Source: a virus | Virus record (IMG/VR): IMGVR_UViG_3300025010_001628 | Coordinates: 1-36,405 of that record | Direction: 5' to 3' (one strand) | DNA length: 36,405 nt | Part shown: positions 1 through 36,405 of the stretch, piece after piece | Numbering within the stretch: the stretch's first letter is position 1 | How the letters are laid out: every line of letters begins with the position of its first letter | Position numbers and translations under genes: made by a program | The notes under the pieces: generated by a model | What the model was told of the DNA's origin: nothing | The model's database searches: none | What the model saw: only the letters and a program-made list of their open reading frames with translations

Positions 1-2
1 AA

Positions 3-563
3 TTAGAGTGGTTTCAATCAGACTCTTTGAAAGATTTGTCTGAGGAAAACTTAATAAAATTAAAGAACTCACTCATGCAGAATAATTTTGTTCAGCCGTT
101 TAATGTTTGGATTGATAAGAAAAAGAAAGTTTGGATTCTCGACGGTGTACATCGCGCAAAAGCAATGAAGCAATTGGAAACCGAAGGAGTGACAATTCCC
201 GAGATGCTTCCGGCAAACTTTGTTAAATGCGCAAACAAAAAAGAAGCTGCAAAGTTGGTACTTATCTATTCTTCGCTTTATGCAAAGTTAAATGAAATAG
301 GTTTACAAGAATTTCTTGATATTAATGAATTGTTTTATTCCGAGATCAAAGATGAAATTTGTTTAAGTGAGTTGGATTTAGATTATGATGTTGACCAACA
401 AAAAGCAAAAGAACATTTTGAGCTAAAAGAAATTGAATTAAAACCATATTCAAAAAGTCATGTTCTACTTTCATTCCATCCTGATAAACTTATTAAGCTA
501 CAACCGTTTTTAGACAAAATTCTTTTAGTTGAAGGCATTGAATATGAGCAAAGTTCAAACTGA
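3..563 (+). CDS. ParB-like nuclease-domain protein, 5' end outside window
   Basis: The frame is open to the left edge, so the true start lies before the window; about 186 residues are visible. The first ~75 visible residues fit a ParB/sulfiredoxin-type fold: a run ending NNFVQPFNVW, then WILDGVHRAKAMKQL, the equivalent of the ParB nucleotide-binding GxxR box (here DGVHR). The rest is helical and unassigned. Small phage proteins of this type often sit just before terminase genes, with methylase-like or other DNA-acting partners. It overlaps the next gene by 20 bp, so the two are probably translationally coupled. Whether it binds CTP, cuts DNA or acts in base modification cannot be told. Confidence 0.7.
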   Translation, partial: LEWFQSDSLKDLSEENLIKLKNSLMQNNFVQPFNVWIDKKKKVWILDGVHRAKAMKQLETEGVTIPEMLPANFVKCANKKEAAKLVLIYSSLYAKLNEIGLQEFLDINELFYSEIKDEICLSELDLDYDVDQQKAKEHFELKEIELKPYSKSHVLLSFHPDKLIKLQPFLDKILLVEGIEYEQSSN

Positions 564-1086
564 TAACTCCTACTTAGAATTAAAAATAGAAATGCGAGTT
601 AAGCATTTACCGCCCAAAGAATATATTTCTGTTCTCGATATTTATTCCGGTGATGGACTTATCTGGAATGCAGTTAAGAGCAGAACAAATAAAAAGATAA
701 CGGTGCTTAGAATAGATAGGAAACTTGATAAAAAAGGCGTATATCTAAAGGGGGATAATCTAAAATACTTGGATAGTATTGACTTAGATCAGTTTGATGT
801 TATTGATGTAGATGCCTATGTAATACCGTTCAAACAACTTAAAAATATTTTAGAACGTAATTATAAAGGAGTAGTTTTTATCACTTACATTCAATCGATG
901 TTTGGTGCTTTGCCAAAAGAAATGCTTATGCAATTAGGCTTTTCATCTGCAATGATAAAAAAAATACCGTCCATTTTTAATCAAAAAGGATTACAAAAAT
1001 TATTTGATTGGCTCTCAATTAAAGGGATAAAGAAAGTAAAGTACTATGACCTAAACAGAAAAAATTATTTAATCATTAATTATTGA
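544..1086 (+). CDS. SAM-dependent methyltransferase-like Rossmann protein
   Basis: This 180-residue protein starts at the ATG inside the end of the ParB-like gene; a TTG five codons upstream is also possible. VLDIYSGDGLIW near residue 30 looks like methyltransferase motif I (glycine-rich SAM loop). A strand ending in an acidic residue (VLRIDRK) and FDVIDVDAY, in the position of motif IV, follow. The length suits a minimal class I fold without a separate target-recognition domain. I do not see a DPPY or PCQ catalytic motif, so the substrate is unknown. It lies between a ParB-like protein and a radical SAM enzyme, which suggests one short operon. Confidence 0.55.
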   Translation: MSKVQTDNSYLELKIEMRVKHLPPKEYISVLDIYSGDGLIWNAVKSRTNKKITVLRIDRKLDKKGVYLKGDNLKYLDSIDLDQFDVIDVDAYVIPFKQLKNILERNYKGVVFITYIQSMFGALPKEMLMQLGFSSAMIKKIPSIFNQKGLQKLFDWLSIKGIKKVKYYDLNRKNYLIINY

Positions 1087-1096
1087 AAGGTGCAAT

Positions 1097-1909
1097 ATGA
1101 GTCTAATTTATGAACCAAAAGGGAAAGCAAGAGAATATTCTGCGCTTGCTTTGAACATTTATTCCGGCTGTGATCACGGCTGCTTTTATTGTTACGTTCC
1201 GCAAGTGATGAAATTTGTTAATGGTTATAAACACGAAGATGTAAAACTAAAAGCAAATTACATTGAACAGTTAAAAAAAGATGCCAAGAAATTTTCAAAC
1301 ACCGATAAACAAGTCCTCTTTTCATTCACAACCGATCCTTACTCACATTTTAATGATAAACATAAACTCACCAGACAAGCTCTTGAAATCCTTTTAGAAA
1401 ATAAAATACCGGTTTCAATTCTTTCCAAAGGCGGAAAAAGAATTCTGCAAGATATTGATCTATTCAAAAAATATGGCGAACACATAAAAATAGGAATGAC
1501 TTTAACCTATGTAGATGAAAAACAAAGTTTACAATCTGAAACTGGAGCCGCAATTCCTTTAGAAAGATTTTTAGTTTTGAATCACTTAAAAGAAAACGGT
1601 ATTAAAACCTGGGTAAGTTTAGAGCCGGTTATGGATGTTAGACAAACCTTGCAAATAATTAAGCTTACTCATTCTTACGTTGATCATTACAAAGTTGGTA
1701 AATTAAATCATGTAAACAATACAACAGATTGGCATAAATTTTTAGTTGATTCAGTTACACTTTTAAGAGAACTTGATAAAAAATTCTATGTGAAAAAAGA
1801 TTTAGCAAGCTACCAGAAAGATTTTTATTTAAGTCCTGATGAAACGGATATGGACTTATTGGCAGTAAAAGGCTGGAAGAAAAACGAATTTGCAACGCTC
1901 GCTTTATAA
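1097..1909 (+). CDS. Radical SAM protein, SPL-like family
   Basis: The 270-residue product carries the radical SAM cluster motif C-x3-C-x2-C (GCDHGCFYCY, residues ~24-33), preceded by LNIYSGC, as in spore-photoproduct-lyase-like radical SAM proteins. The rest resembles a TIM-barrel core: FSFTTDPY, SILSKGG and VSLEPVM are strand-end segments typical of this group. The cluster should bind [4Fe-4S] and cleave SAM to make a 5'-deoxyadenosyl radical. The substrate is not apparent. A GAAAGG ribosome site precedes the ATG. Its place after ParB-like and methyltransferase-like genes suggests action on nucleic acid or a modified base, but that is inference. Confidence 0.8.
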   Translation: MSLIYEPKGKAREYSALALNIYSGCDHGCFYCYVPQVMKFVNGYKHEDVKLKANYIEQLKKDAKKFSNTDKQVLFSFTTDPYSHFNDKHKLTRQALEILLENKIPVSILSKGGKRILQDIDLFKKYGEHIKIGMTLTYVDEKQSLQSETGAAIPLERFLVLNHLKENGIKTWVSLEPVMDVRQTLQIIKLTHSYVDHYKVGKLNHVNNTTDWHKFLVDSVTLLRELDKKFYVKKDLASYQKDFYLSPDETDMDLLAVKGWKKNEFATLAL

Positions 1910-1933
1910 AATGACTGTCAACTAACTCATGTT

Positions 1934-2584
1934 ATGCCGAAAAAAAACGCTGCTGAAACTCCGGACAAAAAACAGAATTACGCAACCGCTAAACAAATTG
2001 CGGCGGTGCTTAAAGTTAATGAGTACGAGGTTAAGACCTTCATCAAAAAAGGCATGCCGAAAGTTGCAGCGAATAAATTTAATCTTATCGAGTGTGTTCA
2101 CTGGTATCTCGATTATCAAAAATACTGGCGCGACCGCCGCACAATTACAGAGATCGCTGATATGTTAGGAATTACAGAACGCTGGCTCAATCGTTTGGTA
2201 GTTGAAAAAGGAATTCCGAAAGAAGCGCGCGGAGTCTATTTACTTAGCCAGACAATCTTAGCGTACATAAATTTTCTGAAAGAACAAATTAAAAACGCCG
2301 CAGATGGAGAAAGCAGTTTAACGGATGAAAGAAAACGATTGCTAAGGATGCAAGCAAACCGTGTTGAAATGGATCTGTTGGAAAAACAAAAACAACTTGT
2401 ACCGGTAACGCTTATGGAAAAAGTATTTCTTGAATTCACAGTTTTGTACGGCAAGAAATTAGATGCGCTCCCGGGAACGATCCTTAACAAACTCTTTGCT
2501 TGCAAAACCAAAGAAGAGATGCTGCACATTTTGCAGAACCAAATTCACAAAACAAAAACGGAACTTAGTACAGTTAAGAATTAA
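1934..2584 (+). CDS. Terminase small subunit (Nu1-like)
   Basis: The 216-residue protein has two helix-turn-helix-like segments (ATAKQIAAVLKVNEYEVKTF near residue 20 and ITEIADMLGITERWLNRLV near residue 70). A charged helix follows, with RLLRMQANRVEMDLLEKQ, the usual oligomerisation helix of phage Nu1-type small terminases, and then LVP. It should recognise the packaging site on phage DNA and recruit the large subunit at 3754. Six small genes lie between the two subunits, which is more than usual. The ATG at 1934 was chosen because it begins the conserved part; an ATG at 1929 is in another frame. Confidence 0.8.
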   Translation: MPKKNAAETPDKKQNYATAKQIAAVLKVNEYEVKTFIKKGMPKVAANKFNLIECVHWYLDYQKYWRDRRTITEIADMLGITERWLNRLVVEKGIPKEARGVYLLSQTILAYINFLKEQIKNAADGESSLTDERKRLLRMQANRVEMDLLEKQKQLVPVTLMEKVFLEFTVLYGKKLDALPGTILNKLFACKTKEEMLHILQNQIHKTKTELSTVKN

Positions 2585-2586
2585 AG

Positions 2587-2601
2587 TCCGCCTCTGGCGG
2601 A
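2587..2601. repeat. CCGCCTCTGGCGG hairpin, copy 1
   Basis: TCCGCC-TCT-GGCGGA forms a 6-bp stem with a three-base loop. It is followed directly by AGGAATTAGGA, which contains the ribosome site of the gene at 2613. Two near-identical copies occur at 14448 and 28211, each again followed by AGG. Confidence 0.75.
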
Positions 2602-2612
2602 AGGAATTAGGA

Positions 2613-2780
2613 ATGAAAACAAAGATCACTCAAAAACAAATTGCAGCCGTTAATAATTTCAAAAAGAGAATGCAGAAACTTGCTGATGAAAACGGAGGGA
2701 CTATTTCTGTTATTATGCAAACTAACGGCAAAGCAAAAGAAATTGTAATTGCAAAACCAAAGGAGAAACAAAATGATTAA
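2613..2780 (+). CDS. Small basic hypothetical protein (55 aa)
   Basis: A 55-residue lysine-rich protein begins at the ATG after AGGAATTAGGA. The frame is open further upstream into the terminase gene, but this ATG has the best ribosome site. No family recognised. It has a predicted N-terminal helix (TQKQIAAVNNFKKRMQKLA) followed by a short strand region (ISVIMQ). It overlaps the following gene by 8 bp, so it is part of the late operon between the terminase subunits. Confidence 0.6.
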   Translation: MKTKITQKQIAAVNNFKKRMQKLADENGGTISVIMQTNGKAKEIVIAKPKEKQND

Positions 2781-3099
2781 AGTAAAAATTAACCGGAACA
2801 TTATGAATGGTGGTATTGAGCTATTCATTTTTGAAGAAAGAGGGGATGGAAAATTTTCTGTAGCACTTCCCACACAACTCACATTCAAAACAATGGCTGA
2901 CGAAGAAGTTGCTCAAATAATAGAACCATCGCTGAAACTTCCCGGGAATATTGGACGCGCTTTATTGCAAGCATTTGCTGAAGCTCTTGACAAAGATGGG
3001 ATCAAAACCGATAAGGATGCAAAACTTCAAGGAACGATTGAGGCTACAAAATATCACTTGGAAGATTTGCGAACGTTATTGAAACTGAAGGAGAAGTAA
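2773..3099 (+). CDS. Hypothetical protein (108 aa)
   Basis: The ATG at 2773 follows AAAGGAGAAACAAA, a strong ribosome site; an upstream TTG at 2749 would add eight residues and is less likely. The protein has a beta-rich first half (ELFIFEERGDGKFSVAL) and a helical second half ending in EDLRTLLKLKEK. It is acidic and soluble, with no signal peptide or membrane segment. No family recognised. The next start lies 2 bp after its stop, so the genes are co-transcribed. Confidence 0.7.
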   Translation: MIKVKINRNIMNGGIELFIFEERGDGKFSVALPTQLTFKTMADEEVAQIIEPSLKLPGNIGRALLQAFAEALDKDGIKTDKDAKLQGTIEATKYHLEDLRTLLKLKEK

Positions 3100-3100
3100 A

Positions 3101-3394
3101 GTGGAAAATCTATCATGGCAAAAAGAAAAACCCGATTACGCTTGCGTATTCTTAACACGTTACAACGGCGAATACAACATTTGGAAATTTGTTTGGGAAC
3201 TCGGCGAACCACCGGAAACAGCCGAAGATCAAGAATCAAAATATTATTATCTCGCTTGGACAGATAAAGACGGAGATGAATGGGACGATATTGAAGAATG
3301 TACTTTTGATGAATACCTCATTTTAGAAATTCTCCCGACGATGGAAGAAGTCCATAAACAATGGACAGAAGCAATGCTGAAAACGATTGACTGA
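3101..3394 (+). CDS. Hypothetical acidic protein (97 aa), GTG start
   Basis: It starts with GTG, eight bases after the strong ribosome site GAAGGAGAAG at the end of the preceding gene. The protein is rich in Trp, Tyr and acidic residues (YYYLAWTDKDGDEWDDIEEC), giving a strongly negative middle section. A DNA-mimic role is conceivable but nothing else supports it. No family recognised. Confidence 0.65.
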   Translation: MENLSWQKEKPDYACVFLTRYNGEYNIWKFVWELGEPPETAEDQESKYYYLAWTDKDGDEWDDIEECTFDEYLILEILPTMEEVHKQWTEAMLKTID

Positions 3395-3420
3395 TATCTA
3401 AAAACTAAGGACTAACTACC

Positions 3421-3564
3421 ATGCCGATCTATGATTTCAAATGTCCGGAATGCAAAGAGAAAACGGAAGAGCTTGTAAAAGCCGATGAAAAACCGAAATG
3501 CAAAAAATGTAAAGTAGAATTAAAAAAACTTCCAAGCCGCTTTGGCTTTAAGATTGAAAACTAA
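3421..3564 (+). CDS. FmdB-type zinc-ribbon protein (47 aa)
   Basis: This short gene encodes a protein starting MPIYDFKCPECKEKTEELV, which is the FmdB/CxxC-SSSS zinc-ribbon opening: CPEC and then CKKC form a four-cysteine zinc site. Such proteins are small putative regulators; phage examples near terminase genes are common. The C-terminal tail (LPSRFGFKIEN) is short compared with cellular members. An AAGGA-like site precedes the ATG. Confidence 0.75.
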   Translation: MPIYDFKCPECKEKTEELVKADEKPKCKKCKVELKKLPSRFGFKIEN

Positions 3565-3576
3565 AAGGATAAAAAA

Positions 3577-3750
3577 ATGAAAAGTAAATCTTTTAAAAAA
3601 CTGTATAAGAGATTTCTAAAAACAAATGGCTCGCTGACTTTTATAAAAACAAAGGATTGCAATAAGCTCAAAATGAAAAGCATAATACCATTCCCTTTTG
3701 TTGATGAACTTGATCGGCTTGAACAAATAAAAAAGTTTAATGCTATTTAA
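3577..3750 (+). CDS. Hypothetical basic protein (57 aa)
   Basis: The ATG follows AAAAGGATAAAAAA. The 57-residue product is lysine-rich at the N-terminus and ends in a short amphipathic helix (VDELDRLEQIKKF). No family recognised. Its stop codon lies 3 bp before the terminase TTG start and in the same frame, so terminating ribosomes could restart there. Confidence 0.55.
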   Translation: MKSKSFKKLYKRFLKTNGSLTFIKTKDCNKLKMKSIIPFPFVDELDRLEQIKKFNAI

Positions 3751-3753
3751 TTC

Positions 3754-5757
3754 TTGTTCACCGATACCCAAATATTACAACGCCAAACCGATCTAATTCC
3801 GCAAGTAATTTTAGATAAAACTATTAGCGGTCTGTGGGATAAAATCCAGCTCACCATAAAACCGAAGCCGCGTATTACCGGCTCACAGTGGGCTGATCAG
3901 TTCCGGTATATGTCACCGGAGAGCTGTAACAAAGCGCGCCTTGGTGAGCCTAAATGGTCTCACGATGGTTTTGAATATGTTATTGAATTTGAAAACGCTT
4001 TTACTAATCCTGAAGTACGCGAAATAACCATAATGAAAAGTGGACAAACCGGCTTTACGGAAGCGATGCTTAACTGTGTTGGTTACGTTATTGATCAAGC
4101 GCCGGGACCGATGCTTATTCTTTATCCGACAGAAACAAATGCAAAAAGATTTTCAAAACGAAAATTACAGCCGATGCTTCGCGATACCCCGGTACTGCAC
4201 GGTAAAATTTCCGATCCCGATAAAAAAGACGGCAACAATTCAACACTTGAATTAACTTTCCCCGGCGGGTTCGCTTCGCTTGTATCTGCAAAAAGCGTGA
4301 ACAATCTTTCTATGCAAAGCATTATGTATCTATTAATTGATGAGAAAGATCGTATTGATAGAACAGCCGGTAATGAAGGTGACACAATCGAAATAGTTGT
4401 AAAACGTTTACAAGGTTTCCGGGAAGTTTCTAAACAGATAAATATTTCTACTCCCACAATTAAAGGTTCATCACGCATTGAAGCTGATTACGAACGAAGC
4501 AACAAACAAAAATTATTTCTTCCGTGTACAGAGTGCGGTAAATATCAAACATTAAAATTTGAGAACTTAAAAGGATGGAGAATTGATAAGAACAATTATA
4601 AACCGGAACTGACTTATTACGAATGTGAACACTGCCATGCGCATTTAACCGAACGCGATAAATATATAATGCTGCCGGAAGGGAAATGGATTGCCGATAA
4701 ACCGGAAATAATAAATCACTCGGGATTTATTATTAACGAACTTTATTCAACAATATCAACGTGGGAAGATGTGATCCGTCAATGGTTAAAATCAAAAGAT
4801 AATCCATTCACGCTGCAAACATTTATAAATATGGTGCTCGGTCAAACTTGGGAAGATGCCGAAGCCGATATTCCCGATAACGTATTAATGGCACGGCGTG
4901 AAGAATATACAAAAGAAAAACTACCGGAAGGGATTTGTTATTTAACCGCCGCCGGTGATGTGCAGAAAGATAGGATCGAGATCGGTGTTAAAGGCTGGGG
5001 AGTTGGTGAAGAAAGCTGGTTGATCGATTATCAAGTATTTAACGGCGATCCCGAAATGCCGTACAACACAAACGAAAATAATTTGTATTACCGCATAGAA
5101 CAATATTTAGATTCACGCTTTATGCACGAGAGCGGAATTTATTTGAAGATAAACGCCGCGGGAATTGATACCGGTTATGCTACTACCTCCGTACAGCGGT
5201 TTATTAAGCTGATGAACAAGCGCGGCAAACATTGGATATTCGCTTTGCAAGGCGATAAAGGTCAAGCCGGCGCGCCCATTATTAACCGCGGAACGATCAA
5301 TAATAAATTACGTGTTCGGCAGTTTGGAGTTGGAACAGCAACAGCAAAAAATATTATACACAGCCGCTTAATGGTTGATGAATACGGTCCCGGTTATATG
5401 CACTTCCCCGCAACGGTTGATGAAGAATATTTTAAGCAGCTTACTGCAGAACGGCAAATAACTAAATATGAAAAGGGTGTTGCAGTCGGTAAGAAGTGGA
5501 TTAAAGTAAGAAGCCGGAATGAAACGCTTGATGTTGAAGTCTATAACTTAGCCGCGCTTTATTTCCAGAACGTAAACCTTGAAGCGATCGCTTTACACTT
5601 CCAAAGTAAGATCGATGCGATGAAAGAAACCGCTGAAGAAGAAGAACAGAAAAAAGAAGTAAGAATTAAGAATGCAGAAGTAAGAAAAGAAATATCACGC
5701 CCGGCACGGCAAAAAGTAAATCCGATGTTCAAGAAAAATTATGTTACAAATAATTAG
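3754..5757 (+). CDS. Terminase large subunit, GpA family
   Basis: The 667-residue packaging ATPase-nuclease is lambda-GpA-like. The ATPase N-terminal half has a Walker A-like KSGQTGFTE (residues ~95-103) and Walker B LLIDEKDR (~193-200). A four-cysteine zinc element (C258, C261, C291, C294) is typical of GpA relatives. The nuclease half includes TAAGDVQKDRIEIGVKGW and AAGIDTGYAT with the expected acidic residues. Length is within the family range. The start is TTG with no clear ribosome site, which suggests coupling to the preceding gene. It pairs with the small subunit at 1934 and threads DNA into the prohead through the portal at 8151. Confidence 0.93.
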   Translation: MFTDTQILQRQTDLIPQVILDKTISGLWDKIQLTIKPKPRITGSQWADQFRYMSPESCNKARLGEPKWSHDGFEYVIEFENAFTNPEVREITIMKSGQTGFTEAMLNCVGYVIDQAPGPMLILYPTETNAKRFSKRKLQPMLRDTPVLHGKISDPDKKDGNNSTLELTFPGGFASLVSAKSVNNLSMQSIMYLLIDEKDRIDRTAGNEGDTIEIVVKRLQGFREVSKQINISTPTIKGSSRIEADYERSNKQKLFLPCTECGKYQTLKFENLKGWRIDKNNYKPELTYYECEHCHAHLTERDKYIMLPEGKWIADKPEIINHSGFIINELYSTISTWEDVIRQWLKSKDNPFTLQTFINMVLGQTWEDAEADIPDNVLMARREEYTKEKLPEGICYLTAAGDVQKDRIEIGVKGWGVGEESWLIDYQVFNGDPEMPYNTNENNLYYRIEQYLDSRFMHESGIYLKINAAGIDTGYATTSVQRFIKLMNKRGKHWIFALQGDKGQAGAPIINRGTINNKLRVRQFGVGTATAKNIIHSRLMVDEYGPGYMHFPATVDEEYFKQLTAERQITKYEKGVAVGKKWIKVRSRNETLDVEVYNLAALYFQNVNLEAIALHFQSKIDAMKETAEEEEQKKEVRIKNAEVRKEISRPARQKVNPMFKKNYVTNN

Positions 5758-5812
5758 GAATTAGGAATTAGGAATTAGAAATTTCGAGAGTAAAAAAAAG
5801 GAGAATTATATG
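5751..5812 (+). repeat. Duplicated spacer/leader, copy 1 (AATTAGG type)
   Basis: Repeats of GGAATTA run from the terminase stop codon, followed by GAAATTTCGAGAGTAAAAA and an AAGGAG ribosome site. Nearly the same ~58-bp stretch recurs at 6727-6785. The repeat includes the stop codon of the upstream gene, and both upstream proteins end in similar residues (NYVTNN and NYVTGNN). Confidence 0.75.
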
Positions 5813-6367
5813 AGTTGTACAGAAATATTTGGCTTTAATAAAAAAGGTGATGCTTATAAGTTGGGGGAAATAGGCAATGCCTTTAAAGGAGCTATGATGG
5901 TATGGAATTACTTGGATAAAAAGTATTTACCTAAATACTATCCCGAGTGGGCTAAAGTGCTAAATGGAAGTAAGGATGAATTATATTATAGAACATCTGA
6001 TTCAGAAGAAATAAAAAAGATATGGGCATTATTTAAAAGTGATAAAATTGCTCTTACAGATAAAATAGTTTTGGGTTCAACCTTTGACAACGTAATTGTA
6101 AAAAAAGAAAACATTTCGAAATTATTAAAAACGTTTAGAGAGTTTGAAGGTGAAACATCCTTAAAAGAACAAGCCGATTTAATTGAAAAAGCAGTTGAAC
6201 AAAACAATAATTTAATAGCAGTAGCTTGGAATCAGACATCTATTAATGGTGATAATTGGACTAATTACCATTATGATGATGCAAAAGATGAGTATAGTCC
6301 GTACAATATTTTCAAAGATACTGGACATTGGGAATTATTTGAAGAGTATAAAAATGTTGGTGACTAA
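5810..6367 (+). CDS. Hypothetical accessory protein (185 aa)
   Basis: The protein is acidic and soluble, rich in Trp and Tyr, with no signal peptide or membrane segment. It begins MSCTEIFGFNKKGDAYK and has a helical centre (ISKLLKTFREFEGETSLKEQ). No family recognised. It opens the accessory block between terminase and gpW, where lambda-type phages have little or nothing, so it is likely cargo rather than a virion protein. A strong AAAAGGAGAATTAT ribosome site precedes the ATG. Confidence 0.6.
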   Translation: MSCTEIFGFNKKGDAYKLGEIGNAFKGAMMVWNYLDKKYLPKYYPEWAKVLNGSKDELYYRTSDSEEIKKIWALFKSDKIALTDKIVLGSTFDNVIVKKENISKLLKTFREFEGETSLKEQADLIEKAVEQNNNLIAVAWNQTSINGDNWTNYHYDDAKDEYSPYNIFKDTGHWELFEEYKNVGD

Positions 6368-6369
6368 TT

Positions 6370-6397
6370 ACTTTATACTTTTAACTTTATACTCGCA
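6370..6397. repeat. Paired 14-bp repeat, copy 1
   Basis: Two tandem units, ACTTTATACTTTTA and ACTTTATACTCGCA, lie directly before the gene at 6401. A more perfect pair of the same unit lies before the ParB-like gene at 30919. Confidence 0.6.
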
Positions 6398-6400
6398 ACT

Positions 6401-6733
6401 ATGAAAGAAATCTACAAAAAGAAAATGGATATAGACCCCGGCAACAGCGAAAAGCTGCTGGGGGTTACAAATCCCACCCGCTTTGTAAATGATCTTTTAG
6501 AAAAATATTTTGATGAAGAAATTATCGCGCTTAACAAAGCAAACAAAAAAATGATAGATGCAGTAATAGACCAAGGCTTAAACAAATCTGTTGAAGAAGT
6601 AGTAAACCAACTGCTGAGTGAGATTGAAATAGAAGTGCAGAAAGAAATCCCGAAAACAAAAATAGTCCTCGGCAAAAAAACAAAAACAAGAATTGTGCAG
6701 AAACAACCGAACTACGTTACGGGAAATAATTAG
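6401..6733 (+). CDS. Hypothetical helical protein (110 aa)
   Basis: A mostly alpha-helical 110-residue protein with amphipathic segments (FVNDLLEKYFDEEI, VEEVVNQLLSEIEIEV) and a basic tail (KTKTRIVQKQ). No family recognised; helices of this kind could pack into a dimer or pair with another small protein. There is no good ribosome site; the paired 14-bp repeats fill the leader. It is the second gene of the accessory block. Confidence 0.55.
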   Translation: MKEIYKKKMDIDPGNSEKLLGVTNPTRFVNDLLEKYFDEEIIALNKANKKMIDAVIDQGLNKSVEEVVNQLLSEIEIEVQKEIPKTKIVLGKKTKTRIVQKQPNYVTGNN

Positions 6734-6785
6734 GAATTACGAATTAGGAATTAGAAATTTGGAAAGTAAAAAAAGGAATGTTATG
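6727..6785 (+). repeat. Duplicated spacer/leader, copy 2 (AATTAGG type)
   Basis: Near-identical to 5751-5812: stop codon, GGAATTA repeats, GAAATTTGGAAAGTAAAAA and then an AAGGAATG ribosome region. The genes at 5810 and 6401 lie between the two copies, as expected if they came in as a unit by duplication or recombination at the spacer. Confidence 0.75.
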
Positions 6786-7121
6786 AAACTAAAAAAAGGT
6801 CAATTGATAATAGTAACCATGAATACTTATGATCCTGAAAAAATAGATTGGGTAATTACACCAAATTCTAATATTGATACTGATATTTTAATCAAAAAAT
6901 TTATGGAAAAACCTGCATCGGAAAGAGGGGCTCATTCAAAATACATGCAGAAATTAAATCCTGATAAAGTTATTTCTTTTTCCTTAGATGAGTTTATGAA
7001 ATGGCTCGTTAAAGAAAAAATTATTACTAAGAAAAAGTTTGTTGAAATAGTGGAGTGTGAAGACTTAACAAATGAATTCAAACAAACTTTCCGCTTGGCG
7101 AAAGATGTTTATGGAGATTAA
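6783..7121 (+). CDS. Hypothetical protein (112 aa)
   Basis: The start is the ATG that follows the duplicated leader (AAAAAAGGAATGTT); the frame is open upstream but that part is spacer repeat. The protein begins MKLKKGQLIIVTMNTYDPE, a beta-strand opening, and continues with helices (FSLDEFMKWLVKEKII). It is soluble and near neutral. No family recognised. It is followed by a ~160-bp gap that contains the promoter of the next unit. Confidence 0.6.
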   Translation: MKLKKGQLIIVTMNTYDPEKIDWVITPNSNIDTDILIKKFMEKPASERGAHSKYMQKLNPDKVISFSLDEFMKWLVKEKIITKKKFVEIVECEDLTNEFKQTFRLAKDVYGD

Positions 7122-7203
7122 TATTTCTACAAACCAAAAGGTTAATTCCTAACAATTTTTATGCCAAAAACCCGTAAAAAAAGGTAAAAATAATTAAAAT
7201 AAT

Positions 7204-7234
7204 CCTTGACATTAATGTCAAGGTACACTATATT
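7204..7234 (+). promoter_or_regulatory. Promoter with palindromic operator
   Basis: TTGACA (7206-7211), a 17-base spacer and TATATT (7229-7234) form a near-ideal sigma-70 type promoter. The 20-base sequence CCTTGACATTAATGTCAAGG (7204-7223) is a perfect palindrome covering the -35 box, as an operator would. The gene at 7286 begins about 50 bases downstream. The same -35, spacer length and -10 recur at the early promoter at 25978. Confidence 0.75.
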
Positions 7235-7285
7235 AGAGTAGTTCTTTTAACAAATTATTCAAACGACAACTTATCGGAGTACAAA

Positions 7286-7570
7286 ATGACATTATATGCA
7301 GTTTTAACAAAAAACCAAGCTCGTTATTTAGCGAACTATATAGCGAAAACGAAAAGTGGAGCAATAGCAAGTAACAGCAACTATTCTGCGACGTCAACAC
7401 GCATAACAGCTACCGCTAAATATTTTGAAAATGACAAAAAAAATGTTTTAATCGGGATTAATTCAAATTACGTCGCAGATGTAATTGATGAATTGCCGGA
7501 AAAATATAAAAAATTTTCCTGGTCTAAAATTGATGGTTGGGATTTAGATTCTTATCTGCACGATAATTAA
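7286..7570 (+). CDS. Moron-like hypothetical protein (94 aa)
   Basis: A 94-residue protein starting MTLYAVLTKNQARYLANYI, with a Ser/Thr-rich middle (ASNSNYSATSTRITATAKYF) and an acidic end. No membrane segment and no family recognised. It is the first gene behind a dedicated promoter, inside the late region, and its unit is closed by a terminator at 7766. That layout is typical of lysogenic-conversion or superinfection-exclusion genes. A CGGAG ribosome site lies before the ATG. Confidence 0.6.
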   Translation: MTLYAVLTKNQARYLANYIAKTKSGAIASNSNYSATSTRITATAKYFENDKKNVLIGINSNYVADVIDELPEKYKKFSWSKIDGWDLDSYLHDN

Positions 7571-7579
7571 GATAAACAA

Positions 7580-7765
7580 ATGAAGATTGAACAAACATTT
7601 AACATCACCGATTTTGCCGCGATAAAAAAATGTTCGCGGCAAACCGTTTACACCGCGCTCGATAAACTCGACCGCGATGCAAAAGGAAAAATTATTTGGA
7701 ATGCCAAATCAAAAAAGTGGCAGCCGGAGAAAACTCACACACCGAAAAAATTTATAAAACTTTAA
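7580..7765 (+). CDS. Small HTH-like protein (61 aa)
   Basis: The first 35 residues read as a helix-turn-helix (FAAIKKCSRQTVYTALDKL), followed by a short basic wing-like tail (KIIWNAKSKKWQPEKTH). It lies 9 bp after the gene at 7286 and in the same promoter-terminator unit, so it could be the repressor acting on the 20-bp palindrome at 7204. That link is inference. No named family. Confidence 0.55.
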   Translation: MKIEQTFNITDFAAIKKCSRQTVYTALDKLDRDAKGKIIWNAKSKKWQPEKTHTPKKFIKL

Positions 7766-7790
7766 CCCGCTCCCGCGGGAATTTTTATTT
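7766..7790 (+). terminator. Rho-independent-like terminator of the moron unit
   Basis: CCCGC-TCCC-GCGGG forms a short GC stem immediately after the stop codon and is followed by AATTTTTATTT. The stem is only 5 bp, so strength is uncertain, but the position after the two-gene unit fits. Confidence 0.6.
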
Positions 7791-7843
7791 CCTATTTCCT
7801 ATTTCTTATTTCCTATTTCCTAATTCCTAATTCCTAATTTCCT
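7786..7843. repeat. ATTTCCT/AATTCCT tandem low-complexity array
   Basis: About seven copies of a 7-8 base unit (ATTTCCT changing to AATTCCT) run in series. The unit is the reverse complement of the AGGAATTA repeats at 5751, 6727 and 15746. It fills the gap between the moron terminator and gpW. Confidence 0.7.
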
Positions 7844-7897
7844 TCCGAGGTATTTCCTCGAATTTCCTCGTTTACTTTGCTTTATCAAATCTTCAAC

Positions 7898-7932
7898 TTT
7901 GCTCGTGAAAGAACAACCAATTAACGAGCAAA
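7898..7932. promoter_or_regulatory. Inverted repeat upstream of gpW
   Basis: TTTGCTCGT (7898-7906) and ACGAGCAAA (7924-7932) are perfect 9-bp inverted arms around a 17-base loop, ending six bases before the gpW ATG. It could be an operator or an RNA stem that controls ribosome access. Confidence 0.5.
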
Positions 7933-7938
7933 CAGAAA

Positions 7939-8151
7939 ATGAGTGTAGAAACAGATTATTGGGCAGCCATAGCAACCAATTTAAAGGCAGCAATCACGCG
8001 CCTTTCAGCGATGGAGCTTTCTGAAATTTCTTTAGATGGAAGAACTTTCAAATATCGTGACCTCCCTTATTTGCGAAACGAACTTCGTATTGCAGAAATA
8101 AAAGCCGGAACCAAAACTGCACCAAAACGTATCGTTGAGGTATATCAGTAA
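7939..8151 (+). CDS. Head-tail connector, gpW-like (70 aa)
   Basis: A 70-residue protein matches phage gpW-type connectors in length and layout: an N-terminal helix (YWAAIATNLKAAITRL), a beta hairpin (EISLDGRTFKYRDLPYL) and a C-terminal helix ending in a basic tail. gpW closes the filled head and makes the site for tail joining. Its stop overlaps the portal ATG by one base, the usual order gpW-portal in lambda-like phages. Confidence 0.75.
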   Translation: MSVETDYWAAIATNLKAAITRLSAMELSEISLDGRTFKYRDLPYLRNELRIAEIKAGTKTAPKRIVEVYQ

Positions 8152-9848
8152 TGAGTATCTTCGATTCGATCTTTGCCAACAAACCTAAGCCGCGCGCAAA
8201 AGTATATTACGCTTCCAGTCCAAACCGCACCGGAAGAATAAACGCAATACAGCGCACAGCAAAACCGGTTAAAGGCAAACGCGCATTTGAAGCCGCTGCA
8301 ACAACCCGATTGAATTCCGCTTTTCTTGGAACATACAATTCTGTAAACTTTGATATTAAACAAGGCTTATCAGTCATCCGCGCAAGATCAAGAGAGCTCG
8401 CTGAGAACGATCCCCTTGCAAGAAAATTTTTGAACATGCTCTCGAAGTATGTTATCGGTCCCGAAGGATTTACCCACCGGAATAAAGCATTTGAATTTGT
8501 GCAAAGTAAAGACGGAAAATTCGTTAAGACTCCCGACACGCGCGCAAACAACATGATCCAAGAGGCGTTTTGGGAATGGAGCAAAAAGAAATATTGCACC
8601 ATCTCCGGCGATCAATCGTTACGGCAATTGCTTACAACCGCATTAAGAACAAAAGCTGTTGACGGAGAAATCTTTTTCAAAAAAGTTTACGTTGATAAAA
8701 AAGAAAATCCTTTCGGCTTTACACTTCAACCGATCGAAGCCGCTTATTGTGATGAACAATTAAACTCAACACTGCCGAACGGAAATTATGTTGTAATGGG
8801 AATTGAGTACAACTCATTCCGCAAACCCATTGCCTATTGGTTCAAAAAGATCACGCTTGATATGGAAGGGCAGCCGAATATTTCCACACGTGAATATTCC
8901 CGGATTCTTGCAAATCAAATTTATCATGTGTACAGAAAAGAATTTACAAACCAATTGCGCGGCTTTCCTCAATTCGTTTCCGTTGCAAACCGTTTACACG
9001 TTCTCAAATCTTACCAAGATAATCATTTGAACAATGCGCGAAGCGGCGCAATGAAAACGATGATCCTTGAACCTGTTACTGCAACCGGTGACGATGAAAT
9101 TAAAACCACGAACTTAGCCGGTGGAAGTGAACTTGATGAAAACGGCGAAGTGGTTATCGCTCAAAATCTTGCACCCGGTGAAACGTATGTTGTACCTCAA
9201 GGCTATAAGCAAGGCATGCACGATCCAACTTATCCGCAAGGTGAATATGGAGCTTACACCGCAAGTGTAATAATGGAGATCGCTTCCGGTTTGGATGTTG
9301 ATTATCCTACTCTTTCATCAAACCTTTCAAACGTAAACTACACCTCAACGCGCCACGGATTACTTGATGCCCGCGCCGGTTATAGAACTATTCAATCCGA
9401 TCTGCGTGAAGATCTGCTCGAACCGTTTGCAACTGACTGGCTTGAATCTGCAATCCTGAACGGTTACTTAAATCTCCCGATGACAAAATTTAACAAGTTC
9501 AATGCGCCCGTCTTTATTGGTTATCGCGGCGATTGGGTTGATCCGCTGAAAGATAAGCGCGCATGGATCGAAGGGATACAAACCGGACTTGATACATACG
9601 AAGATTACCTCGGAGAAAAAGGAAAAGATTTAGACGAACATCTCGAACAGCTTGGAACTGAAAAAAATGCTTTTGCAGAAAAAGGTTTGCAATTCGGAAA
9701 TTTAATTGTTGACCCGAACGATCCCTCAACTAACGATGTTCAAGCGGCGCAAACAAAGGCTAAACGGCAATACGATCAATACGATCTGGTTGAAACCGTT
9801 CAAGAACTTTTGTCCGGTGCAAAAAATAATGGTAACGGAAAACATTAA
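8151..9848 (+). CDS. Portal protein, lambda family
   Basis: The 565-residue protein has features of lambda gpB-type portals: a basic N-terminus, a segment beginning LARKFLNMLSKYVIGPEGF, GEIFFKKVY, RGFPQFVSVANRLHVLKSY, and an AARxG-like C-terminal core with YPTLSSNLSNVNYTSTRHG. It forms the dodecameric ring at the capsid vertex for DNA entry and exit. The length fits the family. No fused protease is present here; the protease is in the next gene. Confidence 0.92.
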   Translation: MSIFDSIFANKPKPRAKVYYASSPNRTGRINAIQRTAKPVKGKRAFEAAATTRLNSAFLGTYNSVNFDIKQGLSVIRARSRELAENDPLARKFLNMLSKYVIGPEGFTHRNKAFEFVQSKDGKFVKTPDTRANNMIQEAFWEWSKKKYCTISGDQSLRQLLTTALRTKAVDGEIFFKKVYVDKKENPFGFTLQPIEAAYCDEQLNSTLPNGNYVVMGIEYNSFRKPIAYWFKKITLDMEGQPNISTREYSRILANQIYHVYRKEFTNQLRGFPQFVSVANRLHVLKSYQDNHLNNARSGAMKTMILEPVTATGDDEIKTTNLAGGSELDENGEVVIAQNLAPGETYVVPQGYKQGMHDPTYPQGEYGAYTASVIMEIASGLDVDYPTLSSNLSNVNYTSTRHGLLDARAGYRTIQSDLREDLLEPFATDWLESAILNGYLNLPMTKFNKFNAPVFIGYRGDWVDPLKDKRAWIEGIQTGLDTYEDYLGEKGKDLDEHLEQLGTEKNAFAEKGLQFGNLIVDPNDPSTNDVQAAQTKAKRQYDQYDLVETVQELLSGAKNNGNGKH

Positions 9849-9860
9849 AAGGAAATTGTT

Positions 9861-11783
9861 ATGCACAGAAAAATAACTAAACAAGAATTTGAATCATTTA
9901 AGCAGCGTAATCTTGGAACCAGAGAAGCCGTATTACTTAATTCATCTTTCAAGTTTGATGAAGCAACGAGAGAAAGTACAATTGAAACCGTTATAGCAAC
10001 CGAAACTCCCGCTGTTGTAATTGATTGGGAAAGATCAAACTGGGATAGAATGTATTTGATGAGAGAAATTTTAGTCATCAATACTGAATCAGTTGTAATC
10101 CCATCAATCGGACAAGTGCCGTTTTTAGATTCACACAGAACTTGGGAAGGAAGTGACTCTGTTAAAGGTTCAATCAGAAATATGAGAATCGAAAACGGTC
10201 AAGTTGTTGGTACAACTGTTATTTCTTCAACCGAAGAAAAGCTTGCAAAGAAAATTGAAGAGAGACATTTGACAAATGTTTCTGCCGGTTACGAAATCAG
10301 TAAAGATTTTTCTTTCCGGTTAAATAAAGATGAAACCGCAAATGTTAGCGGAAGAATTTTTAAGAATGAATTTACGGATGGACTTCCTTTAATGATCCGT
10401 ACTAAGTGGGAATTAGCTGAGGGTTCTTCCGTTATCTGGGGAGCTGATGAGAATGCACAACACAGAAGCGAACCAACGTTTGAAGAGCTTCAACAAAAAT
10501 TAGCTGATCAACAAACTGAAATCAATGAACTTAAAACAAGAACTCAAATTAAACCAAAGGAGAATAGTACAATGGAACCCAAAACCCCGGAAGAAATTCT
10601 GAAAGCTGAAGCTGAAAGACGGAAAGAAATACGTGAAACCGCTAAACGCTTTGTTGGAAGAATTTCCGATATCGAAAAAATACAGAACGATGCCGAAGAT
10701 CAGAATTGGACTGTAGAACGCTTTAATGGCGAAATCGTTTCACGAATGAAAAGCGGCGAAGAGTTCAAAACTCCTCCGGCTAATCTCGATCTATCTGAAA
10801 AAGATAAAAAGAGATATAACGTTTGGAATATCGTTCGTGCCTCTATCGAGAAAAACCCGGAACTTTGCGCGTTTGAAACAGAATGCTCGAACGAAATTGC
10901 TAAACGTTTAAACGTTGCTGCAAGAGGGCACTATGTTGAATACGGACATTTGAAACGTGAGATCACTATCGGTGTTGGCAGCGCTGATCAGTTAGTTGCA
11001 ACTGAAATGCAACCTCAAAGTTTTATGGATATGCTTTATAACAAAATGGTTTTCGGCAAATTTCTTAATGTTAAAAACATTGGCGGGTTGGTTGGCAATC
11101 TTCAATTCGGGAATAAGACTGCTGCTTCAACCGGTTACTATATCGGTGAATCTGATGTTCCAACTGAAAGCGATTTGACATTCGGTTCTCAGACAATGAG
11201 TCCGAAAACAGTTTCCGCACTCGTTCAATATTCCAGACAAACTGCATTACAAACAGCTCCATCGATGGAAGGGATTGTTCTTGCCGATGTTTTGAATGCG
11301 ATAAAACTTCGTGCCGATCTTTCAATGATCCAAGGCGCTGGCGGTGGAACTGAACTTCTCGGACTTCTTTTCGGAACCGGCGTTCAAACTTACGATGGTT
11401 CAAATTTCAATTTCGATTCTGCAGTTGATATGGAAACTCTGTTAGAAGATGCAAACGTTGATCTTGATTCCGCTAAATGGCTTACAACTCCGCTTGTTAA
11501 AGGTGCATTAAGAAAACGGAAAATTGAAGCTGGACAAACTGATAAACTCTGGAAAGCTAATCAATTGATCGAAAGAGATGCTTACGCAACCAAACAAATG
11601 CCGGTAAACGTACTTTGTTTAGTTGATCCTACCGAGATCATAGTTGGAACCTGGGGAACGCTTGATCTACAAGTTAATCGTTGGCAAGATGACGGCGGCG
11701 TTAAGGTTATTCCTTTCTGGAGCCACGATATGATCAACAGAAAAACAATCGGAACAGTTAAAACTTCTCCGGTATTCTCTTAA
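9861..11783 (+). CDS. Prohead protease-major capsid fusion protein
   Basis: The 640-residue protein has two parts. Residues ~1-200 resemble a phage prohead protease: VPFLDSHRTWEG holds the likely catalytic His, and HLTNVSAGYE the likely Ser, in the usual order. Residues ~205-310 are charged and helical, like a scaffold (delta) domain. Residues ~330-640 are an HK97-like capsid protein (E-loop region, GAGGGTELLGLL, ending in a beta-rich P-domain). In many phages these are separate genes. An internal ribosome site with ATG at 10572 could give a capsid-only product of 403 residues. The protein would assemble the prohead and mature by self-cleavage. Confidence 0.88.
   Translation: MHRKITKQEFESFKQRNLGTREAVLLNSSFKFDEATRESTIETVIATETPAVVIDWERSNWDRMYLMREILVINTESVVIPSIGQVPFLDSHRTWEGSDSVKGSIRNMRIENGQVVGTTVISSTEEKLAKKIEERHLTNVSAGYEISKDFSFRLNKDETANVSGRIFKNEFTDGLPLMIRTKWELAEGSSVIWGADENAQHRSEPTFEELQQKLADQQTEINELKTRTQIKPKENSTMEPKTPEEILKAEAERRKEIRETAKRFVGRISDIEKIQNDAEDQNWTVERFNGEIVSRMKSGEEFKTPPANLDLSEKDKKRYNVWNIVRASIEKNPELCAFETECSNEIAKRLNVAARGHYVEYGHLKREITIGVGSADQLVATEMQPQSFMDMLYNKMVFGKFLNVKNIGGLVGNLQFGNKTAASTGYYIGESDVPTESDLTFGSQTMSPKTVSALVQYSRQTALQTAPSMEGIVLADVLNAIKLRADLSMIQGAGGGTELLGLLFGTGVQTYDGSNFNFDSAVDMETLLEDANVDLDSAKWLTTPLVKGALRKRKIEAGQTDKLWKANQLIERDAYATKQMPVNVLCLVDPTEIIVGTWGTLDLQVNRWQDDGGVKVIPFWSHDMINRKTIGTVKTSPVFS
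10556..10574 (+). promoter_or_regulatory. Internal ribosome site and ATG within protease-capsid gene
   Basis: AAAGGAG (10556-10562) lies nine bases before an in-frame ATG (10572, residue Met238) that begins MEPKTPEEILKAEAE, the scaffold/capsid half. This is as good as any ribosome site in the window and sits at the domain junction. Confidence 0.65.
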
Positions 11784-11806
11784 TAGAAAAATGAAAATTT
11801 AATTAA

Positions 11807-11828
11807 GTCCCGCTAAGTAAGGCGGGAC
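11807..11828 (+). promoter_or_regulatory. Hairpin after capsid gene
   Basis: GTCCCGC and GCGGGAC form a 7-bp stem with an eight-base loop, 23 bases after the capsid stop. No U-run follows, so it is more likely an mRNA-stabilising or partial attenuation element than a full terminator. It would help keep capsid mRNA more abundant than its downstream genes. Confidence 0.6.
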
Positions 11829-11864
11829 AATTATAAAACAAAATATGAAAGTGAAATAAATATC

Positions 11865-12053
11865 ATGGCACAGAAAAAAAGCACAATGTTTGTAAAGTTT
11901 TTGAAATCGTTTGTGTTATATGGTGAAGATGTATCGCCAAAAGACACAGCCGAAGCTGCAAAAGAATTACCGATCAATGATGCAAGATTATTGATCGCGA
12001 ACAAACAAGCTGTTGAAGTTGATCCTAATCAAACCTCTAAAAAGAAAGGGTAA
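11865..12053 (+). CDS. Small head-region protein (62 aa)
   Basis: A 62-residue protein with a basic start (MAQKKSTMFVKFLKSF), a central helix (PINDARLLIANKQAVEV) and a lysine tail. Position directly after the capsid gene suggests a head-completion or accessory head protein. No family confidently recognised. It ends six bases before the next ATG. Confidence 0.6.
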   Translation: MAQKKSTMFVKFLKSFVLYGEDVSPKDTAEAAKELPINDARLLIANKQAVEVDPNQTSKKKG

Positions 12054-12058
12054 TTAAC

Positions 12059-12514
12059 ATGAAAAAGTTATCTGGAATTTTAATCTTATTACTTGCGCTT
12101 TCCGTCTTCCCGCTGATGGCGCAAGGTTTTACTGTTGATGCAGTACCGAAAGATTTAGGCGAAGCAAAAGTAATCTCTTTCACCGGTACAATTGATACGA
12201 CCGAAAGTTACACCAGTACGGAGTTCTTTCTTAACGATTGCGATTCTCTTTATTTCAGCGCAATGTTAAGCGGAACCTCTGCATCTACAAGAAAAGTTTC
12301 TTGCCAGATACGAGGCAGCAACTTTGCTTCCGGCACGGGCACTTATGCGGCTCTTGATTCACTCTTAATTAGTGATAGCGTTGCAACGGAAATATCATCT
12401 AAAATTGATCTTGGGACTGTCCGTTACCGGCGTTATACAATTAAGTTCACGGGAACCACCGGCAATGACAATACTACTTTTAACGCGGCTGTTTACGCTA
12501 TAAAAAGGAAATAA
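12059..12514 (+). CDS. Exported beta-rich protein in head operon (151 aa)
   Basis: The N-terminus MKKLSGILILLLALSVFPLM followed by AQG is a classic Sec signal peptide with a cleavage site near residues 21-22. The remainder is Thr/Ser-rich and beta-strand-like (YFSAMLSGTSASTRKVSCQI, VRYRRYTIKFTGTTG), resembling a jelly-roll or immunoglobulin-type fold. A signal peptide is unexpected among head genes because virions assemble in the cytoplasm. It may be a cell-surface or periplasmic protein made late in infection, or a decoration protein recruited from a secreted ancestor. Strong TAATTAACATG coupling to the preceding gene. Confidence 0.6.
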   Translation: MKKLSGILILLLALSVFPLMAQGFTVDAVPKDLGEAKVISFTGTIDTTESYTSTEFFLNDCDSLYFSAMLSGTSASTRKVSCQIRGSNFASGTGTYAALDSLLISDSVATEISSKIDLGTVRYRRYTIKFTGTTGNDNTTFNAAVYAIKRK

Positions 12515-12518
12515 TAAA

Positions 12519-12791
12519 ATGGCTGCTGTAGATAATTTCATTGCATCAAGTTCAAGCCTTGAAAAGCCGGTTGAAAATGTTTTTGCAATTACTAAGCACG
12601 ATACTGATGAATTGGCTTATGTAACAAGAGCATTGTACATCGGCGGCGATGGTGATGTTGCTTTAATTGCAAAAGGCGATACGGTTGCACAAACGTTCAC
12701 CGGTTTATTAGCCGGAACGCTGCTTCCTGTTCGCGCTAAACAAGTGTTAAGCACCGGAACCACAGCAACAAACATACTTGGACTTTATTAA
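12519..12791 (+). CDS. Spike-base-like protein (RcGTA Rcc01079 type)
   Basis: The 90-residue protein matches the small spike-base family of gene transfer agents and phages: TRALYIGGDGDVALIAKGD, then a strand and turn AGTLLPVRAKQVLSTGTTA, ending ILGLY. In the Rhodobacter gene transfer agent the equivalent sits at the base of head spikes. Here it lies between an exported-type beta protein and the head-tail joining gene, so the pair may form a head spike or fibre. Identification is from memory of the family pattern. Confidence 0.7.
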   Translation: MAAVDNFIASSSSLEKPVENVFAITKHDTDELAYVTRALYIGGDGDVALIAKGDTVAQTFTGLLAGTLLPVRAKQVLSTGTTATNILGLY

Positions 12792-13102
12792 TGGACATCG
12801 CTGAAACAGTTTTTCGGAATGTTCCTAAAATTGCCGGCGGAAGAGAAGATGCGGTTTTCAAATCTAAAACTCTTCCCGCCGGTGTTACCGGTGAAGTTAT
12901 CTTTTATAATCAGTACGAAGCGCAAAAAGTTAGCGGTCTGGACTTTGAAAGCTGTTCGCCTTACGTGCTTACTACTGAAGCAAATGTTACAAGTCACGAT
13001 AGAATGACATTAACAATTACTGTACGAAGTAAAATTTATAGAGCCGGTGAATTCAAACCGGACGGAACCGGACTAATTATAGTAGACTTGACAAATGTAT
13101 AG
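12791..13102 (+). CDS. Putative head-tail joining protein (103 aa)
   Basis: A 103-residue beta-rich protein in the position of lambda FII: after the head genes and before the tail terminator. It starts one base into the preceding stop. The end (EFKPDGTGLIIVDLTNV) recalls head-tail joining proteins. Homology is not certain; the assignment rests mostly on order and size. Confidence 0.45.
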   Translation: MDIAETVFRNVPKIAGGREDAVFKSKTLPAGVTGEVIFYNQYEAQKVSGLDFESCSPYVLTTEANVTSHDRMTLTITVRSKIYRAGEFKPDGTGLIIVDLTNV

Positions 13103-13706
13103 ATCAGAAGCAATAGCAAAAGATATAATTACCGCGCTTAACACCATTACAGTAGCTGCCGGTTACAAAAATACTGTTGATGAAGTTTATCATTTTATCG
13201 GCGGTGTTATTCCCGAGCCGGGAAAAATTGTTCTTGAACTTCGCGATACTGATGAACAAACATTAAGCGGCGAAGATCATATCATAAACAATGCTGAGGA
13301 TGAACTTACGGTTCACATTTTCGGCGGAGTTGTTAGCGAAGATATTACCTCGGTGGTTGCAAATAAAGCGGCGCGGCTTGCGCTTACTACAGGAACCGCT
13401 GTTGTATTGCAAATGGACACAAATTTAATTTACTATCTAAAGAGCGGCGGAGTGCCAACAGTTGAAGCTGACTGGGTGCTCTACGATATTTATACCATCA
13501 TAACCGATCTTATTTCTGATGTGCGGAAATGCTTTGCAACTAATTACGCAACATGGCTGGCAAAGTACGGCGCGTTTAGAGCTGAATATTTATCGCATAC
13601 AAAAAATATTGTACAAGGGAAGAATCGCATTGGAGAATTTGAAGCGATATTTAAGATCACTTACATTACCGATCAATTCTTAGTTGGAGAAACAGAGTAT
13701 GCTTAG
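13095..13706 (+). CDS. Putative tail terminator/completion protein (203 aa)
   Basis: The protein opens with a helix typical of tail terminators (SEAIAKDIITALNTIT), then an alternating strand-helix pattern. It lies between the joining protein and the tail tube, the position of lambda U. At 203 residues it is longer than U (131), with an extra helical segment (residues ~135-175). It overlaps both neighbours by 8 bp. Confidence 0.45.
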   Translation: MYRSEAIAKDIITALNTITVAAGYKNTVDEVYHFIGGVIPEPGKIVLELRDTDEQTLSGEDHIINNAEDELTVHIFGGVVSEDITSVVANKAARLALTTGTAVVLQMDTNLIYYLKSGGVPTVEADWVLYDIYTIITDLISDVRKCFATNYATWLAKYGAFRAEYLSHTKNIVQGKNRIGEFEAIFKITYITDQFLVGETEYA

Positions 13707-14082
13707 CTTCATCTTGTTTATCCTTATTTACTTTTTCTTAGACGCATGCCACGATAATTTTTTAATAAGATGGAAGTTTGCTGTTGGTAAAGAGCAAAGC
13801 CTTTACAGCCGCTTATGGCATTGGACAGATCTCATCATTAAACTTTTTATCGTTTCAGTCTTTCTCTATGCAGTTGATCTCTTCAGTTGGAAATTAATTG
13901 TACTTGCCGGAGCTGTGCATTTCTTCTGGTTCGATACCTGGTTAAACTTTCTGCGCGGGCTTGGATATAACTACATCGGCACGGAAGCGGACACAGATAA
14001 ATTAGTTCGTAAGATCGGCATAAGTCCGTTTGTTCTAAAAATAATTGTATTACTAATAGCTGTTATCATCAATGTAATTTAG
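13699..14082 (+). CDS. Polytopic membrane protein (127 aa)
   Basis: Starting at the ATG inside the end of the previous gene, the protein has hydrophobic segments at residues ~1-14, 45-62, 66-82 and 107-126, with charged loops between them. No family recognised. A membrane protein inside the tail operon, followed by another membrane-tethered one, suggests an extra lysis, exclusion or membrane-linked function not needed for tail building. Confidence 0.6.
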   Translation: MLSFILFILIYFFLDACHDNFLIRWKFAVGKEQSLYSRLWHWTDLIIKLFIVSVFLYAVDLFSWKLIVLAGAVHFFWFDTWLNFLRGLGYNYIGTEADTDKLVRKIGISPFVLKIIVLLIAVIINVI

Positions 14083-14092
14083 GAAAATCAAG

Positions 14093-14419
14093 ATGGAAGT
14101 ATGCAAAGAAATTGAAAGGTTGGAAAAACTTGAAAACGATACTCAATCCTTTAAAGATGATCTTCTGAAAATAAAAGAATCATTGCACACTCTTTTAGGC
14201 AGAAACAACGATTTTATAATTAAAGTGATAAATGGGAAAACGGAGGAACGGTTAGCAAGTGAGTTGATCGGCGAAATTTATGTTGAACTAAAACATATAA
14301 AAGATAAAACAACCGACGCTTCCGTAAAAAGACTGAAAGAGAAAATAAAAGACGGCGTGAATGTGTTCACCCTTGTCATCTTGATCGTTACGTTGATAAA
14401 AGTTTGGTTTGATAAATAA
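14093..14419 (+). CDS. Coiled-coil protein with C-terminal membrane anchor (XhlA-like)
   Basis: The first ~85 residues are charged and helical (EIERLEKLENDTQSFKDDLL), likely a coiled coil, and the last ~18 residues are a single membrane helix (VFTLVILIVTLIKVWF) ending in DK. This layout is that of XhlA/holin-accessory proteins, which are tail-anchored to the inner membrane. A separate two-helix holin lies at 15763, so this may assist or antagonise lysis. Confidence 0.55.
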   Translation: MEVCKEIERLEKLENDTQSFKDDLLKIKESLHTLLGRNNDFIIKVINGKTEERLASELIGEIYVELKHIKDKTTDASVKRLKEKIKDGVNVFTLVILIVTLIKVWFDK

Positions 14420-14447
14420 TAAGTTAAGACAAAATTAAATTTTAAAG

Positions 14448-14467
14448 CCCGCCTCTGGCGGGAGGAG
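14448..14467 (+). repeat. CCGCCTCTGGCGG hairpin, copy 2, abutting a ribosome site
   Basis: CCCGCC-TCT-GGCGGG is a perfect 6-bp stem with a three-base loop, followed at once by AGGAG, the ribosome site of the tail-tube gene at 14477. The stem end touches the ribosome site, so folding could tune translation. Confidence 0.75.
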
Positions 14468-14476
14468 ATAAATAAA

Positions 14477-15745
14477 ATGAGTTACGCACGCCCCGGAATT
14501 AAAGCACTTGGAATTTGTACCAAAGCTACGCTTTCATCAACAAAAACAAACCAATTCATCCTTGGTTTAAGAGATAACGTCTCTCTTGAAATTAAACCGT
14601 TCAACACGCCAACAGATCACCGGAACCGTGATCTGAAAAATATGATGAACTTTAAGATCGAAGGATCTTCTCATCAAGGGTTGACCAGTTTATCTGTTTC
14701 AGTTGCAAGTTCTATCAGTTTACTTAGTCTTCTTGTAGAGCATGCCATTCTTAATGGGGTGGATGCAGAACTTGTTGGAGAACATTCCGTTTGGAACGCT
14801 ACCGAATGGGACGGCGATGTTTACCAGCTTGCCGGTGATTACTTTGCCGGAATTGATTTTGATTTTGAACTAACAGAGAAAACCCGCAAAACAAAATTGA
14901 TCCTCGAAGCGGCTTTCAATGCCGATCTGGCACAAACAAATATTATAACCCCAAGTGAAGTTAGCGGGACCGGAAGCAAGTTATTCAATGCAACGCCGAT
15001 CGTTAAGGGATTATCTCAAGCTGCGGTTGCTGTGCCTACATTCTACAGTATTAAACTCCCACACGATACCGCTTATAACGAATTCCTTCCGGAACTTCTT
15101 ACATCATTATCTTTTAAGATGAAGAACAGCGGTGAAAAATCGATCTATAACAGAACGCTAACGGAATACTTTGAATTTGATATTTCATTTACCGTTAAAT
15201 GTGTAAGCAATGCGCAAGCCTCAGACACGCTGAAATGGATTACCGCAAAAAGTTTACTTGAAAGTTTTAAGATCTCCCAATTTATTAGCGCAAGTATAAC
15301 AGATGTATTTATGTTCAACACAAACGCCCTTTCTTCTTCTCCGGTTGTTTTAATAAGTGATGATAAACGCGAAGTAAAAGTATCGCTTAAAGGGAAAGTC
15401 CCTTATGCCGATCTTGCCTTTAATACCACCACCGGGTACACAGAATTAGTTGATACACTTTCCGCAATTACCGCCGGGACTATAAGTTTAACTATCGATG
15501 GAGTGGCGTATACGGAAGCCTTCGACACAAGCGTAAATCAAACTGTTGAAAATTTCGTTGTCACTCACCAAAGTGATTTAAACGATGCGGGAATTATTTT
15601 AACAAGCCCCTCAGCCGGTGCGCTTAAATTTGTTGCTGCTGTTGCCGGGGAATCTTTCACGTTTGTTGAAACAAGCGCGGGAACCGACGGCGTGTGGACG
15701 AAATCAGCACAGAAAACAGCTAATATTTTAACGGTTAGCGCTTAA
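14477..15745 (+). CDS. Major tail tube protein with C-terminal added domain
   Basis: The 422-residue protein is the expected tube protein by order (tail terminator upstream, assembly chaperones and tape measure downstream). The first ~310 residues are beta-rich, with a MKNSGEKSIYNRTLTEYFEFD segment typical of tube folds. The last ~95 residues (from about VDTLSAITAGTISLTIDG) look like a separate beta domain shared by phage tail and sheath proteins, probably displayed outside the tube as in lambda V. The strong AGGAG ribosome site follows a hairpin. Confidence 0.65.
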   Translation: MSYARPGIKALGICTKATLSSTKTNQFILGLRDNVSLEIKPFNTPTDHRNRDLKNMMNFKIEGSSHQGLTSLSVSVASSISLLSLLVEHAILNGVDAELVGEHSVWNATEWDGDVYQLAGDYFAGIDFDFELTEKTRKTKLILEAAFNADLAQTNIITPSEVSGTGSKLFNATPIVKGLSQAAVAVPTFYSIKLPHDTAYNEFLPELLTSLSFKMKNSGEKSIYNRTLTEYFEFDISFTVKCVSNAQASDTLKWITAKSLLESFKISQFISASITDVFMFNTNALSSSPVVLISDDKREVKVSLKGKVPYADLAFNTTTGYTELVDTLSAITAGTISLTIDGVAYTEAFDTSVNQTVENFVVTHQSDLNDAGIILTSPSAGALKFVAAVAGESFTFVETSAGTDGVWTKSAQKTANILTVSA

Positions 15746-15763
15746 TTAATTAGGAATTAGGAA
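15746..15763. repeat. AATTAGG spacer, copy 3
   Basis: AATTAGGAATTAGGAATG fills the short gap between the tube stop codon and the holin start. The AGGAAT at its end also serves as the holin ribosome site. Confidence 0.6.
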
Positions 15764-16029
15764 TGAAAAATTTAATTGAATTTCTAAAAAATATGTTCAC
15801 CTGGTTCGGCTCTTTCCTTAGCGAAGAAACGAACGGCAAAGGAAGCATGAAGCGGCTGATCATGTTCCTTTCTACATGCGCGTTCCTTCTTAGCTACGTT
15901 AAAACCACGCTGTTTAACAATAAGATCGAAGACATTCCGATTACGTGGGCGATGCTGCTTGCCGGGTTTGTTGGCTTAAATATTTACTCAAACGTAGTGC
16001 AAAATAAAAAAATAGAAGACGCAAAATGA
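15763..16029 (+). CDS. Holin (two membrane segments)
   Basis: The 88-residue protein has an N-terminal amphipathic helix (LIEFLKNMFTWFGSFL), a basic turn, and two membrane helices (residues ~32-47 and ~58-77) separated by a short polar loop, then a charged tail. It overlaps the endolysin start by four bases, giving the order holin-endolysin-spanin. It would open the inner membrane at lysis time. Confidence 0.75.
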   Translation: MKNLIEFLKNMFTWFGSFLSEETNGKGSMKRLIMFLSTCAFLLSYVKTTLFNNKIEDIPITWAMLLAGFVGLNIYSNVVQNKKIEDAK

Positions 16030-16556
16030 TCTTAACTAAAGAACAAGTATTTGCCGCTTGCGAAAAGATAGCGCCTCAATACAACTTTGAAGTAAGTCTG
16101 ATTAAAGCTCTCTGTTTGCAAGAGGGTGGGAAAAATAAAAAAGGTGAATTTGCACCGGACAAAGCGCGGCTTGAGCAAGGTTATTATTTACGCTATGTTG
16201 AAGCAAAGAATGAACTTGCAACTACAACCGAGATACTTCTTTCCGCAAGTTACGGCGTTACGCAAATGATGGGCTTATCACTTAAAGAACTTGATTTTTT
16301 TGAATGGTGGTTTTCCGAACAAGTCGAACCGATGAAAATAATTCTTGGAAATCCATTAAGTGAAATTGCAATTCCCAAAGCGCTGAATTGGTACTGTGAA
16401 CATCTTAACGCGCAGATCGATTGGGGATGCAAATGGCTTGCAAAAAAAAGAACAATGGCAAACGGAAACATTGTAAAAATGCTCGGTTACTGGAACGGCG
16501 ACTCAACCGGCAAATACGCCGCTGAGGTTTTGGCAAAACAAAAAGGATTGAAATGA
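16026..16556 (+). CDS. Endolysin, lysozyme-like transglycosylase
   Basis: The 176-residue protein has the lysozyme-superfamily pattern: a likely catalytic Glu in ALCLQEGG (E33), then SASYGVTQMMG (residues ~73-83), which matches the SYGxxQ motif of soluble lytic transglycosylases, and YWNGDSTGKYAAEV near the end, the counterpart of the YN-G motif. No signal peptide, so it depends on the holin for release. It cleaves peptidoglycan glycan strands. Confidence 0.8.
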   Translation: MILTKEQVFAACEKIAPQYNFEVSLIKALCLQEGGKNKKGEFAPDKARLEQGYYLRYVEAKNELATTTEILLSASYGVTQMMGLSLKELDFFEWWFSEQVEPMKIILGNPLSEIAIPKALNWYCEHLNAQIDWGCKWLAKKRTMANGNIVKMLGYWNGDSTGKYAAEVLAKQKGLK

Positions 16557-17002
16557 AATATTTTATAATTGCACTCGTGCTTTTTATTGGCTGTTCATCT
16601 TCTATTACCGAGATAAAAGATAAGAAGATTGAAATTACTATTCCGATTGTTAAAGATAGCATCCCGGCAGTGGTTAAACATGTTGAACCGGCTGTGCAAA
16701 AGAAAATCGATTCTCTTTACAGCACCGCTCCAGCTGCAGTAATTGAAGGTGAAAAAGATGTTCCGATAAAAGGGAAACCGACGAAGATCAAAATTAAATA
16801 TCACCCGATAGAAAAAAGTTTTGATCTCGAAATTGATGAGCACAAAGTTGACACAACTATTACCGATACTACAAAAATTATAATTAAAAAAGAGACAACC
16901 ACTGTAGAAAAATTCGGTTATGCTGTTTATGGCATTATCGCTTTCGTGGTTATTCTCTGTGTTATCGTGGGATTTATCATTTATAAAAAGAAGGTGTTAT
17001 GA
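16553..17002 (+). CDS. u-spanin (lipoprotein with C-terminal membrane helix)
   Basis: The N-terminus MKYFIIALVLFIGCSSS is a lipoprotein signal with Cys14 in a lipobox-like FIGC. A ~105-residue periplasmic part, beta-rich and charged, follows. The C-terminus holds a membrane helix (residues ~122-144) with a KKK end. An outer-membrane anchor at one end and an inner-membrane anchor at the other is the layout of single-gene spanins such as T1 gp11, which fuse the membranes in Gram-negative lysis. It overlaps the endolysin by 4 bp and completes the cassette. Confidence 0.8.
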   Translation: MKYFIIALVLFIGCSSSITEIKDKKIEITIPIVKDSIPAVVKHVEPAVQKKIDSLYSTAPAAVIEGEKDVPIKGKPTKIKIKYHPIEKSFDLEIDEHKVDTTITDTTKIIIKKETTTVEKFGYAVYGIIAFVVILCVIVGFIIYKKKVL

Positions 17003-17343
17003 AAGAATATTTAATCGCCGGTACAAACCGGACCATCAAAGAACTTGATTACGATGCTTTTGAAAAGCTTACTGATGTTTTAAAAGAAGTAGATTTTGAG
17101 AACGTTACTCCCACGGTAAAAAGTATTCTATCAGAAATTATGAAGAAGAAACTTGCGCTTAAAATTGTGCAGGCAATTCTATCGCCGGAAGTAACTGAAG
17201 AAGATCTGAAGAAAACTAAAGCCACTTTGCTGCTTGAGGTGCTTGCTGATTTTTTATCCAACGAGGGGAGTTCACTAATAAATGGTGTGATCGGTTTAAT
17301 GAGCTCGATCAACGTGAAAGCCGAACAAATGAAGAACTCTTAG
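16999..17343 (+). CDS. Tail assembly chaperone (gpG-like)
   Basis: A 114-residue mostly helical protein lies directly before the tape-measure gene, the position of lambda G. It opens with KEYLIAGTNRTIKELDYDAFEKL, in the style of tail chaperones that bind an embedded target loop. It contains the slippery site at 17250 and so can also be read, after a -1 shift, into the 17256-17558 frame to give a 186-residue G-T product. It overlaps the spanin gene by four bases. Confidence 0.75.
   Translation: MKEYLIAGTNRTIKELDYDAFEKLTDVLKEVDFENVTPTVKSILSEIMKKKLALKIVQAILSPEVTEEDLKKTKATLLLEVLADFLSNEGSSLINGVIGLMSSINVKAEQMKNS
17250..17256 (+). other. Programmed -1 frameshift site T_TTT_TTA
   Basis: In the chaperone frame the codons read (GA)T TTT TTA, a canonical slippery heptamer. 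The -1 frame has a TGA at 17247-17249 and is open from 17250 to a TAA at 17556. GAGG (17236-17239) lies 10 bases upstream, in the place of the stimulatory ribosome-binding element of dnaX-type sites. A modest downstream stem (17288-17293 with 17306-17311) is farther away than usual. Confidence 0.85.
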
Positions 17344-17558
17344 ACCGCGCTAAAATATCAGTTGATTTCTTTGCGCCGGATGGAGAGGTAAAAACAAACC
17401 GCATTATTTATTTTTTGGCTGACGGTGATCTTACAAAAATTGACAGCATAAAAAAGAAACCGGTCACTCTTGTTTACGAGTATTATTACTTAAAGAGAAT
17501 TGAGAACTTAAATAAAAAATTGATCGATCTTGAACAAATTAAAAAAGCGGAAAGCTAA
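17256..17558 (+). CDS. Frameshift extension of tail chaperone (gpT-like)
   Basis: This -1 frame segment of 100 codons has no useful start codon of its own, so it is expected only as a fusion: 86 residues from the first frame plus 100 here. The segment reads LLDRAKISVDFFAPDG, then IIYFLADGDLTKIDSIKKKP and a helix of the YEYYYLKRIENLNKKLIDLE type. Its stop is two bases before the tape-measure ATG. In lambda the G-T fusion links the tape measure to tube protein. Confidence 0.8.
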   Translation: MQRGEFTNKWCDRFNELDQRESRTNEELLDRAKISVDFFAPDGEVKTNRIIYFLADGDLTKIDSIKKKPVTLVYEYYYLKRIENLNKKLIDLEQIKKAES

Positions 17559-17560
17559 CC

Positions 17561-19336
17561 ATGGCTGACAAAGAAATAAAAATAAAACTCTCCATAGACG
17601 GTAAAGAAGTTACTGCCTCAATTACCAACGCCGATGAACTTCTAAAGAAATTAAAAACCACCGCCACCGATACGCGTAAAACTTTTGCGGAATGGGGCAG
17701 TATCATCACCGGTATTAATCAAGGCATTCAGCTTGTTAGCCAAACATTCAGCGCGCTTGGCGCTTCTATGAAGATGGGAGCGGAGATAGAAGTTTTACGC
17801 GCAAACTTTAAAGGAACCGCCGAAGATATTGAGCTATTCCGCAAAGCAACCGCGGGAACGGTTAAAGAAGGAACTCTCATTCAACTTTCAAATCAAGCTA
17901 CCAGATTAAAACTCTCCATGCAAGATCAAGCTTTATTGTTTAATGTTGCTGAGGATTCGGTGGATTCTTTGGGCGGTACAGTTGATGAAAATTTCCGTTC
18001 GATGGTTTTCTCTACAGAGGGACTAACCAAGGCATTAAAATCAATGGGTTATCAAAAAGAAGTTTACGAAGAAATACTTAATAGACTTGCTTTAGCTGAG
18101 GGTGATGAGATTGATAAACTTGATGCTGAAACACAAAAACGTGTTAGGATAAATACAATACTTGAAGTTACCGGCGTAACGATGGCGGATGTTACTGGTA
18201 AAACAAAAGACACTGCAGATAAATTAGAATCGTTAGGTGTAAAGGCAGAGGAAGCAAAAGAAAAATTCGGGATGTTATTAAATGATGCTCTAATACCGGT
18301 TTATGATAAACTTGAAGATGCCGGTATTATTGGCGATGCTGCTATTACAACTTTCGGAGGATTGGGAGAAGCGGCAACGATAGCAGCGCCGATGCTCACT
18401 CCGTTAGTGTTGGTGTTCCAAAATTTAAGTATTGCGGTAAGATCAGCATGGCTTTCTACGTTAGGCTGGGTTGGCGTTGCTATTGCCGCCGGTGTAGTTG
18501 CAAAAGAAGTTTTTGACTGGGCAAATAAACCTTATGGTCCCGGCGGGTTGGGCGCAAGCGATGCTTACAATAAAAAATTATCTGAAGGTAGTGAAGCCGA
18601 TTTTCCCGATCAAGTTGTAATCGGGAAGAAAAAAGGGAAAGTCACTATACCGAAAGCCGGGAAGAAATTAACTCCTGCTGAAAGATTAAGACTTGAGATT
18701 GACATTGCAAGAGAAAATTTAGAATGGGCACTTGCACAATCAAGAGCAAATAAAGAAACGTTCGACGACATACTTAAAAATGCTCCTCCGAAATATACCG
18801 GAACTTTAGGAGGGGTTGAAGTTCCGGACAAGCCTGGTGAAGTAGGGATGGATTCTTCAAATAAAACCTTTACCGATATGACCGGGCAAACAAGAGCATT
18901 AAGCCTCGGCGCATATTCTGCAAACATGGCATTTCAAACACTCGGTAGAACGATCTCTCAAGCGTTGGGGAATGCAGTAAGAATATTTAAGCAAGCAAAT
19001 TCAGTATTGCAAAACTTTATTAACAGCCTTGCTGAGGCTGCATCTCAACTTCTAATAATGCAAACTATTAAAGGATTATTTAACCTTGCCACCGGCGGTG
19101 TTGGCGGTTTTATGGGCGGTTTTACGATGCTTGCCGAAGGTGGTGTTGCGACCAGACCAACGTTTGCCATGATCGGTGAAGCTGGACCGGAAGCCGTTAT
19201 TCCGTTAAGGAATTTACCGAGCTTTGCACCGCAAACCATTAACGTACAATTTGCACCGGTAGAGATGAAACAAAGAGGTATGGATATGCGCGGCTCAATA
19301 AACGCCACTGAACGTTATTTAACCCGGAACAGATAA
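17561..19336 (+). CDS. Tape measure protein (591 aa)
   Basis: The protein is long, helical and Ala/Gly-rich, with a central hydrophobic region (ITTFGGLGEAATIAAPML and on to ~310). The C-terminus has the common tape-measure pattern of a Gly-rich stretch, then AEGGVATRPTFAMIGEAGPE and AVIPL. Using the usual ~0.15 nm per residue, the tail would be roughly 90 nm. It directly follows the frameshifted chaperones and its stop overlaps the next start by one base. Confidence 0.88.
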   Translation: MADKEIKIKLSIDGKEVTASITNADELLKKLKTTATDTRKTFAEWGSIITGINQGIQLVSQTFSALGASMKMGAEIEVLRANFKGTAEDIELFRKATAGTVKEGTLIQLSNQATRLKLSMQDQALLFNVAEDSVDSLGGTVDENFRSMVFSTEGLTKALKSMGYQKEVYEEILNRLALAEGDEIDKLDAETQKRVRINTILEVTGVTMADVTGKTKDTADKLESLGVKAEEAKEKFGMLLNDALIPVYDKLEDAGIIGDAAITTFGGLGEAATIAAPMLTPLVLVFQNLSIAVRSAWLSTLGWVGVAIAAGVVAKEVFDWANKPYGPGGLGASDAYNKKLSEGSEADFPDQVVIGKKKGKVTIPKAGKKLTPAERLRLEIDIARENLEWALAQSRANKETFDDILKNAPPKYTGTLGGVEVPDKPGEVGMDSSNKTFTDMTGQTRALSLGAYSANMAFQTLGRTISQALGNAVRIFKQANSVLQNFINSLAEAASQLLIMQTIKGLFNLATGGVGGFMGGFTMLAEGGVATRPTFAMIGEAGPEAVIPLRNLPSFAPQTINVQFAPVEMKQRGMDMRGSINATERYLTRNR

Positions 19337-20925
19337 TGAATTATCGCATTTATCAATTTACAGTAAAGGTTGCATCGGGCACGTACGTTATTCAATTAAA
19401 GATTGAAGATGCAACGCTTGATAATGCAACGGTTACCGATCCCTCAACCGCCGGTTTATTTGTTACAGATCCCGGTATGGTGGAAGAAGATTTTAATATT
19501 GACGAAAACTTTTTTATGATCGGTGAATATGAGATACATATTTACGATAAAGAGACGGTTTTATATCCACTGATAAGCAGCAACCTTGCCAACGCTGAAA
19601 GAATTACCTTAACGGTTACCCGTAATGCGGCAGCCTTTTTTAAAGGTTTTCTTATCCCGGAATATTTTGGAGAGCAAAACCAGTACACAATGAAAGATAT
19701 TACGCTTCGCTTTGCGCCAATTCTGGAAATGCTGAATAAAACGTATGTAAAAAATCACATAACAAACGAACATTACACCGGGCAAGATATTTTATGGAGT
19801 GATGATGCAACGGTTACCGGTACAACCATTGCGAGTTATATTGAAAGAACTATAAGAGATCACGGGTGCATTACTGTTGAACAATTCTTTTCACGTATTC
19901 TGAAAAAAATAATAAAACCGGATTTTAACTATTTGACCGACTTTAAAAATTATTCTGAAAACGAATATTTAACGAAAATAGATTTACTGTTCGGGAATGA
20001 CAGCAGTGACATAACAAATTATATGTATTATAGTTTAGCTGATTTAGACCCGTCCGATCTATTTAATACCGGCACTCCTATTATCCCTTTAGTTGATACG
20101 TTGAATGGTCTAAAGTTAGATGTTAATCTTGGTCTTTACAGCAATGATGCCGGAGTTTACCGGTACGACAGTTACACTGACTACATTAAAGCATTAGGCA
20201 CTTTCTTAGGTGGCGCTTTTGGAATGCTTAATTATTCGGATTTTGTTTTTATCCCTTATGATTATTCCGATTTAGCTAATCTTGACAAAGAAGTGATCGA
20301 TCCTATTAATCTTAGGAGGGGGGGGGGAAATGTTACAGTCGAAACTTCACCTTATAAAGGGGTTAAACTTATAGATTCGAGCGGAACAGAATTATATGTT
20401 AGTCCCGGCGCAAGTGTTTATTTAGATAAAGACCTAAAGATCATTACTGTTGATATGCTATTCAAATGGTATAACTCCGGAACGTATTATGTACGTGTAT
20501 TAAAAAGTACTGTAGATGCTTTAGAAACCGCAGACGAATGGTGGAAATATTTAAGATATAGCCGGAATGAATCAGTCGAAGGGTATCGCGGTGATGGAGC
20601 TGCACCGTTATATAGTTTGGTGGGAATATACCTAAATGAATCCCCTTGGAATGCATACACTTCCGCAACAAATTCACATGATTTTGAAGCTGAAATTGTT
20701 GCAGCTCCAAATAGCATTGATGATTACTGGGCGCAACTTGGTTTATATTATTATGAATTTTACTGCAGTAAAAAATATTCTTTGCGACACGTTATAGAAG
20801 TTGAAGGAATAGATTATGCTTTGAACAAGTTGAAAGAACTTGAAAGTAAGTACTATAAACCGTTAAACATTAAGAAATATCTCGGTGGGAATTATAGTGA
20901 AATTACCGGGATTGAAGTTGAATAA
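19336..20925 (+). CDS. Tail tip/baseplate protein, unrecognised (529 aa)
   Basis: A 529-residue Tyr- and Asp-rich protein lies after the tape measure, where distal-tail and hub proteins sit. The N-terminal ~120 residues look beta-rich and could be a distal-tail domain; the centre holds several YxD-rich segments, and the end has a helix (YALNKLKELESKYYKPLN). No family confidently assigned. Codons 328-332 are encoded by a run of ten G (20318-20327), where slippage would shift the frame. Confidence 0.55.
   Translation: MNYRIYQFTVKVASGTYVIQLKIEDATLDNATVTDPSTAGLFVTDPGMVEEDFNIDENFFMIGEYEIHIYDKETVLYPLISSNLANAERITLTVTRNAAAFFKGFLIPEYFGEQNQYTMKDITLRFAPILEMLNKTYVKNHITNEHYTGQDILWSDDATVTGTTIASYIERTIRDHGCITVEQFFSRILKKIIKPDFNYLTDFKNYSENEYLTKIDLLFGNDSSDITNYMYYSLADLDPSDLFNTGTPIIPLVDTLNGLKLDVNLGLYSNDAGVYRYDSYTDYIKALGTFLGGAFGMLNYSDFVFIPYDYSDLANLDKEVIDPINLRRGGGNVTVETSPYKGVKLIDSSGTELYVSPGASVYLDKDLKIITVDMLFKWYNSGTYYVRVLKSTVDALETADEWWKYLRYSRNESVEGYRGDGAAPLYSLVGIYLNESPWNAYTSATNSHDFEAEIVAAPNSIDDYWAQLGLYYYEFYCSKKYSLRHVIEVEGIDYALNKLKELESKYYKPLNIKKYLGGNYSEITGIEVE
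20318..20327 (+). repeat. Ten-G homopolymer inside tail gene
   Basis: AGGAGGGGGGGGGGAAAT encodes RRGGGN in an otherwise AT-rich gene. At ten bases the frame is open; nine or eleven would truncate the protein. Either a slippage-prone switch or a place to check the assembly. Confidence 0.8.
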
Positions 20926-20940
20926 CACGAAAGGAATAAA

Positions 20941-21063
20941 ATGAAGATTGGAATAAGCTTAGCAATTAACAGCATGATGGGTGCTTTTAGGAAGTTGTTT
21001 TGTACTTCTGACAGCAAACAATTTGTAACATTAGATAATAAATTATTTACGGTGAGGAAATAA
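20941..21063 (+). CDS. Small hypothetical protein (40 aa)
   Basis: ATG follows GAAAGGAATAAA, a good ribosome site, and the stop lies one base before the next gene. The product is MKIGISLAINSMMGAFRKLF plus a 20-residue tail. A mildly hydrophobic helix at the start; no family recognised. Its fit between two tail genes supports translation. Confidence 0.5.
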   Translation: MKIGISLAINSMMGAFRKLFCTSDSKQFVTLDNKLFTVRK

Positions 21064-21064
21064 C

Positions 21065-22741
21065 ATGGAAAATTATAGTTCAAAACACAAAGGCACTACC
21101 ATTGACGCGGCGATTGACATAGTGACAGCCGTTTATGGAGACATTAATCTTATCGGCGTTCCCGGTGCGCAAGGGTTTGGAGTTGGCATTTGCCCGCCTC
21201 AATTACTTCCGGCTGATCTTGTTCCGCTCAGTGGAACGTTTGATAAAACAAACGATAATTACGGTAATTACTCTTGTACCACAGACGGCTCAATTATGGT
21301 TTGGGTCCCTCGCTTTTATTACAAGATTACCAACGTTGCAGACGCCCCTTATCTTGGAACGAAAGTAGAAATAAAAGGTGTTGACACTTACCCCAACGAA
21401 GGGAATGCGAATGCTGATGGTTATGCTTTGCATCGTGCTTTCGTGGATGGTGGAGCTGTAAAATCGGGCTTCTTTGTTGATAAGTATAAATGGAGTTTGA
21501 CTAATTTCGTTTACAACTCAGCCGGTGTTGCCAGTTCGATTAAAAACGGCAATCCTATTTCTTCTGCAGTTGATTCTGAACGGAATGCGACTAATCTTTT
21601 TGCCGGTGCATTCACAAATTGTAAAAGCAATTCTCAAGCACCGACGAATATTTACGGTGGTGCGTGGGCGGCGGCTAAATCGCGCGGCGCTAACTATGCA
21701 GTCTCTTCAATCTTTATCTTTAAAGCATTAAGCCTATTGTCCTTAGCACATGGGCAAGCCGCAACAAATACAACAAACTGCGCTTGGTATCTTGCAAATA
21801 AGATTTATCCGAAAGGAAATAATAATTACGGCGCTGATGTTGATGATGCAACGTGTACCTTTACCGCTTGTGATGATGCTTATTGGGCTGCAAGAAACGA
21901 AGCAAGAAAGAACGGTTCCGGTTCTACTTTTGCGAAGACAACACACAATGGGCAGAACTGCGGAGTAAGCGATCTGCAAGGAGATCAATATCAAATAACT
22001 CAAGGATTAACTTGCACTTCTGCTTCACAAAATTTAGCAACGGGTAACATCTCTTTAGAAGCTCAAGCGATAATTACGAAGGTAGCGCATGGTTATGCTG
22101 ATGGAGATGTTCTATTCGTAGAAGGAGCTAATACTGGCGCGGGTTGGAACACCGCTATGCAGTATCGCTTTTTTACTGTGTCAGATAAAACTGATGATAC
22201 CTTTAAGTTGAAAAAAAGAACAAACGATGCTGGAGATGGTAATTATTTAGATGCCAGCGCATTAGGAGCTTATGACACGGCAAATGGCACGTTCACTTGT
22301 ACTAAGGGCGTTTTTTATATTCTTAAAGAAAGTGCAACACTTAAAGATGTAACCGGTGGAAGTGGAGCTGCAACAGATCATTTTGCGAACACAACACTAT
22401 TCGACACAATTGATTTATCTGCAATCTTGATTAATACCTATGCAAGTGATAGATTTGGTAGCGGAACTAATCAAGTTCTGGGAATGAATATTACACGTAC
22501 GCATAATGATTACAAACTTACTTCTGTAGGTTTACCGAATGCTAAAACAGCAATAAGCAGCGGAGGAACTAATAACTTTGGTACAGATTATTTGATTAAA
22601 TGGATACTGAGCAATATGTGCCCGCTCGTCGGTGGGTATTGGGATAACTTTAGTAGTGCCGGCGTGTGGCTTGTCACTTTGTATTACAGTCGTACTAGTT
22701 CTAGTAGAAGTGTCTCGGCGCGGTCGTGCCTTTATGTTTAG
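21065..22741 (+). CDS. Tail-tip receptor-binding protein with DGR-type C-terminal lectin fold
   Basis: The 558-residue protein starts with a short attachment-like region and continues with a formylglycine-generating/C-type-lectin style body: WVPRFYYKI, DGYALHRAFVDGG, then CGVSDLQGDQYQITQGL, the equivalent of the DLxGNxxE segment of DGR target proteins. An inserted domain (~310-440) resembles tail modules with ITKVAHGYADGDVLFVEGA. The last ~40 residues (VGGYWDNFSSAGVWLVTLYY and then SRTSSSRSVSARS) have the GGxW...AGVW...R..S..R pattern of Mtd/TvpA-type variable regions. It probably contacts the host surface. No reverse transcriptase was found in the window. Confidence 0.8.
   Translation: MENYSSKHKGTTIDAAIDIVTAVYGDINLIGVPGAQGFGVGICPPQLLPADLVPLSGTFDKTNDNYGNYSCTTDGSIMVWVPRFYYKITNVADAPYLGTKVEIKGVDTYPNEGNANADGYALHRAFVDGGAVKSGFFVDKYKWSLTNFVYNSAGVASSIKNGNPISSAVDSERNATNLFAGAFTNCKSNSQAPTNIYGGAWAAAKSRGANYAVSSIFIFKALSLLSLAHGQAATNTTNCAWYLANKIYPKGNNNYGADVDDATCTFTACDDAYWAARNEARKNGSGSTFAKTTHNGQNCGVSDLQGDQYQITQGLTCTSASQNLATGNISLEAQAIITKVAHGYADGDVLFVEGANTGAGWNTAMQYRFFTVSDKTDDTFKLKKRTNDAGDGNYLDASALGAYDTANGTFTCTKGVFYILKESATLKDVTGGSGAATDHFANTTLFDTIDLSAILINTYASDRFGSGTNQVLGMNITRTHNDYKLTSVGLPNAKTAISSGGTNNFGTDYLIKWILSNMCPLVGGYWDNFSSAGVWLVTLYYSRTSSSRSVSARSCLYV
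22630..22740 (+). other. DGR-like variable region (VR)
   Basis: Nearly every exposed-position codon here is NNT or NNC (TAT, GAT, TTT, AGT x6, ACT, CTT, CGT, TCT), as expected if they derive from AAT/AAC codons of a template by adenine-directed mutagenesis. Fixed codons (GGT GGG, TGG, GCC GGC GTG TGG, GCG CGG TCG) match the conserved scaffold. The end, TCTCGGCGCGGTCGTGCC, is GC-rich like the initiation-of-mutagenic-homing site. The 5' limit cannot be fixed without a template repeat. Confidence 0.65.
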
Positions 22742-22746
22742 ATGTT

Positions 22747-22769
22747 ATAGCGAACGGTAGTGCCGCTAT
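22747..22769 (+). promoter_or_regulatory. Hairpin just after the VR
   Basis: ATAGCG (22747-22752) and CGCTAT (22764-22769) form a 6-bp stem around an 11-base loop, starting six bases after the stop codon. In the Bordetella phage DGR a DNA hairpin just after the GC-rich end of the VR is needed for efficient target use. The right arm includes the ATG of the next gene. Confidence 0.5.
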
Positions 22770-23118
22770 GTATTACGTTTATATTTTAGAATGTGAATGC
22801 GATAAGTTTTATGTTGGAATGACTTCCGATTTAGAACATAGACTTATCGCACACTTATCAAATAACGGTTCGGTATTTACAAAAAAGTATTCTCCAATTA
22901 GTCTTTTTTATGTAGAGGAATTACGAACAAGGGATGAAGCAATTTCAGTTGAAACTTATTATACAAAACTCTTTAAAGTGAAAAAGCAAGAATTGAAATT
23001 GGAAGAAAAGTATAAAAATATTTTTGATGATGTTAAACAATTTATTAACAAAAACGGCAACGATTGCTGGTATAGAATTAAACAAGGAGAATTAAATCAT
23101 GCGTTATTTCAAAGCTAA
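22768..23118 (+). CDS. GIY-YIG domain protein (YhbQ/UPF0213-like)
   Basis: The protein (116 residues from this ATG) opens MYYVYILECECDKFYVGMTS, the GIY-YIG core (here VYI and YVG), then LEHRLIAHLSN with the catalytic Arg and an EELRTRDEAISVETYYTKL helix carrying the metal-binding Glu. This is the compact YhbQ-like type without added DNA-binding domains, though it has ~40 extra C-terminal residues. The ATG lies in the hairpin after the VR and has no good ribosome site; a GTG at 22726, inside the VR, is an alternative start. It could be a homing-type passenger. Confidence 0.7.
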   Translation: MYYVYILECECDKFYVGMTSDLEHRLIAHLSNNGSVFTKKYSPISLFYVEELRTRDEAISVETYYTKLFKVKKQELKLEEKYKNIFDDVKQFINKNGNDCWYRIKQGELNHALFQS

Positions 23119-23506
23119 AAAAGTAGTTGACGAATTAACAACAAAATCCTTTTCTCAGATCAATGATAAGGACAAAATATATCGTTACGAGGAAAAAGAT
23201 GGAGTTGAATATCTTGGAGTTGATTCTGCAGACATACCAACGTTGCTGAAAGCTCAACCGGTTGAATTAGAGGTAAAAGAGCTTACCTACGATGAAATAA
23301 AACCGGTTCTTGACGATTGCAGATTGATGAAAGATTTCAATGCAATAGTTGAGAAAGAAATAGCGGAAAAATATTCCGTTGGTCGGGAATTCAAAATGCT
23401 GAATTTGGCAGCTACTGATCAAGAACGACTTGACTATGAAGCATTCAAAGAAGCGGTAAAAGCGCCGGTAAGACTGCTAAAAAAAGATATGGGATTGGTA
23501 GCTTAA
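23099..23506 (+). CDS. Hypothetical protein after tail-tip genes (135 aa)
   Basis: The ATG overlaps the end of the GIY-YIG gene and follows a strong AAGGAGAATTAA site. The product is soluble, beginning MRYFKAKKVVDELTTKSFSQ with an acidic beta-rich middle (IYRYEEKDGVEYLGVDSAD) and a helical end. No family recognised. Position after the receptor-binding gene and before attP suggests a tail-fibre accessory or assembly protein. Confidence 0.55.
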   Translation: MRYFKAKKVVDELTTKSFSQINDKDKIYRYEEKDGVEYLGVDSADIPTLLKAQPVELEVKELTYDEIKPVLDDCRLMKDFNAIVEKEIAEKYSVGREFKMLNLAATDQERLDYEAFKEAVKAPVRLLKKDMGLVA

Positions 23507-23529
23507 TCTCTATCAAAAACTCTATCAAA
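23505..23529. promoter_or_regulatory. Integrase arm-type repeats, left side
   Basis: CTCTATCAAA occurs twice, at 23508 and 23520 (12-bp spacing). The longer form AATCTCTATCAAAAACT (23505-23521) recurs exactly at 23710-23726 on the other side of the tRNA-like core. Repeats flanking a core this way are how tyrosine integrases bind attP arms. Confidence 0.7.
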
Positions 23530-23578
23530 TGGATAAAATAAATTAATATTTTGAAGTAAAAGAGCGTAATGAGAATAC

Positions 23579-23621
23579 CTCATAATCAGCGGGTCGGAGG
23601 TTCAAGTCCTTCTGAGCCCAC
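23579..23621 (+). other. attP core: 3' half of a tRNA (CAT anticodon)
   Basis: CTCATAA is a seven-base anticodon loop. It is followed by TCAGC (3' anticodon strand), variable loop, T-stem GGAGG, TTCAAGT, CCTTC, acceptor strand TGAGCCC and A. No matching 5' anticodon strand, D-arm or 5' acceptor is upstream. The tRNA half starting in the anticodon loop is the usual identity segment that restores a host tRNA-Met or tRNA-Ile(CAT) after integration. CCA is not encoded. Confidence 0.85.
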
Positions 23622-23630
23622 TTGAAAAAA

Positions 23631-23660
23631 CCTCAAATATTAACTATTTGAGGCTTTTTT
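23631..23660. terminator. Bidirectional Rho-independent terminator
   Basis: CCTCAAATA and TATTTGAGG form a perfect 9-bp stem with a five-base loop; CTTTTTT follows, and AAAAAA precedes on the other strand. It can stop late transcription from the left and integrase transcription from the right. It may also belong to the host tRNA end copied into attP. Confidence 0.85.
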
Positions 23661-23709
23661 ATTTTCTGTTTCTCTTTGGGGTTGTCTAATTAAGGCTAAT
23701 TGTGTCTGA

Positions 23710-23726
23710 AATCTCTATCAAAAACT
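23710..23726. promoter_or_regulatory. Integrase arm-type repeat, right side
   Basis: Exact copy of the 17-base AATCTCTATCAAAAACT found at 23505. A weaker relative (CTATTTCAAA) follows at 23725, at the integrase stop codon. Confidence 0.7.
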
Positions 23727-24762
23727 ATTTCAAATTTTGATTTATTTCTTCACGCGCTTTGTTGATGTTCACGAAGATATAATACCGCTCGGTGGTTTTC
23801 AAAGATTCATGTCTCATAAATTGTTTTAGATAGAATGGACTAAGTCCGTTTTCCGCTAATCTTGTGCCTCTTGTTTTTCTCAGTTGGTGCATGTTGTAAT
23901 TTAATTTGAGCGCATCCATGCATCGCCGCCATGCAGATTTTAACTTATTATAGTTCAGGAAAGGAAAGATATACCCTTCGGGTTGTAACTTCATCTCCAG
24001 AAGATGAATGTGCAGATCCGTGGGGATTGGAATTTTATCTATCCTATTCCCTTTAAGATTATTGACTGACATTACCATAGTTGTAAGATCAAAATCTGAT
24101 GCTTTTATTTTTGTCAATTCCATAGCGCGTAAAGCCGCAAGATATTTTAACCGGAAGATGGTATAATAATTTTTACTTTGCTCTTTTAATTTATCGAAGA
24201 TAAGCTGCAGATCGTTTTCCGGAATAACTTCAATATCCTTTTTTTCTTCTTTTGATTTTTCAATATAGTTTTCAGAGATTATTTTTTTTTGAACAAGAAA
24301 ATTGAAGAATGAAAATAGATGCCTTAGATACGTTGCTTTTGTATTTTGTGCAATGCTGCGGGTGATGTTTGTACCGGGAATGTGGTACGTGCGGGTATTG
24401 AAATATTTATTGAGCGCAAAATAATCGTGAGCAGTAATTTGATAGAGGTATTTATCTTTTCCGATTGCAGAAATAAAATGATTGATCGAAAGAGTGTATA
24501 TCTTTTTTGTTTTATCGCTTAATTGTTTTTGAGCGAAAAGAAATTCAAGAGCTTCGGTAATTGTAAATTGCCGGTTAAGCGGGTTCTGCAAATTTTTATC
24601 CTGAAGATGCAAGCGCATTTTAGCTGAAAGATCACGCGCTTTTCTTTTTGCTTCAGCTTCTATACGGGTTTTAGCGGAGATATTTTTTTGTTTGCCGGAA
24701 ACGGTATCGTAAAAACCAATGCGCCACGTTTTACTATTCTTTGGTTTATATGCAAAAGCCAT
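23725..24762 (-). CDS. int: Tyrosine integrase
   Basis: The 345-residue recombinase has an N-terminal arm-binding region (MAFAYKPKNSKTWRIGFYD, residues ~1-60), a core-binding helical domain (~65-175) and a catalytic domain with R212 (LAALRAME), Lys in the NNLKGNR hairpin (K237), H292-x-x-R295 (HQLRKTRGTR), H318 (MRHES) and nucleophile Y327 (ERYY). All active-site residues are present. It ends against attP, as expected. It should integrate the phage at a tRNA gene with the CAT anticodon and, with a helper, excise it; the Xis-like protein at 27647 is a candidate. Confidence 0.95.
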   Translation of the reverse strand: MAFAYKPKNSKTWRIGFYDTVSGKQKNISAKTRIEAEAKRKARDLSAKMRLHLQDKNLQNPLNRQFTITEALEFLFAQKQLSDKTKKIYTLSINHFISAIGKDKYLYQITAHDYFALNKYFNTRTYHIPGTNITRSIAQNTKATYLRHLFSFFNFLVQKKIISENYIEKSKEEKKDIEVIPENDLQLIFDKLKEQSKNYYTIFRLKYLAALRAMELTKIKASDFDLTTMVMSVNNLKGNRIDKIPIPTDLHIHLLEMKLQPEGYIFPFLNYNKLKSAWRRCMDALKLNYNMHQLRKTRGTRLAENGLSPFYLKQFMRHESLKTTERYYIFVNINKAREEINQNLK

Positions 24763-24764
24763 TG

Positions 24765-24896
24765 TTATTTTTGCTTAAAGTTTAGTTTGCCGTTTTTCTT
24801 TGTTACCATCAATTTTATTTTCTTTTCAACCTTTACAGAAAAAGTGCCGTCGGGCTTTTCTGTTTTGATGAACGTGATCTTGGCTTTGGGTTTCAT
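24765..24896 (-). CDS. Small basic hypothetical protein (43 aa)
   Basis: On the minus strand the ATG follows GAGGAAGAA. The lysine-rich product begins MKPKAKITFIKTEKPDGTFS and has a beta-strand character. Its stop lies two bases before the integrase ATG, so the two are coupled. No family recognised. It could be a translation leader for integrase or a small DNA-binding accessory protein. Confidence 0.55.
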   Translation of the reverse strand: MKPKAKITFIKTEKPDGTFSVKVEKKIKLMVTKKNGKLNFKQK

Positions 24897-24907
24897 TTCT
24901 TCCTCAC

Positions 24908-25471
24908 TCAAAATTTATATGATAATGAAAGCGATGTTGGACTTGCTTTTATTTCTACTCTATCAACACTTATATACAATGAGATTGCACAAATTGCGGT
25001 TGCAACAATACCATAGACAGTTCTACGAAACTTTTCTTTCTCCAATCCAGCAGAGGTTACCTTTAATTTTTTGAAATTATCTATTGACTCTTGAATTGTT
25101 GATGACTGTATGAAATTATCTATAGCGTATAAGCCACTTAAAAAACTTACAAGAATTAAATTGATATTTGGTTGTATATATTTTGGTGCTTCCGGTTCAA
25201 ACTTGAATCGTTTAACAATAAATTCATCACTCAACTTTTCACCGTTGATTATTACTGCGGATTCTTTTGTAACATCATAAGCTACTTCATCTATTTTTAG
25301 AATGTCATTAACAGCAACAGACATTTTACCACCATTGTAAGTAAATATCACAGCATAATCTGTTTTCTTTGTTATTAAAATATTCTTGTAAACACTTCCA
25401 TTCTTTAAGTGTATATCTTCCGCAAAAGTGCTGAGGGTGAATAGGCAAAGGGCAAAGATCAAAGTTTTCAT
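24908..25471 (-). CDS. Exported, membrane-anchored hypothetical protein (187 aa)
   Basis: Starts MKTLIFALCLFTLSTFAEDI, a Sec signal peptide with cleavage near AEDI. A beta-rich domain (LKNGSVYKNILITKKTDYAV, residues ~22-75) resembles the small SH3-like repeats of outer-surface proteins. Two hydrophobic segments (NLILVSFLSGLYAI and VYGIVATAICAISLYI) suggest membrane association. Between repressor and integrase it is likely expressed from the prophage, so a surface-change or superinfection-exclusion role is possible. No family confirmed. Confidence 0.6.
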   Translation of the reverse strand: MKTLIFALCLFTLSTFAEDIHLKNGSVYKNILITKKTDYAVIFTYNGGKMSVAVNDILKIDEVAYDVTKESAVIINGEKLSDEFIVKRFKFEPEAPKYIQPNINLILVSFLSGLYAIDNFIQSSTIQESIDNFKKLKVTSAGLEKEKFRRTVYGIVATAICAISLYISVDRVEIKASPTSLSLSYKF

Positions 25472-25490
25472 GTACGCTCCGTTTAGTTTG

Positions 25491-25940
25491 TTATCCTTTT
25501 ATCTTGTTATTCTTTTCAAGTTTAACATTAACCGAATTAAGCTGCAAATTTTCCCCCCGGAGTTTGGAGTTCTCTATCATTATTTGGCTGTTCTCTTTTT
25601 CTAAGGTTTCATTTTTGCACATTAAAATATAATTGTGCGCTTGAAGTTGCTGCACAATTTTTTTTAATTCTTCAATCTCCGCGTGTATGCCGGAGAACTC
25701 CGCTTTATATTCCTCACTTCGGTCCCTCACTTTGCTAACACCATCCTTTCCCAAGAGTAACCAGTTTATGTCGCAGCCTAATTCGGCAAGTTTGGTTAAA
25801 ATTTCTGCACTCGGTTCACGCGTCCCTTTGGTGTAACGATATAAAGATTGAGGAGTCATTCCCAAACTTTTAGCCAAAGCGGAGTTATTCCCGTTAAAAT
25901 TTTTATCGATAAATTCTTTGATTCTGATTGAAATTGACAT
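25491..25940 (-). CDS. CI-like repressor, HTH plus coiled coil
   Basis: The first ~65 residues are a phage CI-type HTH: SALAKSLGMTPQSLYRYTKG, then REPSAEILTKLAELGCDINWLL, a very typical end of this domain. Residues ~85-145 form a heptad-rich coiled coil with many Glu, Lys, Leu and Asn (NETLEKENSQIMIENSKLR). There is no S24 peptidase domain and no Ser-Lys dyad, so RecA-driven self-cleavage as in lambda is not available. It faces the early promoter at 25978 and probably binds the palindromes there, holding lysogeny and controlling its own gene. Confidence 0.8.
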   Translation of the reverse strand: MSISIRIKEFIDKNFNGNNSALAKSLGMTPQSLYRYTKGTREPSAEILTKLAELGCDINWLLLGKDGVSKVRDRSEEYKAEFSGIHAEIEELKKIVQQLQAHNYILMCKNETLEKENSQIMIENSKLRGENLQLNSVNVKLEKNNKIKG

Positions 25941-25977
25941 TTTTATAAAATATTAGTCCGTTCGGTTAAGATTTCTC

Positions 25978-26006
25978 TTGACATTTTAATCCACTTGGAT
26001 TATATT
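25978..26006 (+). promoter_or_regulatory. Rightward early promoter
   Basis: TTGACA (25978-25983), 17-base spacer, TATATT (26001-26006): the same boxes and spacing as the promoter at 7206. It points away from the repressor gene into the early operon. Confidence 0.75.
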
Positions 26007-26019
26007 TACGCCGTAAATA
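25988..26019. promoter_or_regulatory. Operator palindromes at the early promoter
   Basis: Two inverted repeats overlap the promoter: AATCC-ACTT-GGATT (25988-26001) in the spacer and TATTTACG-C-CGTAAATA (26003-26019) over the -10 box and start point. The second has perfect 8-bp arms. They are the best candidates for repressor binding. Confidence 0.65.
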
Positions 26020-26057
26020 AAGTAACATATTAAACATAAGTAAAAAACAGCAAGAAC

Positions 26058-26204
26058 ATGGAACAAATAAAAACAGTTTTAATAGTTGTAAACCTTTTGT
26101 TTACTGCTTTTTTGTTATTTAGAACAAACGCAAAGCGTATTACTAAACGAGTTTTAGAAACAAGCGAAAAAGCTTTTGAAGAATTAATGAGGTCCGGCAA
26201 GTGA
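26058..26204 (+). CDS. Small single-span membrane protein (48 aa)
   Basis: First ORF after the early promoter. It begins MEQIKTVLIVVNLLFTAFLL, one membrane helix, then a basic amphipathic helix (TNAKRITKRVLETSEKAF). No family. The ribosome site is weak. Its last 21 bases overlap the end of the convergent gene at 26184. Confidence 0.5.
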   Translation: MEQIKTVLIVVNLLFTAFLLFRTNAKRITKRVLETSEKAFEELMRSGK

Positions 26205-26468
26205 ATCATTCTTTTTCTCATAATGCTTTCCACAATTACCGCATTGATAATACTCAATGTTTACACCAAGATCGCCCATCAACCTATCCGGTTTTATCTC
26301 AATTAAATTTCCAGTTGGTTTTCTGCAATAAGGGCACACGTCACCAGTCCCGGAAATTTGTTTCTCTATTGCTTCCAACCGCTTTTCAAGTTCTTCAATT
26401 TTCTTTGGCAATAAAACGAGTTTTTTCCAAATGGGTATATGATCTAAGAGCGCAATTAAATCAGACAT
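26184..26468 (-). CDS. Zinc-ribbon protein with coiled-coil start (94 aa)
   Basis: On the minus strand, ATG after GAAAGGAATTGCTTA gives a protein with an N-terminal amphipathic/coiled-coil part (KKIEELEKRLEAIEKQI) and a zinc ribbon: CPYC in the middle and CGNC near the end (VCPYCRKPTG, YYQCGNCGKHYE). Longer upstream starts lack a ribosome site. Soluble and probably DNA- or protein-binding. It runs against the early operon, so its expression would be antisense to it. Confidence 0.65.
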   Translation of the reverse strand: MSDLIALLDHIPIWKKLVLLPKKIEELEKRLEAIEKQISGTGDVCPYCRKPTGNLIEIKPDRLMGDLGVNIEYYQCGNCGKHYEKKNDSLAGPH

Positions 26469-26509
26469 TAAGCAATTCCTTTCAATTAAATTAAAAAAAA
26501 GGTAACACC

Positions 26510-26605
26510 ATGAACGAAGATCAAAACCCAACCAACCCGAAAGTGATTGAAGTTCTTTCACTTCTTAACGGCTTAACATTCAAGGAAATTGACAGTATCC
26601 TTTAA
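26510..26605 (+). CDS. Small peptide ORF (31 aa)
   Basis: ATG follows AAAAGGTAACACC. The product begins MNEDQNPTNPKVIEVLSLLN and ends in a short helix (LTFKEIDSIL). No family. It overlaps a minus-strand ORF at 26573, so only one may be real. Confidence 0.35.
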   Translation: MNEDQNPTNPKVIEVLSLLNGLTFKEIDSIL

Positions 26606-26680
26606 TTCAGTTTTTATATCTCTAATTTCTTTGAGTATCGTTTTAACGATACTCAAAATTTGATTTAATGTTTCTTGCAT
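26573..26680 (-). CDS. Small amphipathic peptide ORF (35 aa)
   Basis: Minus-strand ATG after AAAAAGGAACGTTT gives MQETLNQILSIVKTILKEIR plus a 15-residue tail, an amphipathic helix. Small helices of this sort occur as toxins or membrane peptides, but nothing else supports that. It contains the 28-base palindrome at 26630. Confidence 0.35.
   Translation of the reverse strand: MQETLNQILSIVKTILKEIRDIKTELKDTVNFLEC
26630..26657. promoter_or_regulatory. Perfect 13-bp-arm inverted repeat
   Basis: TTTGAGTATCGTT and AACGATACTCAAA flank a two-base centre. It has the look of a strong operator or RNA hairpin; no U-run follows on either strand, so it is not a simple terminator. Confidence 0.6.
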
Positions 26681-26714
26681 AAACGTTCCTTTTTATAATG
26701 TTCTCTTTTTGGTA

Positions 26715-26728
26715 GTTACAAAAGTAAC
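26715..26728. promoter_or_regulatory. Palindrome GTTAC-AAAA-GTAAC
   Basis: A hyphenated inverted repeat lies ~40 bases before the RHH-like gene at 26767, a good place for an autoregulatory operator. Confidence 0.45.
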
Positions 26729-26766
26729 AAAATATTTCAATCAAAGTAAAGCAATAGGTAAACAAA

Positions 26767-26937
26767 ATGGATAAGACAAATTCTGATAAATGGGTAAGGG
26801 TGCTTCTGCCGGAGAAACTCCACGAAGATGTAAAAATTTTAACGATAAAAGAACGCAAACCGAACGGCGATAGAAAACGGCTTGATGAAGTGATAATTGA
26901 ACTGCTCGAAAACGGATTAAAATTAAAAACCTCATAA
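26767..26937 (+). CDS. Ribbon-helix-helix-like regulator (56 aa)
   Basis: The 56-residue protein reads strand WVRVLLPEKL, then two helices (HEDVKILTIKE and RLDEVIIELLENGLKL), the Arc/CopG layout. It is likely a dimeric DNA-binding protein of the early region. The ATG is preceded by AGGTAAACAAA, a moderate site. It may bind the palindrome at 26715. Confidence 0.6.
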   Translation: MDKTNSDKWVRVLLPEKLHEDVKILTIKERKPNGDRKRLDEVIIELLENGLKLKTS

Positions 26938-26952
26938 ATAAAAAGTTGCGTT

Positions 26953-26975
26953 TTTAGCGGCACTTTACCGCTAAA
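26953..26975 (+). promoter_or_regulatory. Hairpin before gene at 26989
   Basis: TTTAGCGG and CCGCTAAA make an 8-bp stem with a seven-base loop, directly followed by the ribosome site TAGGAAATATGCT. It could affect translation or act as an attenuator. Confidence 0.55.
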
Positions 26976-26988
26976 TAGGAAATATGCT

Positions 26989-27243
26989 ATGAATTTGGAT
27001 AAAGCTGTTGATAATTGCCGCCGGACGGTGGTTTTGAATGAGAAAAACTTTGAAAACGCCGTCAAGTTCGCGCAAACCGTTGGTTGTAGTGTTGATGATT
27101 TCATAAACGAAAGTCTTTCTTTTGTTGAGTTTGAAGTTAAGACAATTTCCTTTTCTCCCAACAAACCTAAAGCGGGTAAAATTGAAATGCTTTACAAAAG
27201 AGTGAAAAATTTTCTCTTACGTGAAAGGAATTCCCACAAATGA
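26989..27243 (+). CDS. Hypothetical early protein (84 aa)
   Basis: Begins MNLDKAVDNCRRTVVLNEKN and has a helix (FENAVKFAQTVGCSVDDFIN) resembling the second half of RHH or antitoxin-like folds; the tail is basic. No family confirmed. It overlaps the next gene by four bases and starts the tightly packed early gene run. Confidence 0.6.
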   Translation: MNLDKAVDNCRRTVVLNEKNFENAVKFAQTVGCSVDDFINESLSFVEFEVKTISFSPNKPKAGKIEMLYKRVKNFLLRERNSHK

Positions 27244-27647
27244 CACCGCAAGAAGAAGTTAAAAGAATACTTTTTGAGAATGACAAAACAAAAACTTGGC
27301 TTGCTAACCGGCTTGGTATCTCGAAAGAAGATCTGTCCTATCAACTGAACCGGAGTAAAAACTATTCCGCCGATCTCCACAACCGGATTATTAACATTTT
27401 GAAAAAAGAAGGATTCATCACGAATACCACGGAGAAATGTGAGTTTTTGATTAAGCAAACGCTGCAGATTGATAGCATGGTCGGGACCAGCTTAACGATG
27501 CTTAACACTTCAGTTGAAAAATTTACAAAGGATAACATTCTTGACTTCCGGGAAACGAAACGGCTTTTTGATATTGTTGAAAAAATCCGGAACGGAGTAA
27601 ACGAATCGTTAGATAACATTGAAACGATCTTAAACGGAAAAGCATAA
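27240..27647 (+). CDS. XRE-like HTH protein (135 aa)
   Basis: Residues ~5-58 form an HTH: TKTWLANRLGISKEDLSYQL followed by the helix LHNRIINILKKEGF. The C-terminal ~70 residues are helical (FRETKRLFDIVEKIRNGVNE). A Cro-like or early-switch role is likely from position downstream of the early promoter. Start and stop overlap both neighbours. Confidence 0.65.
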   Translation: MTPQEEVKRILFENDKTKTWLANRLGISKEDLSYQLNRSKNYSADLHNRIINILKKEGFITNTTEKCEFLIKQTLQIDSMVGTSLTMLNTSVEKFTKDNILDFRETKRLFDIVEKIRNGVNESLDNIETILNGKA

Positions 27648-27871
27648 TGTACTGCGAAGTAAAGGAACTTGATCACTATCTTTTAACCATACCGGAAGCG
27701 GTGGCAATGTTTAGAATGAGCCGACCGAAGTTTATACAGCAATACATAGAGAGCGGAAAAATAATGCTAACGGTTTTGGAAGACGGACGGAAGATGATCC
27801 TTCATGCAGAGTTAAAAAAATATTTGGGTTCGCAGCAAAGAATTTACACTAATGAAAGGGTACAGTTATGA
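27647..27871 (+). CDS. Excisionase/MerR-like HTH protein (74 aa)
   Basis: The short protein has LLTIPEAVAMFRMSRPKFIQ, the first helices of an excisionase-type (HTH_17) winged helix, then IMLTVLEDGRKMILHAEL, the wing, and a short tail. Such proteins bend DNA at att sites or act as small regulators. It is the best candidate partner for the integrase, though it is encoded away from attP. Confidence 0.6.
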   Translation: MYCEVKELDHYLLTIPEAVAMFRMSRPKFIQQYIESGKIMLTVLEDGRKMILHAELKKYLGSQQRIYTNERVQL

Positions 27872-28197
27872 ACAATGATCAGTTAATGCCGTACTTACAA
27901 GTTTTCCCGGCTGTTGCTTTTATCATAATTCTTTTTCTTATCGTTCTAATTGTGCAGATGGAAGCAAGGTTTAAGCATGCTGTTGATCTGCTAAAGAAAG
28001 AACGGAACCGCCGGGCGCACTTGGAAATGGCTCTTGAAGCTACTGAAGAAGCCCACGAACAGACCTACAAAGAACGGTTTGAAGAAGGATTCAAAGCCGG
28101 TGAACTTGAACAAAAAGCGAAGGTTCCAATTTTCCCGAAACAATATTTGACTGATGAATTAATGCAAATCAATTTAATGAAACGAGCAGCAGTATGA
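27868..28197 (+). CDS. Membrane-anchored coiled-coil protein (109 aa)
   Basis: One membrane helix near the N-terminus (VAFIIILFLIVLIVQM, residues ~16-31) is followed by a charged coiled coil (FKHAVDLLKKERNRRAHLEM and on to ~80) and a short tail. No family recognised. Overlaps neighbours by four bases on both sides. Confidence 0.6.
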   Translation: MNNDQLMPYLQVFPAVAFIIILFLIVLIVQMEARFKHAVDLLKKERNRRAHLEMALEATEEAHEQTYKERFEEGFKAGELEQKAKVPIFPKQYLTDELMQINLMKRAAV

Positions 28198-28442
28198 AAG
28201 CAGAATTGAACCCGCCTCTGGCGGGAGGAAATCTTGAAGAAGAAAAACAAGCGTGTGAATCTTACGAAGCGGCGATGAGTTATGACTGCAGAATTTGTAA
28301 AGATGAAAATTGCAAGTTCAGAAAAGGGACTGCCGGACCGTTATCAATTTCAGCTTTACTTTTAATCGTTTCAATATTGGCAGTGTTATTCGGCGGGTTG
28401 GTAATTGATCTCTTCATGTTCATTTACGTGGTGATCTTTTAA
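28194..28442 (+). CDS. Small membrane protein with repeat-encoded N-terminus (82 aa)
   Basis: The N-terminal part contains NPPLAGG, encoded by the third copy of the genome's CCGCCTCTGGCGG hairpin. A Cys-rich segment (CRICKDENC, residues ~32-40) follows and then a hydrophobic stretch (~50-82) with one long or two short membrane helices. A later ATG (residue 28) would skip the repeat. No family recognised. Confidence 0.55.
   Translation: MKAELNPPLAGGNLEEEKQACESYEAAMSYDCRICKDENCKFRKGTAGPLSISALLLIVSILAVLFGGLVIDLFMFIYVVIF
28211..28225. repeat. CCGCCTCTGGCGG hairpin, copy 3, inside a gene
   Basis: CCCGCC-TCT-GGCGGG plus AGGA, identical in core to copy 2 at 14448, but here in frame within the gene at 28194 and adding NPPLAGG to its protein. 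Confidence 0.75.
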
Positions 28443-28660
28443 TGCTCTACAAGATTGAGACCAAAGGAATTGACCGAATAGTAATTGCAAAAATAGATGC
28501 AAAGTTATTCGAGGCGATCGTTGAAACCAAAGGCAATGGTTATGCTTTTTTTCTTTCCAATTTTAATAAATACATTGAAAGGCTTTTATGGAACAAGAAA
28601 TTTGGAAAGCGATTCAAGGAACAAATGATGAATATTTTGTTTCTATTTACGGCGATATAA
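28442..28660 (+). CDS. Hypothetical protein, probably truncated by HNH insertion (72 aa)
   Basis: The first ~48 residues (from MLYKIETKGIDRIVIAKIDA) look like an ordinary small early protein. The last ~24 codons overlap the HNH gene in another frame and read as low-quality sequence (FKEQMMNILFLFTAI). This suggests that the original 3' end was displaced when the HNH gene entered. No family recognised. Confidence 0.5.
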   Translation: MLYKIETKGIDRIVIAKIDAKLFEAIVETKGNGYAFFLSNFNKYIERLLWNKKFGKRFKEQMMNILFLFTAI

Positions 28661-29121
28661 AAGCCGTCAGTAAAATTCTTCAAAGAAACGGTCATTTTTA
28701 TTTAAGAGAATCAAAATTCCCCAAACAGATCGCTCATAATTGTGGTTATTTAATGGTAAAACTCCGTGGCTTTAACGCTAAACTGATTCACCGAATAGTT
28801 GCAGAGGCTTTTATTCCTAACCCGGAAAACAAAGAATGTGTAAACCATATTAACGGCAAAAAAAGTGATAACAGAGTTGAAAATTTAGAGTGGGTTACAA
28901 AGTCTGAAAATATGACACACGCTTACCGCACAATAGATGCTTTCCATTTTACCAAAAAAGTAAATCAATTTGATATAAACGGCAACTTTATTAAATCGTT
29001 TAATTCTTCCATACAAGCTGCAAAGGAATTAAACCGCGCTAAAGGTTCGATCTGTAACAATCTGAATGGAAGAACAAAAAGTGTTGCCGGTTTTGTATTC
29101 AAATTTGCAGAGGAAAACTAA
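28588..29121 (+). CDS. HNH homing endonuclease with NUMOD domains
   Basis: The 177-residue protein begins with a NUMOD4-like part (EIWKAIQGTNDEYFVSIYGD). The HNH_3 motif is NHINGKKSDNRVENLEW (residues ~85-101), preceded by LIHRIVAEAF. It ends with a NUMOD1-like DNA-binding tail (VNQFDINGNFIKSFNSSIQA and KGSICNNLNGR). Such free-standing HNH enzymes spread themselves and linked DNA between phages. The start is the ATG after GAAAGGCTTTT. Its stop codon abuts a duplicated gene start at 29121. Confidence 0.85.
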   Translation: MEQEIWKAIQGTNDEYFVSIYGDIKAVSKILQRNGHFYLRESKFPKQIAHNCGYLMVKLRGFNAKLIHRIVAEAFIPNPENKECVNHINGKKSDNRVENLEWVTKSENMTHAYRTIDAFHFTKKVNQFDINGNFIKSFNSSIQAAKELNRAKGSICNNLNGRTKSVAGFVFKFAEEN

Positions 29122-29219
29122 TGGCAAACATTAGCTTAGCATTTGAACCAAACTCACTTCTGCTTTACGGTGGAAGTTTCCGAAAACAAGATTGTACTTA
29201 CCCGGGAGGAATGAATTGA
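29121..29219 (+). pseudogene. Duplicated 5' fragment of the gene at 30157 (32-codon ORF)
   Basis: The first 50 bases match 30157-30206 at 47 positions. The three differences are all synonymous, so both begin MANISLAFEPNSLLLYG. After that the sequences diverge and this copy ends at a TGA overlapping the methyltransferase start. It contains that gene's ribosome site (GGGAGG). Either a remnant or a short translated leader peptide. Confidence 0.75.
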
Positions 29220-30157
29220 AACACGGCTCTCTGTTCTCCGGCATTGGTGGGTTTGATCTTGCGGCAGAAAGAGTTGGTTTTGAAAACATATTCCAGGTTG
29301 AGATTGATCCGTTTTGTCAAAAAGTTTTAACCAAAAATTTCCCGGGCATTAAAAAATATTTAGACATAAAGGATTTTGATGGAACAGAGTATCGAGGAAA
29401 AGTTGACATTATTTCCGGAGGATTCCCTTGCCAGCCTTTCAGCATCGCCGGGAAGGGTGAAGGTGATAAAGACCCAAGAGCTTTATTCCCCCAGATGCTT
29501 AGAGTTATTGGAGAAGCAAAACCACGGTGGGTTGTGGCGGAAAATGTTGGTGGAATTATTAGTAATAAAAACGGAAAATATTTCGAGGAAGTTTGCACAC
29601 AATTGGAAGATAAAGGTTACTCGGTACAATCGTTTATTATTCCAGCTTCAGCCGTTAATGCCCCGCACAAACGAAATAGAATCTGGATTATTGCACACAC
29701 CAACAGTAACGATAAGCGAAACAACGGAAGAGAAATTCAAAGCCCGGCAGAAACGAATGAAGGAACGTTGGAAAGGGAAAACGGGAAACGGTTGCGGCGC
29801 GGGATTAGCACAACAGATATTAATGCTTCCAACACCAAAAGCGAACAGCTACAAAAAACAAGTCCCACACGGAGAAGGCGGAATAGAACTATCTTTATTG
29901 ATGCAACTATTGCCAACGCCAACAACTCCACGCCCGCACGACAACGAGGAAACGGCGGGGAAATATTATCCATCACAAAATCAGAAAGACTTAACAATAA
30001 TTGGGAAGAATCCTGGTATGAAGTTGCAACCCGCTTTTGCAGAGTGGATGATGGGGTATCCAACCGGGTGGACAGACTTAAAGGATTAGGCAATGCCATC
30101 GTTCCGCAAATAGCACAAATAATTTTTGAGACAATAAAACAAATGGAATTAAACTAA
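29216..30157 (+). CDS. C5 cytosine DNA methyltransferase
   Basis: The 313-residue enzyme starts at TTG, six bases after GGGAGG, giving MKHGSLFSGIGGFDLAAE. Motif I is GSLFSGIGGFD (4-14), motif IV PCQ with catalytic C72 (GGFPCQPF), motif VI ENV (109-111), motif VIII near RNRIWIIAH, and motifs IX/X near RVDRLKGLGNAIVPQIAQII. The region between motifs VIII and IX is short and Arg/Asn-rich, an odd target-recognition domain, and is the part that also encodes a second protein in another frame. It should methylate cytosine-5 in phage DNA, probably against host restriction. No partner nuclease is nearby. Confidence 0.92.
   Translation: MKHGSLFSGIGGFDLAAERVGFENIFQVEIDPFCQKVLTKNFPGIKKYLDIKDFDGTEYRGKVDIISGGFPCQPFSIAGKGEGDKDPRALFPQMLRVIGEAKPRWVVAENVGGIISNKNGKYFEEVCTQLEDKGYSVQSFIIPASAVNAPHKRNRIWIIAHTNSNDKRNNGREIQSPAETNEGTLERENGKRLRRGISTTDINASNTKSEQLQKTSPTRRRRNRTIFIDATIANANNSTPARQRGNGGEILSITKSERLNNNWEESWYEVATRFCRVDDGVSNRVDRLKGLGNAIVPQIAQIIFETIKQMELN
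29379..30089 (+). CDS. Overlapping ORF inside methyltransferase gene (236 aa)
   Basis: A long ORF lies in a different frame wholly within the methyltransferase. Its ATG has a perfect ribosome site (AAAGGA, five bases upstream). The product reads like a known type of phage protein that accompanies methyltransferases: SASPGRVKVIKTQELYSPRC, RLLFQLQPLMPRTNEIESGL, LHTPT, MLPTPKAN, QLLPTPTTPRPHDNEETAGK, then AFAEWMMGYPTGWTDL at the end. The final motif is familiar from phage cytosine-methylase-associated proteins. Identification is from memory; whether it is a partner or inhibitor is unknown. Confidence 0.6.
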   Translation: MEQSIEEKLTLFPEDSLASLSASPGRVKVIKTQELYSPRCLELLEKQNHGGLWRKMLVELLVIKTENISRKFAHNWKIKVTRYNRLLFQLQPLMPRTNEIESGLLHTPTVTISETTEEKFKARQKRMKERWKGKTGNGCGAGLAQQILMLPTPKANSYKKQVPHGEGGIELSLLMQLLPTPTTPRPHDNEETAGKYYPSQNQKDLTIIGKNPGMKLQPAFAEWMMGYPTGWTDLKD

Positions 30158-30387
30158 TGGCAAACATCAGCTTAGCGTTTGAACCAAACTCACTTTTGCT
30201 TTACGGCTGGGAAGTTGCTGAAGTTACGAAACTTGGCAGCCACTTTACCAAGAACCGGGCAAAGATCTACTATGATCTTGATATGGAAACGTACACGATC
30301 CACCATGAAGGGCACACGCTTTTTAACGGCAAGATAAACTCACACACTTTTTTCAAACAATTACTTAAAAATATTGAGGTGAAATAA
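30157..30387 (+). CDS. Hypothetical early protein (76 aa)
   Basis: Begins MANISLAFEPNSLLLYGWEV and continues with a beta-rich body (IYYDLDMETYTIHHEGHTLF). It is the intact copy of the fragment at 29121. No family recognised. One-base overlap with the methyltransferase stop and with the following gene. Confidence 0.6.
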   Translation: MANISLAFEPNSLLLYGWEVAEVTKLGSHFTKNRAKIYYDLDMETYTIHHEGHTLFNGKINSHTFFKQLLKNIEVK

Positions 30388-30575
30388 TGAAAAAACACTT
30401 TAGCGTTTTGAGTGATAGGACTTGTACCGAGTGCGGAAAAAAATTAAAGCAAAATGTAATTGACCGCAAACCGAAAGCCGATCTCTGCTTTGTTCATTTC
30501 ATTTTAACAAAAACGCCGCATCTCCGGTGGAAGCGGTTACACATAAAATTTCTAAAGACTGAGGTACAATTATGA
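30387..30575 (+). CDS. Small CxxC protein (62 aa)
   Basis: A basic 62-residue protein with CTECGKKL near residue 13 and a further Cys later; it may bind zinc but lacks a second clear CxxC pair. GAGGTGAAATA precedes the ATG. Overlaps the next gene by four bases. No family recognised. Confidence 0.5.
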   Translation: MKKHFSVLSDRTCTECGKKLKQNVIDRKPKADLCFVHFILTKTPHLRWKRLHIKFLKTEVQL

Positions 30576-30859
30576 GCCAATTAGCAATGAGAATTGAAAG
30601 CGCTGTGGATGCAAGTCCGAAAGCATTAAGCCACAAACAATTGATACTACAGCACATGCAGAAGGGAAGAAAGATAACCGCTCTCGAAGCTCTTTCTCTT
30701 TTCGGATGCTTCCGGCTTGGAGCCAGAATTTGGGATCTCCGGCATGATGGGTACAATGTTCAGCAAAAGCTGATTGATGTAAACGGCAAAACTGTTGCTC
30801 AATATTGGCTTGAACCAACTTGCCCGGGCGATACTGAGGGAAAGTTCTTCCTGAGGTAA
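30572..30859 (+). CDS. Winged-HTH protein, HTH_55-like (95 aa)
   Basis: SHKQLILQHMQKGRKITALE begins the HTH, followed by ALSLFGCFRLGARIWDLRHD and the wing YNVQQKLIDVNGKTVAQYWL. This is the common phage helix-turn-helix with RLxxRIxDLRxxGxxI. Likely an early regulator or replication accessory protein. Confidence 0.75.
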   Translation: MSQLAMRIESAVDASPKALSHKQLILQHMQKGRKITALEALSLFGCFRLGARIWDLRHDGYNVQQKLIDVNGKTVAQYWLEPTCPGDTEGKFFLR

Positions 30860-30873
30860 TTAGGAAATAAAAC

Positions 30874-30901
30874 ACTTTATACTTTCAACTTTATACTTTC
30901 A
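30874..30901. repeat. Paired 14-bp repeat, copy 2
   Basis: Two perfect tandem ACTTTATACTTTCA units lie 17 bases before the ParB-like gene; the same pair in degenerate form precedes the gene at 6401. Possible binding site or shared leader sequence. Confidence 0.65.
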
Positions 30902-30918
30902 ACTAAATAGGAGTTCAC

Positions 30919-32466
30919 ATGGCTAAAAAGACGGTGCAGAAAACAGCAAAGAAAGCAGTTAAAAGAACTGCTAATAAAAACGTGACGGTAGAACAGTTCA
31001 AGCTTGTTTCTATCCACGATCTTAAATTAAACGGCAACTACCGGAAAACGGTTTCGGAAGATGAATTGATAGAGCTTTCGGAATCAATTAAAACGGTGGG
31101 ACTTATCCAGCCGCTAACGGTAAGGCAAACGGATAAAGGTTTTCAGATCGTTTGCGGTGAAAAGCGATACCGCGCGGCGTTAAAAGCCGGGATGTTACAA
31201 ATACCGGTAATTGTCCGTGATCTTGATGATGACCAGGTAACGGAAATACAAATAATTGAGAACTTACAGCGCAGCGATCCTCACCCGTTGGATGAATCTG
31301 AAGGGTATGCCAAACTATTGAACACCGGGAGATTTACAAAAGAAAGCATTGCGGAAAGGATCGGCAAAAGCACGGCGTACATCCACAAACGGTTACAGCT
31401 GATGAATTTGCGTGATGAAATAAAGGAAGCGTTCTACACCGGAACAATCTCCCACGGCGCGGCGGTAGTTTTGGCAAGAGTAGATCAGCCGGTACAAAAG
31501 AAAGCGTTTGAATTCCTAAAGAAACAGCCGGAAATTCCCGCTTCGCAACTGCAAAGCCACATCAAACAAAATTTCTTCCTTGAATTAAAAGAAGCTCCGT
31601 TTGATCTGGAAGATGAAAACCTACTCGAAAGCGCAACAAACTGTTTTAATTGTCCGAAGCGTACCGGCTTTAATAAAAATCTTTTCGATGATCTTGAAAG
31701 TGAAGACTTTTGTATGGATAAGCATTGCTATGATTTGAAATTACAAATGCACATCGGCAAAGTAATTTATTCTGATAAAGAAATAAAAGCGGTTTCTTTG
31801 AAGTGGCAAACCGAAACTGAGAACCTTATCCCCAGAAATGATTTTCAAATAATTGATAGTGAAGCTGAAGAAGCTGAGCTAAAAGAAGATGAAGATTGCG
31901 AACTCGATTTCTTCGATGCAATTGTAGCTGAGATCGGCAATACTTGGGATAATAAAATGCTCGGTAAAATAATAAGGATTGGAATTGAAAGACCGGAACC
32001 GGAAGAAACTGCTGCTGATGATGAAAGCAAAGTTGAAGGAAACAGCGCTGAGGGTGAAGATGAAGTTTCCGGACAAATAATCGGACATAGTGAAGTTGTT
32101 GATAGAATTTTTAAGAAAGCGTTTGAAAAACTTGAAGTAATTACTGCCGGGATATTAATTAAAAATGGAGAGAATCTTTTTGAATTTTTAGTGGAAAAAT
32201 CTCTATCTGATAACGAACCAGACACAGAAGTTTATGACTATTGTGAGATAACTGAGGAAGATATTGAAAACTCTGATATTGAATATCTCAATACTCTCAT
32301 AATGGATTTCATAAAAGACAACGCGGTAAAACAACTCCATGTTTTGGCACTATTGAATATTTGTGAAAGCGGCAGTGATGAACTTCTTAACTTTATAGGA
32401 ATTGATTTCGACACCGTTAAACAAGAAATGATCGATGAATTAAAAGCAAAAGAGGAAGGCAAATGA
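30919..32466 (+). CDS. ParB-like protein (515 aa)
   Basis: A basic tail (residues 1-23) precedes a ParB N-terminal domain: LKLNGNYRKTVSEDELIELS, LIQPLTVR, CGEKRYRAALKAG (the GERRxRA box) and IIENLQRSDPHPLDESEGY. A KorB/ParB HTH follows (ESIAERIGKSTAYIHKRLQL, ~153-172). A Cys cluster (CFNCPKR, FCMDKHCYD, ~238-275) may bind zinc, and the rest is acidic. The length exceeds chromosomal ParB (~300). No ParA is present, so a regulatory or replication role is as likely as partition. Confidence 0.85.
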   Translation: MAKKTVQKTAKKAVKRTANKNVTVEQFKLVSIHDLKLNGNYRKTVSEDELIELSESIKTVGLIQPLTVRQTDKGFQIVCGEKRYRAALKAGMLQIPVIVRDLDDDQVTEIQIIENLQRSDPHPLDESEGYAKLLNTGRFTKESIAERIGKSTAYIHKRLQLMNLRDEIKEAFYTGTISHGAAVVLARVDQPVQKKAFEFLKKQPEIPASQLQSHIKQNFFLELKEAPFDLEDENLLESATNCFNCPKRTGFNKNLFDDLESEDFCMDKHCYDLKLQMHIGKVIYSDKEIKAVSLKWQTETENLIPRNDFQIIDSEAEEAELKEDEDCELDFFDAIVAEIGNTWDNKMLGKIIRIGIERPEPEETAADDESKVEGNSAEGEDEVSGQIIGHSEVVDRIFKKAFEKLEVITAGILIKNGENLFEFLVEKSLSDNEPDTEVYDYCEITEEDIENSDIEYLNTLIMDFIKDNAVKQLHVLALLNICESGSDELLNFIGIDFDTVKQEMIDELKAKEEGK

Positions 32467-32912
32467 GAGAGATAAAATTCAGAGCATGGGACATAAGAGA
32501 AAAACACATGTATTACACAGATATTTCCGATTATCCCGGACAATGCACAATAATATTGATAATATTGCCTTACACTGGCTTCTTTGGTACGATGAACGCC
32601 GGAAGGGGTTATGTAACTGCCACTCATTGGCAAAAAATAACGCATGAAACCTATGTTATAGGAAGTAACGGAATTTTAATGCAATACACCGGGCTAAAAG
32701 ACATAAACGGCAAAGAGATTTATGAGGGGGATAGAGTATGTGATCATCGAATTGAGGAAGATAACGTTTATACAGTTCGTTGGAGCGATTCGTGCGGAGG
32801 TTTTGTAATTGATTTAGAAGATGAGCAGTTATGGAACATTTTAGAATACTTGGAAATCATCGGCAATATTTACGAAAACCCAGAAATGCAGTTGAAAACA
32901 AATGCGGAATAA
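32463..32912 (+). CDS. YopX family protein
   Basis: The 149-residue protein has the YopX signature: N-terminal REIKFRAWDIREKHMYY, LMQYTGLKDINGKEIYEGD in the middle, VYTVRWSDSCGGFVI, and EIIGNIYENPEM at the end. YopX proteins are common in phages of many bacteria; function is unknown. It overlaps both neighbours. Confidence 0.88.
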   Translation: MREIKFRAWDIREKHMYYTDISDYPGQCTIILIILPYTGFFGTMNAGRGYVTATHWQKITHETYVIGSNGILMQYTGLKDINGKEIYEGDRVCDHRIEEDNVYTVRWSDSCGGFVIDLEDEQLWNILEYLEIIGNIYENPEMQLKTNAE

Positions 32913-33078
32913 AGGCTACAACCTGGTCAAGAAAACCATTCAGCAAAATAGAAAAAAGAAAGCTGCGGATGATGTGCTTGCGTGGAGTGTTTGGAACGCG
33001 CTTGTAAGAGCCGGGTTGATAAAAAAGAAGTACAATATTTATCATGGTTACGATATGGAGCATCACTTTGTCGACTAA
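32902..33078 (+). CDS. Small basic protein (58 aa)
   Basis: ATG inside the YopX end; begins MRNKGYNLVKKTIQQNRKKK, followed by a helix (DDVLAWSVWNALVRAGLIKK) and ends MEHHFVD. Basic and likely nucleic-acid-binding. No family recognised. Confidence 0.5.
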   Translation: MRNKGYNLVKKTIQQNRKKKAADDVLAWSVWNALVRAGLIKKKYNIYHGYDMEHHFVD

Positions 33079-33370
33079 AGGAACCGGGACCGGAAGTTAC
33101 TTTGAGCATGGCCAAGAGTTAGCGCAGCGAAGCGCTAAGGAAAACTTAAAGATAATTATGGCAAATCTTTCGGCGCTGGATAGCTTTAAGAATGGCTCGT
33201 ACTATAAGCAGAAAGCCCGTGAGTATAACAAACTTGTCTCTAACGGCTCGAAACTTGAACCGGAGGAATTAAGCCACGTAGAGCGCATCTACGAGAAGAT
33301 TTGGGAAGGTTTGGGCGAAGATGCTTGTAAAACACACATTGATAAAAAAAGAAAAGGATTACGGTTTTAA
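33068..33370 (+). CDS. Hypothetical protein (100 aa), TTG start
   Basis: TTG at 33068 follows GGAG at a suitable distance; an ATG at 33044 lacks a ribosome site. The protein is helical and basic (SYYKQKAREYNKLVSNGSKL, EELSHVERIYEKIWEGLGED). No family. It lies directly before the initiator gene, where lambda-like phages encode replication accessories. Confidence 0.5.
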   Translation: MSTKGTGTGSYFEHGQELAQRSAKENLKIIMANLSALDSFKNGSYYKQKAREYNKLVSNGSKLEPEELSHVERIYEKIWEGLGEDACKTHIDKKRKGLRF

Positions 33371-33372
33371 GA

Positions 33373-34353
33373 ATGGAAGAAAAACGAAGTTACTATGCAA
33401 TTCTTTCAGCTGATGTAAGGTATTGTAAAGCTATTACTAACGGCGCAAAACTGTTATATGCAGAAATAACCGCGCTGTGCAATTCGGAAGGGTATTGTTG
33501 GGCGACTAATCGATACTTCGCAAATTTGTATGAAATAAACGTTGCAACGGTTTCTGTATGGATTTCTTCGCTCGAAAAAGAAGGATTTATAAGGATCGAT
33601 TCCGGGCATGCGGAAGGTAACAGACGGAAGATCTATTTGAATTTCAAGAAAAATCAACCGGAATTATTTGAAGAAGTTATCGAAGAAGTTGTTGAAACTA
33701 CCCCCTCATTAGAAAAATCTAAAGAGGGTATAGAGAAAAATCTAAAGACCTCATTAGAAAAATCTAAAGAGGGTATAGAGAAAAATCTAAAGACCTCATT
33801 AGAAAAATCTAAAGACATTAATAATACAAGTAATACTAAAGAGAATATTAAAAGTGATGGTAGTTGTCCGGAAACGCAAAACGACAACAACGATTTTTTT
33901 AACTGCAAAAAGGAAGCGCAGCAACTTATGGCAATTTGGGGAAGATCACCAAATAACAACGGTGAATATTTTGCTATTGAGAAACTGCTTAACGATTACA
34001 CCTTTGAGGAACTTAAAAAAGCGTTCTACAAAGTGGCTGAGCGAAGCGGAGCCGATAAAGGGAAGCTTAACCTTGCATACGTTCGTGGAGTTGCTAAGGG
34101 CATGCGTGAAGATGCTGAAAAGCTAAAAGCAAAGGAAGATGCGGAACGATTGAAAGCTGAAAAACAAAAACAGAAATTAGAAGATCTTCGCAATACAGAA
34201 AGCAACAGCGAAGGAGTTCCAATTTTCAAAGAATTGATTGAACAGTTTTCAAAGGCAAAAACACCGGCTAAGTCTCAAACTGATTATAAAGAAACGGAAG
34301 AATATAAAAACAAAAAACGTGAGTTTGAACAAAAACTAAAGGAAGCAAGCTAA
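33373..34353 (+). CDS. Replication initiator-like protein (DnaD/O type)
   Basis: The 326-residue protein has an N-terminal winged helix (residues ~10-95): GAKLLYAEITALCNSEGYCW and EINVATVSVWISSLEKEGFI, the classic phage replication HTH. A repetitive linker follows (SLEKSKEGIEKNLKT twice, then SLEKSKD), and then a DnaD-like helical part (FAIEKLLNDYTFEELKKAFY and LNLAYVRGVAKGM). The charged tail is Lys-rich. As in lambda O, the linker DNA carries iterons, so the protein probably binds its own gene. The downstream partner (helicase loader) was not identified. Confidence 0.8.
   Translation: MEEKRSYYAILSADVRYCKAITNGAKLLYAEITALCNSEGYCWATNRYFANLYEINVATVSVWISSLEKEGFIRIDSGHAEGNRRKIYLNFKKNQPELFEEVIEEVVETTPSLEKSKEGIEKNLKTSLEKSKEGIEKNLKTSLEKSKDINNTSNTKENIKSDGSCPETQNDNNDFFNCKKEAQQLMAIWGRSPNNNGEYFAIEKLLNDYTFEELKKAFYKVAERSGADKGKLNLAYVRGVAKGMREDAEKLKAKEDAERLKAEKQKQKLEDLRNTESNSEGVPIFKELIEQFSKAKTPAKSQTDYKETEEYKNKKREFEQKLKEAS
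33705..33860 (+). other. Candidate replication origin: iterons and AT-rich tract
   Basis: A 45-bp unit occurs twice and then in part (33705, 33750, 33795). Within it AGAAAAATCTAAAGA appears five times, at 33711, 33734, 33756, 33779 and 33801, spaced 23, 22, 23 and 22 bases. A very AT-rich stretch (33816-33860, TTAATAATAC and so on) follows. Iterons beside an AT-rich tract within an initiator gene match lambda ori. Confidence 0.7.
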
Positions 34354-35019
34354 ATGAAAAAGTTACTCACATCGATCATGGTATTTATTTTTTCACCGAT
34401 CATAAGCGCGATCAAAGTATTTGATGCAAGAAAAGATGTAATCGATTTGGAAGTTCTTAAATTTTTAAAAGCACAAGCGCAATTACTAACCGTCATAAGC
34501 AGAAAAGCAACTATGCCATTGTTGATGACAGCTCGAGGGATGGTTATTAACATGATGCAATACAAGAGATTTAGATTCGAGTGTATTTGGGACCATGTAT
34601 ATAATTTGAAATTTGATTTGAATATTGATGGTTCGTCTCTCGATACTTTCTCATTCAACCTTGAAAAGATTGCAAATGATGAAGCGATTGAAAGTAAAGA
34701 AGATAAAGCGGTTATCGCTTTTACAAAGAAATTCCTTCTGCAAAATTCATTCTTTACCAACGGCGGAAATATAAAGGTTAGCATTGTTGATCACATCGCC
34801 GCAAATGCATGCCAAATATTGATGATGAATTTACCGCACCGTGAAATGTTAGTGCATGATGATTTAGATGTGATCTGTTACTCTGCTATTCTAAACACAA
34901 TGAAACCATTTTACGATAAAGAACAAGCAGTAATCGTGAATGCAGCACTGCCCACAATCGAAGAGGAGAAAGAACAACCAAACATTTTCTCAATCAATCC
35001 CGAAAAGGAAAGCGAATAA
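34354..35019 (+). CDS. Hypothetical protein (221 aa)
   Basis: Begins MKKLLTSIMVFIFSPIISAI, hydrophobic like a signal anchor, although the remainder is soluble-looking with helices (DLEVLKFLKAQAQLLTVISR) and an acidic end. No family recognised. It directly follows the initiator gene, so a replication role such as helicase loader is possible but lacks motif support (no Walker A). Confidence 0.55.
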   Translation: MKKLLTSIMVFIFSPIISAIKVFDARKDVIDLEVLKFLKAQAQLLTVISRKATMPLLMTARGMVINMMQYKRFRFECIWDHVYNLKFDLNIDGSSLDTFSFNLEKIANDEAIESKEDKAVIAFTKKFLLQNSFFTNGGNIKVSIVDHIAANACQILMMNLPHREMLVHDDLDVICYSAILNTMKPFYDKEQAVIVNAALPTIEEEKEQPNIFSINPEKESE

Positions 35020-35231
35020 TGCAAGCGCATCAATACTGGCGTGAGTGTAAATTCTGCAAACAACAAATTGTTTGGATAAAAGCAAACGGTAATTACATCC
35101 CGGTTAATCGAGAATCTATTTCAGCCGAAGATAGAAGAACGCTAACACTCGGCGGCTCAATATCGTTAGACCAGGCGCACGTAAAACACTTTGATACGTG
35201 CCCTGAAAGAGTAATGCAAAGTAATGAGTAG
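35019..35231 (+). CDS. Small zinc-binding-like protein (70 aa)
   Basis: CKFC near residue 10, then IVWIKANGNYIPVN, and HVKHFDTCPE near the end. This CxxC...HFxTCP pattern recurs in small phage proteins and fits one zinc site. Overlaps both neighbours. Confidence 0.6.
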   Translation: MQAHQYWRECKFCKQQIVWIKANGNYIPVNRESISAEDRRTLTLGGSISLDQAHVKHFDTCPERVMQSNE

Positions 35232-35637
35232 GTTCAAAGGCTGGACTGAGGAATCAGTCATAAAATTAAAGATGAAAGAATCCGAACCGGAGATAAGGAA
35301 AGTTATGGCTAACAAATACCGGAACAAGAAAACGATTTATGAGAACACTCCATACGATTCAAAGCTCGAAGCGAAACAAGCGAAAGAACTTGACTTAAAA
35401 GTTAAGTTGGGATTGATAACCAATTGGGAACGGCAAGTAAGAACGCCGCTTGAAGTGTATGGCTTTCTTATCTGCACCTACATTGTTGATTTCATTGCTC
35501 ACCATAAAGACGGACGGAAAGAATACATCGAAGTAAAAGGCTACCAGACCAGAGACAGTAAGATAAAGATGAAGCTGTTCGAGATAATAACTAAACGAAA
35601 TGAACCCGATTCAATTATAACCATTGTAAGGAAATAA
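35224..35637 (+). CDS. DUF1064 PD-(D/E)XK-type nuclease
   Basis: The 137-residue protein contains YDSKLEAKQAKELDLKVKLG with the first Glu, then YIVDFIAHHKDGRKEYIEVK followed by G, which supplies the D...ExK core. DUF1064 proteins are phage endonucleases often found in replication modules, with a possible junction-resolving role. The length is normal for the family. Confidence 0.8.
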   Translation: MSRFKGWTEESVIKLKMKESEPEIRKVMANKYRNKKTIYENTPYDSKLEAKQAKELDLKVKLGLITNWERQVRTPLEVYGFLICTYIVDFIAHHKDGRKEYIEVKGYQTRDSKIKMKLFEIITKRNEPDSIITIVRK

Positions 35638-35638
35638 G

Positions 35639-36337
35639 ATGGAACTCTTTAAAGAACTTGAAAAGGATATTGATGCCATTCGAATAAAGACTATGAACGA
35701 TACTGCATGGATCGTTAAGAAAAAGCTTAGCGAAGAAATGGCGCGCGTGTTCGATAGACCGACACCATTCACGCTAAGAAGCATATTCATCAAACCGGCA
35801 ACTGAAACCAAGGAATACGTTGAGATCGGTTTGATCAATGAAGTATCAAAAGGAAGAGCGCCGTCAAAGTATTTGCAGTCATCAATCTTTGGAGGGCAAC
35901 GTCCGGAGAAACGATTTGAGTATTGGATGCGGCAAGCCGGCATATTACCGCAAGGGATGTTCATTGTTCCCGGTCCCGCCGCACCATTGAACCAATACGG
36001 CAACATACAAGGTGGAGAGTACACACGAATACTAAGTTGGTTAAAAGCTCATCCTGATGTTTATTCAAGAACTACATCTAAATCTAAACGGAGTAAGAAA
36101 GGGAAAGCCTATGATTACTTCTTACGTGGCACTCAAGGACACATGCAAGGACTATGGAAGCATGTAACAGCAACCGATAGAATATCCCCTGTTCTTTTAT
36201 TCGTTAAGCAGCCACAATATGAACAGCGGTTCAAGTTCTTTGAAGTTGCTGATCAGACAGCAGCCAATGAAGTAGGAGCAATGTTCATTAAAGCAATGCG
36301 ATACCAACTAAATCTAAATCGTGAGGCTAAGCAGTGA
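35639..36337 (+). CDS. Phage virion-type protein (232 aa), family not named
   Basis: The protein has a pattern I recall from phage proteins in late regions: EEMARVFDRPTPFTLRSIFI, KGRAPSKYLQSSIFGGQRPE, RFEYWMRQAGILPQGMF, and LNQYGNIQGGEYTRILSWLK, with DYFLRG and PVLLFVKQPQYEQRFKF at the end. These conserved parts suggest a minor head/tail protein. It lies at the far right of the replication region, which may mark the beginning of late genes. The family name is uncertain. Confidence 0.6.
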   Translation: MELFKELEKDIDAIRIKTMNDTAWIVKKKLSEEMARVFDRPTPFTLRSIFIKPATETKEYVEIGLINEVSKGRAPSKYLQSSIFGGQRPEKRFEYWMRQAGILPQGMFIVPGPAAPLNQYGNIQGGEYTRILSWLKAHPDVYSRTTSKSKRSKKGKAYDYFLRGTQGHMQGLWKHVTATDRISPVLLFVKQPQYEQRFKFFEVADQTAANEVGAMFIKAMRYQLNLNREAKQ

Positions 36338-36405
36338 GCCTAAAAGATGCGTTTTTGATTAAAAAAGGTACTTTCTGGACTTATTTTTTCATGGGTAATA
36401 CGAAC
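36334..36405 (+). CDS. Partial gene at window end
   Basis: GTG overlaps the preceding stop and begins MSLKDAFLIKKGTFWTYFFM, open to the edge (24 codons). Too short to identify. If the window ends were joined directly this frame would stop two codons later, so the genome is probably not closed exactly at this point. Confidence 0.5.
   Translation, partial: MSLKDAFLIKKGTFWTYFFMGNTN

Follow-up and report, generated by a model that had tools for sequence, protein, structure and literature searches.

Genes of the record and fold of the adhesin

The window analysed here is the entire IMG/VR virus record IMGVR_UViG_3300025010_001628, 36,405 bases of linear sequence without end repeats. It carries terminase, portal, capsid, tape-measure and other tail genes together with an integrase, a repressor, ParB and replication genes, and, judging from this gene content, its source looks like a temperate tailed phage. 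Elsewhere in the record, a radical-SAM protein (PA0069/Rv2578c-like, of a photolyase-like phage family) is encoded at 1097-1906, upstream of the terminase genes, and genes for a C5-cytosine methyltransferase and an HNH endonuclease adjoin each other at 28588-30157. The present study concerns an adhesin whose C-terminus resembles the targets of diversity-generating retroelements (DGRs), and the interval that follows it:

21065-22741, plus strand: adhesin / DGR-type variable protein, 558 aa, with a C-type-lectin (FGE-like) fold according to homologues and an AlphaFold2 model
22016-22420, plus strand: domain inserted into the lectin fold (residues ~318-452), resembling a tail-tube / E1-FCCH domain
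22619-22729, plus strand: variable region (VR), as aligned to the template repeats (TRs) of the relatives L020 and L021; diversified codons at 22637-22711
22712-22732, plus strand: GC-rich 3' end, corresponding to the IMH-like segment common to VR and TR in relatives
22747-22769, plus strand: putative remnant of the DGR target hairpin, ATAGCG-A-AC-[GGTA]-GT-GC-CGCTAT; 5' arm and loop match the relative L019, 3' arm replaced
22761/22762, no strand: left breakpoint, where homology to DGR-bearing relatives stops inside the hairpin 3' arm
22768-23118, plus strand: GIY-YIG nuclease gene, 116 aa (PF01541, E 9e-15, residues 1-71), standing where relatives have Avd, TR and reverse transcriptase (RT)
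23099-23506, plus strand: 'MRYF' gene, found directly after the DGR cassette in L020 and L021 and after a scar in L019; right border

The adhesin, whose C-terminus reads ...CPLVGGYWDNFSSAGVWLVTLYYSRTSSSRSVSARSCLYV*, presumably sits at the tail tip and would bind the receptor. For the tail gene upstream of it, relatives were sought in IMG/VR and none was confirmed. A PDB search with the adhesin as a single sequence likewise returned no relative; profile and fold comparison did find relatives. The AlphaFold2 model, for which 54 proteins from the window and the loci were aligned as input, reached a pTM of 0.90 and a mean pLDDT of 84.8, and its best Foldseek matches in the PDB were chains of TaqVP, the DGR variable protein of Thermus aquaticus (E 2.6e-14). 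With VIA-align the model scored Z 29.7 over 310 residues against TaqVP (PDB 5vf4), Z ~12 against BPP-1 Mtd, Z 11.6 against Treponema denticola TvpA and Z ~10 against formylglycine-generating enzymes. A preliminary description, made from the sequence letters, had taken the C-terminus for a DGR-type variable region and had called for a fold prediction; the model confirms a C-type-lectin / DGR-variable-protein fold that has the VR at its C-terminal end, and TaqVP is the closest PDB structure. The inserted domain finds support in a Pfam E1_FCCH match in the homologues L002 and L003. The likeness to TaqVP extends to the position of the VR, which there, too, ends an FGE-like protein (PMC4605624), whereas identity over the aligned residues is only 22% and T. 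aquaticus prophage 2, unlike the window, possesses an RT and a TR.

Complete DGRs in relatives and the variable region of the window

A search of IMG/VR for adhesin homologues yielded 80 loci; in about half of them a template follows the VR at a distance of 450-600 bases and shows zero or nearly zero non-adenine mismatches. Complete DGRs on the homologues follow the order VR, Avd, TR, RT; an RT is present in 24 of the 50 whole records among the relatives, and RT-bearing members of the family carry it within ~1.7 kb after the VR. A prophage of Helicobacter ganmani (BK070120.1) is built in the same way, its adhesin homologue being followed by Avd (bAvd, E 3e-12), the TR and an RT (RVT_1, E 1e-20). 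It resembles the window in the homologous adhesin with a VR at the C-terminus, directly after whose stop lies a GATA-loop hairpin, but Avd, TR and RT stand downstream where the window has the GIY-YIG gene. Both the complete DGRs on homologues and the DGR-variable-protein fold bear out the proposed nature of the C-terminus.

The nearest relatives by protein identity are L019 and L020 (both 54%) and L021 (50%). Between TR and VR of L020, 17 of the 34 adenine sites differ but none of the 77 others; for L021 the counts are 13 of 31 and 0 of 80. Adenine-biased templates do exist, then, in related genomes. Near-identical relatives differ chiefly within the VR: L038 or L039 and L044 at 14 of 108 VR sites and at none of 1392 in the remaining gene segment compared, L047 and L074 at 20/108 against 0/1392, and L073 and L078 at 20/108 against 6/1392. 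The codons changed between near-identical RT-bearing relatives are mostly NNY, and this pattern suggests that the DGRs of RT-bearing relatives are at work. The pair L002/L064 was considered as a further case of ongoing diversification and set aside, its VR changes including third-position and non-NNY changes and being more recombination-like. Beside the DGR locus of L021, at 14134-16359 of that record, lies a gene whose subtilisin-like product ends in a sorting-type domain (YPNPFNPST), hinting at a host of Bacteroidota/Ignavibacteria type for this lineage.

The VR of the window carries the corresponding traces. AGT codons, six of which had caught attention at the outset, make up 6 of the 37 VR codons and 7 of the 519 codons before them (Fisher p = 7e-5). 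The exposed codons had likewise been said to be mostly NNT or NNC, and at the positions where relatives have AAY codons in the template all 13 are NNY (TAT GAT AAC AGT AGT CTT ACT TAT TAC AGT AGT AGT AGT), against a background of 61% T/C-ending codons (p = 0.0016), a signature that is moderate when taken alone. Set against the L020 template, the window VR shows differences at 18 of the 34 adenine sites, compared with 14 of the 77 other sites (p = 5e-4); nine of these 14 non-adenine differences fall at third codon positions, as ordinary divergence would give. The GC-rich end at 22712-22732, also reported before, matches the 3' end common to VR and TR in relatives (for the role of the IMH, see PMC3240598). 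Therefore, from the bias towards adenine sites together with the uniform NNY codons, the window VR was most likely written by a DGR. The preliminary description had named three outcomes that would speak against a DGR target, namely the lack of adenine-biased templates in related genomes, relatives whose differences spread evenly over codon positions, and a fold other than C-type lectin; none of them was found.

Homing in BPP-1 requires an inverted repeat that lies right after the VR and has a GRNA loop (PMC3240598). The GRNA-loop hairpin motif occurs within 30 bases after the stop in 47 of 48 loci of the adhesin family with a full RT, against a background of ~2%, and in 11 of 26 loci without a full RT (p = 6e-8 against the full-RT loci). 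The RT-bearing loci contribute 40 distinct hairpins: in 26 of them, two Watson-Crick pairs are followed by tandem G.A mismatches, and 12 are fully paired there; the typical form is GAGC-GATA-GCGA, and the inner pairs covary (e.g., L043, L065, L073, L020, L021). Two Watson-Crick pairs closing the GATA loop are all that most hairpins of the family have before the mismatches, whereas phage DGRs have been described with a stem of 7-10 bp that is paired throughout.

The 6-bp-stem hairpin noted earlier behind the window VR is indeed present (22747-22752 / 22764-22769), with a loop, GGTA, of the GRNA type and a folding energy of -5.0 kcal/mol (z -2.2). The bare stem says little, since such a stem arises by itself in 21% of shuffles; the weight rests on the GGTA loop and on the identity with L019, which amounts to 19 of 21 bases between the stop codon and the end of the loop, the 5' arm included. 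The window retains GAAC-GGTA-GTG, after which the 3' arm, here CCGCTAT, makes a different outer stem. This would fit a target site that is no longer under selection, but it is no proof that the site is dead, and against that reading a GRNA-loop fold is still available to the window hairpin. BPP-1 shares with the window a C-type-lectin receptor-binding protein (Mtd), a C-terminal VR, a GC-rich 3' end and a GRNA-loop hairpin after the VR (PMC3240598), but it has TR, Avd, RT and a fully paired stem, whereas the window has none of the three genes or repeats and its 3' arm is replaced.

That the adhesin is an ordinary lectin-fold protein without any DGR in its past, and came to look like a DGR target through convergence, is hardly conceivable. 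The fold is, to be sure, also found in proteins outside DGRs, the formylglycine-generating enzymes among them, and the codon signature by itself carries limited weight. Nevertheless, the window adhesin nests among DGR-bearing sequences on the adhesin tree, its hairpin 5' arm and loop are nearly those of L019, which retains Avd, and not one of the codons at template AAY positions departs from NNY.

The interval between the hairpin and the MRYF gene

No RVT_1 match was found anywhere in the 36.4-kb record, including the site where relatives carry the RT; tblastn with the Avd proteins of L020 and L016 found no Avd in the window; and a scan of both strands of the window in which only adenine mismatches were free found no template repeat of at least 45 bases, the same kind of scan succeeding in about half of the relatives. 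The apparent lack of a template repeat and RT that had been reported before holds for the whole record, from which Avd is absent too. At 30 bases the window gave 14 template candidates against 3-8 for shuffles; the best have 13-15 mismatches, three of the four best shown falling in one stretch, 33711-33756, and they were not accepted as templates.

These absences are explained by synteny, the site of the cassette being readable on both sides and holding the GIY-YIG gene. In L020 and L021 the order is adhesin, Avd, TR, RT and then a gene of 135-140 aa starting MRYF or similar; in L019 and L022 it is adhesin, Avd and the MRYF gene, with TR and RT gone, and the residue left before the MRYF gene in these two looks like a scar of the last RT codons. 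In the window the order is adhesin, GIY-YIG gene and MRYF gene. The window MRYF protein is 54% identical to its counterpart in L019 and L020, and its start is overlapped by 20 nt by the upstream gene, which is the GIY-YIG gene in the window and the RT gene in L020. The GIY-YIG gene had been overlooked in the preliminary description; its ATG at 22768 falls inside the hairpin 3' arm. The left breakpoint is placed to the base, while the right one is only approximate: the 40 bases before the MRYF gene are weakly alike to L019 (shuffle p 0.011) and not beyond chance to L020 and L021, and a possible scar there is too short to place.

What was recognised in the GIY-YIG protein is its catalytic domain plus a short tail, and nothing more; a group I intron endonuclease model matches weakly, below the cut-off. 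Its phage relatives are distant (33-43% identity), and no further copies of the gene were found in IMG/VR. One might speculate, though we regard it as a long shot, that the nuclease cuts relatives without it and so would drive the exchange of adhesin C-termini between co-infecting phages. If true, the phage would have given up a retroelement that writes new variants in return for a nuclease that exchanges those already present.

A DGR might be sought elsewhere in the same phage, beyond the ends of a record that is linear, without end repeats and possibly incomplete. This is very improbable, as the RTs of the family sit no more than ~1.7 kb after the VR, a site fully sequenced in the window, and the record has its terminase, portal, capsid, tail, integrase, repressor and replication genes, so that little can be missing. 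The preliminary description had left three options side by side, a DGR acting in trans, one beyond the edges, or one that was lost; synteny with relatives favours the last.

We consider it highly probable that the window VR is a fossil, the DGR having been deleted and replaced by the GIY-YIG gene and the VR now being frozen. In this family, the C-terminal lectin loops of the adhesins would normally be rewritten by an adjacent DGR, RT and Avd making a copy of the template repeat that is random where the template has adenines, and this copy being pasted into the VR. Such a DGR would have acted on the adhesin gene in an ancestor of the window phage, leaving the NNY codons; the cassette of Avd, TR and RT would later have been deleted, perhaps stepwise as in L019, and the small GIY-YIG gene would have come to occupy the gap from the break in the post-VR hairpin to the next gene. 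On this reading no element elsewhere would act on it, and the present VR most likely represents one fixed binding specificity, which would change only via ordinary mutation and recombination.

Alternatively, a second element residing in the host, e.g., a related DGR prophage, might lend its RT, Avd and template and so keep diversifying the VR in trans. DGRs are able to act on remote targets (PMC8144416), and in T. aquaticus, where prophage 1 has no RT annotated, a stretch of 3.56 kb, within which VR1 falls by the printed coordinates, is 99.6% identical between this prophage and the DGR-bearing prophage 2 (PMC4605624). The GRNA loop kept in the window hairpin would also suit such a supply. Furthermore, L048 and L077, whose records hold no RT or TR, differ at 14 of 108 VR sites against 50 of 1386 outside, mostly in NNY codons, and carry an ATCC-GATA-GGAT hairpin ~29 bases past the stop. 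Their VR differences mean that VRs without an RT can keep changing by some route, and the pair is a candidate for a DGR in trans or beyond the contig, although the template predicted for it had no match in the collections searched. For the window we regard supply in trans as unlikely: the degenerate template patterns of its VR found no match in viral or genome collections, the replaced 3' arm is part of the recognition structure in BPP-1, and the hairpin is often lost in members without an RT.

Presence and absence of the DGR across the adhesin family

DGRs are regarded as lasting engines of host-range change. In the adhesin family this engine has apparently been lost repeatedly. Among the 72 informative members, 45 have a DGR and 27 lack a full one, and the presence labels need 22 changes on the tree, at least 17 of them forced by well-supported branches, which is hardly fewer than for shuffled labels; the tree is a quick, unrooted one with the VR columns removed and some records being fragments, and the count of switches is therefore rough. 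Several loci bear scars: Avd without TR or RT (L019, L022), a partial Avd (L025), a partial RT (L063, L080), Avd with a decayed template (L089, L097) and a C-terminal stub of the RT (L108). In those loci the scars set the direction of change as loss, and DGR loss thus appears to recur across the family. The pair L019/L022 was also weighed as proof that a VR freezes once its DGR is gone, for which it is weak, with only 3 differing sites outside one recombined patch.

Leftover DGR targets are already known. In Treponema denticola (PMC4891356) and in cyanobacteria (PMC7517822), target genes that bear a VR and show adenine-biased differences, yet are without RT or TR, have been interpreted as what lost DGRs left behind. 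Those, however, are bacterial genes, whereas the window adds the case of a phage adhesin for which the left breakpoint is mapped and the replacing gene, a nuclease gene in place of the cassette, is identified. In the literature, of which our coverage is partial, we found no description of repeated DGR loss across one phage adhesin family. The window details one such loss, with the target intact, the left border resolved and a new gene in the gap, and sister pairs with and without a DGR (L019/L020, L063/L067, L065/L086 and L026/L084) offer a ready comparison of the gain and cost of fixing a receptor-binding variant. A further scar is seen in L096, from a Bacteroidetes MAG, where the ORF at 11741-12490 of that record has a DGR RT C-terminus for its N-terminal part, a remnant kept in frame, and apparently runs on into the downstream structural gene.
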